DNA of 64,000 bases from Magnetospirillum aberrantis SpK. Its GTDB lineage: Bacteria > Pseudomonadota > Alphaproteobacteria > Rhodospirillales > Magnetospirillaceae. The notes under the pieces were generated by a model. It saw only the letters and a list, made by a program, of their open reading frames with translations, ran no database searches and was not told the DNA's origin. Location of the stretch: positions 62,001 through 126,000 of the forward strand of contig NZ_JAAIYP010000004.1 of assembly GCF_011022235.1 (NCBI RefSeq), in the 5' to 3' direction. Below are positions 1-64,000 of this stretch, one piece after another. How positions within the stretch are numbered: the stretch's first letter is position 1; the number at the start of each line of letters is the position of its first letter. Position numbers and translations under genes: made by a program.

Positions 1-462
1 GGCGAACCCGACCACCGCCTTGACCACGTTGGGATTGGTGCGCTCGTCCTCGATGGCGATCTCGGCCACCAGGGTCGAGAGGTCGACATCTGGATTCTCA
101 AGCGGCTGGAACACCGCGCGCACGATCTGGGGGTCGAGGGTCGGCAGGTCGCCCTGGACGTTGACCACCGCCCCATAGCGGCCTTCGGGGTCGACCTTCT
201 GCAACGCCTCCCACACCCGGTCCGAGCCCGAGGGATGACCGGGATCGGTCAGCACCGCCGTCCCGCCATGGGCGACGACCGCGTCGGCGATTTCCTGCTC
301 GGCGGCGGCCACCACCACCGGGCCGATACCGGCATCCACCGCGCGCCGCCACACCTGGACGATCATCGGCACGCCGTTGATGTCGGCCAACGGCTTGTTG
401 GGCAAACGGGTGGCGGCCAGACGGGCGGGAATGACGACGACGGGATCGAGACGCGAAGACAT
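1..462 (-). CDS. kdsB: 3-deoxy-manno-octulosonate cytidylyltransferase (partial, C-terminus outside window)
   Basis: CMP-Kdo synthetase activates Kdo with CTP for lipid A-core assembly in the cytosol. The visible 154 codons hold the N-terminal nucleotide-binding signature IPARLAATRLPNKPLA at about residues 11-26, then HPSGSDRV and VVNVQGDLP, which are characteristic of KdsB. The family is usually about 245 residues, so roughly 90 C-terminal residues lie beyond the left edge. The ATG at 460-462 begins MSSRLDPVVV. It diverges from the phosphatase gene at 601 across a 138-bp gap in which no convincing promoter was seen. Confidence 0.93.
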   Translation of the reverse strand, partial: MSSRLDPVVVIPARLAATRLPNKPLADINGVPMIVQVWRRAVDAGIGPVVVAAAEQEIADAVVAHGGTAVLTDPGHPSGSDRVWEALQKVDPEGRYGAVVNVQGDLPTLDPQIVRAVFQPLENPDVDLSTLVAEIAIEDERTNPNVVKAVVGFA

Positions 463-600
463 GGGAAACGGCCCTCAGGAGGAATACGCAAGACGGCAAC
501 CTTATCGTGCCGCCCGCACGCGCGCCAACGCCTTTCCCCTCTGGCCTTCCGCGCCGGATCGCGCCACACTCGGGCCGCGCAAGAAATCCTTGGGGGATCC

Positions 601-1398
601 ATGACCGCCGCCTGCACGCCTGGATTTGTCGTCCCGGCCGAGTTCGTCGCCCTGGCCGGGCGTCTGGCCGACGCCGCCCGCCCGGTGATCCGCAAGTATT
701 TCCGTACGCCGGTGACGGTGGACGACAAAGCCGATTCGAGCCCGGTCACCATCGCCGACCGCGAGGCCGAGGCGACCATGCGGGCCATCATTTCGGAAAC
801 TTTCCCCGAGCACGGCATCCTGGGCGAGGAACACGGCCGCCATAACACCGACGCCGAATGGGTGTGGGTTCTGGACCCCATCGACGGCACCAAGGCGTTC
901 ATCACCGGCAAGCCCAGCTTCGGCACGCTGATCGCCCTGGCCCATCGCGGCAAGCCGGTGCTGGGGGTGATCGACCAGGCCATCCTGGACGAACGCTGGC
1001 TGGGTGGCGCGGGCCATCCCACCACCTTGAACGGCCAGCCGGCGCGGGTGCGGGACTGCGATGCGCTGGCCAAGGCCTATGCCTATACCACCGGGCCGGA
1101 ATTCTTCGACGCCGACACCTTGCCGGCATGGAACCGCATCGCCGAACGGGTCAAACAGCCGCGTTATGGCTGCGATTGCTACGCCTATGCGTTGCTGACC
1201 TCGGGTTTCGTCGATCTGGTGGTCGAGGCCGGGCTCAAGCCCTATGACTATGCCGCCCTGGTGCCGGTGATCGAAAACGCCGGCGGCACCGTCACCGACT
1301 GGCTGGGGCAGCCGTTGACCATCGCTTCCGACGGCCGCGTCTGCGCCGCCGGCGACGCCCGCCTGCACGCCCTGGCGCTCGAGGTGCTGGCGGGATGA
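601..1398 (+). CDS. hisN: inositol monophosphatase family protein, probably histidinol-phosphatase (HisN type)
   Basis: A 265-residue Mg-dependent phosphatase of the inositol monophosphatase fold. The metal-binding motifs are GEEHG at residues 75-79 and DPIDGTKAF at 92-100, and the C-terminal KPYDYAAL matches the third metal motif. Alphaproteobacterial proteins of this length and pattern include the HisN-type histidinol-phosphatases acting at the penultimate step of histidine synthesis, but inositol-1-phosphate or other small sugar phosphates cannot be excluded by motif alone. The ATG at 601 is preceded by GGGGGATCC, a good ribosome site. Its stop overlaps the start of the solute-binding protein gene (ATGA), so it is probably co-transcribed with the yej genes. 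Confidence 0.8.
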   Translation: MTAACTPGFVVPAEFVALAGRLADAARPVIRKYFRTPVTVDDKADSSPVTIADREAEATMRAIISETFPEHGILGEEHGRHNTDAEWVWVLDPIDGTKAFITGKPSFGTLIALAHRGKPVLGVIDQAILDERWLGGAGHPTTLNGQPARVRDCDALAKAYAYTTGPEFFDADTLPAWNRIAERVKQPRYGCDCYAYALLTSGFVDLVVEAGLKPYDYAALVPVIENAGGTVTDWLGQPLTIASDGRVCAAGDARLHALALEVLAG

Positions 1399-3188
1399 GG
1401 GGAATCGCCGCGGCCGTCCTTGCCCTGATCTGCGCCACCACCCCCGCCTGGGGCGCCCCCCGCCACGGTATCGCCATGCACGGCGAGCCGAAATACCCGG
1501 CGGGCTTCAGCCATTTCGGCTACGTCAACCCCGACGCCCCCAAGGGCGGCGAGCTGCGCCTTGCCGACCAGGGCACCTTCGACAGCCTGAACCCGTTCAT
1601 CGCCAAGGGACAGACCCCGGCCGGGCTGACGGCACTGGTGTACCAGAGCCTGATGGTCGCCAACGCCGACGAGCCGTTTTCCATGTACGGCCTGATCGCC
1701 GAAAGCGTCGACACCCCCCCCGACCGGTCGTGGGCCACCTATGTCATCCGCAAGGAGGCACGCTGGCAGGACGGCACCCCCATCACCCCCGAGGACGTGG
1801 TCTTCTCGCTCGACATCCTGCGCGGCAAGGGCACACCCAATTACCGCTTTTACTATGCCGGGATCGAGAAAGCGGAAAAGGTCGGGCCGCGTTCGGTCAA
1901 GTTCACCTTCAAGCCCGGCGACAACCGCGAACTGCCGCTGATCATCGGCGAGATGCCGATCCTGCCCAAGCATGCCTGGGAGGGCCGCGCCTTCGATTCC
2001 ACCTCCCTGGAACGCCCGCTGGGCAGCGGCCCCTATCGCGTCGGCGCCTTCGAACCCGGCCGCTACATCGTCTATGAGCGCGATCCCGATTATTGGGCCG
2101 GGAATCTGGCCGTCCAACGCGGGCTCTACAATTTCGACCGCGTGCGTTTCGACTTCTACCGCGACGCCACCGTCGAGCTGGAGGCGTTGAAAGCCGGGGA
2201 ATTCGACTTCCGATCCGAGAGCGAAGCCAAGAAATGGGCCACCGCCTATGACGACTGGGCGGCGCTCAAGGACAGACGCGCCCGCAAGGAATGGCTGGAC
2301 GATTCCATGCCCAACGGCATGCAGGCCTTCGTCTACAACCTGCGCCGGCCGTTGTTCGCCGATGCCCGCGTCCGCCGGGCACTGGCCTATGCCTTCGACT
2401 TCGAATGGACCAACGCCACCTTGTTTTATGGCCAGTACCGGCGCAGCGACAGCTATTTCGCCCATTCCGAACTGGCCGCCACCGGATTGCCCGGCCCCGA
2501 CGAACTGAAGGTTTTGGAGCCGCTCAGGGACAAGATTCCGCCCGAGGTGTTCACCACCCCCTACCAACCGCCGGCCACCGATCCGGCCACCGGCATCCGC
2601 CCCAACCTGCGCGTCGCCATGAAGCTGTTGGAAGAGGCCGGCTGGCGGGTGGTGGACGGCAAGCTGGTCAAGGACGGCAAGCCGTTCCGCTTTGAAATCC
2701 TGTTGGTCCAGCCGGCGTTCGAGCGCGTCACCCTGCCCTTCGTGCGCAACCTCGCGCGATTGGGCATCGAGGCGCGGGTGCGCACCGTCGATTCCACCCA
2801 ATACACCAACCGCCTGCGCGACTTCGACTTCGACATGGTGGTGGGGAGCTGGGGGCAATCGGCGTCGCCCGGTAACGAACAGGCCATGTTCTGGAGCAGC
2901 CAGGCCGCCGACCAGCCGGGCAGCCGCAACGTGGGCGGCATCAAGAATCCGGCGGTGGACACCCTGGTCGACCTGGTGATCAGCGCCCCCGACCGCGAGC
3001 AGTTGGTGGCGCGCACCCGTGCGCTGGACCGGGTGCTGTTGTGGAACCATTACGTCATCCCGCAATGGTATCTGGGGGCCAGCCGGCTGGCCTATTGGGA
3101 CAAGTTCGGCCACCCGCCGGAGGTGCCGATGAAGGGCTACCAATTGTTCGCCTGGTGGGCGAAAAGCGCGGAAAAGAAGGGGAAATAG
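1395..3188 (+). CDS. yejA: periplasmic oligopeptide-binding protein of a YejABEF-type ABC transporter
   Basis: A 597-residue family 5 solute-binding protein. Residues 1-21 are a signal peptide (basic start, hydrophobic core, AWG-A cleavage region). The mature start with HGEPKYPAGFSHFGYVNPDAP and the GGELRLADQGTFDSLNPF stretch resembles YejA, which captures peptides such as microcin C for import; in Brucella and others Yej aids resistance to host peptides. It is the first transporter gene of a four-gene set, overlapping the upstream phosphatase by four bases and followed after three bases by the YejB permease. The substrate here is inferred from family only. Confidence 0.88.
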   Translation: MRGIAAAVLALICATTPAWGAPRHGIAMHGEPKYPAGFSHFGYVNPDAPKGGELRLADQGTFDSLNPFIAKGQTPAGLTALVYQSLMVANADEPFSMYGLIAESVDTPPDRSWATYVIRKEARWQDGTPITPEDVVFSLDILRGKGTPNYRFYYAGIEKAEKVGPRSVKFTFKPGDNRELPLIIGEMPILPKHAWEGRAFDSTSLERPLGSGPYRVGAFEPGRYIVYERDPDYWAGNLAVQRGLYNFDRVRFDFYRDATVELEALKAGEFDFRSESEAKKWATAYDDWAALKDRRARKEWLDDSMPNGMQAFVYNLRRPLFADARVRRALAYAFDFEWTNATLFYGQYRRSDSYFAHSELAATGLPGPDELKVLEPLRDKIPPEVFTTPYQPPATDPATGIRPNLRVAMKLLEEAGWRVVDGKLVKDGKPFRFEILLVQPAFERVTLPFVRNLARLGIEARVRTVDSTQYTNRLRDFDFDMVVGSWGQSASPGNEQAMFWSSQAADQPGSRNVGGIKNPAVDTLVDLVISAPDREQLVARTRALDRVLLWNHYVIPQWYLGASRLAYWDKFGHPPEVPMKGYQLFAWWAKSAEKKGK

Positions 3189-3191
3189 GGC

Positions 3192-4292
3192 ATGCTGGCC
3201 TATGTCCTGCGCCGTCTGGCGCTGATCCCGCTGACCTTGTTCGGCATCATGGCCGTCAACTTCGTCATCGTGCAACTGGCCCCCGGCGGCCCGGTCGAGC
3301 AGATGATCGCCCGCCTCGAAGGCACCGCCGGCGGCGAAACCCAACGCCTGTCCGGCGGCGGCGGCGAACTGGCGGGAGCGGCCCGCGCGGCGCGGGCCGG
3401 CGAGAACAGCGCCTATCGCGGCGCCCAGGGGCTTGACCCCGCCTTCGTCGCCGAGATCGAAAAACAGTTCGGTTTCGACAAGCCGGCGGGCGAACGCTTC
3501 GTCCAGATGCTGGGCAATTACATCCGCTTCGACTTCGGCAAGAGCTTCTACCGCGACACCTCGGTCATCGATTTGATCCTGGAAAAGATGCCGGTCTCCA
3601 TCTCGCTGGGATTGTGGACGACGCTGATCATCTATCTGGTGTCCATCCCGTTGGGCATCGTCAAGGCGCGGCGCGACGGATCGGCTTTCGACATCGCCAG
3701 CTCGTGGGCGATCATCGTCGGCTATGCGGTGCCGGGCTTCCTGTTCGCCATCTTGCTGATCATCGTCTTCGCCGGCGGCCGTTATCTGGCATGGTTCCCG
3801 CTGCGCGGGCTGACCGGCACCGATTGGGACTCGCTGTCCACCTTGGGCAAGATCGCCGATTATTTCTGGCATCTGACCTTGCCGGTCACCGCACTGGTGG
3901 TCGGCAGCTTCGCCAGCCTGACCATGCTGACCAAGAACTCGTTCCTGGAAGAGATCAACAAGCAATACGTGATCACCGCAAGGGCCAAGGGCTTGTCCGA
4001 AAACCGCGTCCTTTACGGCCACGTCTTCCGCAACGCCATGTTGCTGGTGGTGGCCGGCTTCCCCGCCGCCCTGGTCGGCATCCTGTTCGCCGGTTCGATC
4101 CTGATCGAGATCATCTTCTCGCTCGACGGCATCGGTCTGTTGGGATACGAGGCGGTGGTCAACCGCGATTATCCGGTGATGTTCGGCACCCTTTACATGT
4201 TCAGCCTTCTGGGGCTGGTGCTCAACCTGATCGGCGACCTGACCTACCACCTTGTCGATCCACGCATCGACTTCGGCAAGCGCGAGGTCTGA
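3192..4292 (+). CDS. yejB: peptide ABC transporter permease YejB
   Basis: A 366-residue inner-membrane permease. The first membrane helix is at about residues 9-30. A polar insertion at about 45-85 ([19 protein letters not shown]) is followed by the MetI-like permease domain from about residue 130 to the end, with the cytoplasmic coupling motif ITARAKGL that contacts the ATPase. The YejB subfamily is known for the long periplasmic segment before the core. The gene lies between the binding protein and YejE and is in the same operon. Confidence 0.9.
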
Positions 4293-4294
4293 GG

Positions 4295-5320
4295 ATGAGG
4301 CTCTCTCCGCTCACCCGCCGCCGCCTCGACGCCTTTCGCCGCAACCGCCGCGGCTTCTGGGCGTTGTGGCTGTTCCTCGGGCTGTTCGTGCTGACGCTGG
4401 GCGCCGAGTTGGTGGCCAACGACCGGCCGCTGATGGTTGGCTATCAAGGCTCCTTGTATTTCCCGGTGTTCAAGGATTACCCCGAGGTGACGTTCGGCGG
4501 CGATTTCCTGACCTATACCGACTACCGCGACCCCTACATCGCGCAAAAGATCGCCGAAAACGGCTGGGCGCTGTGGCCGCCGCTGCGCCACGACCACCAA
4601 TCCATCTCCTATGACGTGACGCGCCCCCATCCCAGCCCGCCCTCGGCCGAGAACCCGCTGGGCACCGACGACCAGGGCCGCGACGTGCTGGCCCGGCTGA
4701 TCTATGGCTTGCGGCTGTCCATCCTGTTCGGCCTGACGCTGACGCTGGTCAGTTCGGCCGTCGGCGTCGCCGTCGGCGCGGTCCAGGGATATTTCGGCGG
4801 CCGCGTCGACCTGCTGGGGCAACGCTTTCTGGAAATCTGGGGCGGATTGCCGCAATTGCTGATCCTGATCATCGTCGCCAGCATGATCGCGCCGGGATTC
4901 TGGACGCTGCTGGGGGTGCTGGTGCTGTTCTCGTGGACATCGCTGGTGGGGGTGGTCCGCGCCGAGTTCCTGCGCGCCCGCAACTTCGACTATGTCCGCG
5001 CCGCCCAGGCGCTGGGCATGGACGACCTGCGGGTGATCATGCGCCACGTCCTGCCCAACGCCATGGTGGCGACGCTGACGTTCATGCCGTTCATCCTGTC
5101 CTCTTCCATCGTCTCGCTGACCGCGCTGGACTTCCTCGGGCTTGGCCTGCCGCCCGGTTCGCCGTCGCTGGGCGACCTGTTGGCCCAGGGCAAAGCCAAC
5201 CTTCAGGCGCCGTGGCTGGGCATCGCCGGCTTCGTGGTGGTGGCGGCGCTGCTGTCGCTTCTGGTGTTCGTCGGCGAGGCGGTGCGCGACGCGTTCGATC
5301 CCAGGAAAACCAACCAATGA
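4295..5320 (+). CDS. yejE: peptide ABC transporter permease YejE
   Basis: A 341-residue inner-membrane permease partner of YejB. An N-terminal helix (FWALWLFLGLFVLTLGAEL, about residues 19-37) is followed by a periplasmic region and, from about residue 140, the MetI-like domain with LGTDDQGRDVLARLIYG, typical of DppC/OppC-type permeases, and the coupling motif YVRAAQALG. The ATG at 4295 is two bases after the yejB stop and follows a GAGG ribosome site. The stop overlaps the start of the ATPase gene (ATGA). Confidence 0.9.
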   Translation: MRLSPLTRRRLDAFRRNRRGFWALWLFLGLFVLTLGAELVANDRPLMVGYQGSLYFPVFKDYPEVTFGGDFLTYTDYRDPYIAQKIAENGWALWPPLRHDHQSISYDVTRPHPSPPSAENPLGTDDQGRDVLARLIYGLRLSILFGLTLTLVSSAVGVAVGAVQGYFGGRVDLLGQRFLEIWGGLPQLLILIIVASMIAPGFWTLLGVLVLFSWTSLVGVVRAEFLRARNFDYVRAAQALGMDDLRVIMRHVLPNAMVATLTFMPFILSSSIVSLTALDFLGLGLPPGSPSLGDLLAQGKANLQAPWLGIAGFVVVAALLSLLVFVGEAVRDAFDPRKTNQ

Positions 5321-6951
5321 CCCAATCCCCCTCCATCCTCGAGGTCCGCGATCTCGCGGTATCGTTCGGACAAGGCGACGCCGAGGTTCGCGCGGTGCGC
5401 GGCGTGTCCTTCACCCTGGCACGCGGCGAGACCCTGGCCCTGGTCGGGGAATCGGGATCGGGCAAGTCGGTGACCGCGCTGTCGATCCTGCAATTGTTGC
5501 CGTACCCGCGCGCCTGGCATCCCTCCGGGTCGATCCGGCTGAACGGCCAGGAACTGGTGGGCGCGCCGGAACGCGCCTTGCGCGCCGTGCGCGGCAACCG
5601 CGTCGCCATGGTGTTCCAGGAACCCATGACCTCCCTGAACCCGCTGCATTCCATCGAAACGCAGGTCGGCGAGGTGCTGGAGATCCACAAGGGCCTGCGC
5701 GGCCCGGCCCGGCGTGACCGCGTGCTGGAACTGCTGCGGCTGGTGGGCATCCCCGAACCGGAAAAGCGCCTGGGGGCGTTGCCGCACGAACTTTCCGGCG
5801 GACAGCGCCAGCGGGTGATGATCGCCATGGCCCTGGCCAACGAGCCCGACATTCTGATCGCCGACGAACCGACTACGGCGCTGGACGTCACCATCCAGGC
5901 GCAGATCCTGGCCTTGCTGAAGGAGCTTCAGGGCCGTCTCGGCATGGCGTTGCTGTTCATCACCCACGATCTTGGCATCGTGCGCAAGATGGCCGACCGG
6001 GTCTCGGTCATGAACATGGGCGAGGTGGTGGAAAGCGGCCCGGCGGCGGAATTGTTCGCCGCCCCCCAACATCCCTATACCCGGCGCCTGTTGGCGGCCG
6101 AACCCAAGGGCAAGCCCAATGCCGCCCCCGCCGACGCCCCGGTGGTCATGGAGGCCCGCGACCTGCGCGTGTGGTTCCCGATCAAGAGCGGCCTGTTGCG
6201 CCGGACGGTGGCCCACATCAAGGCGGTGGACGGCATCTCGCTGTCCATCCGCCAGGGCCACACCATCGGCGTCGTCGGCGAATCGGGGTCGGGAAAGACC
6301 ACGCTGGGGCTGGCGCTGCTGCGGCTGATCGGGTCGAACGGCGCCATTTCCTTCGGTGGCGAGAACATCGCCGGCCTGTCGCCAAGCGCCCTGCGGCCAC
6401 GGCGGCGGCACATGCAGATGGTGTTCCAGGACCCCTATGGCTCGCTGAGCCCGCGCCTGTCGGTCGGCCAGATCGTCGGCGAGGGGCTGGAGGTGCACAA
6501 GATCGGTGCCGACAGCACCGAACGACGCGCCATCATCTCGCACGCGCTTGAGGAGGTGGGACTGGACCCCGCCACCCAGGACCGCTATCCGCACGAATTT
6601 TCCGGCGGCCAGCGGCAACGCATCGCCATCGCCCGCGCCCTGGTGCTCAAGCCCCGCTTCATGGTGCTGGACGAACCGACCAGCGCCCTCGACGTCTCGG
6701 TTCAGGCGCAGATCGTCGATTTGCTGCGCGACATCCAGGCTCGCCACGGCATCGCCTACCTGTTCATCAGCCACGACCTGCGGGTGGTGCGCGCCCTGGC
6801 CGACGACCTGATCGTCATGAAGGATGGCCGCGTGGTGGAGATGGGCGACGCCGCCAAGATGTTCACCCACCCCCAGACCGACTACACCAGGGCGCTGATG
6901 GCCGCCGCGTTCAACCTGGAGGCACTGGAGCCTAGCACCACAGCGCCTTAA
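5317..6951 (+). CDS. yejF: fused double-domain ABC ATPase YejF
   Basis: A 544-residue protein carrying two complete ABC ATPase domains in one chain, which energises the YejBE permease. Domain 1 has Walker A GESGSGKS (residues 44-51), signature LSGGQRQRVM and Walker B ILIADEPT. Domain 2 has Walker A GESGSGKTT near residue 322, signature FSGGQRQRIA and Walker B MVLDEPTSALD. The fusion of both ATPases is typical of YejF, in contrast to separate DppD and DppF. It starts inside the yejE stop. Its last 20 bases overlap the convergent ferredoxin-like gene. Confidence 0.92.
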   Translation: MTQSPSILEVRDLAVSFGQGDAEVRAVRGVSFTLARGETLALVGESGSGKSVTALSILQLLPYPRAWHPSGSIRLNGQELVGAPERALRAVRGNRVAMVFQEPMTSLNPLHSIETQVGEVLEIHKGLRGPARRDRVLELLRLVGIPEPEKRLGALPHELSGGQRQRVMIAMALANEPDILIADEPTTALDVTIQAQILALLKELQGRLGMALLFITHDLGIVRKMADRVSVMNMGEVVESGPAAELFAAPQHPYTRRLLAAEPKGKPNAAPADAPVVMEARDLRVWFPIKSGLLRRTVAHIKAVDGISLSIRQGHTIGVVGESGSGKTTLGLALLRLIGSNGAISFGGENIAGLSPSALRPRRRHMQMVFQDPYGSLSPRLSVGQIVGEGLEVHKIGADSTERRAIISHALEEVGLDPATQDRYPHEFSGGQRQRIAIARALVLKPRFMVLDEPTSALDVSVQAQIVDLLRDIQARHGIAYLFISHDLRVVRALADDLIVMKDGRVVEMGDAAKMFTHPQTDYTRALMAAAFNLEALEPSTTAP

Positions 6952-7561
6952 GGAACGCCTCCATGTGGAACGCGGCTTGTTCCGGCACATAGGCGTAATC
7001 CCGCCCCAAGGGACAGGCATGACGCGGCAGACAGCCGATGCCGCGGCATTCGCCGCCCGCTTCCAGATACGCCTTGCACTTCGGCACGTCATAGGGCACC
7101 GCCGCCGCTACCGGACAGGCGGCGGCGCAGGGTCTGTCGGCGCAACTGTCGCACGGGTTGGCCCCATCCGGGCGTGACGGCACCGCCACCGGGCCGTCGA
7201 AGGCCAAGGCACCGCGATAGGAATGCCACAGCCCGTATTGGGGATGGACCAGCACGCCCATGGGCGATGGATAAACCGCTTCCGCCGCCATGGCCCAGCG
7301 CTGGAACGGCAGGAAGGGCGGCCCGTCCTGGGGCAGCAGCGGCCGGGCGCCGAAACGCGCCGCCAAATCACCCATCACCCGCCGCGACCAATGGTCCAAG
7401 GGATCGGCCTCGTCCCGGCGCGCCGCCTGGAAATACGGCCAGAACGCCGAGCCGGCGGTACCGATCAAGACCACCGTGCCGAAATCGGGTGTCACCACCC
7501 CGCCACGCGCCAGCAAGCCGAACCCGGCCGCCGCATGGGCGACGTCGTCATAGCGCGTCAT
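6932..7561 (-). CDS. ferredoxin-like iron-sulfur protein of unknown role
   Basis: A 209-residue protein with a long N-terminal region without recognised motifs and a C-terminal half rich in cysteine. C137, C140, C145 and C149 form CxxCx4Cx3CP, a 4Fe-4S binding pattern. C162, C172, C177 and C183 could hold a second cluster, and the last residue is also Cys. The layout faintly resembles the ferredoxin portion of epoxyqueuosine reductase (QueG), but the cobalamin-binding part is not evident, so that name is not used. It may act in electron transfer. It converges on yejF, with which it overlaps by 20 bp. Confidence 0.7.
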   Translation of the reverse strand: MTRYDDVAHAAAGFGLLARGGVVTPDFGTVVLIGTAGSAFWPYFQAARRDEADPLDHWSRRVMGDLAARFGARPLLPQDGPPFLPFQRWAMAAEAVYPSPMGVLVHPQYGLWHSYRGALAFDGPVAVPSRPDGANPCDSCADRPCAAACPVAAAVPYDVPKCKAYLEAGGECRGIGCLPRHACPLGRDYAYVPEQAAFHMEAFLKALWC

Positions 7562-7665
7562 TTTCCCTCTTGCCGCATTTTTTCCGCCGGATCATGGCCC
7601 CCGCGCGCGTTCAATAATCGGGTATGGAGGATTTGGCCGCAAGAACCCTTACGCGCGGGGACGCC

Positions 7666-8313
7666 ATGAGCACCACCGTCACCTCCACCGATTCGTCCAC
7701 CTGGACCAGCCTGCAAACCCTGATCGCCGCCGCCGACGCCAACGGCGACGGCACGGTGTCGGAAACCGAGCTGGTGAGCGCCGTCACCGACGAATCCTCG
7801 TCCGTCGCCTCGGCCATCGTCACCGCCGCCGACAGCGACGGCGATGGCGCGGTGTCGCTGATGGAGTTCTCAAGCTTCGCCGACACCTTTTCCTCGGCCA
7901 CCGGCATGGCCTTGCTGTCGGCGCAGGAACAATCCTCGGCCGTGGTGTCGTTTTTCACCGGTCTCGACAGTGACGGCAGCGCCACGCTCGACAGCGACGA
8001 ACTGACCGCCGGCCTGACCGCCACCGAGGACAGCAGCGAAACCGAGGTCACCGTCACCGAGGAAGAGGAAACCAGCGAAAGCGAGGACACCTACACCGTA
8101 TCGGACGAGGTCCAGGCGTTGCTGGACGCCATCGACACCAATGGCGACGGCGCGTTCGACAAATCCGACGTGGCGTTGCGGGTGCTGGAAGCGGCCGGCG
8201 AGGCGGAATCCAAGAACGACGACGATTTGACGTCGTCGCTGGTGACCACGCTCGACGCCAACGGCGACGGCACCTTGTCCGACGAAGAACTGCAAGCGGC
8301 CGGTCTCGCCTGA
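7666..8313 (+). CDS. EF-hand calcium-binding protein
   Basis: A 215-residue acidic protein with five EF-hand calcium loops: residues 24-35 (DANGDGTVSETE), 56-67 (DSDGDGAVSLME), 101-112 (DSDGSATLDSDE), 157-168 (DTNGDGAFDKSD) and 197-208 (DANGDGTLSDEE). A Thr/Ser/Glu-rich linker occupies about 120-146. There is no clear signal peptide or membrane segment, so location is unknown; many bacterial EF-hand proteins are cytosolic calcium buffers or exported by type I secretion. The ATG at 7666 is preferred to one at 7624 because GCGGGGA lies at the right distance. An isolated single gene. Confidence 0.82.
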   Translation: MSTTVTSTDSSTWTSLQTLIAAADANGDGTVSETELVSAVTDESSSVASAIVTAADSDGDGAVSLMEFSSFADTFSSATGMALLSAQEQSSAVVSFFTGLDSDGSATLDSDELTAGLTATEDSSETEVTVTEEEETSESEDTYTVSDEVQALLDAIDTNGDGAFDKSDVALRVLEAAGEAESKNDDDLTSSLVTTLDANGDGTLSDEELQAAGLA

Positions 8314-8347
8314 GACCGGCCACCGTTCAGAACCGAAAGAAGCGGGA

Positions 8348-9262
8348 TCAGTCCGCCTTGATCAGCGTGCCGACGCCGTGCGGCGTGAACAGTTCCAGCA
8401 GCAGGGCGTGGGGCACCCGGCCGTCCAGGATGACGGCGGCATCGACGCCATTGGCCACCGCGTCCAGACAGGTTTCCACCTTGGGGATCATGCCGCCCGA
8501 AATGGTGCCGTCCTCGATGTAGCCCTTGACCTGGCTCGCGGTCATTTCCGGGATCAGGTTGCCGGCCTTGTCCAGCACGCCGGCGACGTCGGTCAGCATC
8601 AGCAGACGACGCGCGCCGGTGGCCCCGGCCACCGCGCCGGCCGCCGTGTCGGCGTTGATGTTGAAGGTCTCGCCGGCACCGCCCATGCCCACCGGAGCGA
8701 TCACCGGGATAACGTCGGATTCGCGGAAGAAATCCAGGATATGCGGGGTGATTTCCGCCGGTTCGCCGACGAAGCCCAGATCCAGCACCCTCTCGATGTT
8801 GGAATCCGGGTCCTTCTTGGTACGGCGCAGCTTGCGCGCACGGATCAGGTGGCCGTCCTTGCCCGACAGGCCGACGGCGAAACCGCCGGCTTCGTTGATG
8901 GCCGACACGATCTGCTTGTTGATCTTGCCCGACAGGATCATCTCGACCACCTCGACGGTGGCTTCGTCGGTGAAGCGCAGGCCATCGACGCGCGGAGTGT
9001 TGATGTCCAGCCGCTTGAGCATCTGGTCGATCTGCGGGCCGCCGCCATGGACCACCACCGGGTTGATGCCCACCTGCTTCAACAGCACGATGTCGCGGGC
9101 GAACAGCCGGAACAAATCGTCCGATTCCATGGCGTGGCCGCCGAACTTGATCACCAGCGTCTCGTCCGAGAACTGGCGCATGAACGGCAGCGCCTCGGAC
9201 AGGGTCTTGGCGCGTTCCAGCCAGGACGAACGGTCATGCAGGATGTCGGGCGAATCGCTCAT
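8348..9262 (-). CDS. argB: acetylglutamate kinase
   Basis: A 304-residue amino-acid kinase that phosphorylates N-acetylglutamate in arginine synthesis in the cytosol. Visible family motifs are [10 protein letters not shown] near residue 35, VVHGGGPQI and GLSGKDG, and [11 protein letters not shown] near the C-terminus, all typical of ArgB. The ATG at 9260-9262 ([10 protein letters not shown]) is chosen although the frame is open upstream, because that extra stretch overlaps the end of engB. It lies directly after engB in the conserved rpmH-yidC-engB-argB order of alphaproteobacteria. Confidence 0.93.
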
Positions 9263-9269
9263 TTGGAGA

Positions 9270-9956
9270 TCACTCCGGATTGGCCAATTGCAGGATTTCC
9301 GCGCGCAGTTCGGGGATGCCGAGGCCCTTTTCCGAACTGGTGAGAATGAGTGTGGGATGGGCGGCGACATGGTCGGCGATCTCGGTCCGGGTCCGCGCCT
9401 CGACCGCCGCCAGTTCGCTGGCGTTCAGCTTGTCGACCTTGGTCAGCACCACCTGATAGACCACCGCCGCCTTGTCGAGCATGGTCATCATCTCGCGATC
9501 CACGTCCTTGAGGCCGTGACGCGAATCCACCAGCATCAGACAGCGGCGCAGGGTCGGACGGCCGCGCAGATAGCCGTTCACCAGCCGCTTCCAGGCGTCC
9601 ACCTTGTCCTTGGGCGCCTTGGCGAAACCGTAGCCGGGCATGTCGACCATGATCAGCCGGCCCGCCACGTCGAAATAGTTCAGTTCCTGGGTACGGCCCG
9701 GCGTGTTGGAGGTCCGCGCCACCGTGGACCGGCCGCACAAAGCGTTGATCAACGACGACTTGCCGACATTGGAACGCCCGGCGAAGGCGATTTCCGGCAG
9801 ATCGACGGGCGGCAGGCCGTCCAAACCCGCCACGCCGCGCAGGAAGGTCACCTCGCGGGCGAACAGCAGGCGGCCCGCCTCGATCAGCTGGGCCGCCTCT
9901 TCTTCTGGGGAAAGACCGCTCAGGACTTGGCCCCCACCTTGCGCATGATGACCCAT
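9270..9956 (-). CDS. engB: ribosome biogenesis GTPase EngB (YihA/YsxC)
   Basis: A TRAFAC-class GTPase of about 228 residues needed for assembly of the large ribosomal subunit. G motifs are in order: GRSNVGKSS (residues 60-68), [14 protein letters not shown] and TKVDKL. The start is uncertain. The ATG at 9954-9956 overlaps the end of yidC by 37 bases, and a non-ATG start near the yidC stop would give a protein about 12 residues shorter that begins close to [14 protein letters not shown]. The gene sits between yidC and argB and is transcribed with them. Confidence 0.9.
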
Positions 9957-11650
9957 TGCTGAAGGATCGACAGCGTGTTGGACCACGCCCAATAGATCAC
10001 CAGACCGGCGGCGAAGTTAGCCAGCAGGAAGGTGAAGACGATGGGCAGGAAGCTCATCATGCGGGCCTGGACCGGGTCGGCGGGCTGCGGGTTGAGCTTT
10101 TGCTGCAACCACATGGTCACGCCCATGATCAGCGGCCACACGCCCAGGTGCAGGAACGACGGCAGCACCGCGTTGGCGTCCCACGGGATCAGCCCGAACA
10201 GGTTGAAGATGGTGGTCGGATCGGGCGCCGACAGATCATGGATCCAGCCGACGAACGGCGCATGCCGCATCTCGATGGCGACGAACAGCACCTTGTAGAG
10301 GGCGAAGAACACCGGAATCTGCACCAGCATGGGCAGACACCCCGAAACCGGGCTGACCTTCTCCTTCTTGTAGAGCGCCATCATCTCCTGTTGCAGGCGC
10401 ATCTTGTCGTCAGCGAAACGCTCCTGAAGCTTCTTCATCTCGGGCTGAAGATTCTTCATCTTCGACATCGAGACATAGGATTTGTTGGCCAGCGGGAACA
10501 TGGCCAGCTTGATCAGCACGGTCAGCGCCAGGATGGCCAGCCCCATGTTGCCGAGTGCCGAATGCAGCATCTGCAACAGATAGAGGAACGGCTTGGTGAA
10601 GAACCAGAACCAGCCGAAATCGATGGCATAGGCGAACTTGTCGATGCCCATCTTCTCGCCGTAGGCGTCGAGCAGGTCGACCTGCTTGGCACCCGCGAAC
10701 ATGTGGAAGCCGGCTTCGGCCGAGGCGCCGGGGGCGACAATCAGGCCGGCCCCGGTGAAGTCCACCTGATACTGGTCGCCGTTGGGGCGAACCTGATGCA
10801 CGAAGCGGCCCGAAACCTCGGCCTTCTGGTCGGGGACCAGGGCGGTCAGCCAGTACTTGTCGGTGATGCCGGCCCAGCCGCCCACCGACTTCTCGCGCAC
10901 GGTGCCTTCCTTCTTGAGGTCGTCGTACTTGAATTCCTTGAGCGTGCCGTCGAACACGCCGAGCGGCCCCTCGTGCAGGATGTACATGCCCGAGGTGTGC
11001 GGCGTGCCCAAACGCGAGATCAGGCTGTAGGGATGCAGGGTCACCGGCTTGGTGCCGTAATTCTCGACCCGCTGCTCGATGCCGAACATGTAGTTCTCGT
11101 CCACCGAGAAGGTGCGCACGAAACGCAGCCCCTCGCCGTTGTCCCAGGTCAGCACCACCTTGCCGCCGGGAGCCAGCTCGTCGGAGCCGGGCGCGGCCTG
11201 CCAGACGGTGTCGGGACCGGGCACCTTGGCGACGCCGTCGGCCGGCACCCAGCCGAATTCGGCGTAATAGGGATGCGGACTGCCGGCGGGCGACAGCAGC
11301 ACGATCTCGGGGCTTTCGCGGTCGGTGGCCTCGCGATGTTCGACCAGGGTCAGGTCGTCGAGACGCGCCCCCAAGGTGGCGACCGAGCCGTGCAGCTTGG
11401 GCGTGCGCACCGGAATGCGGCGGCTGGAGGCCAGTGCCTCGGCGCGGGTCTCGGCGGCGGACAGCGCCTTGGCGGCGGCCGGGGCCATGTCGGTCCTGGC
11501 CGTGCCTTCCGGCACCGGCGGCGCCGAACTGGCGGACGCCGCCTCGGGCGCGGGCGCGGGCGGCGGCGCCTTGGGGAACAGCCACTGGAATCCGAACAGG
11601 ATCAGGACCGAGAGGACGATGGCGATAAGGAGGTTGCGCTGTTCGTTCAT
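9920..11650 (-). CDS. yidC: membrane protein insertase YidC
   Basis: A 576-residue inner-membrane insertase that acts alone or with SecYEG. TM1 is at about residues 7-24 (LLIAIVLSVLILFGFQWLF), then a Pro/Ala-rich linker, a large periplasmic beta domain at about 75-350, and the conserved five-helix core from about 365 with KEKVSPVSGCLPMLVQIPVF. Gram-negative YidC has exactly this order. The gene follows yidD by six bases and is translationally linked to engB downstream. Confidence 0.95.
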   Translation of the reverse strand: MNEQRNLLIAIVLSVLILFGFQWLFPKAPPPAPAPEAASASSAPPVPEGTARTDMAPAAAKALSAAETRAEALASSRRIPVRTPKLHGSVATLGARLDDLTLVEHREATDRESPEIVLLSPAGSPHPYYAEFGWVPADGVAKVPGPDTVWQAAPGSDELAPGGKVVLTWDNGEGLRFVRTFSVDENYMFGIEQRVENYGTKPVTLHPYSLISRLGTPHTSGMYILHEGPLGVFDGTLKEFKYDDLKKEGTVREKSVGGWAGITDKYWLTALVPDQKAEVSGRFVHQVRPNGDQYQVDFTGAGLIVAPGASAEAGFHMFAGAKQVDLLDAYGEKMGIDKFAYAIDFGWFWFFTKPFLYLLQMLHSALGNMGLAILALTVLIKLAMFPLANKSYVSMSKMKNLQPEMKKLQERFADDKMRLQQEMMALYKKEKVSPVSGCLPMLVQIPVFFALYKVLFVAIEMRHAPFVGWIHDLSAPDPTTIFNLFGLIPWDANAVLPSFLHLGVWPLIMGVTMWLQQKLNPQPADPVQARMMSFLPIVFTFLLANFAAGLVIYWAWSNTLSILQQWVIMRKVGAKS

Positions 11651-11656
11651 GACATC

Positions 11657-11932
11657 CTAATCCAGGTGCCGGTCGGACGATGAACCGTCCCCGGCCTTGG
11701 TCTTCGCATCCGGTTCGGGGACCGGGTCGTAGCCCCCCTCGTTCCAGGGATGGCAACGGCAAATCCTGCGCACCGCCAGTACCGACCCTTTGACCGCCCC
11801 GTGCTTGGCGATGGCCTCGATGGCATAGGCCGAGCACGAGGGGGTAAAGCGGCACGACGGCGGCAGAACCGGCGAGATCAGCAATTGGTAGGCGCGGATC
11901 AATCCGCGCAACACCATGCCGAGCGGGCTCAT
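11657..11932 (-). CDS. yidD: membrane protein insertion efficiency factor YidD
   Basis: A 91-residue protein that helps YidC-dependent insertion at the inner membrane. The N-terminus is an amphipathic segment ([16 protein letters not shown]), followed by the invariant cysteine-rich YidD core [15 protein letters not shown] and the [15 protein letters not shown] end. A hydrophilic tail of about 20 residues follows. The start overlaps the rnpA stop by four bases (ATGA), and yidC follows after six bases. Confidence 0.94.
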
Positions 11933-12390
11933 GGCCGCGCCTCTTCCCCTGCGGCCCGGCCGGAATCGGATTCCGAACGCAAGCCGCCGACACGTTTTAA
12001 CGCGGTTCGCAAATCCTGCAAGAGAAGAGAGTATGGCCGTGCCACGGTTTCCGCCCTGCCGATCACCACGTAATCCAGTCCGGGCCGGGCGGAAGCGGGA
12101 AAAACCTCGTCCACCGCGGCCCTTAGACGACGGCGGGCCCGGTTGCGCGCCACCGCGTTGCCGACCTTTTTCGAGGTGGTGAAGCCGACACGAATCACCA
12201 CGTTTCCCGCCTTTTCCTCACAACACGAAAAGCCGGCGCTTGCGGCGTCGGCTTTCGCGTTGGCGCTGTCCGGGCCCGAAGGCACCGGTGCCGCCTGAAG
12301 GACAAGCCCAGGGGTCGCCCACTTCTTGCGCTGACCGGCGACGCGGAGAAAATCCGCGCGCTTCTTCAGTCGCGCCAGGGTCGCGGGCAT
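11929..12390 (-). CDS. rnpA: ribonuclease P protein component
   Basis: The 153-residue basic protein subunit of RNase P, which processes precursor tRNA 5' ends. It begins [17 protein letters not shown], the typical RnpA N-terminus, and contains the RNA-binding motif RNRARRRLR followed by DYVVIGR. A stretch of about 30 residues (after VLQAAPVP, through SGFSCCEEK-like sequence) lies between the first strand and the [15 protein letters not shown] strand, making the protein longer than the usual 115-130. The ATG at 12388-12390 was chosen because upstream sequence runs into rpmH. It follows rpmH by 16 bases. Confidence 0.92.
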
Positions 12391-12406
12391 CCCCGTCCGT
12401 CGGGGC

Positions 12407-12541
12407 TTAGGCCGAGAGGCGCTTGCGGCCCTTGGAACGGCGGGTGGCGATGACCTTGCGGCCGCCGACGGTGGCCATACGGGCGCGGAAGCCATGACGG
12501 CGGGCGCGGACGAGCTTGGACGGCTGGTAGGTGCGCTTCAC
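12407..12541 (-). CDS. rpmH: 50S ribosomal protein L34
   Basis: A 44-residue ribosomal protein. The product is [19 protein letters not shown] onward to SKGRKRLSA, which matches L34 almost residue for residue. Translation begins at GTG (12539-12541), as the only start in register with the conserved N-terminus. It is first in the rpmH-rnpA-yidD-yidC-engB-argB operon, and a strong promoter lies about 65 bases upstream. Confidence 0.95.
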
Positions 12542-12606
12542 GACGAGGTACTCCAAAATAAAATGCGGTCGGGCCCGCGTTCGCAGGCCGAAAACGGGAG
12601 CGGTGC

Positions 12607-12635
12607 TTATAATCCGAGTCGACGGGTGGAGTCAA
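12607..12635 (-). promoter_or_regulatory. sigma-70-type promoter of the rpmH operon
   Basis: On the minus strand TTGACT (12635-12630) and TTATAA (12612-12607) are separated by 17 bases. This near-consensus pair is in the correct orientation for rpmH, which starts about 65 bases further on. The divergent methyltransferase gene begins at 12724. Confidence 0.75.
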
Positions 12636-12723
12636 ACTTCGTGTTTCGGCCGACCTACGGAATACCCCAGGTTACGACTAAAGCCGGGTGCGCTATGGTA
12701 TGACCGGAGAGACGGAGAACCGC

Positions 12724-13491
12724 ATGCCCTGGGACCCTACTTTATATTCGGCATTCGCCCAACCGCGCCTGCGCCCGGCGCTGGACCTTCTGTCGCGCGT
12801 CGATGCCGAACACCCGCACACGGTGGCCGACCTGGGTTGCGGCACCGGCAACGTCACCCGCATCCTGGCCGACCGCTGGCACGACGCCAGCGTGTGGGGC
12901 GTCGATTCCTCGCCCGAGATGCTGAACGCCGCCGCCCTGCCCCCCAGCCGCATTCGCTGGGTCCAGGCCGACGTCGCCCAATGGGTTCCCGAACGCCCCG
13001 TCGACGTGCTGTTTTCCAACGCCGTGCTGCAATGGCTGGACAACCACGACACGCTGTTGCCGCACCTGTTCGCCCAACTGGCGCCGCGCGGCGTCCTGGC
13101 CATCCAGATGCCGCACAATCACTATGCCGCAAGCCACGCGGTCATGGCCGACACGGTCGAGGCCGGCCCCTGGGCCGCCCGCCTGCGCCCCCTGATCCGC
13201 CGCTTCCCGGTACACGACCCCGACTTCTATTATGACGTGCTGGGCCCGCTGGCGGCCTCGCTGGACATCTGGGAAACCGAATACCTTCACGTTCTGGAGG
13301 GCGACAACCCGGTGGTCAAGTGGACCATGGGCACGTCGCTGCGGCCGTTGCTCGACGCGCTCGACGAACCCGAGCGGAGCGAGTTCCTGAGCGAGTATTC
13401 CCGCCGGGTCGCCGACGCCTATCCGGCCCACGCCGACGGCAGGACCCTGTTCCCGTTTCGCCGGCTGTTCCTGGTCGCCAAGGCGAGATAA
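12724..13491 (+). CDS. tam: trans-aconitate 2-methyltransferase-type SAM methyltransferase
   Basis: A 255-residue class I SAM-dependent methyltransferase. MPWDPTLYSAFAQPRLRPA at the N-terminus and VADLGCGTGNVT at about residues 35-46 (SAM loop) match the Tam family, which methylates trans-aconitate to detoxify this aconitase inhibitor. VDVLFSNAVLQWLDNH resembles Tam motif IV. The ATG at 12724 is chosen over one at 12700 because GGAGAGACGGAG lies just upstream and Tam proteins start MxWDP. A single gene divergent from rpmH. Confidence 0.85.
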   Translation: MPWDPTLYSAFAQPRLRPALDLLSRVDAEHPHTVADLGCGTGNVTRILADRWHDASVWGVDSSPEMLNAAALPPSRIRWVQADVAQWVPERPVDVLFSNAVLQWLDNHDTLLPHLFAQLAPRGVLAIQMPHNHYAASHAVMADTVEAGPWAARLRPLIRRFPVHDPDFYYDVLGPLAASLDIWETEYLHVLEGDNPVVKWTMGTSLRPLLDALDEPERSEFLSEYSRRVADAYPAHADGRTLFPFRRLFLVAKAR

Positions 13492-13565
13492 CCCGGCTTC
13501 CGTATCATTACGGAAACGACGTCCCCAGCCTTAAGCCGCGCCGGATTCCATGCCATGGTGGCGCC

Positions 13566-15398
13566 ATGAACGCCGAACTCGCCCTGGTTCTCGCCTTCCT
13601 GGCCGCCGCGATCATCATGTTTTCCGTCAACCGGCCGCGCATGGACGCGGTGGCGTTGATCATGATGGTCGCCCTGCCCCTGACCGGCATCATCACCATG
13701 GCCGAGGCGCTGGCCGGGTTTTCCGATCCCAGCGTCGTCCTGATCGCCGCGCTGTTCGTCATCGGCGAGGGATTGGTGCGAACCGGCGTCGCCCAGCGCC
13801 TGGGCGACTGGCTGATCCGCAAGGCCGGGCGGACCGAGAACCGCCTGCTCTGCCTGCTGATGGCGGTGGTGACGGCCATCGGTTCGGTGATGAGCTCGAC
13901 CGGCGTCGTCGCCATCTTCGTGCCGGTGGTGTTGCGGGTGGCGCAAAACGCCGGACTGGCGGCCGGCCGGCTGATGATGCCGCTCAGCGTGGCGGCGCTG
14001 ATCAGCGGCATGATGACCCTGGTGGCGACACCGCCCAATCTGGTGGTCCACGCCGAATTGATCCGCAACGGGTTCGACGGCTTCGACTTTTTCGCCTTCA
14101 CACCGTTCGGGGTGCCGATCCTGGCCCTCGGCATCGTCTACATGATTTTCGCCCGCCGCTGGCTGTCGGCGCGGCGAACCGACGCCAACGCCCCCTCCCG
14201 GCCGCGTCTGGCCGACTGGGTCGAACGCTACCAGTTGGGCGAACGCGAATACCGGCTGCGGGTCAGCGCCGCCTCACCGATGATCGGCCGCAAACTCGAG
14301 GAACTGGACTTGCGCGCCACCTCGGGCGTCAACATGGTCGCCATCGAACACGACCGCCGGCTGGGTGAACGGTTCGTCAGCCCGACCGCCCACACCCGGC
14401 TTCAGGCCGGCGACGTGCTGTACCTCGACCTGTTTTCCCCAAACGTCGACATCGACGCGGTGGCCCGCCGCTACCGCCTGGAAAAGCTGGAACTGAGTGG
14501 GACCTATTTCTCGGATCGCACCCAGGAAATCGGCATGGTCGAGGTCATGGTGCCGCAAACCTCGGCGCTGATCGGCAAGACCGTGGCCGGTGCACGCTTC
14601 CGTTCGGAATTCGGTTTACATGTGATCGGCCTGCAACGGGGCGGCGTTCCCCATCCCGGCAGCGTACTTGAACGTCACCTGCGGCTGGGCGACACCTTGT
14701 TGCTGATCGGACCGTGGAAGGCCATCCGCCGCCTGAGGACGGAATCGAAGGACATGGTGGTGCTTGACCTGCCGGTGGAGTTCGATCAGGTGGTGCCGGC
14801 GGCGGCACGCGCGCCTTTCGCCCTTTTGGCGCTGGCGGTGGTGGTCGGACTGATGGTCGGGGGCGTTGTCCCCAACGTTCAGGCCGCGCTGATCGGCTGT
14901 TTGCTGCTGGGACTGTTCAAATGCATCGACTTCAACGCCGCCTATCGTTCGATCCACTGGCAAAGCCTGGTGCTGATCGTCGGCATGCTGCCGTTCTCGT
15001 TGGCGCTGCAACGTACCGGCGGCGTCGAGATGGCGGCCGGCATGCTGCTCGACGCGGTCGGGAACTCCAGCCCGCATGCCGTGCTGGCCGCTTTGTTCGC
15101 GGTTACGGCATTGTTCGGACTGTTCATCTCCAACACCGCCACCGCGGTCCTGATGGCGCCGGTGGCGCTGGCGGTGGCCCGCGAATTGGGCGCCTCGCCC
15201 TATCCCTTCGCCATGATCGTGGCGCTGGCCGCCTCGGCGGCGTTCATGACCCCGGTGTCGTCGCCGGTCAACACCTTGGTCATCGGACCGGGCAACTACA
15301 CCTTCGGTGATTTCGTGCGGGTCGGCGTCCCGTTCACAATCATGGTGATGGCGCTGTGCGTGGCCATGGTGCCGGTGCTGTTCCCGTTCACGCCGTGA
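13566..15398 (+). CDS. SLC13-family transporter with two cytoplasmic TrkA_C domains
   Basis: A 610-residue inner-membrane carrier. N-terminal hydrophobic helices occupy about residues 1-200 with the conserved SSTGVVAIFVPVV and LVATPPNLVVHAE segments of the DASS/SLC13 fold. Two regulatory TrkA_C-like domains follow at about 215-300 and 310-395 (MIGRKLEELDLR, ALIGKTVAGARFR). A second helical half runs from about 415 to the end, with SNTATAVLMAPVALAVA and MTPVSSPVNTLVIGPGNY. The family moves sulfate, dicarboxylates or tellurite with sodium or protons; substrate is not predictable here. It ends 11 bp inside the convergent small gene. Confidence 0.85.
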   Translation: MNAELALVLAFLAAAIIMFSVNRPRMDAVALIMMVALPLTGIITMAEALAGFSDPSVVLIAALFVIGEGLVRTGVAQRLGDWLIRKAGRTENRLLCLLMAVVTAIGSVMSSTGVVAIFVPVVLRVAQNAGLAAGRLMMPLSVAALISGMMTLVATPPNLVVHAELIRNGFDGFDFFAFTPFGVPILALGIVYMIFARRWLSARRTDANAPSRPRLADWVERYQLGEREYRLRVSAASPMIGRKLEELDLRATSGVNMVAIEHDRRLGERFVSPTAHTRLQAGDVLYLDLFSPNVDIDAVARRYRLEKLELSGTYFSDRTQEIGMVEVMVPQTSALIGKTVAGARFRSEFGLHVIGLQRGGVPHPGSVLERHLRLGDTLLLIGPWKAIRRLRTESKDMVVLDLPVEFDQVVPAAARAPFALLALAVVVGLMVGGVVPNVQAALIGCLLLGLFKCIDFNAAYRSIHWQSLVLIVGMLPFSLALQRTGGVEMAAGMLLDAVGNSSPHAVLAALFAVTALFGLFISNTATAVLMAPVALAVARELGASPYPFAMIVALAASAAFMTPVSSPVNTLVIGPGNYTFGDFVRVGVPFTIMVMALCVAMVPVLFPFTP

Positions 15399-15633
15399 CG
15401 TCCAAACCCTGACGGTCCAGCCGTTCGACGTCGTCGGCCAGCGCCCCGGCCTGGGCGGCGTCGCCGCGCCGGGCCGCGACCTCGGCCGCCTGGGCCAGGC
15501 TTTCCACCTGCATCTGCTTGCGCAGCGCTCGCGACTTGGCGGCGGATTCGGCCACCTCGCCGCGGGCAGCGGCAAGATTGGCCAAAAGGTCGGCCGCGTT
15601 AGGCGGCGCCTTGGAGGGAATGGACGCGGACAT
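15388..15633 (-). CDS. small helical hypothetical protein
   Basis: An 81-residue protein, Ala-rich and predicted helical (AADLLANLAAARGEVAESA, QAAEVAARRGDAAQA), without signal peptide or membrane segment. No family is recognised. Its ATG (15631-15633) lacks a good ribosome site, which lowers confidence. It converges on the SLC13 gene and overlaps its last 11 bases. Heptad-like spacing of Leu and Ala would suit a small coiled coil. Confidence 0.5.
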   Translation of the reverse strand: MSASIPSKAPPNAADLLANLAAARGEVAESAAKSRALRKQMQVESLAQAAEVAARRGDAAQAGALADDVERLDRQGLDVTA

Positions 15634-15809
15634 GGGAGTACACTACCACAAGCACGGGACGGATAAGCCCGGAATCAGTCTCCGACCGCCCGCAGTCCCG
15701 AGGGCGAACCCACAAGACCAGCAGCTCATGTGCCCGCGGCTGTCCTGGCGTAGAGGCACGAAATCCGGCCTAAAGCCGGAACCGACACTGACTTCACGAA
15801 GGAGGAAAT

Positions 15810-15884
15810 TGGCTGGGGCGGCAGGATTCGAACCTACGAATGGCGGTACCAAAAACCGCTGCCTTACCGCTTGGCGACGCCCCA
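15810..15884 (-). tRNA. tRNA-Gln (anticodon UUG)
   Basis: A 75-base tRNA on the minus strand. The acceptor stem TGGGGCG pairs with CGCCCCA and CCA is encoded (15810-15812). The anticodon loop TTTTGGT gives anticodon TTG, flanked by the stem GCGGT/ACCGC. The T-arm carries GGTTCGAATCC. It is 62 bases downstream of ispE on the same strand and has its own promoter. A short hairpin TCCGGC-N5-GCCGGA downstream at 15764-15780, followed by ATTTC on the minus strand, may end it. Confidence 0.95.
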
Positions 15885-15897
15885 GCAGGGAGGACGC

Positions 15898-15926
15898 ACC
15901 ATAAAAGGTTCGTGCGAGGGTTTCAA
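15898..15926 (-). promoter_or_regulatory. promoter of tRNA-Gln
   Basis: On the minus strand TTGAAA (15926-15921) and TATGGT (15903-15898) are separated by 17 bases. The -10 element ends 14 bases before the mature tRNA 5' end, so transcription would start a few bases before the tRNA. It lies between the ispE stop and the tRNA. Confidence 0.65.
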
Positions 15927-15946
15927 CGGGGTTTCGTAGACTTTTT

Positions 15947-16816
15947 TCAGTCCAGCAACGGTGCCGCCGCCACCCACCAGCCGGGCTGGCTCGCGCTCAC
16001 AGCCGCCGCGGCCGTCTCGGCGGCGGGGCGGTCGCCGAACAGACCGAAACAGGTGGCCCCGGAACCGGACATGCGCACCAACAGGCAGTCCGGTTGCGCG
16101 GCGATGGTGGCCAGGACGTCGGCCACCATCGGCTCCAGGGCAATGGCCGCCGGGGTCAGATCGTTGCGCCGCGCCGCCAACGCGACTGCCAGGGCGCGAG
16201 CGTCGGCCGGCGGCTCGGTTAGGGGGGCGGGCGCGGAAAAATCGCCGGAGCGCGCCTTGAACACCTGGGGCGTCGACAGCGGCCGGCGCGGGTTGACCAG
16301 CACCAGCCAAGCCGGCGGCAGGGCAGGAGCCGCCTCCAGGCGTTCGCCCACGCCAGCCATGGCGGTTGGACGCCCCCTCAGGCATACCGGAACGTCGGCA
16401 CCCAACCGCAATCCCACGGCACGCAGATCGCTTTCGGAAATCGACAGCCCCCACAACCGGACCAATGCCCGCAAGGTGGCGGCGGCATCGGCCGAGCCGC
16501 CGCCGATGCCGGCGGCCACCGGCAAACGCTTGGTCAAGGTGATGCGCGCTCCGGCCGTCACTCCGGCATGTCCGGCCAACAGGCGCGCCGCACGCAAGAC
16601 GATGTTGTCGTCGCCGACATCCACCATCAGGGCGGCGGCCGTGGGGCCGTCCACGCTCAAGGAAAACTCGGGCGCCGGTTCGACCGCGACGGTGTCGCCC
16701 ATGCCGACGAACACCACCAGACTGTCGAGCAGATGATAGCCGTCCGCCCGCTTACCGGTGACGTGCAGGTACAGGTTGACCTTGGCCGGCGCCTCGACAG
16801 CCGACACCATGGTCAT
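15947..16816 (-). CDS. ispE: 4-diphosphocytidyl-2-C-methyl-D-erythritol kinase
   Basis: A 289-residue GHMP kinase of the MEP isoprenoid pathway. The N-terminal [12 protein letters not shown] and the ATP-binding glycine loop [14 protein letters not shown] (near residue 105) are diagnostic of IspE, as is the C-terminal [12 protein letters not shown]. The ATG at 16814-16816 overlaps the stop of the TPR lipoprotein gene by ATGA. An alternative in-frame ATG lies two codons later. Confidence 0.94.
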
Positions 16817-18555
16817 TTCGACAACGGCACGGCCGGCAACGTCCCGCTCCGTACCTTTTCCTCGAGGGTTTCGAGCATCTCGGCCTCGGGTTCGAGCGAC
16901 AGCGCCCGTTTCCATTGGAAGTTGGCTTCGGGGAAACGGCCGACCTGGAAATAGGCGTCGCCGAGATGGTCGTTGATGGTCGGGTCCTCGGGCTTCAACT
17001 CGACGGCACGCTCCAGCGCCTTGACCGCCCCTTGGAACTCGCCCATGCGGTAAAGCGCCCACCCCAGGGAATCGACGATGGCACCGTCGCGCGGACGCAA
17101 GGTCACCGCCTTTTCGATCATGGCCCGCGCCTCGGCCAGATGCATGCCCTTGTCGATCCAGGAATAGCCGAGATAGTTGAGCACATCCGGCTGGTCGGGC
17201 CGCAATTCCAGCGCCTTTTGGAAATCGGCTTCGGCCTTGGACCATTCCCCCGAGCGTTCGTAGGCGATGCCCCGACTGTAAAGCAGCGGCCAATGGTGGG
17301 ACGCCAGTTGTGGAACACGGCGGATGGCCGCGTCATAGGCGGTCGCGGCATCGGCGAAACGTTGCTGGCGGCGCAGGATGTCGCCCTTGGTCACCAGCGC
17401 GTCCAAACCATCGGGCCGTTCACGAGCCAAGACGTCGAGGTTGCGCAACGCCGCCTCGGTCTGCCCCATCTCTTCGAGATTCATCGCCACACGCAAGCGG
17501 CCGAACTCGGCCACCGGCGACGTGGCGGGAATGGCCTGATAGGCGGCGTTGCCTTCGGCGTAACGCCCCTGCGACGACAAGATGTCCGCCACGTTCATGT
17601 GGGCCAGGGCGAAATCGGGCCGCAACGCCAAGGTCAACCGCGAGAACACCATGGCCATGTCGAGCGCGCCGCCCTGACGCATCAGCGAGCCCATGTCGAA
17701 CAAGGCTTCGGCCATGCCGGCGGAAGCGTCGGGGACGGTGCGCGGGATTGACCTGTCCTGCGCCAGCAACCGGCCGCCGTCGATCAGCAAGGTGTCGGGA
17801 TGTTCACCGAGATAGCGGTCATAGAGCGCCTTGGCCTGTTCCGGCCGCCCCGCCCGCTGGTGGAATGCCCCGGCCGCTTCGACCAGACGGATCGACGCCT
17901 GGCCGTCCAACGCCTGAAGATAGGCGGCATCGGCGGCATCGGCCCGACCGGCGAGGTCGTTGATCAATCCGGCATGATAGGCCCGCATGGGCTCCAGCCC
18001 CTGGACCGCACTCAACGCGGCCAGCGATTCCAATGCCGGGTCGATCTGGCCGGCGCCCACCTTGCTCCATGCCACCAGCAACGGCGACAGGAAACCGAAC
18101 ACCCCCCGTTTGGGAAGTGCCGAGAAATATTTTTCCGATTGTTCGAAATGACCGTCGCGAGCCGCCCGCAACCCGGCCACCAGCAACGGCAACGGCGCGT
18201 CGGAATCGAAATCCAGCAACCGTTCGGCCAGGGGCATGGCCTGTTCCAGCCGGCCTTCGGCCACCATCAGGGTGAACGCCCGCTGCAACAGGTCGGCGTT
18301 GTCGGGATCGTATTTCAGCGCCGCCGTATAATAGTCCGCCGCCGCGCGGGTGTCACCCTCGGCCTGGGCCAGACGGCCGGCAAGATAGGCGCTGAGCGCC
18401 GTACGGCCGAGGATGCCCTCCCCCTGTTCCGCCACCGGACCGGAAGCGGCCCCAGGATGAGAGGAGCACGCGGCCACCAGACCCGCCCCGACCAGAACCG
18501 TTCCCAGGGCCAGAGCGGCTGTCCGCCGCCCCGCCCATATGCGCCAACTCGCCAT
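16813..18555 (-). CDS. TPR-repeat lipoprotein
   Basis: A protein of 580 residues. The N-terminus [20 protein letters not shown] leads to GAGLVAAC, a lipoprotein signal with the modified Cys at about residue 30, so it should be membrane-anchored and face the periplasm. The rest is tandem helical repeats of the tetratricopeptide type, clear in [20 protein letters not shown], in [20 protein letters not shown] and in [20 protein letters not shown]. Start choice is between this ATG and one seven codons upstream. TPR proteins scaffold complexes; the partner is unknown. The order ETF-QO, TPR protein, ispE suggests a shared transcript. Confidence 0.85.
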
Positions 18556-18606
18556 GTTCACCCGTTCGACACCCATTCAAATGCAGGGAGCCGAACGGCT
18601 CCCACC

Positions 18607-20223
18607 TTACATATTGGGATAGTTGGGACCGCCGCCACCTTCCGGCACCACCCAGGTGATGTTCTGGGTCGGGTCCTTGATGTCACAGGTCTTGCAGTGC
18701 ACGCAATTCTGCGCGTTGATCTGCAAGCGCGGATTGTTTCCGTCGTCGTCCCGAACGATCTCGTAAACACCCGCCGGACAATAACGCTGCTCGGGCGCAT
18801 CGTACAGCGCCAGATTGACCGCGATCGGAACCGATTCATCACGCAGTCGCAGGTGTGCCGGCTGATCTTCCTCGTGATTGGTGTTGGAAATGAACACCGA
18901 CGACAGCTTGTCGAAAGAAACCTTACCATCCGGTTTCGGATAGGTGATCTTGGGGCATTCCGACGCCTTCTTCAATTGGTCGTGGTCGGAATGGATACGG
19001 AAAGTCCACGGCGCCTTGCCCTGGAAAAGATAGGTGTCGAGCGCCGAATAGGCGATGCCCACCCACAAACCCTTGTGGAAGCTGGGGCGGATGTTGCGGA
19101 CCTTGTGCAGTTCCTGCCACAGCCAGCTCCGGCGCAGCGCGCCCGGATAGGACACCGCCTCGTTGCCTTCGCCGGCCAGCAACGCCACCACCGCCTCGGC
19201 GGCCAGCATGCCCGACTTCATGGCGGTGTGGCTGCCCTTGATCTTGGGCACGTTAAGGAAACCGGCGGTGTCGCCCACCAGCACGCCGCCGGGGAAGGTC
19301 AGCTTGGGGATGGACTGCAAGCCGCCTTCCGAGATGGCGCGTGCGCCATAGGCGATGCGGCGGCCGCCTTCGAAGGTGTCGCGGATGGCCGGATGGGTCT
19401 TGAAGCGCTGGAACTCGTCGAACGGCGACAGATGCGGGTTCTTGTAATCCAGACCGATGACGAAACCGACCACCACCTGATTGTCTTCCAGATGATAGAG
19501 GAACGACCCGCCATAGGTCTGGCTGTCCAGCGGCCAGCCGACGGTGTGGACGATCCGGCCCTGGCAATGCTTGGCCGGATCGACCTCCCACAATTCCTTG
19601 ATGCCGATGCCATAGGTCTGGGGATCGCAATCGGAGCGCAGGTTGAAGCGCTCGAACAAGGTCTTGGTCAGGCTGCCGCGAACACCTTCGGCGAAGATGG
19701 TCTGGCGGGCGTGCAGTTCCATGCCCGGCGTGTAGTTGGCCGTAGGCTGGCCATCCTTGCCAATGCCCATGTCGCCGGTGGCCACGCCCTTGACCGAACC
19801 GTCTTCGTTATAAAGGATTTCGGCGGCGGCGAAGCCGGGATAGATCTCGACGCCCAGTTCCTCGGCCTGACCAGCCAGCCAGCGGCACAGGTTGCCCAAG
19901 CTGATGATGTAGTTGCCGTGATTGTGCATCTGCGGCGGGGTCGGCAGCTTGAACGACTTGTCCGCGGTCAGGAACAGGAAACGGTCGTCGGTGGCCGGGG
20001 TCAGCAGCGGCGCGCCCTTTTCCTTCCAATCGGGAAGGAGTTCGTCCAGCGCCCGGGTCTCGAAACATGCCCCCGACAGGATGTGGGCGCCCACTTCCGA
20101 GCCTTTTTCCAGCACGCAGACGCTCAAGTCCGGGTTCAGTTGCTTGACGCGAATGGCCGAGGCCAGGCCGCTCGGCCCGGCGCCAACCACCACCACGTCG
20201 AATTCCATCGCTTCACGTTCCAT
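18607..20223 (-). CDS. electron transfer flavoprotein-ubiquinone oxidoreductase
   Basis: A 538-residue membrane-associated flavoprotein that passes electrons from ETF (acyl-CoA and amino-acid dehydrogenases) to ubiquinone. The FAD-binding Rossmann loop [15 protein letters not shown] is near residues 10-24. The C-terminal 4Fe-4S segment is [12 protein letters not shown], preceded by CPAGVYE. The ATG at 20221-20223 follows GGGGGAAAG, a strong ribosome site. Upstream on its promoter side lies the 18-bp palindrome at 20347-20364. Confidence 0.95.
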
Positions 20224-20346
20224 ATTCTTTCCCCCGGACTTGGGTCTCTCTTGGCCTGCGCTGCACCGTGCCGCACGGCCCTTGCCTTTTCGCGCAAGGA
20301 ACGGCACGGTTCCATATTCACGGGCGCCTCTATACCATTGAATTCA

Positions 20347-20364
20347 GAATGATACGAATCATTC
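20347..20364. promoter_or_regulatory. perfect 7-4-7 palindrome between ETF-QO and the glycosylase gene
   Basis: GAATGAT-ACGA-ATCATTC is a perfect inverted repeat in the 178-bp divergent intergenic region. It is about 125 bases upstream of the ETF-QO start and 38 bases upstream of the glycosylase ATG. Size and symmetry suit a dimeric repressor operator. The cognate regulator is unknown. Confidence 0.5.
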
Positions 20365-20401
20365 AAATGCAGGGGTCCCCCACGTTATTTTGTTAGCCGA
20401 G

Positions 20402-21208
20402 ATGCCGCTGGATCAATCCCTAGAGCAGTTGCTGCGCTGGTACGTGGACGCCGGCGCCGACGAAGCCGTCGGCGAGACGCCGGTGGACCGTTTCGCGCTG
20501 TCGGCACGACCGGCACCGAAGCCCGCCCCGCAGCCGGCGGCACCCGTGGCGGCATCCGTTCGGCCCGCCCCGCCCCAACCCGCTCCCCTCCGCGTTCCGC
20601 CCGTCTCGGGAACCGCCACCCACATCGCCGCCGAGTGCAAGACCCTTGAACAACTGCGCACCGCCCTCGAAAATTTCGACGGCTTGCCGCTCAAACGCAC
20701 GGCGCGCTCCACCGTGTTCGCCGATGGCGATTCCGAAGCGACACTCATGGTGATCGGCGAGGCGCCGGGCGCCGAGGAAGACCGCGCCGGCCTGCCCTTC
20801 GTCGGCAAGTCGGGCAAGCTTCTGGACCGCATGCTGGCCTCGATCGGCCTGGACCGCGACAGCGTCTACATCACCAACGTCGTTCCCTGGCGACCGGTGG
20901 AAAACCGCAAGCCCACCGCCGAGGAAGTGGCGGTCTGCCTGCCCTTCGTCAGCCGTCATATCGAATTGGTCGATCCCAAGTTCCTGTTGTTGCTGGGGGG
21001 GGCCTCGGCGTCGGCGCTGCTGGCCCGGCACGAAGGCATCAACCGTCTGCGCGGACGCTGGTACGACTACGCCTCGCCCGGACTGCCGCGCCCGATTCCA
21101 GCCATGGCCACCTTCCACCCCGCCTACCTGTTGCGAACCCCGGCGGCAAAGCGTGACGCCTGGCGCGACCTGCTCCAGGTGAAAAAGCGCCTGGAAACGG
21201 GCCACTGA
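20402..21208 (+). CDS. uracil-DNA glycosylase family 4-like protein
   Basis: A 268-residue homologue of family 4 uracil-DNA glycosylase, which excises uracil from DNA. The N-terminal 70 residues are Pro/Ala-rich. The motif GEAPGAEEDRAGLPFVGKSG at about 118-137 and the later HPAYLLR match family motifs A and B. NVVPWRPVENRKP is also typical. Family 4 enzymes usually hold a 4Fe-4S cluster with four Cys, but only two Cys occur in this protein (AAEC, VAVC), so the cluster may be absent. The ATG at 20402 was chosen; an in-frame TTG lies four codons upstream. Confidence 0.85.
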   Translation: MPLDQSLEQLLRWYVDAGADEAVGETPVDRFALSARPAPKPAPQPAAPVAASVRPAPPQPAPLRVPPVSGTATHIAAECKTLEQLRTALENFDGLPLKRTARSTVFADGDSEATLMVIGEAPGAEEDRAGLPFVGKSGKLLDRMLASIGLDRDSVYITNVVPWRPVENRKPTAEEVAVCLPFVSRHIELVDPKFLLLLGGASASALLARHEGINRLRGRWYDYASPGLPRPIPAMATFHPAYLLRTPAAKRDAWRDLLQVKKRLETGH

Positions 21209-21262
21209 GCACCAACGGGGTGGCACGCCCCGGCCCGCGCCGCCCTGTCGGACGCAATCCGC

Positions 21263-21652
21263 TTACGGTTGCTCGGTCACCGGCGAACAGATTTCCACCA
21301 GGAAACCATCGCGGTCCCGCACATAAGCGGTGACCTGCCCCCACGGCATGGCCTGGGGCGGCTGGACGTCTTCCGCCCCCGCGGCGACTGCGCGGGCGTG
21401 AGCGGCGGCCACTTCGTCGGTTTCGAAGGCGATTTCGAAAACGGGGTGGGCAGGGTCGGGACGCCCCGGCGCCTTGCCCAATTCGGTCATCAGCCGGCGC
21501 GACGAGAACGACAAAGTGGTGGCACCAGTGTCCAACTCGCCGTAATCGCCGCTTTCATGCAACATCCGCCGCTGGATTCCAAACGCCGCGCCGTAGAAGT
21601 CAAGACTGGCGGCGACATCGTCCACGTACAAAATGGTGTATCTCAGTTTCAC
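21263..21652 (-). CDS. VOC (glyoxalase/bleomycin resistance) family protein
   Basis: A 129-residue vicinal-oxygen-chelate protein. It opens with LRYTILYVDDVAASLDFYGA and closes with YVRDRDGFLVEICSP, the usual paired beta-alpha-beta-beta-beta halves. The family includes glyoxalases and extradiol dioxygenases, and the true substrate cannot be read. GTG at 21650-21652 is chosen because GGAGG lies eight bases upstream and the family fold starts at once. The open frame extends upstream without homology. Confidence 0.8.
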   Translation of the reverse strand: MKLRYTILYVDDVAASLDFYGAAFGIQRRMLHESGDYGELDTGATTLSFSSRRLMTELGKAPGRPDPAHPVFEIAFETDEVAAAHARAVAAGAEDVQPPQAMPWGQVTAYVRDRDGFLVEICSPVTEQP

Positions 21653-21961
21653 GACCGCGACCTCCGTTGCACGACCCCCAAGGTAGCGGCGAAAAAGAGG
21701 CAAGTCTTGCACGAACACGACATGCCCTGCCGAAGCACCTTTGCCATCGCGCTGCCATAAATCGGATTTACCGATAACGCCCATCGATATGCCGGGCGGT
21801 CACGCCACCTTTTACGCACAGGTTTAATGCATTGATTTGTAATCATAAAATTTTCGATATAGGGGGCATGCTTCTTTCTAGGGTTGCTCCGGCCGCGGCG
21901 GTCATTTATAAAACCGCGCAGACAGTTCGATGTTTCCGATAACCTTCTGAGGAGAACAGCC
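21653..21961. other. 309-bp divergent intergenic region
   Basis: This stretch separates the VOC gene from the transglycosylase gene. It is locally A+T-rich at about 21820-21865 and carries a small inverted repeat TGATT-TGT-AATCA (21833-21845). A ribosome site (GAGGAGA) precedes the transglycosylase TTG start. No convincing promoter pair, RNA gene or further coding sequence was seen. Confidence 0.4.
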
Positions 21962-23797
21962 TTGCGCGACAGGCTCCTCCCGGCCGTGATGTTGGCGATC
22001 ATGGCCGTGACCTCCCCGGTCCTTGCCGGCGAACCGACCTCGTTGAAAGAGGCGGTGGCGCAGCAGGTGGCTGCGGCCACCGGCGAAGAGGGAACCCTCA
22101 CCGCCGCGGTGATGCCCGGCATTGGACGCGAATCCCGTATCGCGCCGCTGCCCCGCCCTTTGGCTGCTTCCGACGCCGAGGCGTACACCCGTGCGCTCAA
22201 GCTCCAGGCCCAGGGACAGGTGGCGGCCGCCGACCGCGAGTTGGCCGGGGTCAAGGATGAAATTCTGCGCGGCCACGTCCTGGCCGCCCGCTACCTTTCC
22301 GGCCGGGCCAAGCCCAAATACCAGGAACTGCGCGCGTGGATGGCGGAATACGCCGACATGCCGCAGGCCGCCGCCGTCCACAAGCTGGCCACCAGCAAGG
22401 GCATCAAGGGCTTCGGCGCCATCAAGCCGCCGGTGAAGGGCTATCTCAAGGGCAGCGGCATCGACACCTCGGACGACGGTGCCGGCTGGGAGATGGGCGT
22501 TTACGACCTTGATCGCGGCAACCCCAAGGCCCGCGCGCTGAAGACCAAGTTCCGTTCGCTCTTGCGCAAGAACGACCCGGCTGGCGCCCTGGCGTTGATG
22601 ACCGGGGCCGGCGCCCGCGTGCTGGAGCGCGAGGACGTGGACGAGCTGAAGCTGGTCCTGGCCGCCGACCATTTCGCCAGCGGCCGCGACGCCGAGGCCG
22701 CCACCTGGGCCGGTCAGGTTGCCGAACGCGCCAGCGCCGAGTTCCCCGCCGCCCATTGGGTGGCCGGGCTGGCCCACTGGCGCCAGGGTAAGCCGGAAGA
22801 GGCCCGCCGCCATTTCGAGGAAATCGCCAACCGCGATGACGCCAGTCCGTGGATGGTGTCGGCCGCCGCCTTCTGGGCCGCACGAGCCAATCTGGTGTCA
22901 CGGCGCCCCGAGGTGGTGAATCACTGGCTCGAAATCGCCGCCACCTACCCGCGTACCTTCTATGGCCTTCTGGCCCGCCAGACCTTGGGATACGAGACCT
23001 TGTTCTCGTGGGAGACCCCGCCCTTCACCGAGGCCGACGCCGACATGCTGATGCGGGTGCCGGGCACCCGCCGCGCGCTGGCCTTGCTGCAACTGGGCGA
23101 CACCCAGGGGGCCGAGGAAGAACTGCGCCGCATCTATCCGCGCGCCACCAAGACGTTGCGCCAATCCATGCTGGTGCTGGCCCAGGCCGGCGGCATGCCG
23201 GGACTGGCGGTGCGGCTGGGCGGCATGGCGCCGGGACTGGTCAACGATGCCGCATCCTATCCCATGCCGTCATGGACGCCGCAGGGGGGGTGGCAGTTGG
23301 ACAAGGCCCTGGTTTACGCCTTCGTCCGCCAGGAATCGTCCTTCAACCCCAAGGCCCAAAGCGGCGTCGGCGCGTCCGGGCTGATGCAGTTGATGCCGGC
23401 CACCGCCGCCTCGCTGGCCGGGAACCACGTCCGCGAAAAGCTGCACGAACCCGAGCTGAATCTGGCGCTGGGCCAGAAATACCTGGGCAAGCTGTTGGCC
23501 GAGGAACCGATCAGCGGCAACCTGCTGATGCTGGCCGCCGCCTACAACGCCGGCCCCGGCAAGCTGGGTCAATGGCTGTCGACGCTGAAGTACAACGACG
23601 ACCCGCTGTTGTTCATCGAAAGCCTGCCGTCGCGCGAAACCCGCGCCTTCGTCGAACGGGTGATGACCAATTTCTGGATCTACCGCGCCCGCATGGGCCA
23701 GCAATCGACCTCGCTTGACGCCATCGCCGCCGGCGCTTGGCCCTTGTACGAAGGGATCGATCCGGTGCCGCAGCGACGCAAGGGGTCCAAGATCTGA
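21962..23797 (+). CDS. slt: soluble lytic murein transglycosylase (GH23)
   Basis: A 611-residue periplasmic enzyme that cleaves peptidoglycan glycan strands, producing anhydromuropeptides. The signal peptide is RDRLLPAVMLAIMAVTSPVLAG, followed by a long helical superhelix domain typical of Slt70 and a C-terminal GH23 domain with AFVRQESSFNPKAQSGVG (catalytic Glu in QES), GLMQLMPATA and AAAYNAGPG. The start TTG at 21962 fits GAGGAGA upstream and yields a clean signal peptide. A strong terminator follows at 23863. Confidence 0.92.
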   Translation: MRDRLLPAVMLAIMAVTSPVLAGEPTSLKEAVAQQVAAATGEEGTLTAAVMPGIGRESRIAPLPRPLAASDAEAYTRALKLQAQGQVAAADRELAGVKDEILRGHVLAARYLSGRAKPKYQELRAWMAEYADMPQAAAVHKLATSKGIKGFGAIKPPVKGYLKGSGIDTSDDGAGWEMGVYDLDRGNPKARALKTKFRSLLRKNDPAGALALMTGAGARVLEREDVDELKLVLAADHFASGRDAEAATWAGQVAERASAEFPAAHWVAGLAHWRQGKPEEARRHFEEIANRDDASPWMVSAAAFWAARANLVSRRPEVVNHWLEIAATYPRTFYGLLARQTLGYETLFSWETPPFTEADADMLMRVPGTRRALALLQLGDTQGAEEELRRIYPRATKTLRQSMLVLAQAGGMPGLAVRLGGMAPGLVNDAASYPMPSWTPQGGWQLDKALVYAFVRQESSFNPKAQSGVGASGLMQLMPATAASLAGNHVREKLHEPELNLALGQKYLGKLLAEEPISGNLLMLAAAYNAGPGKLGQWLSTLKYNDDPLLFIESLPSRETRAFVERVMTNFWIYRARMGQQSTSLDAIAAGAWPLYEGIDPVPQRRKGSKI

Positions 23798-23862
23798 CGT
23801 TCGACACCGCGCCGTCGCGGTCACAGTTCGCGCATCTGGCCGCATGTCGGCTGGATTGAGCA

Positions 23863-23904
23863 GGGGGCGGTTCCAGGACGCCGTGAACCGCCCCCGACTT
23901 TTTT
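23863..23904 (+). terminator. rho-independent terminator of the transglycosylase gene
   Basis: GGGGGCGGTTC (23863-23873) pairs perfectly with GAACCGCCCCC (23885-23895) over an 11-nt loop, followed by GAC and six T (23899-23904). It separates the transglycosylase gene from accA. Confidence 0.9.
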
Positions 23905-24013
23905 CCGCTAACCACTTCATCTCGTTTGATTTTTCACGACACCGCCCATTTGCCGCATGGTCGATGCGCGCTTTCTCTTGCTCCGGCCGGCGGCTGTGGT
24001 ATGAAACCTCCCC

Positions 24014-24967
24014 ATGCATATCCTTGAATTTGAAAAGCCCATCGCCGAGCTCGAGGGCAAGATCGAAGAGTTGCGGCACCTTGCCGACAACGGCGACGTC
24101 AACATCGCCGAAGAGGTTGCCCGTCTTCAGGCCAAGGTCGACAAGCTCTTGCGCTCGACCTACGCCAAGCTCACCCCGTGGCAGAAGACCCTGGTGGCCC
24201 GCCACCCGGAACGGCCGCACGCGCTTGCCGTCATCAAGTCGCTGATCAGCGACTTCACGCCGCTGGCCGGCGACCGCTGCTTCGGCGAGGACAAGGCCAT
24301 CGTCGGCGGTCTGGGCCGTTTTCGCGGCCAGTCGGTGGTGGTGATGGGCCATGAAAAGGGCCACGACACCGAATCGCGCCTCAAACACAATTTCGGCATG
24401 GCCAAGCCCGAGGGCTATCGCAAGGCGGTGCGCCTGATGAAGATGGCCGACCAATTCGGCCTTCCGGTCCTCACCCTGATCGACACCGCCGGCGCCTATC
24501 CCGGCGTCGAGGCCGAGGCCCGCGGCCAGGCCGAGGCCATCGCGCGCTCCATCGAGACCTGCCTGGACATCCGCACCCCCTCGGTGTCGGTGGTCATCGG
24601 CGAGGGCGGCTCGGGCGGCGCCATCGCCCTGGCGTCAGCCAGTTCCGTGCTGATGCTGGAGCACGCCATCTATTCGGTGATCAGCCCCGAAGGTTGCGCC
24701 TCGATCCTGTGGCGTTCGAGCGAGAACGCCAAGGACGCCGCCGAGGCACTGAAGCTGACCGCCCAGGACCTGCAACGGCTGGGCGTGATCGACCAGATCG
24801 TGACGGAACCGCTGGGCGGCGCCCACCGTAACCCGGAACTGACCTTCCAGAACCTGTCCGCGGCCATCGACGGCGCCTTGTCCGAACAGATGGGCGTCGA
24901 TGGCGGCGTGCTCCGGGCGCGGCGCCGCGACAAGTTCCTGGAAATGGGCCGCGCCGGGCTGGCCTGA
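24014..24967 (+). CDS. accA: acetyl-CoA carboxylase carboxyltransferase subunit alpha
   Basis: A 317-residue cytosolic subunit of acetyl-CoA carboxylase that, with AccD, transfers CO2 from carboxybiotin to acetyl-CoA for fatty acid synthesis. It opens [21 protein letters not shown], as in AccA generally. The catalytic region carries [19 protein letters not shown] and the oxyanion segment [11 protein letters not shown] at about residues 195-205. There is no zinc finger, as expected, since that lies in AccD. A single gene with its own upstream region. Confidence 0.96.
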
Positions 24968-25027
24968 CACCATCGCAGTCAAGGCGCCGCCCCACCGGGC
25001 GGCGCCGTTTCTAGGGCACGACCAGAC

Positions 25028-25768
25028 ATGACCGCCACCCCTCCCGAACTCGCCGTCGTCGTCCCCGTCAAGAACGAGGCCGGCAACATCCTGGCCCTGG
25101 TGGAGGAAATCCACGCCGCCCTTGAAGGCAAGGTGGAATTCGAGGTCATCTACGTGGACGACGGCTCGACCGACGCCACCCCGGCCAAGCTGGCCGAGGC
25201 CAAGCAACGCTTTCCCCGTCTGCGCAGCGTGCGCCACCGCTTCAGTTGCGGCCAAAGCCAGGCCATCGCCACCGCCGTCAAGGCGGCGCGCGCGCCGTTG
25301 GTCGCCATGCTGGACGGCGACGGCCAGAACGACCCGGCCGACATCCCCAGCATGCTGGAGCGCTGGCGGGCGGAACCCGAGGAAACCCGGTCCAAACTGT
25401 TGATCGCCGGCTGGCGCGCCAACCGCAAGGACACCGCCTCGCGGCGTTGGGCGTCCAAGGCGGCCAACGCCATCCGCGTCGCCTGCCTCAAGGACGACAC
25501 CCCCGACACCGGCTGCGGGTCCAAGCTGTTTTCGCGCGACCTGTTCCTGGATATGCCGCGCTTCGACCACATGCACCGCTATCTGCCGGCGCTGACCATC
25601 CGCGCCGGCGGAAGCGTGGTCTCGGTCAAGGTCAACCACCGCCCGCGCGGTGCCGGCGCCTCGAACTATTCCAACCTGCGCCGCGCCCTGGTCGGGGTTC
25701 CCGACCTGCTGGGCGTGATGTGGCTGATGCGCCGCTCGCGCAATCCGGTGGTCGAAAACCAATCGTGA
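25028..25768 (+). CDS. glycosyltransferase family 2 (dolichol-phosphate mannosyltransferase-like)
   Basis: A 246-residue GT-A fold glycosyltransferase. It begins ELAVVVPVKNEAGNI with YVDDGSTD and MLDGDGQND, which serves as the metal-binding DxD. DTGCGSKLFSRDLF and the HRPRGAGASNYS pattern are typical of polyprenyl-phosphate sugar transferases. It lacks the C-terminal membrane helices of larger members. The stop overlaps the GTG of a TVP38 membrane protein, so they probably act together at the inner membrane on lipid-linked sugars. Confidence 0.87.
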   Translation: MTATPPELAVVVPVKNEAGNILALVEEIHAALEGKVEFEVIYVDDGSTDATPAKLAEAKQRFPRLRSVRHRFSCGQSQAIATAVKAARAPLVAMLDGDGQNDPADIPSMLERWRAEPEETRSKLLIAGWRANRKDTASRRWASKAANAIRVACLKDDTPDTGCGSKLFSRDLFLDMPRFDHMHRYLPALTIRAGGSVVSVKVNHRPRGAGASNYSNLRRALVGVPDLLGVMWLMRRSRNPVVENQS

Positions 25769-26475
25769 GTGCATCCCGGCGCCATCCGCTGCTCGACCCG
25801 CGCGTTCTCCTGCGCGGGCTGGTGCTGATCGCCACCATGGTCGCCATCGGCTGGCTGTTCGAGGTGGTGGGCATCAAATCCATGCTGAACACCGGCTGGG
25901 TCGATCAGGCGGTGCGCGGACAGCAAGGCCTTTATGGCGAGGCCCTGTATCTGGCCGTTGGCGCCGCGGTGGTGGCGCTGGGGCTGCCCCGTCAGGCGGT
26001 GGCCTTTGGCGCCGCCTATGCCTTCGGCCCGTGGATGGGGTTGGGGCTGGCGCTGGCCGCCACCTTGCTGGGCTCGCTTTTCACCTTCTATTACGCCCGC
26101 TTCATTGGGCGCGACGTGCTGGCCCGGCGCTTCCCGAACAAGATCGCCCGCATCGATTCCTTCCTGACCGGCAACGAATTCACCATGGCCATCATCCTGC
26201 GGCTGTCGCCGGTGTCGCACAACGGCACCGCCAACGTCGCCGCCGGCGTGTCGGCCGTGCGGGTTCTGCCGTTCTTCGCCGGGTCGTTGGTCGGCTATGT
26301 GCCGCAGACGGTGGTGTTCGTGCTGGCCGGCGCCGGGTTCGAACTGGACAAGATGGTCACCTGGACACTTTCCGGTGTACTGTTCGTCGGCTCCACCGTG
26401 CTGGGCATCTGGCTGTGGCGTCGCACCCGCGCCGCCAAGGGGCTGCCGGACGACGAAGAGGAAGGGGAAAGCTGA
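25765..26475 (+). CDS. TVP38/TMEM64 (VTT domain) family membrane protein
   Basis: A 236-residue inner-membrane protein of the DedA/VTT superfamily. Five to six hydrophobic segments are visible. The core has GLPRQAVAFGAAYAFGPWMG, then LGSLFTFYYARFIGRDVL and ILRLSPVSHNGTANVAAGVS, typical of TVP38-like proteins thought to flip or move lipids. It starts with GTG inside the stop of the glycosyltransferase (GTGA) and overlaps the lipoprotein gene by one base, so the three genes are one operon. Confidence 0.85.
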   Translation: MSASRRHPLLDPRVLLRGLVLIATMVAIGWLFEVVGIKSMLNTGWVDQAVRGQQGLYGEALYLAVGAAVVALGLPRQAVAFGAAYAFGPWMGLGLALAATLLGSLFTFYYARFIGRDVLARRFPNKIARIDSFLTGNEFTMAIILRLSPVSHNGTANVAAGVSAVRVLPFFAGSLVGYVPQTVVFVLAGAGFELDKMVTWTLSGVLFVGSTVLGIWLWRRTRAAKGLPDDEEEGES

Positions 26476-27062
26476 TGCGCCGTCTTGCCGTCCTGGCCCT
26501 GCTTTGCGCCACCGCCGCCTGCCAGACGGCCGAGACGTCGCCGCCCCCGGCCGTGACCGCCACCCCCGCCGCCGCCAAGGCCGCCGTGCCGGTCTTTGCC
26601 GGGCTGGAACGCCCGCGCGCCCAGTCCAACCGGGACGACATCCTGAAATCCATCCTCGAACGCAAGATTCACGCCCTGGACGCTCGCGCCTATCGCGCGG
26701 TCACCGTCGAGGTGTGGGGCGGCCGTGCCCTGTTGATGGGGGCGGTGATCAAGCCCGAACAGCGGCGCAAGGCCGAACAGACGGCCGCCGCCATGGACGG
26801 CATCGTCGCCGTGCACAACGAACTGGTGCTGGCCGAGGACAAGGCGCTGGACGTGTTCGCCGCCGATCCCCAACGCGAGGAACAGCTTCGGCTGGCGCTG
26901 GGCATCGCCGGCCGCGCCGGAACCACCGTGCGCGTCATCAACGGCGTCGCCTTCCTGTTGGGGGCGGTCCCCACCGCCGAAGCGGCCAACGCCATGAAGG
27001 CCGATGCCGGCGAGGTGGCGGGAATCAAATGGGTCGTGACGGCGCTGGCCGTCACGGAATAA
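26475..27062 (+). CDS. BON-domain lipoprotein
   Basis: A 195-residue envelope protein. Residues 1-16 form a lipoprotein signal (RRLAVLALLCATAAC, modified Cys 16). A Pro/Ala linker follows, then a BON-like domain at about 57-120 (DILKSILERKIHALDAR to GIVAVHNELVL) and a second weaker repeat at about 130-192 (TTVRVINGVAFLLGAV). BON proteins stabilise the outer membrane or bind phospholipid. It overlaps the TVP38 gene by TGATG. Confidence 0.83.
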   Translation: MRRLAVLALLCATAACQTAETSPPPAVTATPAAAKAAVPVFAGLERPRAQSNRDDILKSILERKIHALDARAYRAVTVEVWGGRALLMGAVIKPEQRRKAEQTAAAMDGIVAVHNELVLAEDKALDVFAADPQREEQLRLALGIAGRAGTTVRVINGVAFLLGAVPTAEAANAMKADAGEVAGIKWVVTALAVTE

Positions 27063-27130
27063 AATATATTCAAAATCAATGCCATAACGGAATCCTGCGA
27101 CCCGAGGCGGAAAAATCCGCACCTTGGCGC

Positions 27131-27159
27131 TTGACTCTTCCCTGCCCCACTCCTAGATC
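27131..27159 (+). promoter_or_regulatory. groESL promoter
   Basis: TTGACT (27131-27136) and TAGATC (27154-27159) are separated by 17 bases and lie just before the CIRCE element, which is the usual layout for HrcA control. Transcription would begin inside or just before CIRCE. Confidence 0.75.
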
Positions 27160-27160
27160 G

Positions 27161-27187
27161 TTGGCACTCCTCGGTCGAGAGTGCTAA
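27161..27187. promoter_or_regulatory. CIRCE operator (HrcA site)
   Basis: TTGGCACTC-N9-GAGTGCTAA matches the CIRCE consensus TTAGCACTC-N9-GAGTGCTAA at all but one base. It lies between the promoter and groES, where HrcA represses the operon until heat shock. Confidence 0.93.
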
Positions 27188-27252
27188 CACTGGCGCTGAC
27201 TCCCCGAGACGTTCTATTCGGATCCATCCAGACCCGTTTAACGGAGGTTTTT

Positions 27253-27540
27253 ATGAAGTTCCGCCCGCTCCATGATCGCGTGCTGGTGAAGCGCATCGAC
27301 GCGGAAGAGAAGACCGCTGGTGGCATCATCATCCCGGACACCGCCAAGGAAAAGCCGATGCAGGGCGAAGTCATCGCCGTCGGTTCCGGCGTGCGCGGCG
27401 AGGACGGCAAGATCGTCGCCCTCGACGTCAAGGCCGGCGACCGCATCCTGTTCGGCAAGTGGTCCGGCACCGAGGTCAAGATCGACGGCGCTGAGCTGTT
27501 GATCATGAAGGAATCCGACATCCTCGGCATCCTCGCCTAA
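27253..27540 (+). CDS. groES: co-chaperonin GroES
   Basis: A 95-residue lid of the GroEL chaperonin. The sequence [20 protein letters not shown], the mobile loop with [15 protein letters not shown] and the C-terminal ESDILGIL are canonical. ACGGAGG lies upstream of the ATG at a good distance. groEL follows after 37 bases, and the operon is controlled by a sigma-70 promoter and CIRCE. Confidence 0.98.
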
Positions 27541-27562
27541 AGACCCGCCCCCAATTTCCTGA

Positions 27563-29224
<1,662 letters not shown>

Positions 29225-29260
29225 AGTCCCGCCGTTCAGCCCTTCCGCTGATCAAGCGAA

Positions 29261-29286
29261 CCCCCTCCCGCAAGGGAGGGGGTTTT
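29261..29286 (+). terminator. rho-independent terminator of groESL
   Basis: CCCCCTCCC (29261-29269), loop GCAA and GGGAGGGGG (29274-29282) form a perfect 9-bp stem followed by TTTT. Confidence 0.9.
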
Positions 29287-29375
29287 GCTTTTCAGACCAT
29301 CGTCTCCCTAGGCAAAGGCATGACGTTTGGATACCCTGATCCCTGGGAGAAAATAAACCCGAAGGGGTGGGACCC

Positions 29376-30986
29376 GTGGGCAGGATACCCGGCTGGGCCG
29401 GCGCGCTGGTCACCGCCTTGGCGGTGCTGGCGTCGACCGTTCTGTTCGACCATCTGGAAACCGAACGGTTCCTGTCTGAACTGCGCGTCCAGGTCCTGGA
29501 CCGGGTCAGCACCAAACGCGCCACCCTAGAAGCCAGCCTGAACGCCCGCCTGCATCTGGTGCGCGGACTGGCGGCCTTCACCCAGACCGGCGACGAGATC
29601 AGCGAAAGCCGCTTCACCAACTTCGCCCGCAATCTGGTGACGGGCCGGACCGACGTGCGCGGTCTGGTGCTGGCGCCCGGTTGCGTGATCCGCTACGTCT
29701 ATCCACGGGAAAGCAACGCCTCGGCCATCGGCACCGACCTGATGTCCATCCCACGTTTCGCCCCGATCATCCGCCAGACCATCGAAAGCAACAAGATGAC
29801 CGTGGCCGGCCCGGCCGAACTGGTCCAGGGCGGTTCGGGTCTGTTGGGACGCATTCCCGTCTTCCACGACGAAAACGGTGTGCGCACCTTGTGGGGGCTG
29901 GCGATCATCGTGCTCGACGTTCCCTCGCTGTTGGCCGAGGCCGGACTGACCGACGATTCCCTGGTGGAATACGCCATCCGCGGCCGCGACGGATTGGGCG
30001 CGATGGGCGAGGAATTCTTCGGCCCCGCCAAACTGTTCGCCTCGCAACCGGTGCTGATGGACGTGACCTTGCCCAACGGCTCGTGGCAGATCGCCGCCGT
30101 GCCGGTGGGCGGCTGGCCCACCGCCTCGCCCCGGCGGCCGACGCTGTTCGCCATCGGCTGCGCCCTGGCTCTGTTGTCGGCGCTGGCGGTGCACGGCCTG
30201 CTGAGCCAGGCGGCGAGGCTCAGGCGGGCCATCGCCGACAGCCGGGCCGGCGAGGCCCGTCTGCGCGGCGCGGTCGACGCCCTGGCGCAATCCAACGCCG
30301 AGTTGGAGCGTTTCGCCTATGTCGCCTCGCACGACCTCCAGGAACCCTTGCGCACCATCACCAGCTTCGCCCAATTGCTGGAACGGCGGTCAAGCGCCCG
30401 CCTGCAATCCGAGGACCTGGACTACCTGCGCTTCATCGTCAGCGGGGCGAAGCGCATGCATGCGCTGGTCAACGACCTTCTGGCCTATTCGCGGGTGACC
30501 AACAAGGGCTCGCCCTTCGTCCCGGTGGACACCGCCGCCCTGGTCGAGCGGGTGGTGCAGAACCTGCACGAAAGCATCGTCAGCGCCGGCGCCCAACTGA
30601 ACATCGGCGCGTTGCCCGCCGTCCAGGGAGACGAGATGCAGTTGACGCAGTTGTTCCAGAACGTGATCGGCAACGCGGTCAAATTCCATCGCCCCGGCCA
30701 GCAGCCCCATGTCAGCATCCAGGCCACGGCCATGGCCGATGGCATGCGGTTTTCCATCAGCGATGATGGCATCGGCATCCCGGCCGAATACCGCGAACAC
30801 ATCTTCACCATCTTCAAACGTCTGCATCCCGGTGAGACCTATCCCGGCACCGGCATCGGCCTGGCGATCTGCAAACGCATCGTCGACCGCCACGGCGGAC
30901 GCATCTGGGTCGAGGAAAGTCCCGAGGGCGGCTCCATCTTCTTCTTCACCCTGCCATCCACCATTTCTGACGAGCCGCTGGCTTAG
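29376..30986 (+). CDS. membrane sensor histidine kinase with CHASE-like periplasmic domain
   Basis: A 536-residue two-component kinase. TM1 is near residues 8-24, and a periplasmic ligand domain of about 200 residues (CHASE-like: VRGLAAFTQTGDEISESRF, VLAPGCVIRYVYPRE) leads to TM2 (LFAIGCALALLSALAVHGLL). The cytoplasmic kinase has the H-box VASHDLQEPLRTITSF, N-box NVIGNAVKFHRP, G1 DDGIGIP and G2 GTGIGLAICK. The GTG at 29376 suits AAGGGG upstream; another GTG three codons earlier is possible. No partner response regulator is adjacent. Confidence 0.86.
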   Translation: MGRIPGWAGALVTALAVLASTVLFDHLETERFLSELRVQVLDRVSTKRATLEASLNARLHLVRGLAAFTQTGDEISESRFTNFARNLVTGRTDVRGLVLAPGCVIRYVYPRESNASAIGTDLMSIPRFAPIIRQTIESNKMTVAGPAELVQGGSGLLGRIPVFHDENGVRTLWGLAIIVLDVPSLLAEAGLTDDSLVEYAIRGRDGLGAMGEEFFGPAKLFASQPVLMDVTLPNGSWQIAAVPVGGWPTASPRRPTLFAIGCALALLSALAVHGLLSQAARLRRAIADSRAGEARLRGAVDALAQSNAELERFAYVASHDLQEPLRTITSFAQLLERRSSARLQSEDLDYLRFIVSGAKRMHALVNDLLAYSRVTNKGSPFVPVDTAALVERVVQNLHESIVSAGAQLNIGALPAVQGDEMQLTQLFQNVIGNAVKFHRPGQQPHVSIQATAMADGMRFSISDDGIGIPAEYREHIFTIFKRLHPGETYPGTGIGLAICKRIVDRHGGRIWVEESPEGGSIFFFTLPSTISDEPLA

Positions 30987-31038
30987 GCGCGCGCGACCGG
31001 CTACCATCGGGACAGGACAATTCCCATGGACCGGATGG

Positions 31039-31365
31039 ATGTTCGGGTTCCTCAAGACCATGTTCGACAAGGAGGCACAGGAGGCCATCGATCGGCGCGC
31101 CCGCCAGTTGGCGCCCAGCCGTGCCCCAAAGCCGGCAGCCGTGCCCGCACCGAACCGCGACGCGGCCATCGCCCGCATGCAATCCCAGGTCAAGGACTTC
31201 GTCACCCCGGAACGTCAGGCGCTGATCGCCAACGCCATGGCGGTTCACCGCGCCAAACAGAATATCCTGGCCGACCTTGACGACGAAAGCCGCGCCAAGC
31301 TGGTGGCCATGGCCATCACGACCCTGCTGCACCAGGACCCGCCCCCCGAAAAGACCAAGAAGTAA
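31039..31365 (+). CDS. hypothetical helical protein upstream of meaB
   Basis: A 108-residue basic protein, mostly helical with a Pro/Ala linker (APSRAPKPAAVPAPN). The C-terminal half (LIANAMAVHRAKQNILADLD to LVAMAITTLLHQDPP) looks like a conserved helical pair. No family is recognised and no membrane segment is present. The ATG at 31039 was chosen over earlier ATGs in other frames because this frame continues to the stop 14 bases before meaB. It is probably co-transcribed with meaB. Confidence 0.6.
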   Translation: MFGFLKTMFDKEAQEAIDRRARQLAPSRAPKPAAVPAPNRDAAIARMQSQVKDFVTPERQALIANAMAVHRAKQNILADLDDESRAKLVAMAITTLLHQDPPPEKTKK

Positions 31366-31379
31366 CAGGAACCGCTCTC

Positions 31380-32378
31380 TTGTCCCTTGATCCCCTGCAC
31401 CTTGCCGAAGGCGTCCTGGCCGGCCAACGCCGCGCCCTGGCCCGCGCCATCACCTTGATCGAATCCACCCGCCCCGACCACCGCGAAGCGGCCGAGGCCC
31501 TGTTGCACCGCCTGCTGCCGCATGCCGGCCGCAGCGTGCGCATCGGCATCACCGGCGTGCCCGGTGCCGGCAAGTCCACCTTCATCGAGGCTTTCGGCCT
31601 GCATGTGGTGGACAAGGGGCATCGTCTGGCGGTGCTGGCGGTGGACCCGTCCAGCCCCCGCACCGGCGGCTCGATTCTCGGCGACAAGACCCGCATGGAG
31701 GAATTGTCGCGCGACGAACGGGCCTTCATCCGTCCCAGCCCGTCGGGCTGCACGCTGGGCGGCGTGGCGCGGCGCACGCGCGAGGCCATGCTGGTGTGCG
31801 AAGCCGCCGGCTACGACGTCATCGTGGTGGAAACCGTCGGCGTCGGCCAAAGCGAGACGGCGGTGGCCGACATGGTGGACATGTTCCTGTTGCTGCTGGT
31901 CCCCGGCGGCGGCGACGAACTTCAGGGCATCAAAAAGGGCATCGTCGAACTGGCCGACGCCATCATCGTCAACAAGGCCGACGGCGATCTGGCCCAGGCG
32001 GCGGCGCGGGCCGCCCGCGACTACAAGAACGCCCTGCACCTGCTGACCCCGGCCAACGCCGCGTGGACGGTGCCGGTGCTGACCTGTTCGGCGCTGGAAC
32101 ATGCCGGCATCGAACAGGTGTGGCAAAGCGTCGGCACCTATCGCGACACCATGGGCAAAGTCGGCGCCTTCTCCGAACGCCGTTCCGCCCAGGCACGGGC
32201 CTGGATGTGGAACGAAGTCGCCGAAACCTTGATGCAGACCCTGAAGGACGACCCCAAGGTCGCCCAATTGCTGCCGGCCCTGGAACGCGACGTGGCGACG
32301 GGAAACACCGCCCCCGGCCGCGCCGCGCGACAGTTGGTGGCCACCTTCCGCCACCACCTTGAGTCGGCACTTGCGTAG
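31380..32378 (+). CDS. meaB: methylmalonyl-CoA mutase-associated GTPase MeaB
   Basis: A 332-residue G3E-type GTPase that protects and reactivates the B12-dependent methylmalonyl-CoA mutase. G1 is GITGVPGAGKSTFIEAFG at about residues 54-71. The family motifs SILGDKTRMEEL, VETVGVGQSE, LLLLVPGGGDELQGIKKG and NKADGD are present. The start is TTG at 31380, with AGGA eight bases upstream; a later start would cut into the N-terminal helix. The mutase is not in this window. Confidence 0.93.
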   Translation: MSLDPLHLAEGVLAGQRRALARAITLIESTRPDHREAAEALLHRLLPHAGRSVRIGITGVPGAGKSTFIEAFGLHVVDKGHRLAVLAVDPSSPRTGGSILGDKTRMEELSRDERAFIRPSPSGCTLGGVARRTREAMLVCEAAGYDVIVVETVGVGQSETAVADMVDMFLLLLVPGGGDELQGIKKGIVELADAIIVNKADGDLAQAAARAARDYKNALHLLTPANAAWTVPVLTCSALEHAGIEQVWQSVGTYRDTMGKVGAFSERRSAQARAWMWNEVAETLMQTLKDDPKVAQLLPALERDVATGNTAPGRAARQLVATFRHHLESALA

Positions 32379-32477
32379 GAAAATTTCCAACCCACCGTGT
32401 CCCCCGCTTTGCGGCGGTGCACGTGTGGGAGTATGGTAAGACCGCCCGTTTTGGCAAAGCACCAGGAAAGTCAGTCG

Positions 32478-33044
32478 ATGAACAGCCAGCCTAACGCCCA
32501 AGACCTTTTGGTCCTGAAAAAGGAACTGGTCGGTCTGTTCGGCCATTTGCAGAAAATTCGCAAGGAGCTGGCTGCGCTGAACCCTCCTGGGGCTCCCGAT
32601 CATTTCGGTTCCATGTCCGAACAACTTGACGCCATCGTCAGCGCCACCGAAGGCGCCACCAACACCATCATGGAAAGCGTCGAGGGGGTCGACACCCTGA
32701 TGAACGAGGCGCGCTCCTATTGCCAGGGCGGCAAGCTGGGCGACATCTTCGACCAGGTGACGGAGCGGGTGAACACGGTGTTCGAGGCCTGTTCGTTCCA
32801 GGACATCACCGGCCAGCGCATCACCAAGGTGGTCAACTCGCTGAAGTTCGTCGAGGAACGGATCAACGCCATCATCTTCACCTGGGGTCGCGACGAGCTG
32901 ACCAAGGTGGTGGTCGAGATCAAGGAAGACAAGGACCCCGACAAGAAGCTGCTGCACGGCCCCCAGCTTCCCGGCCAAGGCGTCAGCCAGGCCGAAGTCG
33001 ACAAGATGCTGGCCCAGACCGACATCGACAAGCTTTTCGGGTAG
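32478..33044 (+). CDS. cheZ: CheY-P phosphatase CheZ
   Basis: A 188-residue chemotaxis phosphatase. CheZ is mostly a long helical hairpin; here the catalytic patch FQDITGQRITKVV near residue 115 keeps the Asp and Gln known to act in the E. coli enzyme. The C-terminal helix SQAEVDKMLAQTDIDKLFG resembles the CheY-binding tail. A good ribosome site (AGGAAAG) precedes the ATG. Unusually it lies alone, not in a che operon, between meaB and rpmB. Confidence 0.88.
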   Translation: MNSQPNAQDLLVLKKELVGLFGHLQKIRKELAALNPPGAPDHFGSMSEQLDAIVSATEGATNTIMESVEGVDTLMNEARSYCQGGKLGDIFDQVTERVNTVFEACSFQDITGQRITKVVNSLKFVEERINAIIFTWGRDELTKVVVEIKEDKDPDKKLLHGPQLPGQGVSQAEVDKMLAQTDIDKLFG

Positions 33045-33105
33045 GCTTCCTCATACGCCGTGCCAAGGCATGATTCCAAGCGCTTGGCAAAGAATCGGAA
33101 TCCGC

Positions 33106-33134
33106 TTGACTGGGGGCCTTCGCCCCCGTAAAAA
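33106..33134 (+). promoter_or_regulatory. rpmB promoter with a palindrome in its spacer
   Basis: TTGACT (33106-33111) and TAAAAA (33129-33134) are separated by 17 bases. The spacer contains a perfect hairpin GGGGGC-CTTC-GCCCCC (33112-33127). It lies about 85 bases before the rpmB ATG. Confidence 0.6.
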
Positions 33135-33217
33135 CGCGGCTTCCCCGGTTCAAAGCCGGGAGCGGATTACCTTGCGCGGGGCATGACCCCACGCCGAAAA
33201 ACAAGAGGATGTCGACC

Positions 33218-33520
33218 ATGGCCCGTCGTTGCTCCATCACCGGCAAGGGCGTTCTGACCGGTAACAACGTCAGCCACGCCAACAACAAGTCCCGTCGCCG
33301 GTTCCTGCCCAACCTCCAGGAGACCTCGGTTCTGTCCGACGCCCTGGGTCAGATGGTTCGCATCAAGGTCTCGACCCGCGGCCTCAAGACCATCGAGCAC
33401 AATGGCGGCCTGGACGCTTTCCTGCTGACCACCAACGATTCCGTGCTGCCGACCGAGTCCCGCCGCCTGAAGAAGCGCGTGCAGGCCGCTCTGTCCAAGA
33501 AGCAGGCCGCTTCCGCCTAA
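33218..33520 (+). CDS. rpmB: 50S ribosomal protein L28
   Basis: A 100-residue ribosomal protein. [20 protein letters not shown], then [13 protein letters not shown] and the basic C-terminus ([15 protein letters not shown]) are diagnostic of L28. It has its own promoter and a strong terminator, so it is monocistronic. Confidence 0.96.
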
Positions 33521-33561
33521 AAAAGCGGTCGCCGCGCTTCCGGCACAAGCCGATCGCAAGG

Positions 33562-33587
33562 CCCTGGGGGAAACCCCAGGGTCTTTT
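33562..33587 (+). terminator. rho-independent terminator of rpmB
   Basis: CCCTGGGG (33562-33569) and CCCCAGGG (33574-33581) form a perfect 8-bp stem with loop GAAA, followed by TCTTTT. Confidence 0.92.
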
Positions 33588-33675
33588 GGCGTTCGCCCCT
33601 TCTCTCGCACAGCACCTTGGCAAACAAAAAAGTTCTTCGCCGATTTGCGGGGAGCGGCCCATCAACAGGGCGCTA

Positions 33676-33703
33676 CCCCGGCCAAGCGTAGCGCGAGCCG
33701 GGG
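33676..33703. repeat. inverted repeat in the rpmB-argD intergenic region (REP-like)
   Basis: CCCCGGC (33676-33682) and GCCGGGG (33697-33703) flank CAAGCGTAGCGCGA. It sits in a 298-bp stretch between the rpmB terminator and the convergent aminotransferase gene, which otherwise contains no coding sequence. The neighbouring CGGCTCTCCGCTCCGCTTCGC has the look of dispersed intergenic repeats. Genome-wide copies cannot be tested here. Confidence 0.4.
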
Positions 33704-33818
33704 GCCATGGTGCCGTTTCCCACCGTGGTTTTCGGCTCTCCGCTCCGCTTCGCCCGGAATGACGCCCTTGGGCAAGGAACGGCGTTCCCCGAAATCCGGT
33801 GGATAACCTTTTTCCCTC

Positions 33819-34988
33819 CTACAAAGCCGCCAATGTCCGGTCCAGACATTCGGCGAACAGCCTGATCTCGGCGTCGCTCACCACCAGCGGCGGCAGCATT
33901 CGGGTCACATTGTCCCCGGCGGCGATGGTCAGGACCTTGGCCTCGCGCCGCAGCGCCTCGACCAGAACCACGGACGGACAGGTGGTCTTGATGCCCAGCA
34001 TCAGCCCGCATCCCCGCACCTGGACGACGACATGCGGATGACGCGCCGCCACATCCTCGATCAGTTCCCGCGCCAAATCGCCCTTGCGCCGGACGTCCGC
34101 CAAGAAACTGCGGTCGCAAACCACGTCGAGCACCGCGTTCGCCACGGCAACGGCAAGGGGATTGCCGCCGAAGGTGGAACCGTGCGCCCCCGGCGCCATG
34201 CCGTGCGCCGCGTCGCGGGTGGAAAGACAGGCCCCGATGGGGAAACCGCCGCCCAGCCCCTTGGCCAGACTCATGACGTCCGGTGCGATTGCCGCCGCCT
34301 GATGGGCGAAAAGCTGCCCCGTGCGCCCGATTCCGCACTGGATCTCATCGAAAATCAAAAGCAGACCCTGTTCGTCGCACAATGCCCGCAGATCGCGCAG
34401 GAACCCGTGGCTGACCGGCCGGATGCCGCCTTCCCCCTGGATCGGCTCGATCATGATCGCCGCGGTTTCCGGCCCGATGGCGGCCCGCACGGCCGCCATG
34501 TCCTCGAGCGGGCATTGGTCGAAACCGTCCACCGCCGGACCGAACCCCGCCAGATACTTAGGGTTCCCTCCCGCCGCCATGGTCGCCAGCGTCCGGCCAT
34601 GGAAGGCGCCGGCGAAGGTCAGGACACGCCAGCGCTCAGGCCGGCCGGCGGCGGCGTGGTGCCGCCGGGCGATCTTGATGGCGCATTCATTGGCCTCGGC
34701 CCCGGAATTGGCGAAAAAGGCGAGGTCGGCGAAACAGACGGCCGCCAACCGCTCGGCCAGCCGCTCGCCCTCGGGAATGCGGTAGACGTTGGACAGGTGC
34801 CACAGCTTGCGCCCCTGCCGCTCCAGCGCCGCGACCAAGTGGGGATGGGAATAACCCAAGGCGTTGACGGCGATGCCGGCGCCGAAATCCAGATAGCGCT
34901 CGCCCTCGGTGGTGGTCAGCCATGCGCCCTCGCCGTGGTCGAACACCATGGCGGCCCGCTGAAACACGGGAAGCAACGCATCGGTCAT
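33819..34988 (-). CDS. argD: acetylornithine-type aminotransferase (class III, PLP)
   Basis: A 389-residue PLP enzyme. YLDFGAGIAVNALGYSHPHL, FANSGAEANECAIKIAR and SLAKGLGGGFPIGA (PLP lysine in AKG) match the ArgD/acetylornithine transaminase family, which makes N-acetylornithine and often also succinyl-diaminopimelate. Its neighbours are a BenE transporter and a MocR regulator rather than arginine genes, so it may be a paralogue with another omega-amine substrate. The start overlaps the benE stop by four bases (ATGA) and the stop faces the rpmB region. Confidence 0.85.
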   Translation of the reverse strand: MTDALLPVFQRAAMVFDHGEGAWLTTTEGERYLDFGAGIAVNALGYSHPHLVAALERQGRKLWHLSNVYRIPEGERLAERLAAVCFADLAFFANSGAEANECAIKIARRHHAAAGRPERWRVLTFAGAFHGRTLATMAAGGNPKYLAGFGPAVDGFDQCPLEDMAAVRAAIGPETAAIMIEPIQGEGGIRPVSHGFLRDLRALCDEQGLLLIFDEIQCGIGRTGQLFAHQAAAIAPDVMSLAKGLGGGFPIGACLSTRDAAHGMAPGAHGSTFGGNPLAVAVANAVLDVVCDRSFLADVRRKGDLARELIEDVAARHPHVVVQVRGCGLMLGIKTTCPSVVLVEALRREAKVLTIAAGDNVTRMLPPLVVSDAEIRLFAECLDRTLAAL

Positions 34989-36220
34989 TGCGCTGCCTCC
35001 TCTTTCGCGGACAGCGTTTCCACGAAACGACGGGACGGCAAGCGGCCATGCAGCACCGCATAGGCCCCCAGGCCGATCACCAATCCCCAGAACGCCCCGC
35101 CGATACCAAACAGGCTGATCTTGGCCGAGGCGGCGAGGAAGGTGATCAGCGCCGCCTCGCGCGATTTCACGTCGGCCATGGCGTTGGCCAGACTGCCGCC
35201 GATGGCTCCCAGCAGTGCCAGCCCGGCCAGCGTGGTGATGAACGTCGCCGGAAAAGCCATGAACACCGCCGCCAGCGTCACCCCGAACACCCCGACCAGC
35301 ACGTAGGAAACTCCGGCGGCGATGCCCGCGACCCACCGCTTGGCGGGGTCCGCATGGGCTTCCGGCCCGGTGCAGATGGCCGCCGTGATGGCCGCGACGT
35401 TGAAGGCATGGGAACCGAACGGCGCCATCAGCAACGATCCCAGTCCGGTCACCGCCACGATGGGATTGGCGCTCGTCTTGAACCCGTCATTGCGCAGCAC
35501 CAGCATGCCCGGCATGTACTGGCCGGTCAGCGTGATCAGAAACAGCGGCAGCGCGACGCTGAGCAATCCGTTCAACGAGAATTCCGGCATGGTGAAGACC
35601 GGTGCCGCCAGCTCAAGACGCAGCCCGGAAAGGTCGAGCCGCCCCTGCCCCAACAGAACGGCCAACCCCAGCACCAGGATGCCGACAACCGCATAGCGGG
35701 CGGTCACCCGCTTGAGCGCGACATAGGCGACGATCAGAAAACCGACCAGCAGCGGATCGACCGTCGCGCCGCCAAAGGCGCCAACGCCGAATTGCAGAAG
35801 GATGCCGGCCAGCAGGCCGGACGCCACCCCGGATGGAATCAGCCGGATGACCCGCTCGAAACATCCCGACAGGCCAAGGACGACGAAGGCGGCGGCCGAG
35901 AGCAGATAGGCGCCGACCGCCTCGGCGTAGGAGGTGGTGGACAACGCGGTGACCAGGAAGGCGGCGGCCGGCGTGGACCATGCGGTAATGACCGGTTCAC
36001 GCTGGCGCCAGCTTAGATAAATTCCGGTCAACCCGACACCGATCGAGACCGACCATACCCAGGAAGCGGTCTGTTCCGGGCCCAGGCCGGCGACCTTGGC
36101 CGCCTGGAAAACCAGGATGAAGGTTCCGCCGTAATTGACGATGACGGAAAGCACCCCCGCGACAATGGGGTGCAGCAGATCACCGAACCGCGAAGCCGAT
36201 GATGGAAGAACAGGCAACAT
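34985..36220 (-). CDS. BenE-family transporter
   Basis: A 411-residue inner-membrane carrier with about 12 hydrophobic segments. FGDLLHPIVAGVLSVIVNYG and FQAAKVAGLGPEQTASWVWS near the N-terminus and the NPIVAVTGLGSLLMAPFGSH and GIAAGVSYVLVGVFG region are typical of BenE, a benzoate/proton symporter family. The context (class III aminotransferase on the same transcript, PLP-fold regulator divergent) makes benzoate doubtful; an amine, amino acid or vitamin B6-like compound is an inference worth testing. Confidence 0.85.
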   Translation of the reverse strand: MLPVLPSSASRFGDLLHPIVAGVLSVIVNYGGTFILVFQAAKVAGLGPEQTASWVWSVSIGVGLTGIYLSWRQREPVITAWSTPAAAFLVTALSTTSYAEAVGAYLLSAAAFVVLGLSGCFERVIRLIPSGVASGLLAGILLQFGVGAFGGATVDPLLVGFLIVAYVALKRVTARYAVVGILVLGLAVLLGQGRLDLSGLRLELAAPVFTMPEFSLNGLLSVALPLFLITLTGQYMPGMLVLRNDGFKTSANPIVAVTGLGSLLMAPFGSHAFNVAAITAAICTGPEAHADPAKRWVAGIAAGVSYVLVGVFGVTLAAVFMAFPATFITTLAGLALLGAIGGSLANAMADVKSREAALITFLAASAKISLFGIGGAFWGLVIGLGAYAVLHGRLPSRRFVETLSAKEEAAQ

Positions 36221-36278
36221 GGTGAAGGTCCTTGCTGGTCTGCGGCATCCGGCCGCCGGAAGGCTTGACTCCTAACCT

Positions 36279-36298
36279 GGAAATGGCCTGAAATTTCC
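36279..36298. promoter_or_regulatory. inverted repeat between benE and the MocR gene
   Basis: GGAAAT-N8-ATTTCC lies in the 86-bp divergent region. CCTGGAAAT and CCTGAAAT also occur as a near-direct repeat across it. A weak TTGACT (36265-36270) to TGAAAT (36289-36294) pair overlaps it. A second operator is at 36312-36329. Confidence 0.4.
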
Positions 36299-36306
36299 TG
36301 CCACTT

Positions 36307-37806
36307 ATGCAAATTGGACCAGACCAATTGTTCAAGCATTCCCAACTGGAATCCGTGAAGGCTTGGCTGGTCGATCCGACCCAGGCCAGCCTGCCGCGAC
36401 ATGCCCGCATCCAGCGTGCGGTCCGACAACTGATCCTGGACGGCGCGCTTGGTCCGGGCAGGCCGCTGCCGGCCTCGCGCACGCTCGCCCGGTCGCTTGG
36501 CGTTTCGCGCGACACCGTCGAGACCGCATACGCCCAACTCCACGCCGAAGGCTTCATCGAACGGCGGGTGGGCAGCGGCAGCTATGTGGCGGAGATGAAC
36601 GAGTTCTTTTCCGGCCCCCGGCTGTCCCGCCGCGACGCGCTGTCGCGCAACCAGACCCCGAACCTGAGTGCACGGGGAGAGGCCATGTTCCATGGCGGTG
36701 GCGTGCGTGAACACCTTTCCCCCCGTCCCTTCGCCCCCGGCGTGCCGGAAACCCGCAGCTTTCCGATCCAATTATGGGAACGCCTGGAGCGTCAGGTCCT
36801 CAAGGAAAGCGGCACCCGCGCCCTGGTGCACGGCGACCCGCAAGGGGCGGAACCCCTGCGCCGCGCCATCGCCGATTACGTGAATCTGGAACGGGGCGGA
36901 CGCGCCACCGCCGACCGCGTGGTCGTGCTGACCAGTTCGCAACAGGCGCTGACGCTGTGTGCCAACCTTCTGCTTGATCCCGGTGACCGCATCCTGATCG
37001 AGGACCCGGCCTATTACGGTGCCCGCAAGGCCTTCGACGCCGCCGGGCTGGATTGCGTGCCGGTCCGCGTCGACGGCCAGGGCATGATGGTCGAACGGCT
37101 GCGTGACGACCCGCGTCCCGCCAAGGCGGTGTTCCTGACCCCGTCCCACCAGTTCCCGACCGGCGCCACACTGACGCTCGACCGCCGGCTGTGTCTCATC
37201 GATTGGGCCGCCAAGCACCAGGCCTGGATCATCGAGGACGATTACGACAGCGAGTTCCATTACGCCGGCAAGCCGACGGCCTGCGTCCAGGGTCTCGACC
37301 CCCACGACCGCACCCTCTATATCGGCACGTTCACCAAATCGCTGTTTCCCAGCCTGCGCATCGGCTACGTGGTCCTGCCGCCGTCGCTGGTCACGCCGAT
37401 GACCGTGGCCCGCACCCTGTTGGATGGCCACACGGCCTCGATCCCCCAGTTGACGCTGGCCCGTTTCATGGACGGCGGGCATTTCGGGGCCCATGTCCGG
37501 GCCATGCGCGCCGTCTACGCCCAGCGCCTCGACATCCTGGCGGGGTTGGTGCGCACCCACCTGTCGACCTTCGTCGAGCCGCGGGTGCCCATCGGCGGGC
37601 TGCAACTTTCCTGCGTGCTGAAAGACGGGCTGAGCGAGCGCGCCACCATCGACGCCGCCCGGCGGGTCGGCGTCGAATTGCTGGGGCTGTCGGGACTTCA
37701 TGCTTCCGACGGGGGACAACCCGGCTTCCTGATGGGATTCGCCGCCTACGATCCGGCCGAGCTGGAAACCGCCGTGCGGAAACTGGCGGGTGCCCTGCGC
37801 GCCTGA
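36307..37806 (+). CDS. MocR/PdxR-type transcription regulator (GntR wHTH + aminotransferase fold)
   Basis: A 499-residue regulator. A GntR winged helix lies at about residues 33-95 ([35 protein letters not shown]). A fold-type I aminotransferase domain follows with [26 protein letters not shown] and [14 protein letters not shown], whose Lys would bind PLP as ligand. MocR proteins usually control vitamin B6 or amino-acid genes and often their divergent neighbour. The ATG used lacks a ribosome site and overlaps the TTGGWCY operator at 36312-36329, so translation may begin at GTG 36355, which keeps the wHTH intact. Confidence 0.87.
36312..36329. promoter_or_regulatory. candidate MocR operator
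   Basis: AATTGG-ACCAGA-CCAATT is a perfect 6-6-6 inverted repeat formed by two TTGGWCY half-sites. It covers codons 2-8 of the predicted MocR start. The same half-site recurs upstream of glyA. Confidence 0.55.
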
Positions 37807-37850
37807 TTGGTCTGCCCTATATCGGGAAAGTGGATGGGGAATGCAGACCA
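37807..37850. promoter_or_regulatory. TTGGTCTG half-sites upstream of glyA
   Basis: TTGGTCTG (37807-37814) and CAGACCA (37844-37850) give a widely spaced inverted repeat, TGGTCTGC-N27-GCAGACCA, between the MocR stop and the glyA start. They match the half-sites at the MocR start. Confidence 0.5.
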
Positions 37851-37906
37851 CTCCCATGCTAAGTGCTGGCGTAGCAACCGCTGGCGCCACATGCAGGAGT
37901 TCGGCC

Positions 37907-39169
37907 ATGAACACCCACCCCCAAACAATCCCTTCCTCCACCGACCCGGAAGTCTTCACCGCGATCACCGCCGAAAAGCTGCGTCAGCGTCATTCCATCG
38001 AACTGATCGCGTCCGAGAACTTCGTCAGCCGGACCGTGCTGGAAGCACAAGGGTCGGTGTTGACCAACAAATATGCCGAAGGCTATCCACACCGGCGTTA
38101 TTACGGCGGCTGTACCCATGTGGACGTGGTCGAGGACCTGGCGATCGACCGCGTCAAACAATTGTACGGCTGCGCTCACGCCAACGTTCAACCCCATTCC
38201 GGCAGTCAGGCCAACCAGTCGGTGCTGCTGGCCCTGCTGTCGCCGGGCGACACCATCCTGGGCCTCGACCTCAAGGCGGGCGGGCATCTTACCCACGGTG
38301 CCACCGTCAATCTGTCCGGCCGATGGTTCAGGGCGGTCGGCTATGGCGTCGATCCTGAAACCCATCGCATCGACATGAACGAGGTCGAGCGGCTGGCCCG
38401 CGCCCATCGTCCCCGGTTGCTGATCGCCGGCGGTTCGGCCTATCCGCGCGTCCTGGATTTTCAACGCTTCCGCGCCATCGCCGACGCGGTGGGCGCCATC
38501 TTGTTGGTGGACATGGCGCATTTCGCCGGTCTGGTGGCGGGCGGCGCCTATCCGTCGCCATTTCCGTTCGCCCATGTGGTGACCTCGACCACCCACAAGA
38601 CCCTGCGCGGACCGCGTGGCGGCTTCGTGCTGACCAACGACCCGGACATCGCCAAGAAAATCAATTCCGCCATTTTCCCCGGCCTTCAGGGCGGGCCGCT
38701 GATGCATGTGGTCGCCGCCAAGGCGGTGGCTTTCGGCGAGGCGCTGCGGCCGGAATTCCAGACCTATGCCCGCGACGTGGTCGAGAATTGCCGCACCCTG
38801 GCAGAGGCCTTGACGGATGGCGGACTGACGATCACCACCGGCGGCACCGACTGCCACCTTGCGGTGGTCGATCTGCGACCCTTGGGAGTGACCGGAGCCG
38901 TCGCGGAACAGGCATTGGAATCGGTCGGGATCACGCTGAACAAGAACGCCATCCCCAACGACCCGGAAAAGCCGATGGTCACCTCCGGCATCCGGGTCGG
39001 CAGCGCCGCCGGCACCTCGCGCGGGTTCGGCCCCGACGAATACCGCCAGATCGCCGCCATGATCCTGGACACGTTGCGTGCCGTCAGGGGCGGCAGCCTG
39101 GGTGAGGAGCGGTCGCAGATCAGCCGCCGCGTGCGCCATCTGGCCGACCGCTTTCCCCTGCCATATTAA
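37907..39169 (+). CDS. glyA: serine hydroxymethyltransferase
   Basis: A 420-residue PLP enzyme that interconverts serine and glycine with tetrahydrofolate. [36 protein letters not shown] and the PLP-lysine motif [14 protein letters not shown] are all intact, so it should be active. CAGGAG lies before the ATG. Its place after a MocR regulator and before a YggS gene suggests a specialised or second copy; whether another glyA exists elsewhere cannot be seen here. Confidence 0.94.
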
Positions 39170-39182
39170 CGGGACGGCGACC

Positions 39183-39962
39183 ATGGACACGTCGTTGCAG
39201 CCCGAGGACGTCGCGCGCTTCGGCGCCGACCCGGCGGCGGTCTTCGCCGCCAACCTGGCCCAGGTTCATACCCGCATCGCCGCCGCCTGCCATCGTGCGG
39301 GCCGTCCCGTCGGCGACGTGCGCCTGCTGCCGGTCACCAAGACGGTCCCGGCCCGCATTCTGCGCCGGGCCTTCGCCGCCGGCATCACCGATTTCGGCGA
39401 GAACAAGCTTCAAGAGGCCCGCGACAAACAGGACACGTTGGGGGATTTGCCCATCCACTGGGCCATTATCGGCCATCTTCAGCGCAACAAGGTGAAGTAC
39501 CTTGTCCGCTTCGCCCAGGAATTCCACGCTCTCGACAGCCTGCCACTGGCCGAGGAACTCAATCGCCGCCTGGACGCCGCGGGGCGCGACCTGGACGTCT
39601 TCGTCCAGGTCAACACGTCGGGCGAGGCCAGCAAGTTCGGCCTGCATCCCGACGACCTGCTGCCCTTCGTGACACGGTTGCCCGATTTCCCCCGGCTTAA
39701 GCCGCGCGGCTTGATGACGTTGGCGGTGTTCAGCGCCGACACCGACCGGGTACGGAACTGTTTCCGGCTGTTGCGAAACTTGCGGGATCGTGCCCTGGAC
39801 ATCGATTCCGGGCTTGCGGAATTGTCCATGGGCATGTCCGGCGACTTCGAAACCGCGATCGAGGAAGGCGCCACCGTCGTTCGGGTCGGCCAAGCCATTT
39901 TTGGGGCACGCCCGACCAGCGATGCCCTTTATTGGCCCGGCTTCGCCCCCGACAACCGATAG
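39183..39962 (+). CDS. YggS-family PLP homeostasis protein
   Basis: A 259-residue fold-type III PLP-binding protein of the YggS/PLPBP family, which buffers PLP and maintains amino and keto acid balance. LLPVTKTVPARILRRAF carries the expected PLP lysine. ITDFGENKLQEARDKQ, WAIIGHLQRNKVKYLV and LSMGMSGDFETAIEEGATVVR are hallmark motifs. The ATG is 13 bases after glyA, so both are in one transcript. The gene closes the PLP block and ends at a bidirectional terminator. Confidence 0.92.
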   Translation: MDTSLQPEDVARFGADPAAVFAANLAQVHTRIAAACHRAGRPVGDVRLLPVTKTVPARILRRAFAAGITDFGENKLQEARDKQDTLGDLPIHWAIIGHLQRNKVKYLVRFAQEFHALDSLPLAEELNRRLDAAGRDLDVFVQVNTSGEASKFGLHPDDLLPFVTRLPDFPRLKPRGLMTLAVFSADTDRVRNCFRLLRNLRDRALDIDSGLAELSMGMSGDFETAIEEGATVVRVGQAIFGARPTSDALYWPGFAPDNR

Positions 39963-39965
39963 TGC

Positions 39966-40007
39966 CGCAGGATTGTGACCGACACGTTCACAATCCTGCG
40001 GTCTTTC
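39966..40007. terminator. bidirectional terminator
   Basis: CGCAGGATTGTGA (39966-39978) pairs perfectly over 13 bases with TCACAATCCTGCG (39988-40000), with GTCTTTC following on the plus strand. It lies between convergent yggS and the first chemoreceptor gene. Confidence 0.8.
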
Positions 40008-40013
40008 ATTTGC

Positions 40014-41951
40014 TTAGCCCCGCACCTCGGCGACGAAGCGGACAACTTCACCTTCCAGGTTGGCGGCCTGTTGCTTGAGACGGCCGGCGGCCGCGAGCAC
40101 ACCGTCGGCATGGTTCCCGGTCTGGCGGACACCGTCGCGCAAATCGCCGATGGCGGCGGTGACCTCGCCGGTGGTGGCGGCGGCCCGATCCACGTTGCGC
40201 GCGATCTCGGCGGTGGCGGCACGCTGCTGTTCCACCGCGGCGGCGATGGTCGCGGCGATTTCGTTGACGCGGGTGATGGTTCCCGAGATGCCGGAAATCG
40301 CTCCCACCGCCTGGTCGGTCGCCCCCTGGATCTGGTCGATCTGACCCGCGATTTCCTCGGTGGCGCGGGCGGTCTGGGTGGCCAGCGCCTTGACCTCGTT
40401 GGCCACCACGGCAAAGCCTTTTCCGGCCTCGCCGGCGCGGGCCGCCTCGATGGTGGCGTTCAAGGCCAACAGGTTGGTTTGCGACGCGATGTCGGTGATC
40501 ATGGTCACCACCTCGCCGATCCGCGCCACCGCCTGAGCCAAGCCGCCGATCATCCGGCTGGCCGCTTCGCTTTCGCCGACCGCGTCGGCGGAAATGGTGT
40601 TGGCCTGGCTGGCCTCGCGACCGATCTCGGCGATGCTGGCCGCCAGTTCCTCGGCTGCCGCCGCCACCGTGGCGACGTTGCCCGACGCCTCCGCCGACGA
40701 TCCCGCCACCGCCTCGCCGGCACCGGCGGCACTGTCGGCCAGAACCCGCATCTCGCTGGCGGCGTCGTGCATGTTGGCCGCGGCCTGCGATACCTCTCCG
40801 ACCACGGCGGCGACGCTGGCCTGGAAAGCGTCGGCCATGCGGACCATGGCGGCACGGCGCTCGGCCGCCGATTTCTGCTCGGCTTCTTCCTGCTGTTGGC
40901 GCAGACGCTCCACGGCCTGGGCGTTGTCCTTGAACACCGACAGGGCGCGGGCCATGGCGCCGACTTCGTCGCCCCGGTCGTCCCCGGTCACCGTCACCTC
41001 AAGCCGGCCGGCGGCCAATTGTCCCATGGTGGCGGTCAACTCGCGGATGGGCCGGCTGATGGCGCGGGCCGACAGCCACGCCAACACGCAGCCGACGGCC
41101 ACCGCCAGCAGCGACAGGATCAACACCTGAGTACGGGCCGAATGCTCGGCGGCCTCGACCCGGTTGCGGGTTTCCTGCTGGCGAGCCTCGGCCTTGGCCT
41201 TGAGGTCGCTGGCCAAGGCGCTCATGCGTTCACCGAACCCTTTCAGCAGGCCACCTTGTTCATCCAGTTCCACGTTGCGCTGGACCAACGCCTCGTACGA
41301 ACGGCCGTAATCGGCCACCGCCTCGGCCAGTTCGTTCAATCCCGCCGCCTTGGTCAAGGTGGAAGCGCGGGCGATCAGCATGCGAGCACGCTCCACCTCG
41401 GCCCCGGAACTGGCCTCAAGGGTGCGGCGGACATAGAGCCGGGCCTCCAGCATGGCGGCGTGAGCCTTGATCAACTGCCCGTTACCGGTCTGATCGGCCT
41501 CGCGTTCGATAGCGGGAGCGGCGATGTCGCCATAGCGGCGAATATCGAGATGGGCCGCCTTGCGGCGGTCCAGGATATCCGTCACGACCTTGACTTCGTC
41601 CTGATACTTGGCGAATTCGTCACGCAGCGACGCGACGATGGCGGCCTGTTCCTCGCTCGACGACGGCAGCGACGTCAGACGGCGCCCCATCGCCGCCAAC
41701 GCCGCCTGCATGGCCGCCACGTTCTTGTCGGTATAGGACGCCATCACGTCGCGCACCACCTGACGGGTGGCCAGGGTGTCGTAATCAGCGGATTGCGCCG
41801 CGCTCATGACTTCGATTTCGGCGGTCAACGCGACGGTGCCGTCGGCCAGCACCTGGAACGTCCGCATGGCAAGTGCCGCCAGGACACCCATCACCACGAT
41901 CATCACGGCGAACGCCGCCGCCAATCGTCTTGCTATGGTCCAGTTGCGCAT
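40014..41951 (-). CDS. methyl-accepting chemotaxis protein (MCP 1)
   Basis: A 645-residue chemoreceptor. TM1 is at about residues 12-32 ([17 protein letters not shown]). A helical periplasmic sensor of about 270 residues is followed by TM2 ([18 protein letters not shown]), a HAMP domain and the signalling hairpin with tip [20 protein letters not shown]. The start at 41949-41951 suits GAGGGG upstream; an in-frame ATG four codons earlier is possible. No CheB/CheR-binding pentapeptide is visible at the C-terminus. Ligand unknown. Confidence 0.92.
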
Positions 41952-42092
41952 CTTGCCCCTCATTCCAAGTTTCGATTTGGAATAAACGGAAAGAAGCCTG
42001 TGCCTATCAAACCCCGAGTTCACATGGCTGTCATGTCGAAAATTATCCATTCGTTATTAACGCAGCATTTTCCCTTACGCCTTTAGCATATA

Positions 42093-42635
42093 TTACCAAC
42101 CATAGCGTGCCGTCAGTACGGCCCTGCCCAGCGAATGGCTGTGAAGCATGAACCCGACCATGGCGGCCGAGGCATCCGGCGGCAGTTCCAGCGTCTCGAC
42201 GTCAAGCGCATGCACGGTGAAAACATAGCGATGCGGCGCGCCGGATGGCGGACAAGGGCCACCATAACCGGGGGCGCCGAAATCGGTTCGTCCCTGCCGC
42301 GCCCCCTGGGGCAGTCCCCGACGTGATGCGTCGGCCGGCAAGGCGGCAAGCGTGGCCGGCAAGTCGTACACCACCCAATGCCACCAGCCGCTGCCGGTGG
42401 GGGCGTCGGGGTCGTAGACGGTCAGGGCGAAGCTTTTGGTGCCGGCCGGCGCACCGTTCCAGGCCAGGGCCGGCGAGGAATTGCCGCCGGAACAGCCGAA
42501 ACCGTTCAACACATGACGTTCCGCCATGGGCTGGCCCTCGGCGATATCCGGGCTGCTCAGGGAAAAGTCGCCAGCCTGGGCGGCAAAGGTGAAAACGGCT
42601 GTCAGGGCGGCGGCCAGGATCGGAAGACGGGGCAT
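42093..42635 (-). CDS. YbhB/YbcL-type PEBP (Raf kinase inhibitor-like) protein
   Basis: A 180-residue exported protein of the phosphatidylethanolamine-binding fold. A signal peptide (LPILAAALTAVFTFAAQAG) precedes the PEBP core with YDPDAPTGSGWWHWVVYDLP and GYGGPCPPSGAPHRYVF, the expected ligand-pocket motifs. Bacterial members have unclear function. It is the intact copy of a duplicated gene: a 98-bp fragment of the second copy lies at 44815-44912. Confidence 0.9.
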   Translation of the reverse strand: MPRLPILAAALTAVFTFAAQAGDFSLSSPDIAEGQPMAERHVLNGFGCSGGNSSPALAWNGAPAGTKSFALTVYDPDAPTGSGWWHWVVYDLPATLAALPADASRRGLPQGARQGRTDFGAPGYGGPCPPSGAPHRYVFTVHALDVETLELPPDASAAMVGFMLHSHSLGRAVLTARYGW

Positions 42636-42647
42636 GGCGGGCTCCTT

Positions 42648-42736
42648 GCTGAAGACAAGCCCACCTTAGCCACAGCCGAAGCCTCCCGCGCGCCGCGTTC
42701 GCTTGGGCATGCGCCCGTTTCGCTCAACCGCCGCGC
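42648..42736. repeat. duplicated segment A1 (upstream of the PEBP gene into the AraC 3' end)
   Basis: This stretch, from GCTGAAGACAAGC to the TCAACCGCCGCGC of an AraC stop, matches 44921-45010 closely. It shows that the PEBP-AraC junction exists twice. Confidence 0.85.
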
Positions 42737-42785
42737 AGGGGCGGTTCCGACACCCCCGACGAACGGGCGACGCCGGCCGCCGCCC
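42723..42785 (-). pseudogene. AraC-family regulator remnant
   Basis: The end of the duplicated AraC gene (stop codon and last codons, 42724-42736) is fused to an internal piece (42742-42785) that matches 45217-45260 of the intact regulator, including the VARSxGVSEP stretch of the helix-turn-helix. About 200 bp between these pieces are missing, as is the entire N-terminal half. Confidence 0.75.
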
Positions 42786-42809
42786 GCTGGAGTTTGCCTG
42801 GTCCAGCAC

Positions 42810-42830
42810 TGACCTTCACTTTGAAGGTCA
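42810..42830. repeat. perfect 9-3-9 palindrome after MCP 2
   Basis: TGACCTTCA-CTT-TGAAGGTCA lies 19 bases beyond the MCP 2 stop. It has no T-run on either strand, so it may be a weak terminator or a binding site. Confidence 0.45.
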
Positions 42831-42848
42831 TATTGGAATTGCCGAGAA

Positions 42849-44537
42849 TCAGGCCGCTCGCACCACCCCCAGGAAATCATCGACGGCCGCGTTCAAGCGG
42901 CTGGAATTATCCGTCAGATCATTGGCTGCGCTGAGAACGTCTCCGGCGGTACGAGCCGTGCCCGCGGTGGCGTCGCCGACCACGGCGATGCTGGCGGTGA
43001 CTTCCTGGGCACCATGGGCCACATGCTCGACGGTGCGGGCGATTTCGGCGGTGGCGGCGTCCTGTTCCTCGATGGCGGCGGCGATACCCTGGGTGATGCC
43101 GCTGATGTCGTGGATGGTGCGGCGGATGCCATCCAATGCCCCCCCCATGCCGGCGGCGGCACCCTGGATATGCCGGACCTTGCCGGAGATGTCGTTCGTG
43201 GCCCGCGCCGTCTGGGCAGCCAGCGACTTGACCTCGCCGGCGACCACGGCGAAGCCCTTGCCGGCCTCGCCGGCGCGGGCCGCTTCGATCGTGGCGTTCA
43301 AGGCCAACAGGTTGGTCTGGGCGGCGATGTCGGAGATCAGCCCGATCACCGCGCCGATTCCGGCGGCGGCATCGGCCAGTTCGGCGGCGGTGCCGGAGAC
43401 CACGCTCATCTGCTCAACCGCCGCGCCGGCGATACGGGCCGCCTCGCTGACCTGGCGGGTGATCTCGCGTACCGACGAGGCCAATTGTTCGGCGGCGGCG
43501 GCCACGGTTTGGATTCCGGCATTGGTCTCGGCGGCAACGTTGGCCACGGTATCGGCATGGTTGCCGACCTCGCCCGCCTGGGCGGTCATGGTACTGGCGA
43601 CTCCGCGCAATTGCTCGGTGGCGGCCCCCATCTGGCTGAGCACGCCGCCGACATTATGCTCGAAGACACGAACCATCTCGGCCAGAACCTGGGTCCGTTC
43701 TTCCTGGGCACGCAGCTTGGCCGCTTCCTGGTCGCGGCGCAGTTTCTCCAGGCCCAGGCCGTTCTCCTTGAACACCGCCATGGCTTCGGCCAAGGCGCCG
43801 ATTTCATCGCGCCGCTGCCAGGACGGAATGTCCACGAACAGATTGCCACGCGCCAAATCCCCCATGGCATGGGTCATCAGGCGCAGCGGCCGGACGATAG
43901 AGCGGGCCAGCACCGCCGCCACCGCCAGGGCCAACAGCGTGGCCACCACCACCGTCGCCACCACCAATCTGGAAACCTGTTCGATCTCGGTTTGGGTGGC
44001 GGTGACGATGGATGCCGCTTCCTCGTCGTTGTGACGGCGAATGCGCTCGGCCGCCATGGCGGCGGCGTTACCCGCCCGCGCCAGAGCCTCGGTCAACTCA
44101 CCCAACCGGACACGATCGTCCTCGCCGCTGGCGGCAGGCGGGGCCTCGTCCACGCCGTCGGCGAGCGCCAACATCTTGTCCAGAGCGGCATTATAAGCGG
44201 TCAACGCCGTCTTCAGTGCCGCCATGTCCGGCGTATCATGCTCATGCTGCTCAAGCTCGTTCAAATTGCGCGACAGCGCCGCCCGCACCTGGGCGACGGA
44301 AGCGCTGTTTCCGTCCTTACCGGCTGTTACCAATGCATTCACTTCATGACGCAGCACCAGCAGGTTCCGGTCCACGGTCTGGGCGTCGGCGGCAACGTCG
44401 GTACCGGCCATGGCACGGTCGATGCCGTCATGGGCGGCATCGGCCAAGTTCCACGACACCGCCGCCAAACCGGCGATCAACGACAACATCACGGCGAAAC
44501 CGGCACGCAGACGGCCAGAGATCGACAAGGACAGCAT
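42849..44537 (-). CDS. methyl-accepting chemotaxis protein (MCP 2)
   Basis: A 562-residue chemoreceptor. TM1 ([18 protein letters not shown]) and TM2 ([19 protein letters not shown], about residues 190-208) flank a sensor of about 160 residues. HAMP follows, then the signalling domain with tip [20 protein letters not shown]. The sensor differs from that of MCP 1, so ligand preference probably differs. It lies between the two decayed halves of the PEBP-AraC duplication. The ATG is at 44535-44537. Confidence 0.92.
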
Positions 44538-44627
44538 GCGCGGACCTCCCCAGGGAAAGCTTCCTGAGAAGTATCGTGATGGTCACCGCCAATAACCGTG
44601 AATTTTGTGAGGATTCTGTCGTGTCTT

Positions 44628-44792
44628 CGCGCTTCGGCCTCATACCAAGTCTCGGTGAGCACGACACATCGGGACTTGGTCGGGCGCAAGGCGTCCGCGC
44701 CGCCAATGCGGCGGAAGCCAAGGGTTTTGGAAAAACCCGCCCGGCGCTTGAGGGCGGCGTTGATCGGTTCAGATCAACGCGCTTCGGCCTCA
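44628..44792. repeat. hairpin-rich segment between 15-bp direct repeats
   Basis: CGCGCTTCGGCCTCA occurs at 44628-44642 and again at 44778-44792. The 135 bp between them hold three inverted repeats: ACCAAGTC/GACTTGGT (44644-44680), GGGTTTT/AAAACCC (44722-44738) and GTTGATC/GATCAAC (44759-44778). No coding sequence is supported. The layout is compatible with a small non-autonomous insertion. Confidence 0.5.
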
Positions 44793-44814
44793 GTGGCCAA
44801 GAACATATCCTCGA

Positions 44815-44912
44815 CATGAACCCGACCATGGCCGCCGAGGTATCCGGCGACAGTTCCAGCGTCTCGACGTCAAACGCATGCACGGTGAAAACATCGCGAT
44901 GCGGCGCGCCGG
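44815..44912 (-). pseudogene. PEBP gene remnant
   Basis: These 98 bases match 42147-42244 of the intact PEBP gene with about 6 mismatches (94 percent). They encode APHRDVFTVHAFDVETLEL and AAMVGF. The upstream two-thirds of the gene and the last residues are missing. It is followed directly by the duplicated segment at 44921. Confidence 0.88.
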
Positions 44913-44920
44913 CTGGCAAA

Positions 44921-45010
44921 GCTGAAGACAAGCTCACCTTAACCGCGATCACATCCCCCCCGCGCGCCGCGTTCGCTTGGGCATGCCCCCGTTTCGCTCA
45001 ACCGCCGCGC
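44921..45010. repeat. duplicated segment A2 (PEBP upstream region and AraC 3' end)
   Basis: Counterpart of 42648-42736. It runs into the last codons of the intact AraC gene. Confidence 0.85.
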
Positions 45011-45819
45011 GGGCCGCGCAGTTCGGACGGCGTCATGCCGAAACGATCACGGAAGCGGGCGGCGAACCGTGACGGCGAATCGTAGCCGCAGGCCGCCGCC
45101 ACCTCGATGACCGGCATGCGGGTGGTCTGGAGCAGGTGCAGCCCGTGCCCCAGCCGCATCTCGGCGACGATCTGGCGGAAGCTGGTGTCTTCGGCAGCCA
45201 ACCGGCGGCGCAGGGTCGGTTCGGACACCCCCAGCGAACGGGCGACGTCGGCCGCCGCCCACGGCAGATGCGGCCGAGCCGCCACCAGCGCCTGGACGGT
45301 GGCGACGATGTCGTCGTCGCGCCCCGACGACAAATGCACGCCCCGTTCGGCCAGCACCGCCAGAACCTCGGCGCAGCGGTGCAGGGCCATGCGCTCGGAC
45401 ACCGCCTCGTCTTCGAGCCCCAGGATCGCATGACGAATGGCGGCGGCCAAGGCGACGTCGCCGGGACGCGAATGCCACGGACGCTCGGGCGGTGCCCCAT
45501 CGGCGGCCAAGGTCGGATAAAGCTGACGGAAGGCGGCGAAGGCGCGTGGCCCCGGTATCAGCACCAGGGCCGCGTAATGGCTGGTTCTCGGATCTGGACG
45601 GTTGCCGATGGTCGGACGCCCGCCGGCATGAAGGACAACCACATCGCCAGCCGTCAGCCGGGCGCGGGCTCCGTCGGCGGCCAACACTTCCTTGGCCCCC
45701 TCGCACACCAGCACCAGACAATGGTGCACCACCGGCACCTGGCGCAGATCCTGGCTGACCTCGGCCTCGTACAGCGCCGAGGCGCCGATCTCGCCGCGAA
45801 GGACGGGTGGCGCGGCCAC
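44998..45819 (-). CDS. AraC-family transcription regulator
   Basis: A 273-residue regulator. The N-terminal half is a cupin-like sensing domain (ADGARARLTAGDVVVLHAGG). The C-terminal double helix-turn-helix has WAAADVARSLGVSEPTLRRR and the second helix VIEVAAACGYDSPSRFAARF. The start is taken as GTG 45817-45819 with GAGGG upstream, six bases after the chorismate mutase stop, so it belongs to the gshA-aroQ transcript. It is the intact copy of a duplicated gene. Confidence 0.85.
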   Translation of the reverse strand: MAAPPVLRGEIGASALYEAEVSQDLRQVPVVHHCLVLVCEGAKEVLAADGARARLTAGDVVVLHAGGRPTIGNRPDPRTSHYAALVLIPGPRAFAAFRQLYPTLAADGAPPERPWHSRPGDVALAAAIRHAILGLEDEAVSERMALHRCAEVLAVLAERGVHLSSGRDDDIVATVQALVAARPHLPWAAADVARSLGVSEPTLRRRLAAEDTSFRQIVAEMRLGHGLHLLQTTRMPVIEVAAACGYDSPSRFAARFRDRFGMTPSELRGPRGG

Positions 45820-45824
45820 GGACG

Positions 45825-46121
45825 TCAGCCCTCGGGCTTGATCTTCCGATAGACCTTGGCCTCGAACACGATGAACGCCTCGATCATCGAACGGTAGATG
45901 TGCTCGACCAGATCGGGCTCCATCCCCTCCTCGACGGCCATGTGCCGCACCTTCAAGATAATTTCCTCGATGCGGGCGGGATCGACCACCGCCGCCTTGG
46001 TCGCCTTGAAGCCCGCCGCCTGTTCCACATAGCCCGCCCGCTCGGCCAGAAGCGGCACGATCCTGCGGTCCAGACGGTCGATGTTCTCGCGCACCTCGGC
46101 GAGGGACTTGCACTCGGGCAT
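45825..46121 (-). CDS. aroQ: chorismate mutase (AroQ class)
   Basis: A 98-residue all-helical enzyme converting chorismate to prephenate. LAEVRENIDRLDRRIVPLLAERA, then VEQAAGFKATK and DPARIEEIILKVR are typical, including the active-site Arg and Lys. A monofunctional form without prephenate dehydratase. The ATG at 46119-46121 follows AGGAG; an in-frame ATG seven codons upstream overlaps gshA. It is ten bases after gshA. Confidence 0.9.
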   Translation of the reverse strand: MPECKSLAEVRENIDRLDRRIVPLLAERAGYVEQAAGFKATKAAVVDPARIEEIILKVRHMAVEEGMEPDLVEHIYRSMIEAFIVFEAKVYRKIKPEG

Positions 46122-46131
46122 GCCGGAACTC

Positions 46132-47499
46132 CTAATAGGCATATTCTTTGAAGATGGGATCGACGCTGCCCTGCCACCGGTCGGCGAAGGCTTCCAGCAT
46201 CTCCTCGGCCGGGGTGCGCCCGGATTCGGCGATGGCCGAAAGGGTGTCGAGGAAGATGGATTCGTCGCGTCCCGAATCGTTGAGCCGACGCCGACGCTTC
46301 AGCCCCTCGGCCGACAGCGCCAGAACCTCGCGGGCCACGTCCTGAAGCGACCGCCCGCCCACCTGGGCGCGAAGCCCCAGACGCGGCACCTCGGCGCGCA
46401 GACGTTCGCGCTCCTCGATGCTCCAGCCCTTGGCCACATCCCAGGCGGCATCCAACGCCGCGTCGTCGTACAGCAACCCGACCCAGAACGCCGGCAACGC
46501 GCACAGCCGCCGCCACGGTCCGCCGTCGGCGCCGCGCATCTCCAGGTATTTCTTGAGCCGCACCTCGGGGAAAGCGGTGGTCAGATGGTCGCCCCAATCG
46601 CCCAGGGTCGGCACCTCGCCGGGCAGGGCCGGCAGCGTGCCGGCCATGAAATCGCGGAACGACTGACCCGAGGCGTCGATGTACCGGCCGTCGCGATAGA
46701 CGAAGTACATGGGCACGTCGAGCATGTACTCCACATACCGCTCGAACCCCATGCCGTCCTCGAACACGAAGGGCAGCATGCCGCAGCGGTCGGGATCGGT
46801 GTCGGTCCACACGTCGGAACGGGTGGACAGCAATCCCGAAGGCTTGCCCTCGACGAACGGCGAACAGGCGAACAGCGCGGTGGCCACCGGCTGCAACGCC
46901 AGCGACGCCCGGAACTTCTTCACCATGTCGGCTTCCGAGGCGAAATCCAGGTTCACCTGGACCGTGCAGGTGCGCAGCATCATGTCGAGCCCCTTGGACC
47001 CGCGCTTGGGCATGTACTCCCGCATGATGCGATAGCGGCCCTTCGGCATCCACGGCGTCTCGGCCCGGCTCCATTTCGGCTGGAACCCCATACCCAGGAA
47101 ACCGATCCCCAGACGTGCCGCCACCTGCTTGACCTGCTTCAGGTGTTCGTAGGTCTCGCAGCAGGTCTGGTGGATGCTGTCGAGCGGCGCCCCCGACAAT
47201 TCCAACTGCCCGCCCGGTTCCAGCGTCACCGAGGCGCCCTGGTCGTCCACCAGGGCGATCAGGTTGTCGCCTTCGAACACCGGTTGCCAGCCGAACTGGC
47301 GCAAGCCCTCGAGCATGGCGCGCACGCCGCGTTCGCCCAGGTATTCCAGCGGGCGCAGATCGTCCTGGGTATAGGCGAATTTCTCGTGCTCGGTGCCGAT
47401 GCGCCAGCGCTCGGCCGGCTTGCACCCGCTTTCCAGATATTCCACCAGTTGGCGTTTCGAGGTGACGGCTTCGCCACTGGGCTTGGCGGGTGCGGACAT
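46132..47499 (-). CDS. gshA: glutamate-cysteine ligase
   Basis: A 455-residue enzyme forming gamma-glutamylcysteine, the first step of glutathione synthesis. [40 protein letters not shown], and [20 protein letters not shown] match the alphaproteobacterial/plant-type GshA family. The redox-switch Cys pair of plants is not evident. It leads a transcript with aroQ and the AraC regulator and is separated from ctrA by 73 bases. Confidence 0.94.
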
Positions 47500-47572
47500 G
47501 TCAAGACCCTGGCTGCATGGGGTTTTTCGAGAACGAATCTAAGGCTAGCAAACCCTCAAGCGCCGGCCAGCG

Positions 47573-48289
47573 TCAAGCTTCGATTTGGCGCCGGCCTTCA
47601 CCCTTCTCGCCGCCGTCGGGATCGCGCAGCACATAGCCGCGCCCCCACACCGTCTCGATGTAATTGTCGCCGCCGGTGGCGGTGGCCAGCTTTTTCCGCA
47701 GCTTACAGATGAACACGTCGATGATTTTCAGCTCGGGTTCGTCGATGCCGCCGTAAAGATGGTTGAGGAACTGTTCCTTGGTCAGGGTCTGCCCCTTGCG
47801 CAAGGACAGCAGTTCCAGGATGCCGTATTCCTTGCCGGTCAGGTGCAGCGGCTCGCTTCCGGCCTCGACCGTGCGGGTGTCCAGGTTGACCGACAGCTTG
47901 CCGGTACGGATCACCGACTGGGCATGGCCCTTGGAACGGCGCACGATGGCCTGGATGCGGGCCACCAGTTCGCCCCGGTCGAACGGCTTGGTCAGGTAGT
48001 CGTCGGCACCGAAGCCCAGGCCCTTGATCTTCTTGTCCGGTTCGGTCAGCCCCGACAGGATCAGCACCGGCGTCTCGACCCGCGCCGCGCGCAGGCGGCG
48101 CAGCACCTCGTAGCCATCCATGTCGGGCAGCATCAGGTCCAGCAGGATGATGTCGTAATCGTAGAGCTTGCCGATCTCGAGCCCGTCCTCGCCCAGCGCG
48201 GTGGTGTCGACCACCATGCCTTCGGCCTTGAGCATGGTCTCGATGACCTGGGCCATCATCCGGTCGTCCTCGACCACCAGCACTCGCAT
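47573..48289 (-). CDS. ctrA: cell-cycle response regulator CtrA
   Basis: A 238-residue OmpR-type regulator. [39 protein letters not shown] (phosphoacceptor Asp) and [20 protein letters not shown] belong to the receiver. The C-terminal winged helix includes [20 protein letters not shown] and [11 protein letters not shown]. Identity along the whole length is that of alphaproteobacterial CtrA, which controls motility genes and, in some lineages, replication. It is divergent from fliI with CtrA-like boxes between. Confidence 0.96.
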
Positions 48290-48305
48290 GGGACTGTCCC
48301 CGTTT

Positions 48306-48332
48306 TTAACCCCTTCAGAATATGTTAACCAT
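48306..48332. promoter_or_regulatory. CtrA binding boxes between ctrA and fliI
   Basis: TTAACCAT (48325-48332) is an exact CtrA half-motif. A second TTAAC half-site starts at 48306, with 15 bases between the two TTAA cores. Both are in the 112-bp divergent region, in a position to regulate ctrA itself and fliI. Confidence 0.6.
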
Positions 48333-48401
48333 AAGGGGCTATCGGGGCCACTGCAAGCTGCCGCCAGATAAGCCTCTCTGGGACAAGGGTGTTTTTCCGC
48401 C

Positions 48402-49757
48402 GTGAAGTTCCTGGCCCGCAATCTGATCAACGACATCGAACGCCTGACCGACGTCAGCGTCTACGGCCGCGTCGCCGCCGTCCAGGGCATGCTGATCGAG
48501 GCCGGCGGCGTACAGCGCCAGATTTCGGTGGGCGACCGCTGCCACGTGGTGGCCCGCGACGGCCGCCGCGTCCCGTGCGAGGCGGTGGGCTTCCGCAACG
48601 GCCGGGCGTTGCTGATGCCGTTCGTCGATGTCAACGGCGTCGGCCTTGGCTGCCGTACCGAGGTCCAGGATTCCGAACCCGTGGTCTATCCCGAGCGTTC
48701 GTGGCTGGGCCGCACCATCAACGCCTTCGCCCAGCCGGTGGACGGATTGGGGCCGTTGGGCCTGGGCGACACCGCCTATCCCATTCGCAACCGGCCGCCG
48801 CCAGCCGCGTCGCGCCAGCGGGTCGCCGGCAAGGTCGATCTGGGCGTGCGCGCGGTCAACTCGTTCCTGACCATGTGCCGGGGTCAGCGCATGGGCATCT
48901 TCGCCGGCTCGGGTGTCGGCAAGTCGTCGATCCTGTCGATGATGGCCAAGAACACCTCGTGCGACGTCTCGATCATCGGGCTGGTCGGCGAACGCGGCCG
49001 CGAGGCGCGCGAATTCATCGAGGACGATCTGGGCGAAGAGGGCATGAAGCGGTCGGTGGTGATCTGCTCGACCTCGGACGAAAGCCCGCTGATGCGCCGC
49101 CAGGCGGCGTATCTGACGCTGTCGGTGGCGGAATATTTCCGCGATCTCGGGCTTGACGTGCTGTGCATGATGGATTCGGTCACCCGCTTCGCCATGGCCC
49201 AGCGCGAAATCAGCCTGTCGGCGGGCGAGCCGCCGGCGTCCAAGGGCTATACCCCCACCGTGTTCGCCGAATTGCCGCGCCTTCTGGAACGCGCCGGCCC
49301 CGGCGTCGGCCAGGGCTCCATCACCGGGCTGTTCACCGTGCTGGTGGACGGCGACGACCACAACGAACCCATTTCCGACGCGGTGCGCGGCATCCTGGAC
49401 GGCCACATCGTGCTGGACCGCGCCATCGCCGACCGCGGCCGCTATCCGGCGGTCAACATCCTGCGCAGCGTGTCGCGAACCATGCCCGGCTGCAACAACG
49501 CCCAGGAAAACGACCTGATCCGCCGCGCCCGGCGCCTGCTCGCCACCTACGAGGACATGGCCGAGCTGATCCGCCTGGGCGCCTATCGCCGCGGCACCGA
49601 CCCGGCGGTGGACGAAGCCATCCATTACTATCCGATGATCGAACAGTTCCTGACCCAGGGCAAAAAGGACGCCACCTCGCTGCACGATTGCTATGCCGCT
49701 CTGGCCCAGATCCTGAAGATGCCGTTCGATGGCGACGGCATGGGGCGCCAGGAATGA
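48402..49757 (+). CDS. fliI: flagellum-specific ATP synthase FliI
   Basis: A 451-residue ATPase of the flagellar type III export apparatus. Walker A is [14 protein letters not shown] at about residues 166-179, Walker B is [19 protein letters not shown] and the region [20 protein letters not shown] is diagnostic of FliI. The start is GTG at 48402. It is divergent from ctrA, which regulates flagellar genes in alphaproteobacteria, and is followed by fliJ. Confidence 0.96.
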
Positions 49758-49783
49758 CCCCGCGCCCAAGGGGCCTTTAAGAC

Positions 49784-50254
49784 ATGGCCAAGCCGGCCAA
49801 GGGCCTGAAGACCCTGATCCGCCTGTCCAAGTTCAACGTGGACGAAAAGCGCCGCGTGCTGACCCAGCTTCAGGCGCGCGAGGAGCACGTGATCGAGGAG
49901 ATCCGCAAGGGCGAGGAACAACTGAGGCGCGAGCAACAACTGGCGGCCGAGGATTCCACCGGTGTCGGCTTCGCCTATGGCGCCTATCATCAGGCGTGGA
50001 TGAAAAAGCGCGACCTGATGCATCAGGCCCTGGCCGCCGTGCGCGCCGAGATCGAAAAGGCCCGCGAGGAGCTGGCCGAGGCGTTCCGCGAACTCAAGAC
50101 CTATGAGGTCACCCAGGCCAACCGCGAGAAACGCGAACGCGAAGAAGCCGACCGCAAGGAACAGATCTTCCTGGACGAGGTCGGCCTGACCATGCACCGC
50201 CGCAAGGGCGAAGCCGACGCCCAAGCCGACACCGAGGAATTCGGCGGGGAGTGA
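49784..50254 (+). CDS. fliJ: flagellar export chaperone FliJ
   Basis: A 156-residue coiled-coil protein that works with FliI in flagellar export. The sequence is almost wholly charged helix (LTQLQAREEHVIEEIRKGEE, REKREREEADRKEQIFLDE) with the FliJ start LKTLIRLSKFNVDEKRRVL. It lies 26 bases after fliI. It is the last clear flagellar gene before the AAA/DUF4276 pair. Confidence 0.9.
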   Translation: MAKPAKGLKTLIRLSKFNVDEKRRVLTQLQAREEHVIEEIRKGEEQLRREQQLAAEDSTGVGFAYGAYHQAWMKKRDLMHQALAAVRAEIEKAREELAEAFRELKTYEVTQANREKREREEADRKEQIFLDEVGLTMHRRKGEADAQADTEEFGGE

Positions 50255-50309
50255 CTTACGGCATGATCCAGATTATCTATTCATCCACCGGAACGTTTTG
50301 GAGATTGGC

Positions 50310-51419
50310 ATGCCCGCGCTTGAATCCATCACCATAAAAGGATTCAAGAGCATCGCCTCGGTCGAGAAGCTCCAATTGCGCCCGATCAACGTGGTGATCG
50401 GGCCGAACGGTGCCGGCAAGTCCAACTTCATCGGCGCCTTCGCATTCTTACACGCCATTCGCGAAGGGCGATTACAGGATTATGTTCTGAAAGCGAATGG
50501 GGCAGAACGAATTCTTTATTTTGGATCAAAAAATACAGATCGCGTCCTCATCAAAATCGCATTCGCGGATTGGGTCAACCAATACGAAATCACATTAGTT
50601 CCGACATCTGCGGACGAACTCGTTCCATCGGAAGAATGGGGTTACTTCTGGAACAAAAGCCGCTTCCCCAAAGGCCCGTTAGGCGAAGGCATCCGGCGCA
50701 TCGGCAAGGAAGCCGGAATCAGTGCCCCCGCTCAACACGGAATATCCCGATACGTGGCAAACCATTTGGAACGTTGGCGCGTCTATCATTTCCACGATAC
50801 CAGCACGTCATCGCCGATGAAAAAGACGTGCGATATCGGCGACAATCGCTTCTTGCGCCCAGACGCCTCGAATCTGGCCGCCTTCCTGTTTCGGCTCAAG
50901 GCTCAATTCCCGGCCGCCTATGGCCTTGTCCGCAGATCGGTTCAGCAGGTCGCGCCCTTCTTCGACGACTTCATTTTGGAGCCGGTCGCCCTGAAGCCCG
51001 ATTCAATCCGTCTCGAATGGAAGCATAAACGCTCCGACGCCTATTTCGACGCGGCGGCCCTGTCGGACGGCACCTTGCGTTTCATCGCCTTGGCGACGCT
51101 CTTGCTTCAGCCGGAAATGCTTCGTCCGTCGGTCATCCTGGTCGATGAGCCTGAATTGGGCCTGCATCCTTACGCCATCACGCTTTTGGCATCCCTGGTG
51201 CGACAGGCGTCGGTGAAAACCCAAGTCATCCTGTCCACCCAATCACCATTGTTGCTGGACCAGTTCCCGCCCGAGGACGTCTTGGTCGCCAGCCAAGGCG
51301 ATTCCGGGACCACCTTCACTCGCCTCGACGCCGACCGTTTGGCCGAATGGCTGAATGACTACAGCCTGGGCCAATTGTGGGAAAAGGGCGAACTCGGCGG
51401 CCGCCCCGGCGGAGATTGA
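50310..51419 (+). CDS. AAA ATPase of an ATPase-DUF4276 pair (AbiL/OLD-like)
   Basis: A 369-residue ABC-type ATPase of the AAA_21 class. ITIKGFKSIASVEKLQLRPI leads to Walker A IGPNGAGKSNFIGA at about residues 31-44. A signature-like ALSDGTLRFIALATLLLQP is followed by Walker B VILVDEPELGLHP and the switch STQSPLLLD. Proteins of this type pair with Toprim nucleases in OLD and AbiL-like anti-phage systems. Locally the gene is A+T-richer than its surroundings (27 of 60 bases are G or C at 50521-50580). GGAGAT precedes the ATG. Confidence 0.85.
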   Translation: MPALESITIKGFKSIASVEKLQLRPINVVIGPNGAGKSNFIGAFAFLHAIREGRLQDYVLKANGAERILYFGSKNTDRVLIKIAFADWVNQYEITLVPTSADELVPSEEWGYFWNKSRFPKGPLGEGIRRIGKEAGISAPAQHGISRYVANHLERWRVYHFHDTSTSSPMKKTCDIGDNRFLRPDASNLAAFLFRLKAQFPAAYGLVRRSVQQVAPFFDDFILEPVALKPDSIRLEWKHKRSDAYFDAAALSDGTLRFIALATLLLQPEMLRPSVILVDEPELGLHPYAITLLASLVRQASVKTQVILSTQSPLLLDQFPPEDVLVASQGDSGTTFTRLDADRLAEWLNDYSLGQLWEKGELGGRPGGD

Positions 51420-51423
51420 GATC

Positions 51424-52125
51424 GTGACTCGTTTGCTCATTCATGTGGAGGGCGAGACCGAGGAGACATTCGTCAGAGAGGTCTTGCGCCCGCACCTCTT
51501 CGCCTACGGATACCAGCGTGTGGATGCAAGGTTGCTGGGCAACACCCGGTTGCGTTCCCACCGAGGCGGCATCCGCCCCTGGACGTCCGCACGGACCGAC
51601 ATCCTGCGGCATTTGTCCGAAGACAAGGGGTGTCTGGCCACAACCATGGTAGATTATTATGGTTTGCCTGTCGGGGAAGGGCGGGCATGGCCAGGACGAT
51701 TAGAGGCCCGCGGACGGCCTTTCGCCGAAAAAGCCGCCGTCATGGAGAAAGCCATCATGGCCGATTTGGAGGGGCTGGCGGACTTTGCCGTTACACGCCG
51801 GTTTATCCCATTCGTGATCATGCACGAGTTCGAGGCCCTATTGTTCAGCGATTGCGAAGCCTTCGCCCGTGGAATCGGACAAGACTCGATGGCCAAGGCG
51901 TTCCAGGAAATTCGCGACCTTTTCTCTTCCCCCGAAGAAATCAACGATTCTCCAGAAACGGCCCCGTCAAAACGAGTTGAACGCCTTGTCCCTGGATACG
52001 AAAAACCACTCATGGGCACCATTGCGGCATTGGAAATAGGTCTTCCCGCCATTCGCTCCGCCTGTCCGAGCTTCCATTGCTGGCTGGAGCGGCTGGAACA
52101 CTGGCCTCGGCACCCCGCGCCATGA
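51424..52125 (+). CDS. DUF4276 (Toprim-like) protein paired with the AAA ATPase
   Basis: A 233-residue protein of the DUF4276 family. The N-terminus TRLLIHVEGETEETFVREVL resembles the first Toprim strand with its acidic metal residue, and IMHEFEALLFSDCEAF is the other conserved acidic motif. Together with the ATPase it forms a two-gene unit like AbiL or OLD-type defence systems. It starts with GTG five bases after the ATPase stop, and its stop overlaps the start of the following methyltransferase (ATGA), so its C-terminal end may be adjusted to the insertion site. Confidence 0.8.
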   Translation: MTRLLIHVEGETEETFVREVLRPHLFAYGYQRVDARLLGNTRLRSHRGGIRPWTSARTDILRHLSEDKGCLATTMVDYYGLPVGEGRAWPGRLEARGRPFAEKAAVMEKAIMADLEGLADFAVTRRFIPFVIMHEFEALLFSDCEAFARGIGQDSMAKAFQEIRDLFSSPEEINDSPETAPSKRVERLVPGYEKPLMGTIAALEIGLPAIRSACPSFHCWLERLEHWPRHPAP

Positions 52126-53093
52126 CCGATATTCCGCCGCCGCCCGCTCCGATTCCCACCGGCCTGACCGGCTATCTTGCCGCCGAGGGGTTCGAGGACG
52201 ATTTGCGCACCGAACTGGGCGACACCGTGGTCGAGGAACACGGCCGGCTGTTGCTGGCCGAGGGGCCGGCCCGGCCTGTCGCCTGGGTCGCCAACGTCTG
52301 GCACGACGTGGTGCGCATCCCCATCGCCTCGATCGGCGAGGGCGCCAGGGCGTTGCGGGCGATCCAGCGCAACTGGTGGCCCTATGCCCCCATCCTGCAC
52401 CGCCGCACCACGCTGATGGTGGACAAGCTGCCCAAGGTGTCGGCCAAGCCCCTGGCGTTCGGCACGCCGGCGCCCACCGCGCCGCTGGGCTCGTTCACCC
52501 TGACCGACGAGAATACCCTGTTGGCGGCGGCGCGTTGCGACAGTCCGTTTCCCAACGGCGAATGCGCCTTCGTCGAGGACAAGACGACGCCGCCCAACCG
52601 CGCCTATCTGAAACTGTGGGACGCCTTCACCCGGCTGGGCACCGCCCCCGGCCCCGGCGAGCTGTGCCTGGACCTGGGCGCCTGTCCCGGCGGCTGGAGC
52701 TGGGTGATCGCCTCGCTGGGGGCCAAGGTGATCAGCGTCGACAAGGCACCGCTGGATCCCCGCATCGCCGCCATGCCCGGCATCACGGCCCGCAAGGAAA
52801 GCGCCTTCGGACTGGATCCGCAAAGCGTCGGGCCGGTGGACTGGCTGTTTTCCGACATCATCTGCTATCCCGAGCGGCTGCTGGGATTGGTCAACCGCTG
52901 GCGGGCCAGCGGGTTGGTCCGCAACTTCCTGTGCACCATCAAGTTCCAGGGCGAAACCGATTTCGCCGCCTTGCAGTCCTTTGCCGCCATTCCGGGATCA
53001 CGCGTCTTCCATCTCCACCATAACAAGCACGAGTTGACCTGGGTGTTGCTGGAACGGGACAGGGAGGTTGCCTCGCCGGAAGTGAACAGGTAA
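52122..53093 (+). CDS. FtsJ-type SAM methyltransferase (RlmM-like)
   Basis: A 323-residue methyltransferase. The N-terminal half resembles a THUMP-like RNA-binding region (GYLAAEGFEDDLRTELGD) and the C-terminal half is Rossmann with LCLDLGACPGGWSWVIASLG and VDWLFSDIICYPERL. The pattern matches RlmM, which 2'-O-methylates 23S rRNA at C2498, but bacterial homologues of this type are only sometimes assayed. The start overlaps the DUF4276 stop. Confidence 0.83.
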   Translation: MTDIPPPPAPIPTGLTGYLAAEGFEDDLRTELGDTVVEEHGRLLLAEGPARPVAWVANVWHDVVRIPIASIGEGARALRAIQRNWWPYAPILHRRTTLMVDKLPKVSAKPLAFGTPAPTAPLGSFTLTDENTLLAAARCDSPFPNGECAFVEDKTTPPNRAYLKLWDAFTRLGTAPGPGELCLDLGACPGGWSWVIASLGAKVISVDKAPLDPRIAAMPGITARKESAFGLDPQSVGPVDWLFSDIICYPERLLGLVNRWRASGLVRNFLCTIKFQGETDFAALQSFAAIPGSRVFHLHHNKHELTWVLLERDREVASPEVNR

Positions 53094-53134
53094 ACCAATA
53101 GCTTCCGTGAATTGCCCTTGGGGGCCCTGGGGTC

Positions 53135-54244
53135 ATGGCCGTTCCTACGCTTCCGCCGCCGGTGGACATCGACAACGACACCAAGAAGGCCATCATCGAC
53201 GGCCTGAAGAAGGTACTTGCCTGCCTGCAAAAGAATGGCTTGGCCGACGAGGGGCTGACCTATCAGGACCTGATCTCGCACCCCGACGTGCTTGAGGATT
53301 TCATCGGCCAGTTCACCGCCAACCGGCCGCTGTGCGACGACATCGTCAAGGCCAAGGACGGCCAGCCGGTGCGCGACGACGACCAGATGCTGGTGTGCAA
53401 CGTCTCGCTGCATCAGGTTCAGCAATTGCTGATCCGCACTTGCGCGAAAAAGGTGTTCGAAGCCGACAAGAGCGCGCACACGGTCACCGAGACGGTGACC
53501 AAGAAGGCGCTGTTCGGCCTGATCAAGAAGACCGAACAGGTCGAGGTCACCCGCGTCGGCAACGACCCGGTCGAGGAACGCAAGCTGCGCGAGCTTTACC
53601 GCTATCTGGCCTTCGCGTGGCAATTGCCGCTGCTTTCCGCCTATCGCGAACACCTGACCTATCAGCAGATCATCGAGATCGGCGACGACGTCCTGGCGCT
53701 GGCGACGCCCGAAGCGATCGCCACGGTGGGCAAGTTCGACCCCGCCACCCTGAAGAAGGTCAAGGCCGCCGCCGGACCCGACTTCACCGACATCCTGGTC
53801 AACCGGCCCCAGGCCATCGCCGGCGTCGCGGTGTGGAACCGCGACATGTACGAATTCTACCGCAAGATGCTGGGCGACGCCGCCTGGGCGTTCTTCGCCC
53901 GCGAAAAGGACTTCTTCAACGTGGTCGCCTCGCTGGACAAGCCGGTGGCGCGGGTTTACGGCGACGTCTTGTCCTTCATCTCGTCGGAAAGCCTGGCCGA
54001 GATCCAGCGCCTCAACATCGACAAGAGCGAGGTGCTGGTGACGTCCCTGCGCATGGCCTTCGGCAACCGTCTGCCGCTGGTGCTGGGGCATCCCAACTTC
54101 GCCAAGGACATCCTGCGCAAGGTGGTGGACAACCTTTTGCACATGAGCCAGGAGAAGGACAAGCTGATGGCGTCCTTCTCGCTGACCTGCAAGGCCATGG
54201 TCCCCACCGTCAACGAATGGCTGGCCAAGCAGCCGCGGCCGTGA
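53135..54244 (+). CDS. conserved protein of unknown function
   Basis: A 369-residue soluble protein, mixed alpha with no membrane segment or signal peptide. It is not recognised. Regions of note are a helical N-terminus (DTKKAIIDGLKKVLACLQKN), the Tyr-rich RELYRYLAFAWQLPLLSAY and a strongly charged end (LRKVVDNLLHMSQEKDKLMA). The stop overlaps the GTG of a nucleoside transporter (GTGA), so it is probably co-transcribed with it. Confidence 0.75.
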   Translation: MAVPTLPPPVDIDNDTKKAIIDGLKKVLACLQKNGLADEGLTYQDLISHPDVLEDFIGQFTANRPLCDDIVKAKDGQPVRDDDQMLVCNVSLHQVQQLLIRTCAKKVFEADKSAHTVTETVTKKALFGLIKKTEQVEVTRVGNDPVEERKLRELYRYLAFAWQLPLLSAYREHLTYQQIIEIGDDVLALATPEAIATVGKFDPATLKKVKAAAGPDFTDILVNRPQAIAGVAVWNRDMYEFYRKMLGDAAWAFFAREKDFFNVVASLDKPVARVYGDVLSFISSESLAEIQRLNIDKSEVLVTSLRMAFGNRLPLVLGHPNFAKDILRKVVDNLLHMSQEKDKLMASFSLTCKAMVPTVNEWLAKQPRP

Positions 54245-55485
54245 CCCAAATCCTGCACGGTATCGCTGGCGTGGCCGGCTTGCTCGCCATCGCGCTGGCA
54301 TTGTCCGAGGCCCGTTCGCGCGTGTCGTGGCGCACCGTCGTCGCCGGCCTGGGCGCCCAGTTCCTGATCGCCACGCTGCTGCTCAAGGTGCCCATGGTGC
54401 GCCCGCTGTTCATGGCGCTCAACCACGCGGTGGACGTGTTGCAGGCGGCGACGCTGGCCGGCACCTCCTTCGTGTTCGGCTATGTGGGCGGCGGCCCCGC
54501 GCCCTTCGCCCTGTCCGACCCGTCCAAGGGCTTCGTGCTGGCCTTCCAGGCGTTGCCGCTGGTGCTGATCATGAGCGCGCTGTCGGCGCTTTTGTACCAT
54601 TGGCGCATCCTGCCCCTGGTGGTGCGCGGCTTCGCCCTGTTGCTGGAAAAGGGTTTCCGGCTGGGCGGCGCGGTGGGCATGGCCGCCGCCGCCATGCCTT
54701 TCCTGGGCATGATCGAAAGCCCGTTGCTGATCCGCCCCTATCTGTCCCGCCTGCAACGGGGCGAACTGTTCGTGATGATGACCGGCGGCATGGCGACCAT
54801 CGCCGGCACCGTCCTGGTGCTTTACGCCACCTTCCTGTCGGGCACCATTCCCGACGCGGTGGGCCACCTTTTGACCGCGACCCTGGTCAGCGTGCCGGCG
54901 GCGGTGATGGTGGCGCGCATCATGGTGCCCGACGATTCCCGCACCGACGCCGGCAAGCTGGACCACACCACCTATTCCGGCAGCATGGACGCGGTGGTGC
55001 GCGGCACCATGGACGGGCTGCACCTTCTGGGCGCCATCATCGCCATGCTGGTCGTGCTGGTGGCGCTGGTGCATCTGGTCAACGCCGGCCTGTCGCTGCT
55101 GCCCGACGTGGCTGGGGCCAAGCTGACGCTGCAACGCATGATGGGGGTGATCATGTCCCCTGTGGCGTGGCTGATGGGCATTCCGGCCGACGAGATGGCC
55201 ACCGCCGGCGCGCTGATGGGCACCAAGACCGTGCTCAACGAATTGCTGGCCTATCTCGAGCTGTCCAACCTGCCGCCGGGCGCGCTGTCCGAACGCTCGC
55301 GCCTGATCATGAGCTACGGATTGTGCGGCTTCGCCAATTTCGGGTCGCTGGGCATCATGATCGCCGGACTTTCGGCCATGGCGCCCGACCGGCGCGGCGA
55401 CATCGTCGCGCTGGGCTGGCGGGCCATGGCGGCCGGCACCATCGCCACCTGCCTGACCGCCGCCACCGTGGGCTTGCTGATCTGA
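54241..55485 (+). CDS. CNT/NupC-like nucleoside transporter
   Basis: A 414-residue inner-membrane carrier. The core shows FVFGYVGGGPAPFALSDPSK, GMIESPLLIRPYLSRLQRGE (family gate motif), MMTGGMATIAGTVLVLYA and ELLAYLELSNLPPGALSERS, all typical of concentrative nucleoside transporters. At least ten hydrophobic segments are visible. It starts with GTG inside the stop of the unknown gene upstream. Confidence 0.87.
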   Translation: MTQILHGIAGVAGLLAIALALSEARSRVSWRTVVAGLGAQFLIATLLLKVPMVRPLFMALNHAVDVLQAATLAGTSFVFGYVGGGPAPFALSDPSKGFVLAFQALPLVLIMSALSALLYHWRILPLVVRGFALLLEKGFRLGGAVGMAAAAMPFLGMIESPLLIRPYLSRLQRGELFVMMTGGMATIAGTVLVLYATFLSGTIPDAVGHLLTATLVSVPAAVMVARIMVPDDSRTDAGKLDHTTYSGSMDAVVRGTMDGLHLLGAIIAMLVVLVALVHLVNAGLSLLPDVAGAKLTLQRMMGVIMSPVAWLMGIPADEMATAGALMGTKTVLNELLAYLELSNLPPGALSERSRLIMSYGLCGFANFGSLGIMIAGLSAMAPDRRGDIVALGWRAMAAGTIATCLTAATVGLLI

Positions 55486-55563
55486 TACAACCCTGCCGCC
55501 ATCGTTCGCCAGAGCACGACCTTTCGTTTACAAGGCCGCAACAATACTGCATCTTCCTTCATC

Positions 55564-58500
55564 ATGAGTGTCGGCCAACCGTCCAAACGACTGCTTGTCA
55601 TCGAGGATAATCCCGGCGACCAGCGCCTCATCGCGATCAAACTCGCCGAGGCGCAGGTGCCGTGGAAAGCCGATTTGTGCGGCACGCTTGCCGATGGCCT
55701 GCGTCTGGCCGCCGGCACCCCTTACGAATGCATCCTTGCCGATCTGGGCCTGCCCGATGCCTCGGGGCTGGAATCGGTCATCCGCATGAAGGCGCAATCC
55801 CCGGACATCGCCTTGGTGGTGCTGACCGGGTTGGACGACGAACGGGTGGCCCAGGACGCCATCCGCGCCGGCGCCCAGGATTACGTGGTCAAGTCGCTGG
55901 CCGGACTGGAGCTGCTGCCGCGCGTCATCCGGCACGCCATCGAGCGCCAGCAGGCCCAGGTGCAACTGGAGCTGTCGCACCACACCACCCAGGCGTTGCT
56001 GGATGCCAGCCACGACGTCGCCATGTTGCTGGACGCCGACGGCCGCATCATCACCCTGAACGTCCAGGCCGCCGAGCAACTGGGCCACCGCACCGAGGAA
56101 CTGGAGGGCGAAAACCTGTTCGCCCTGTTGCCCAGGGGACTGGCGGCCAACCGCCGCGCCTATTTCGATCAGGCGCTGGAGACCGGCCGCACCGTCGAGT
56201 TCGAGGATTCCGAGGGCGCACGCTGGTTCGCCAGCCGCATCCTGGCGGTGGGAGAAGCCGGCGAACGGCGCTGCGCCTTCTATTCGCGCGACATCACCGC
56301 CGAGCGCGCCGCCGCCGAGAAACTGGCCGAGGCCAAGGAAGACGCCGAACTGGCCAACCGTTCCAAGACCGAGTTCATGGCGCGCATGAGCCGCGACATC
56401 CGCACGCCGCTGAACGACGTCATCGGCTTCGCCGAGATGATCTCGACCGAGATGCTGGGGGCCCTCGTTCCCGGCGGCTATCGCGATTATGCCGAAAGCA
56501 TCCTCAATTCCGGCAGCCAGATCCTCAAGATGCTGGACCGCATCACCGACGTGTCCATGCTGGAATCGGCGCTGTTGAAGGATCAGGCCTCGTACCGCGA
56601 TCTGGTCGAGCTGTCGCCCGACCTGATCTGCGTGTGCGTCGACGGCGTCATCGAACGCATCAACGCCGCCGGCCTTGGCATGCTGCGTGCGCCGTCGGCC
56701 GCCGCGTGCGAGGGCAAGTCGTTCGTGGACTTCGTCCACGCCGACTACCGTGCCCTGTTCGACGCCGGCCTTGAGGCCTTGTACGAGGAAGACCACCCGG
56801 TTCCGGTCAAGATCGTCACCTTCGCCGGACGCCTGCGCGATGTCGAACTGAACGCGGTGCCGCTGCGTCGCGACAACCGGCTGGCCACCCTTCTGGTCGG
56901 ACGCGACACCACCGAGGTCACGGCCGCCATGCGGGCGGTGGCGGCGCGCGAACACCGCATCCGCGCCATCATGGACACCGTGCTGGACGGCATCGTCACC
57001 ATCGACGACGAAGGCGTCATCGTCTCGGCCAACCTGTCGGTGGAGCGCATCTTCGGCTATTCGCTGTCCGAACTGATCGGCGCGCCGGTGGCGCTGCTGA
57101 TGCCCGAACCCGACGCCAGCCATCACCAGGACTACGTTCGCCACTACATCGAAGGGGCCGGCGGCGGCGTCATCGGCATGGGCCGCGAGGTGATGGCCAA
57201 GCGCAAGGACGGCAGCCTGTTCCCCGTCCACCTGTCGGTGTCGGAATTGCGGCTCGACAAGCGGCGGCTGTTCACCGGCACCATCCGCGACCTGACCGAA
57301 AACAAGCAACTGGCCCAGCGCGTCGCCTATCTGGCCAACCACGATTCGCTGACGGACCTGCCCAACCGCACGCTGTTGACCGAACGGTTGGGTCAGGCGG
57401 TGGCCCTGGCGCGGGCCGGCGGGCAGCATGTGGCCTGTGTCACCGTCGATCTTGAAGGGTTCACCACCGTCAACGATTCGCTGGGCCGCGACGTCGGCAA
57501 CGCGCTGCTGCGCGAAACCGCGCGCCGTCTGGGACAGGCGGCGGCGGCCAGCGGCGGCACCGCCGCCCGTCTGGCCGGCGACGAATTCGCCGTGGTGCTG
57601 CCCAACCTGCGCGACCTTTCCAGCGTCAGCCGGGCGGTGGAACAGGTGTGCGAGACCCTGGTCCATCCGTTCCACGTCCACGACACCGAACTGACGCTGG
57701 CCGCCGATTTCGGCATCTCGGTGTTCCCGCGCGACGGCGACGAGGCGTTGGAGCTGTTGCGCAACGCCGAGATGGCGCTGCATCAGGTCAAGCGCCAGCC
57801 CGACAACCATGTGGGCTTCTTCGACGCCGCCATGTCGTTCGCGGTGTCCGAGCGTCTGACGCTGGAACGTTCGCTCAAGGACGCGCTGCGCGACGGCCAT
57901 TTCGAACTGTTCTACCAGCCGCAGGTGCGGCTCAAGGATTATCGCCTGGTCGGCGCCGAGGCGCTGATCCGCTGGCGTCATCCCGAACTGGGGGTGATCG
58001 CCCCCGACAAGTTCATTCCGGTGGCCGAGGAAACCGGCCTGATCGTGCCCATGGGGCGCTGGGTGCTGGAAACCGCCTGTCGCCAGATGCGCACCTGGAC
58101 CGACCAGGGCCTGATGCCCTTGCGCATCGGCGTCAACATCTCGGGGCGCCAGTTCCGTGACGCCGATCTGGCCGAGACGGTGGCCGCCGCCATCGCCGAA
58201 AGCGGCATCGACGCCCGCCGCCTTGACCTGGAACTGACCGAGAGCATGCTGATGGCCGATGGCGAAGGCACGCTCAAGCTGCTGCGTGAATTGGCGGCGC
58301 TGGGGGTGACGCTGTCCATCGATGATTTCGGCACCGGCTATTCGTCCCTGGCTTATCTCAAGCGGTTCCCGGTCAACACGGTCAAGATCGACCGCGCCTT
58401 CGTGCGCGACCTGGACCATGACGAGGACGGCCGCGCCATCGCCAACGCCATCATCTCGCTGGCCCATTCGCTGTCCATGAAGACCATCGCCGAAGGCGTC

Positions 58501-58680
58501 GAGACCAAGGCCCAGGCCGCGCTTCTGGCCCGACACGGTTGCGACGAGATCCAGGGATACATGATCGGCCGGCCGCTGCCGGTGGCCGATTTCAGCGTCT
58601 TTGCCAGGAACTACCAAGAATCCACCTACAACGGTGGACAGGTCGGCGACGAGACCGACCAACGGGGAGCGGAGCCATGA
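55564..58680 (+). CDS. REC-PAS-vestigial HisKA-PAS-PAS-AGDEF-EAL signalling protein
   Basis: A 1038-residue c-di-GMP protein. An N-terminal receiver is at about 9-125 (LLVIEDNPGDQRLIAIKLAE, DLGLPDASG). PAS follows at about 140-250. A HisKA-like helix pair has MSRDIRTPLNDVIGFAEM, where canonical SHE(L/I)RTPL has His replaced by Arg, so it cannot be phosphorylated there, and no ATP-binding domain follows. Two further PAS regions run to about 590. The GGDEF motif is LAGDEFAVVL (first Gly is Ala). The EAL domain is intact (AEALIRWRHP, NISGRQF, ELTES, SIDDFGTGYSS, EGVE). It should be a phosphodiesterase with possible GTP sensing. Stop overlaps the receiver gene. Confidence 0.9.
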   Translation: MSVGQPSKRLLVIEDNPGDQRLIAIKLAEAQVPWKADLCGTLADGLRLAAGTPYECILADLGLPDASGLESVIRMKAQSPDIALVVLTGLDDERVAQDAIRAGAQDYVVKSLAGLELLPRVIRHAIERQQAQVQLELSHHTTQALLDASHDVAMLLDADGRIITLNVQAAEQLGHRTEELEGENLFALLPRGLAANRRAYFDQALETGRTVEFEDSEGARWFASRILAVGEAGERRCAFYSRDITAERAAAEKLAEAKEDAELANRSKTEFMARMSRDIRTPLNDVIGFAEMISTEMLGALVPGGYRDYAESILNSGSQILKMLDRITDVSMLESALLKDQASYRDLVELSPDLICVCVDGVIERINAAGLGMLRAPSAAACEGKSFVDFVHADYRALFDAGLEALYEEDHPVPVKIVTFAGRLRDVELNAVPLRRDNRLATLLVGRDTTEVTAAMRAVAAREHRIRAIMDTVLDGIVTIDDEGVIVSANLSVERIFGYSLSELIGAPVALLMPEPDASHHQDYVRHYIEGAGGGVIGMGREVMAKRKDGSLFPVHLSVSELRLDKRRLFTGTIRDLTENKQLAQRVAYLANHDSLTDLPNRTLLTERLGQAVALARAGGQHVACVTVDLEGFTTVNDSLGRDVGNALLRETARRLGQAAAASGGTAARLAGDEFAVVLPNLRDLSSVSRAVEQVCETLVHPFHVHDTELTLAADFGISVFPRDGDEALELLRNAEMALHQVKRQPDNHVGFFDAAMSFAVSERLTLERSLKDALRDGHFELFYQPQVRLKDYRLVGAEALIRWRHPELGVIAPDKFIPVAEETGLIVPMGRWVLETACRQMRTWTDQGLMPLRIGVNISGRQFRDADLAETVAAAIAESGIDARRLDLELTESMLMADGEGTLKLLRELAALGVTLSIDDFGTGYSSLAYLKRFPVNTVKIDRAFVRDLDHDEDGRAIANAIISLAHSLSMKTIAEGVETKAQAALLARHGCDEIQGYMIGRPLPVADFSVFARNYQESTYNGGQVGDETDQRGAEP

Positions 58681-59042
58681 GCGGGACCGTCGTCATCGTC
58701 GAAGACAACGCGATGAACATGAAACTGCTGGAACAGGCGTTGACCATCGCCGGGTACGACACGGTGAAGTCCTTCGACGGCGAAGGGCTGGTCGACCTGA
58801 CCGCCGGCGCCAGCGCCGCGCTGGTCTTGATGGACATCCAGTTGCCGCGCCATTCCGGCATCGACCTGTTGAAGCTGCTCAAGGCCGACGACCGGACCAG
58901 CACCGTGCCGGTGGTGGCGGTGACCGCCTTCGCCGATCCCGATTCGGTGCAAAGCTTCCTTCGGGAAGGGTTCGATCAGGTCATCACCAAACCCATCTCG
59001 ATCCGCCGCCTGCTGGACGAGGTCGAGCGTTACTGCGCCTGA
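58677..59042 (+). CDS. DivK-like single-domain response regulator
   Basis: A 121-residue stand-alone receiver. VVIVEDNAMNMKLLEQALTI, LVLMDIQLPRHSGIDLLKLL (phosphoacceptor Asp), AVTAFADPDSVQSFLREGFD and TKPISIRRLLDEV are all present and resemble DivK, the essential cell-cycle receiver that contacts DivL. It overlaps the c-di-GMP gene by ATGA and the convergent kinase homologue by 13 bp. Confidence 0.88.
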   Translation: MSGTVVIVEDNAMNMKLLEQALTIAGYDTVKSFDGEGLVDLTAGASAALVLMDIQLPRHSGIDLLKLLKADDRTSTVPVVAVTAFADPDSVQSFLREGFDQVITKPISIRRLLDEVERYCA

Positions 59043-61531
59043 CCGTCCCGCCCGGTGCCGGTCGGCAGACGCACCACGATGGTCGTCCCCTGGCCGGCTT
59101 CCGACTTCAGTTCGACCTTTCCGCCGTGCAGTTCGACGAAACGGCGCACCAGCGACAACCCCAGACCGGCGCCGCTGTTGTGCACCGTGCGCACGAAGCT
59201 TTCGAACACCCGCGCCTGATCGGCGGGCGGAATGCCCGGCCCGGTATCGGCGACCACCAGCCGCAACTCGCCATCCTGACGCTCGGCGCCGACGGTGATG
59301 GCGCCGCCCGGCGGCGTGAACTTCACCGCGTTGCCGATCAGGTTGAACATCACCTGTTTCAGACGGCGCTGGTCGGCGACGATCCAGCCGACGTCCAGCG
59401 GACAGGTGAAATCCAGTTGCAGTTTCTTCTCCCGCACCCGTTCGCGTACCAGCGACAATACCGAAGACAGCATGGGGTGGACGTCAACCGCGTCCAGTTC
59501 CAGGGTCATCTGGCCGGCTTCGATGGCGGCAAGGTCCAGGATGTCCGACACCAGCCGTTCCAAGGCATGGCCGGCATCCGAGATGCCGCGCAGATAGTCG
59601 TGCTGGCGTTTGTTGAGCTTGCCGAAATATTCCGCCGACAGCATTTCGGCGAAACCGATCACCGAGGTCAGGGGTTTGGACACCTCGGCCGAGACGTTGG
59701 CGATGAACTCGCTTTTCAAGGTGTCGGCGGCGGCCAGGGCCTCGTTGCGTTCGATCAGCGCGCGTTCGACGCGGGCGCTGTCGGTGACGTCCAGGAAGGT
59801 CAGCAGCATGGCGCCATCGGGCAAGGGAACGGCGGTGCAGTCGAGGATGGAACCGTCCTGACGTTCCAACCGCCCTTCCTGCGGGGTCCGGCGATTGACC
59901 AAGGCCATCAACTGTTCGTGCGCCGCCGGCCACGCCGACGCCCGGTCGGGCCGCCCCTCGAACAGCGGGCGCAGCCGCTCCACCACCTCGTGCAGGTGGG
60001 GCTCGCCGGACAATTCGTCGGCTTCCAGTTTCCAGATACGGCCGAACGCCGGATTGGTGAGCTTGAGCCGGCCGTCGCCGCCGAACACCGCGATGCCCTC
60101 GTGCAGGTGGTCCAGCGTCTCGCGCTGAACCGCCTGGGCGGTGTGGTAGGAACGCTCAAGGGCCAAGGTATCGGTGACGTCCTCGTAGGTGTAGATCAGC
60201 CCGCCATAGGGATGCGGACTGACCAGCCGGCGCAAGGTGCGGCCGTCGGGCAGGTGCAGCAAGGTCTCGACCGGTTCGATCAGCGAGACGAAGCGCCTCA
60301 ACTCCTCTTCCTTGGCGGCGCGATAATCGGCGGTTTCCGGCAACAGTCGGCGTTCGCGCAGGGCGTCGAGCACGCCGCCATAGGTCGGCGCCGAGGCCAG
60401 CCAGTCGCGGTCCAGCCGCCACAGCCGCACGAAGGCGGTGTTGAAGAAGGTCAGCCGGGTGTCGGTGGAATAGATGGCGATGGCGGTGGACAGACGTTCC
60501 AGCACTTCGCCATGGGCGGCGACGTGATGGGCCAGTTCCGATTGCAGTTCCTCGACACGGGTACGGTCCTGGGCGAAACCGGCGGTCAGGCGGGTCTCGC
60601 CCACCGACAGCGGCACCTCGATGACCGACGCCAGCAGCCGTTCGCCCGACAGCACCAGATGGAACTGTTCCGAGCGCGATTCGCCGGCGGCGCGGGCACG
60701 GGCCGCCAGGGCGCGGGCCTCGCGCACCAGATTGTCGGGAGCCAGTTCCACCTGCCCGGCCACCACCGCCTCGGGGCTGGCGGCATCGACCGCCGCCGCG
60801 TAGGCACGGTTGACGGTCATCAGCGACAAATCCTCGTCGCGCAGCCAGACCGGCATGGGCAAGGCGTCGATCATCGCCCGAAGAAACGCGGTATCGGAGG
60901 CCAACGCCTGAAGCGAACGGGCCAGGTCTTCGACCGTCCCGGCGCTTTCCGAGACGTCTTGCAGCCAGATCATGTCCGCCAGCGCCTCGCCCTCGGGGGT
61001 GGCGGCGCGCATGCCCACGACGCGGACCCGCCGCCCCCCTTCGCCCAGGCGCAGGTCGTGCTCGAAACCGTCGCCCTCGTTCCGCAGAATCCGAACCGCC
61101 GTCTCGAGAACGCGGGCGTCGTCGGTGGCGAAGGCCGCCAGCACGTCATCGAACGACGATTCGACACCACGCGGCAGAGCCAGCAGCACCGCCAGCCGGC
61201 GCGAACACCACGGCGCCCCCGGACCACCCTCGGGCCAGCAGAAAAACCCCTCGGGGCTGGTGGACAGACATTCCCCGAAGCGGGTCGCCGCGTCCTCGGC
61301 GGCACGCAGCCGGGCGGCGGCGCGCATCAGACGCCAGCGCTGCCACAGCGCGACGGCGGTAACGAAGGGAAAGGCCACGGCGGCGCCCAGGATGGCGGCA
61401 CCCAGCGCCGGACTCATCACCACGTAATCGGCGGCAGCGGCGGCGACGGTTTCGTCCTGAGCCCACGCCGTGGACGCCACCGCCCAAACCATGGCGGTGG
61501 ATACCAACAGCTTACCCAGGTCTTCACGCAT
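59030..61531 (-). CDS. DivL-like PAS pseudo-histidine kinase
   Basis: An 833-residue protein. An N-terminal hydrophobic helix (MSPALGAAILGAAVAFPFVT, about residues 39-58) anchors it, after a signal-like start. Several PAS-like domains occupy about 90-600 (FLRAMIDALPMPVWLRDEDL, TLDHLHEGIAVFGGDGRLKL). The kinase end has NVSAEVSKPLTSVIGFAEML, where the phosphoacceptor His of SHE(L/I)RTPL is Ala. The ATP-binding half is intact (N-box MFNLIGNAVKFTPP, G1 DTGPGIPP, G2 GAGLGLSLV). DivL of Caulobacter has Tyr there. GAGGGAG precedes the ATG at 61529-61531. Confidence 0.85.
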   Translation of the reverse strand: MREDLGKLLVSTAMVWAVASTAWAQDETVAAAAADYVVMSPALGAAILGAAVAFPFVTAVALWQRWRLMRAAARLRAAEDAATRFGECLSTSPEGFFCWPEGGPGAPWCSRRLAVLLALPRGVESSFDDVLAAFATDDARVLETAVRILRNEGDGFEHDLRLGEGGRRVRVVGMRAATPEGEALADMIWLQDVSESAGTVEDLARSLQALASDTAFLRAMIDALPMPVWLRDEDLSLMTVNRAYAAAVDAASPEAVVAGQVELAPDNLVREARALAARARAAGESRSEQFHLVLSGERLLASVIEVPLSVGETRLTAGFAQDRTRVEELQSELAHHVAAHGEVLERLSTAIAIYSTDTRLTFFNTAFVRLWRLDRDWLASAPTYGGVLDALRERRLLPETADYRAAKEEELRRFVSLIEPVETLLHLPDGRTLRRLVSPHPYGGLIYTYEDVTDTLALERSYHTAQAVQRETLDHLHEGIAVFGGDGRLKLTNPAFGRIWKLEADELSGEPHLHEVVERLRPLFEGRPDRASAWPAAHEQLMALVNRRTPQEGRLERQDGSILDCTAVPLPDGAMLLTFLDVTDSARVERALIERNEALAAADTLKSEFIANVSAEVSKPLTSVIGFAEMLSAEYFGKLNKRQHDYLRGISDAGHALERLVSDILDLAAIEAGQMTLELDAVDVHPMLSSVLSLVRERVREKKLQLDFTCPLDVGWIVADQRRLKQVMFNLIGNAVKFTPPGGAITVGAERQDGELRLVVADTGPGIPPADQARVFESFVRTVHNSGAGLGLSLVRRFVELHGGKVELKSEAGQGTTIVVRLPTGTGRDGQAQ

Positions 61532-61685
61532 GCTCCCTCTCCGACGGCAGGGCGCGCCCACGCCTTGGCGCGAGAGTGCCCCCCGTCCGTCCGAAAGGCA
61601 AGGGCCGGGCGCGACGTTTCGCCGTTGTCGCCGGCAAGCGCGCCTGTTAAACCCTGGCGGTCTCTTCAGACCAAGGATCGTGGCG

Positions 61686-62264
61686 ATGCTGCAAAAGACC
61701 TATGACTGGATGATGGAAAAGGCCGCCCACCGGCACGCCGTGTGGTGGCTGGCCTTCATCTCCTTCATCGAAAGCTCGGTCTTTCCCATTCCGCCCGACC
61801 TGATGCTGATCCCCATGGTGCTGGCGGCCCCGACACGCTGGTTCCGGCTGGCCATGGTCTGCACGCTGTCGTCGGTGGTGGGGGGCTATCTCGGCTACGC
61901 CATCGGCTATTACTTCATGGACAGCATCGGCGCCGCCATCCTGGCCGCCCTGCACCTGACCGAGAAGTTCGACGCTTTCAAGCCGCTGGTGGACGAATAC
62001 GGCGTGTGGGTGATCATCGTCAAAGGCGCCACCCCCATCCCCTACAAGCTGATCACCATCGCCGCCGGCGCCTTCCATTTCGACCTGGCGCATTTCTCCT
62101 TCGCCAGCTTCATCGCCCGCGGCATGCGTTTCTTTCTGGTCGCCGTCCTGCTGTGGCGGTTCGGCCCGCCCATCCGCGTGTTCGTGGAACGCCGGCTGAA
62201 GCTGGTCACCACCGCGCTGGTGGTGCTGATGGTGGCCGGCGTGGCGGTGCTGAAGTTCCTGTAG
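61686..62264 (+). CDS. DedA/YqaA-family membrane protein
   Basis: A 192-residue inner-membrane protein of the DedA superfamily. FISFIESSVFPIPPDLMLIP (the acidic/Pro motif), VVGGYLGYAIGYYF and IIVKGATPIPYKLITIAAGA are characteristic. The family helps lipid transport and envelope stability. An in-frame GTG two codons upstream is an alternative start. It is divergent from the DivL-like gene and converges on zapE. Confidence 0.87.
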   Translation: MLQKTYDWMMEKAAHRHAVWWLAFISFIESSVFPIPPDLMLIPMVLAAPTRWFRLAMVCTLSSVVGGYLGYAIGYYFMDSIGAAILAALHLTEKFDAFKPLVDEYGVWVIIVKGATPIPYKLITIAAGAFHFDLAHFSFASFIARGMRFFLVAVLLWRFGPPIRVFVERRLKLVTTALVVLMVAGVAVLKFL

Positions 62265-62265
62265 C

Positions 62266-63423
62266 TCAGGTCAGATGCTGGCGGATGATGTAGTCTTCCG
62301 CCTGCATCTCCATCAGCCGCGACACCGTGCGCTGGAACTCGAAGGCGCCGATGCCGCTGGGATACAGCGTCTCGGGCGGCGACGCGGCGGAACAGATCAG
62401 CGTCACCTTGTGTTCATAAAGCGCGTCCACCAGGGTGACGAAGCGCCGCGCCTTGTCCTTGTTGTCGGGCGACAGCGTCGGAATGCCCGACAAAATCAAG
62501 GTGTGGTAAAGCGTCGCCAGTTCCAGGTAATCGCTGGCCCCCAACGCGGCGCCGCACAATTGCTCGAAGCTGAAGCGGGCGACACCGGCGGCGGCCACCG
62601 GCACCGCCACCTTGCGGCCGTTGACCGAAAGCTCGTCGGGACGCGGCACCGCGCCCTCGGTCAGGCGGGCGAAGGCAGCATCCAGCTTGGCTTCGGATTC
62701 CGCGCCCAGCGGCGCGTGGTAGACCTGAAGCCCCTTCTTGCGTCCCAGCCGGTAATCGCGCTCGCTGTCCAACTGCAACAAATCCAGCCGCTGTTCGATC
62801 AGGCCGATGAACGGCACGAAACGGTCGCGTTGCAGGCCGTCCTTGTACAATTCCTTGGGCGCGCGGTTCGAGGTGATGACCACCACCACCCCGGCATCCA
62901 GCAAACCCTGGAACAGGCGGCCGACGATCATGGCGTCGGCGATGTCGGTGACCTGTAGCTCGTCCAGGCACAAAAGCCAGGCGTTGGCGGCAAGATCGCG
63001 CACCAGGGTCGGAATGGGGTCGTCGCCCTTGGCCCCGGCCTGGCGCCAGACATGGATGGCGGCGTGCACGTCGCGCATGAATTCATGGAAATGGACGCGG
63101 CGCTTGCCGGCGACGGCGGTGTTCTCGAAGAACAGATCCATCAGCATGGACTTGCCGCGCCCGACCTCGCCGAAAATGTAAAGCCCCTGTTTCGGCGCGC
63201 AGTCGACGCAATCGCCCGGCACCCATTGCAACGCCGGCCGCGCCGGCTTGCCGCCGATGCCGAAGCGGGCCAGCCAGCCGCCCTGGCCGCTGGCCGGGCG
63301 ATAGCCGCGAATGGCCTTGGACAGGCTTTGCAGCTTTTCGACCGCCAGTTCCTGGGCGGGGTCGGGACGGATCTCGCCACTTTTCAGGCGGTCGCGATAG
63401 GTGAACAAGGGGCCTTCACTCAT
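62266..63423 (-). CDS. zapE: cell division ATPase ZapE (AFG1/LACE1 family)
   Basis: A 385-residue AAA-type ATPase. Walker A is GLYIFGEVGRGKSMLMDLFF at about residues 80-99, with Walker B WLLCLDELQVTDIADAMI, and VVVVITSNRAPKELYKDGLQ matches the family. ZapE destabilises FtsZ polymers in E. coli and is linked to membrane protein quality control. It begins MSEGPLFTYRDRLKSGEIRP, as in many alphaproteobacteria. Confidence 0.93.
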   Translation of the reverse strand: MSEGPLFTYRDRLKSGEIRPDPAQELAVEKLQSLSKAIRGYRPASGQGGWLARFGIGGKPARPALQWVPGDCVDCAPKQGLYIFGEVGRGKSMLMDLFFENTAVAGKRRVHFHEFMRDVHAAIHVWRQAGAKGDDPIPTLVRDLAANAWLLCLDELQVTDIADAMIVGRLFQGLLDAGVVVVITSNRAPKELYKDGLQRDRFVPFIGLIEQRLDLLQLDSERDYRLGRKKGLQVYHAPLGAESEAKLDAAFARLTEGAVPRPDELSVNGRKVAVPVAAAGVARFSFEQLCGAALGASDYLELATLYHTLILSGIPTLSPDNKDKARRFVTLVDALYEHKVTLICSAASPPETLYPSGIGAFEFQRTVSRLMEMQAEDYIIRQHLT

Positions 63424-63466
63424 GGTGCACGAACATTACCGTTTTTGTGCGGCGCGGAAAAGGGGG

Positions 63467-63919
63467 TCAGGCCGGGTCGTCCCGCCCCTGGAGCCGGCGC
63501 CCGGCCACCAATCCGAAACGCAAGGTCATGGACTTGCGCCGCCCGGCGCTGAGCCGGCGTTCGGGGGCGTCGCGCATGACCTGGGCGTCAAAGGAATCGG
63601 CCACCATCACCCCCGCCTGTTCGGGCAGCAGGGCCAGGGGAAAGGCCGGATCGACACAGAAATAAAGCGCGTCCACCCAGTCCAGGTATTCCGGCCATTT
63701 GCGGTCGGCGGCCAAGTCCGCGACCCCCGACTTGACCTCGATTCCCCACAGTGTGCCATCGGGCAACAGGGCCATCAGATCGAGCCGGCGTCCCGACGGC
63801 AACCGGAACTCGGCGACCGCCGCCGCACCCAGATTGGCCAGGAAGCGTTGGGCACCGCGGGCCAGCCTTTCGCTGGCAGCACCTCGTCCTTCAACCCCGT
63901 CGCGCCCGACATCGTCCAT
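63467..63919 (-). CDS. mmcB: MmcB-family DNA repair protein
   Basis: A 150-residue protein of a PD-(D/E)XK nuclease-like family. LPSGRRLDLMALLPDGTLWG with the following IEVKSG (Asp...Glu-x-Lys) is the catalytic signature, and KSMTLRFGLVAGRRLQG closes it. MmcB is a DNA-damage-inducible protein in Caulobacter. No GTTC-N7-GTTC LexA box was found upstream in the short stretch available. It follows zapE by 43 bases on the same strand. Confidence 0.87.
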   Translation of the reverse strand: MDDVGRDGVEGRGAASERLARGAQRFLANLGAAAVAEFRLPSGRRLDLMALLPDGTLWGIEVKSGVADLAADRKWPEYLDWVDALYFCVDPAFPLALLPEQAGVMVADSFDAQVMRDAPERRLSAGRRKSMTLRFGLVAGRRLQGRDDPA

Positions 63920-64000
63920 GTTTCATCCTTGCTTTCAACCGCCGTTGGGTCTATGTCCCACCCCCAACCGCCCCAATGCCCGGACACGCCCATCATGATG
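63920..64000. other. right edge without supported gene
   Basis: The last 81 bases are non-coding as far as can be judged. An ATG near 63976 starts a short open frame that runs off the window, but no family signature is visible in so few codons. Confidence 0.3.

What the first reader, a model, noticed from the sequence alone, without database searches (positions are those of the whole stretch)
55564..61531. Possible non-catalytic signalling node: c-di-GMP phosphodiesterase, DivK-like receiver and DivL-like pseudokinase
Three genes meet within 6 kb. The receiver gene overlaps the c-di-GMP gene by 4 bp and the pseudokinase gene by 13 bp. Both larger proteins have lost the HisKA phosphoacceptor. 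The locus may link c-di-GMP turnover to the CtrA pathway, whose regulator CtrA and target fliI are also in this window.
Basis: inference. Interest (0 to 1): 0.7.

Follow-up and report, generated by a model that had tools for sequence, protein, structure and literature searches.

The report
Receiver paired with kinase-less c-di-GMP enzyme
In Magnetospirillum and its relatives, an enzyme predicted to break down the messenger c-di-GMP carries half of a disabled sensor kinase and has its gene beside that of a small DivK-like signal protein, which suggests, but does not prove, that a cell-cycle-type signal switches the enzyme by docking on the dead kinase piece.

Summary
The three genes and both overlaps are as described, and both large proteins lack the phospho-acceptor histidine (Arg277; Ala615). 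The reading changes. The conserved unit is two genes: a REC-PAS-pseudoDHp-PAS-PAS-GGDEF-EAL phosphodiesterase and a DivK-family receiver, side by side in the 36 relatives of 55 that have them. The third gene is the ordinary DivL orthologue; it lies within 2.5 kb of the pair in only 3 of 36, and Ala at its His site was already in print for Magnetospirillum magneticum (PMC4211667). The receiver is a DivK paralogue; true DivK is elsewhere. The DHp without ATPase domain has the highest mean identity of the enzyme's domains (80.6%; EAL 79.9%), EAL residues are intact, GGDEF looks degenerate. Homologues outside the family mostly keep the His (36 of 40 read) with one two-component neighbour found by small home-made profiles; inside it the His is mostly lost and a REC, REC-Hpt or Hpt gene sits beside. 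Best explanation: the pseudo-DHp docks a DivK-family receiver to gate c-di-GMP hydrolysis, as DivL does for CckA. No interaction or activity was tested. New variant of a known kind.

The parts
55564..58680 (+). predicted c-di-GMP phosphodiesterase, REC-PAS-pseudoDHp-PAS-PAS-GGDEF(degenerate)-EAL, 1038 aa
55594..55917 (+). N-terminal receiver (REC) domain; acidic residues 14-15, phospho-Asp60, Thr88, Lys110 kept in 34 of 34 readable orthologues
56362..56568 (+). pseudo-DHp (HisKA 44.7 bits, no HATPase in the protein); predicted two long helices, residues 245-294 and 305-344
56392..56394 (+). codon of Arg277 at the phospho-acceptor site (R in 33 of 35 proteins counted, H in 2)
57334..57807 (+). 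GGDEF domain, motif AGDEF, guanine-contact Asp (PleD D344, numbering recalled) replaced by Asn: probably not a cyclase
57868..58575 (+). EAL domain with all catalytic residues checked
58677..59042 (+). stand-alone DivK-family receiver, phospho-Asp53; paralogue, not orthologue, of DivK
59030..61531 (-). DivL orthologue, PAS-HisKA-HATPase pseudokinase; convergent neighbour, not part of the conserved unit
59687..59689 (-). codon of Ala615 at the phospho-acceptor site of DivL
47576..48289 (-). ctrA, recurrent neighbour
48435..49754 (+). fliI, recurrent neighbour

Best explanation
55564-59042 is a two-gene operon. The phosphodiesterase carries a DHp domain nearest to the PdhS type that has no catalytic ATPase domain and, in this lineage, no phospho-acceptor histidine, but has kept residues of the receiver-docking face. 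The receiver encoded next (or DivK itself), depending on its phosphorylation, docks on this pseudo-DHp; the signal passes through the two PAS domains and the degenerate GGDEF to the EAL domain and changes c-di-GMP breakdown. The N-terminal REC is a second phospho-input. c-di-GMP would then act on CckA-CtrA and flagellar functions. Shown: architecture, residue states, conservation of the gene pair, recurrent linkage to ctrA-fliI. Inferred: co-transcription, docking, direction of control, effect on c-di-GMP and CtrA. DivL next door is a separate conserved gene.
For: Pair adjacent in 36 of 36 genomes that have it and in 30 of 30 named loci, largely the same genomes, overlapping in 16 and 2-20 bp apart in 14. 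Pseudo-DHp has the highest mean pairwise identity of the domains (80.6%; EAL 79.9, PAS1 61.6). Positions matching DivL residues shown to matter for DivK~P binding (R553, T557, Y562, H579; PMC4211667 passages) are R 35/35, N 35/35, F 33/35, Y 31/35, the letters of 5 of 7 His-bearing kinases of this genome that I aligned. Nearest NCBIfam model for the DHp alone is PdhS, 68 bits against 57 for the next, all far under cut-off. Receiver helix alpha1, the usual DHp contact, is its least variable helix (entropy 0.24 against 0.42-1.13). In a second clade of the family 9 of 10 genes sit beside a gene with REC and/or Hpt. Phosphodiesterase within 7.3 kb of ctrA in 12 of 36.
Against: No interaction, phosphotransfer, enzyme or transcript data. 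By share of invariant columns the DHp (0.35) ranks below EAL 0.46, PAS2 0.42, REC 0.38 and PAS3 0.38; it ties with EAL (0.47) only when the divergent row L139 is left out. The R, N and Y letters are shared by all 7 own kinases aligned, so they may be general HisKA features kept for helix packing. Alpha1 is also conserved in DivK controls (0.32). Two orthologues have His at the site. Most homologues outside the family keep the His and had no such neighbour found, so a partner is not needed by the architecture as such. The N-terminal REC could be the domain's true partner. No CtrA site upstream. Linkage counts are not phylogenetically independent.
Confidence: 0.45

Rival explanations
1. The pseudo-DHp is only a dimerisation and signal-relay stalk between the N-terminal REC-PAS and the GGDEF-EAL output; the enzyme is an ordinary REC-controlled phosphodiesterase, and the neighbouring receiver works elsewhere or as a phosphate sink for the same kinase.
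For: Phospho-capable REC at the N terminus in 34 of 34 readable orthologues; predicted long two-helix hairpin; homologues in other families have the DHp with one adjacent receiver found in 40.
Against: A mere stalk need not keep the RTPLN motif; it is kept in 34-35 of 35 while the His is not, and R, T, P, L and the Tyr at the H579 position are invariant in the 7 rows of A3, which span two clades. Mean identity of the DHp equals that of the catalytic domain.
Confidence: 0.32
2. The receiver acts on DivL, as DivK does in Caulobacter, and the phosphodiesterase is controlled separately; the three genes form a CtrA-input locus in this strain.
For: Receiver is DivK-like; DivL is next to it here and in G025, and one ORF away in G033, Paramagnetospirillum caucaseum.
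Against: DivL is near the pair in few genomes. In all 13 genomes of the window's genus the DivL residue matching Arg553, needed for DivK~P binding in Caulobacter, is Ala or Ser. The receiver gene follows the phosphodiesterase in every case seen, not divL.
Confidence: 0.13
3. The DHp is a phospho-carrier in the family at large (His kept outside), and in the window's lineage it is a decaying relic with no role; the gene pair is mere co-expression.
For: His kept in 36 of 40 outside homologues read; His-site residues vary (R, Y, H, G, S), with 5 changes among R, H and Y as the fewest on the tree; one orthologue (L139) has a much diverged DHp.
Against: A relic would drift; mean identity is 80.6% and Arg280, Pro282, Leu283, Asn284 are invariant in 35.
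Confidence: 0.1

Closest known systems
DivL of Caulobacter crescentus (PDB 4q20; PMC4211667, passages)
   Same: A histidine-kinase module without the phospho-acceptor His, used as a docking sensor for phosphorylated DivK. The window's third gene is its orthologue.
   Different: In the phosphodiesterase the DHp has no ATPase domain and the output is an EAL enzyme, not control of CckA. The residue is Arg, not Tyr (Caulobacter DivL) or Ala (Magnetospirillum DivL).
DivK (PDB 1m5t)
   Same: Single-domain receiver, best PDB relative of the window's receiver (82 bits), with the EDN-xx-NMKL start of helix alpha1.
   Different: 41% identity to Caulobacter DivK against 73% for the true DivK of this genome; separate clade, 99/99; tied to a phosphodiesterase gene.
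PdhS / DivJ / PleC kinases
   Same: The DHp of the phosphodiesterase scores best with PdhS among NCBIfam models, and PAS1-DHp finds HELRTPLN kinases of this genome first. That those kinases are PleC/DivJ-like is my recollection of the motif, not a test.
   Different: No His, no ATPase domain, GGDEF-EAL output.
PdeA (CC3396) of Caulobacter, PAS-GGDEF-EAL with a degenerate GGDEF (recalled, not tested)
   Same: Degenerate GGDEF before an active EAL.
   Different: No DHp, no REC, no partner receiver (recalled).
Order-wide DHp-PAS-PAS-GGDEF-EAL proteins
   Same: Same domain order from DHp to EAL and no HATPase (Pfam on 10 of 10, local profile on 40 of 40); nine of the 40 also have a REC domain.
   Different: 36 of 40 read keep the His; one two-component neighbour found in 40.

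Membership tests
DivL | reciprocal best match with Caulobacter DivL kinase module | tested here: met
   P0003 to PDB: DivL 168 bits, next 125; DivL segment to this genome: P0003 170 bits, next 127
DivL | HisKA plus HATPase with a non-His at the phospho-acceptor site | tested here: met
   site A 46, C 3, V 1 of 50 aligned proteins
DivL | Arg553-type residue used for DivK~P binding | tested here: not met
   Ser in the window, Ala/Ser in 13 of 13 of its genus, Arg in 32 of 50 overall. This marks a possible loss of coupling; orthology rests on the reciprocal match
DivL | binds DivK~P and controls CckA | not testable with these tools
   needs experiment
DivK (orthologue) | closest gene of the genome to Caulobacter DivK | tested here: not met
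   C39 gene 73%, window receiver 41%
DivK family (receiver clade) | groups with DivK rather than with other receivers of the genome | tested here: inconclusive
   joined with DivK at 88/66 among 55 receivers, 15 of them other own stand-alone or hybrid receivers and one the REC of the phosphodiesterase; own clade 99/99; bootstrap not settled
EAL phosphodiesterase | catalytic residues EAL-E, N, E, DD, K, E, Q | tested here: met
   each 35 of 35 or 34 of 34 readable
EAL phosphodiesterase | hydrolyses c-di-GMP | not testable with these tools
   needs assay
diguanylate cyclase | GG[D/E]EF and guanine-contact Asp | tested here: not met
   first motif residue Ala in 31 of 35, Gly in 4; Asn in 34 or Ser in 1 at the Asp site
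PdhS/DivJ/PleC histidine kinase | His phospho-acceptor and HATPase domain | tested here: not met
   Arg277, no HATPase

The most novel reading that the evidence does not exclude
A DivL-like 'repurposed kinase' logic has arisen in c-di-GMP hydrolysis: an order-wide class of phosphodiesterases carries a DHp without ATPase domain; ancestrally its His may take part in phosphotransfer, and in the Magnetospirillum family the His was lost as the enzyme acquired a dedicated neighbour (a DivK-family receiver in one clade, REC-Hpt or Hpt proteins in another), which reads out phosphorelay state by docking and sets c-di-GMP for the CtrA/flagellar pathway.
Probability: 0.33. Interest if true: 0.68.

Novelty: new variant of a known kind. 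Interest (0 to 1): 0.5.

Why it matters
If true, it shows a further route by which alphaproteobacterial phosphorelays set c-di-GMP: not by phosphorylating a REC on the enzyme but by docking on a dead DHp. It would give cultured magnetotactic bacteria a testable input from DivK-type signalling to motility, and a natural series (His kept, His lost, partner gained) in which the turning of a kinase part into a sensor can be followed.

Tried and rejected
Three-gene synteny as the conserved unit: rejected by coordinates in 36 genomes. Receiver as DivK itself: rejected. CtrA control through TTAA-N7-TTAA sites (motif recalled): none upstream of the phosphodiesterase (0 of 30) or divL (0 of 37); one site with one mismatch in the window, between ctrA and fliI, within chance for the whole window (0.84 expected) and absent from the 11 other fliI loci. 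A partner link in another family (G200, G205): a receiver about 50% identical is there but not beside the homologous phosphodiesterase; in G200 a different PAS-GGDEF-EAL gene (42% over residues 457-1015) lies about 0.9 kb away, pointing towards the receiver gene, in G205 none was seen. The DHp-PAS2 module elsewhere in the class: of 385 genomes sampled, the own one alone passes E 1e-25 with model A1, but of that sample only two other genomes of the family are visible in the listing; the wider model A3 then showed the domain order across the order. Fold search of the REC-PAS-DHp model gave mixed REC and PAS-kinase matches and added little.

Literature: ten searches of an open-licence library; in the listings and the passages I read I found no description of this gene pair or of an EAL enzyme with a DHp as receiver dock. 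Most listed papers were not opened, and the paper on the Magnetospirillum CtrA pathway (PMC3370617) is not held. HisKA-only proteins as such are a known category: an Azospirillum survey keeps those encoded beside another two-component gene (PMC4618731, passages).

Mended on checking: a second conservation measure that goes against the DHp was added, the docking letters were found to be general to the 7 kinases aligned, the grouping of the two family clades is weak (87/13), the L147 neighbour is Hpt only by Pfam, and a copy number was corrected; confidence was lowered from 0.47 to 0.45, the stalk rival raised from 0.30 to 0.32 and the novel case lowered from 0.35 to 0.33 for this.

Weak points of counts: neighbours in the 40 outside loci were sought with small home-made REC, Hpt and HATPase profiles, which missed the receiver gene beside L152 (itself 29.7 bits in Pfam, cut-off 30.2) and may miss others; three of the 40 have under 600 bases on one side; the 40 are a choice of 54 matches that I count with the DHp included in a capped list. 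Two His sites of the 40 (L289, L320) could not be read. L142 was left out of the residue tallies; of the broken L118 and L141 only the longest piece was used there; L118 and L142 were left out of the tree. L125 was left out of the receiver entropies, whose helix limits I set by hand.

Full report
WHAT IS THERE. The three open reading frames and the two overlaps are as reported. The first gene (55564-58680, +) codes for REC-PAS-HisKA-PAS-PAS-GGDEF-EAL with no HATPase; the second (58677-59042, +) for a lone receiver; the third (61531-59030, -) for a PAS-HisKA-HATPase protein. The window lies in a 4.15 Mb draft genome.

THE THIRD GENE IS DIVL. Its best solved relative is Caulobacter DivL (168 bits, next 125), and the Caulobacter DivL kinase segment finds it first in this genome (170 bits, next 127). 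Of 55 genomes of the family 53 have one match at E 1e-70. At the phospho-acceptor site 46 of 50 aligned proteins have Ala, 3 Cys, 1 Val. That Magnetospirillum magneticum DivL has Ala is in print (PMC4211667, passages). Not in the passages I saw: the residue matching DivL Arg553, whose change to Ala lowered DivK~P binding in Caulobacter (same passages), is Ala or Ser in 13 of 13 genomes of the window's genus and Arg in 32 of all 50.

THE SECOND GENE IS A DIVK PARALOGUE. Its best solved relative is DivK (82 bits), but a gene on another contig is 73% identical to Caulobacter DivK over 115 residues against 41% for this one. In a tree of 55 receivers, 17 of the window's type form one clade (99/99), with a 50% identical stand-alone receiver of another family beside it (98/87), joined to DivK at 88/66. 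The bootstrap had not settled, and long branches make the deeper joins unsure.

THE FIRST GENE. All EAL catalytic residues checked are kept in every readable protein (34 or 35); the N-terminal REC keeps its acidic pair, phospho-Asp, Thr and Lys in 34 of 34. The GGDEF motif has Ala first in 31 of 35, and the Asp that contacts guanine in PleD (recalled) is Asn in 34, Ser in 1, so cyclase activity is unlikely. The DHp has Arg at the phospho-acceptor site in 33 of 35 and His in 2 (the 36th, L142, left out of the count, reads Arg). Mean pairwise identity over 35 proteins is 80.6% for the DHp, 79.9% EAL, 79.2% PAS2, 76.3% PAS3, 72.9% REC, 68.0% GGDEF, 61.6% PAS1. By share of invariant columns the order is different: EAL 0.46, PAS2 0.42, REC 0.38, PAS3 0.38, DHp 0.35, GGDEF 0.29, PAS1 0.19; without the divergent row L139 the DHp has 0.47, as EAL. 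A predicted model of residues 1-345 (33 sequences; mean pLDDT 84.7, pTM 0.46) shows REC, a long helix, PAS and two long helices 245-294 and 305-344, with Arg277 in the first; the placing of the domains is not reliable at this pTM.

THE CONSERVED UNIT. In the family, 36 of 55 genomes have a receiver orthologue (55-83% identity apart from the own) and the same 36 a close phosphodiesterase orthologue (66-85%); the receiver follows in all 36. In the named collection 30 of 37 loci found are orthologues; the other 7 are short or weak matches (27-53%) in other organisms. In 30 of 30, largely the same genomes as the 36, the receiver follows on the same strand, overlapping by 1 or 4 bases as computed in 16 and 2-20 bases away in 14. 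In a sample of 297 genomes of the order, among matches at E 1e-26 none outside the family is above 50%.

NEIGHBOURHOOD. So divL and the pair both tend to live near ctrA-fliI, and meet only now and then. These genomes are related, so the counts are not independent events.

WIDER FAMILY. Ten more distant homologues in the family (39-44% identity) form a clade (100/100); its grouping with the window's clade to the exclusion of an outside row, L318, has only 87/13. Pfam finds HisKA above cut-off in 7 of 10 and HATPase in none. The His site reads Y 4, H 2, R 1, G 1, S 1, gap 1. Upstream, on the same strand, Pfam finds REC plus Hpt at L143 and L145, REC at L144 (its Hpt under cut-off), and Hpt at L146, L147, L148, L150, L151; downstream of L152 lies a REC of 29.7 bits (cut-off 30.2); nothing was seen at L149. 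With a model of both clades, 123 of 297 genomes of the order have a match, many without the DHp. Of 54 matches outside the family that I count with the DHp in that capped list I read 40: His 36, Tyr 1, Arg 1, not readable 2; none has a HATPase by a local profile, nine have a REC domain in the same protein, and one has a receiver gene within 1.2 kb. Pfam on 10 of these 40 finds HisKA above cut-off and no HATPase in 10 of 10. On the tree of the two family clades the labels R, H and Y need at least 5 changes. The contrast (His kept and hardly a partner found outside; His mostly lost and partner present inside) is a correlation of few lineages, and the neighbour search outside was less sensitive than Pfam.

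HOW IT MAY WORK. DivL uses a DHp without His to sense DivK~P (PMC4211667). At the four positions shown to matter in DivL the pseudo-DHp has R, N, F, Y, as 5 of 7 own kinases aligned; the other two differ only in the third letter, so these letters are not proof of DivK specificity. The nearest family model for the DHp alone is PdhS (68 bits, next 57, all under cut-off). The receiver's alpha1 helix is its least variable helix (mean entropy 0.24; DivK control 0.32), while alpha4 is looser than in DivK (0.86 against 0.33) and alpha5 tighter (0.42 against 0.92). I infer that the receiver docks on the pseudo-DHp and changes hydrolysis. Which way, and with which kinase upstream, is unknown. That c-di-GMP acts on CckA is stated in PMC9756655 (passages, citing others); here the link rests on gene neighbourhood alone.

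KNOWN AND NEW. DivL with Ala: known. HisKA parts in EAL proteins are mentioned for Caulobacterales and Rhizobiales, there together with HATPase and Hpt domains (PMC9756655), and HisKA-only proteins are a known category (PMC4618731). I found no text on a DHp as receiver dock on a GGDEF-EAL enzyme, nor on this gene pair, in ten searches of an open-licence library. Papers were seen as search listings, except passages of PMC4211667, PMC2877005, PMC9756655, PMC8116508, PMC5845226, PMC4618731 and PMC12471899.

Noticed in passing
59030-61531 and DivL orthologues: The DivL residue matching Caulobacter Arg553 (DivK~P binding) is Ala/Ser in 13 of 13 genomes of the window's genus but Arg in 32 of 50 overall; DivL may be uncoupled from DivK there.
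   Followed up: partly
36 relatives, e.g. L246, L247; window 61683-62261: divL and ctrA lie within 15.3 kb of each other in 14 of 36 genomes; in L246 and L247 the order is divL, VTT-domain (DedA-like) gene, fliI, ctrA; the same VTT gene stands beside divL in the window.
   Followed up: partly
48314-48328: The only TTAA-N7-TTAA-like site of the window (one mismatch) lies between ctrA and fliI; not seen at the 11 other fliI loci tested.
   Followed up: yes
L141 (G038), L142 (G028), L118 (G044), L125 (G037): Broken frames: the phosphodiesterase in the first three (around residues 861-868, around 595-596, one stop codon) and the receiver in the fourth (around residues 95-98); sequencing error or real loss not told apart.
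   Followed up: no
L252, L253 (G200, G205, another family): A stand-alone receiver about 50% identical to the window's, beside its clade in the tree (G200 copy), without the phosphodiesterase pair; these genomes have the homologous phosphodiesterase elsewhere.
   Followed up: partly
L285-L324: An order-wide set of DHp-PAS-PAS-GGDEF-EAL proteins without HATPase of which 36 of 40 read keep the His, a possible phosphotransfer-controlled phosphodiesterase class.
   Followed up: partly
L242 (G038:C1:986869-987216) and similar genes in G033, G040, G047: A further DivK-like paralogue (37-38% to the window's receiver) in some genomes of genus g16, three copies in G033.
   Followed up: no
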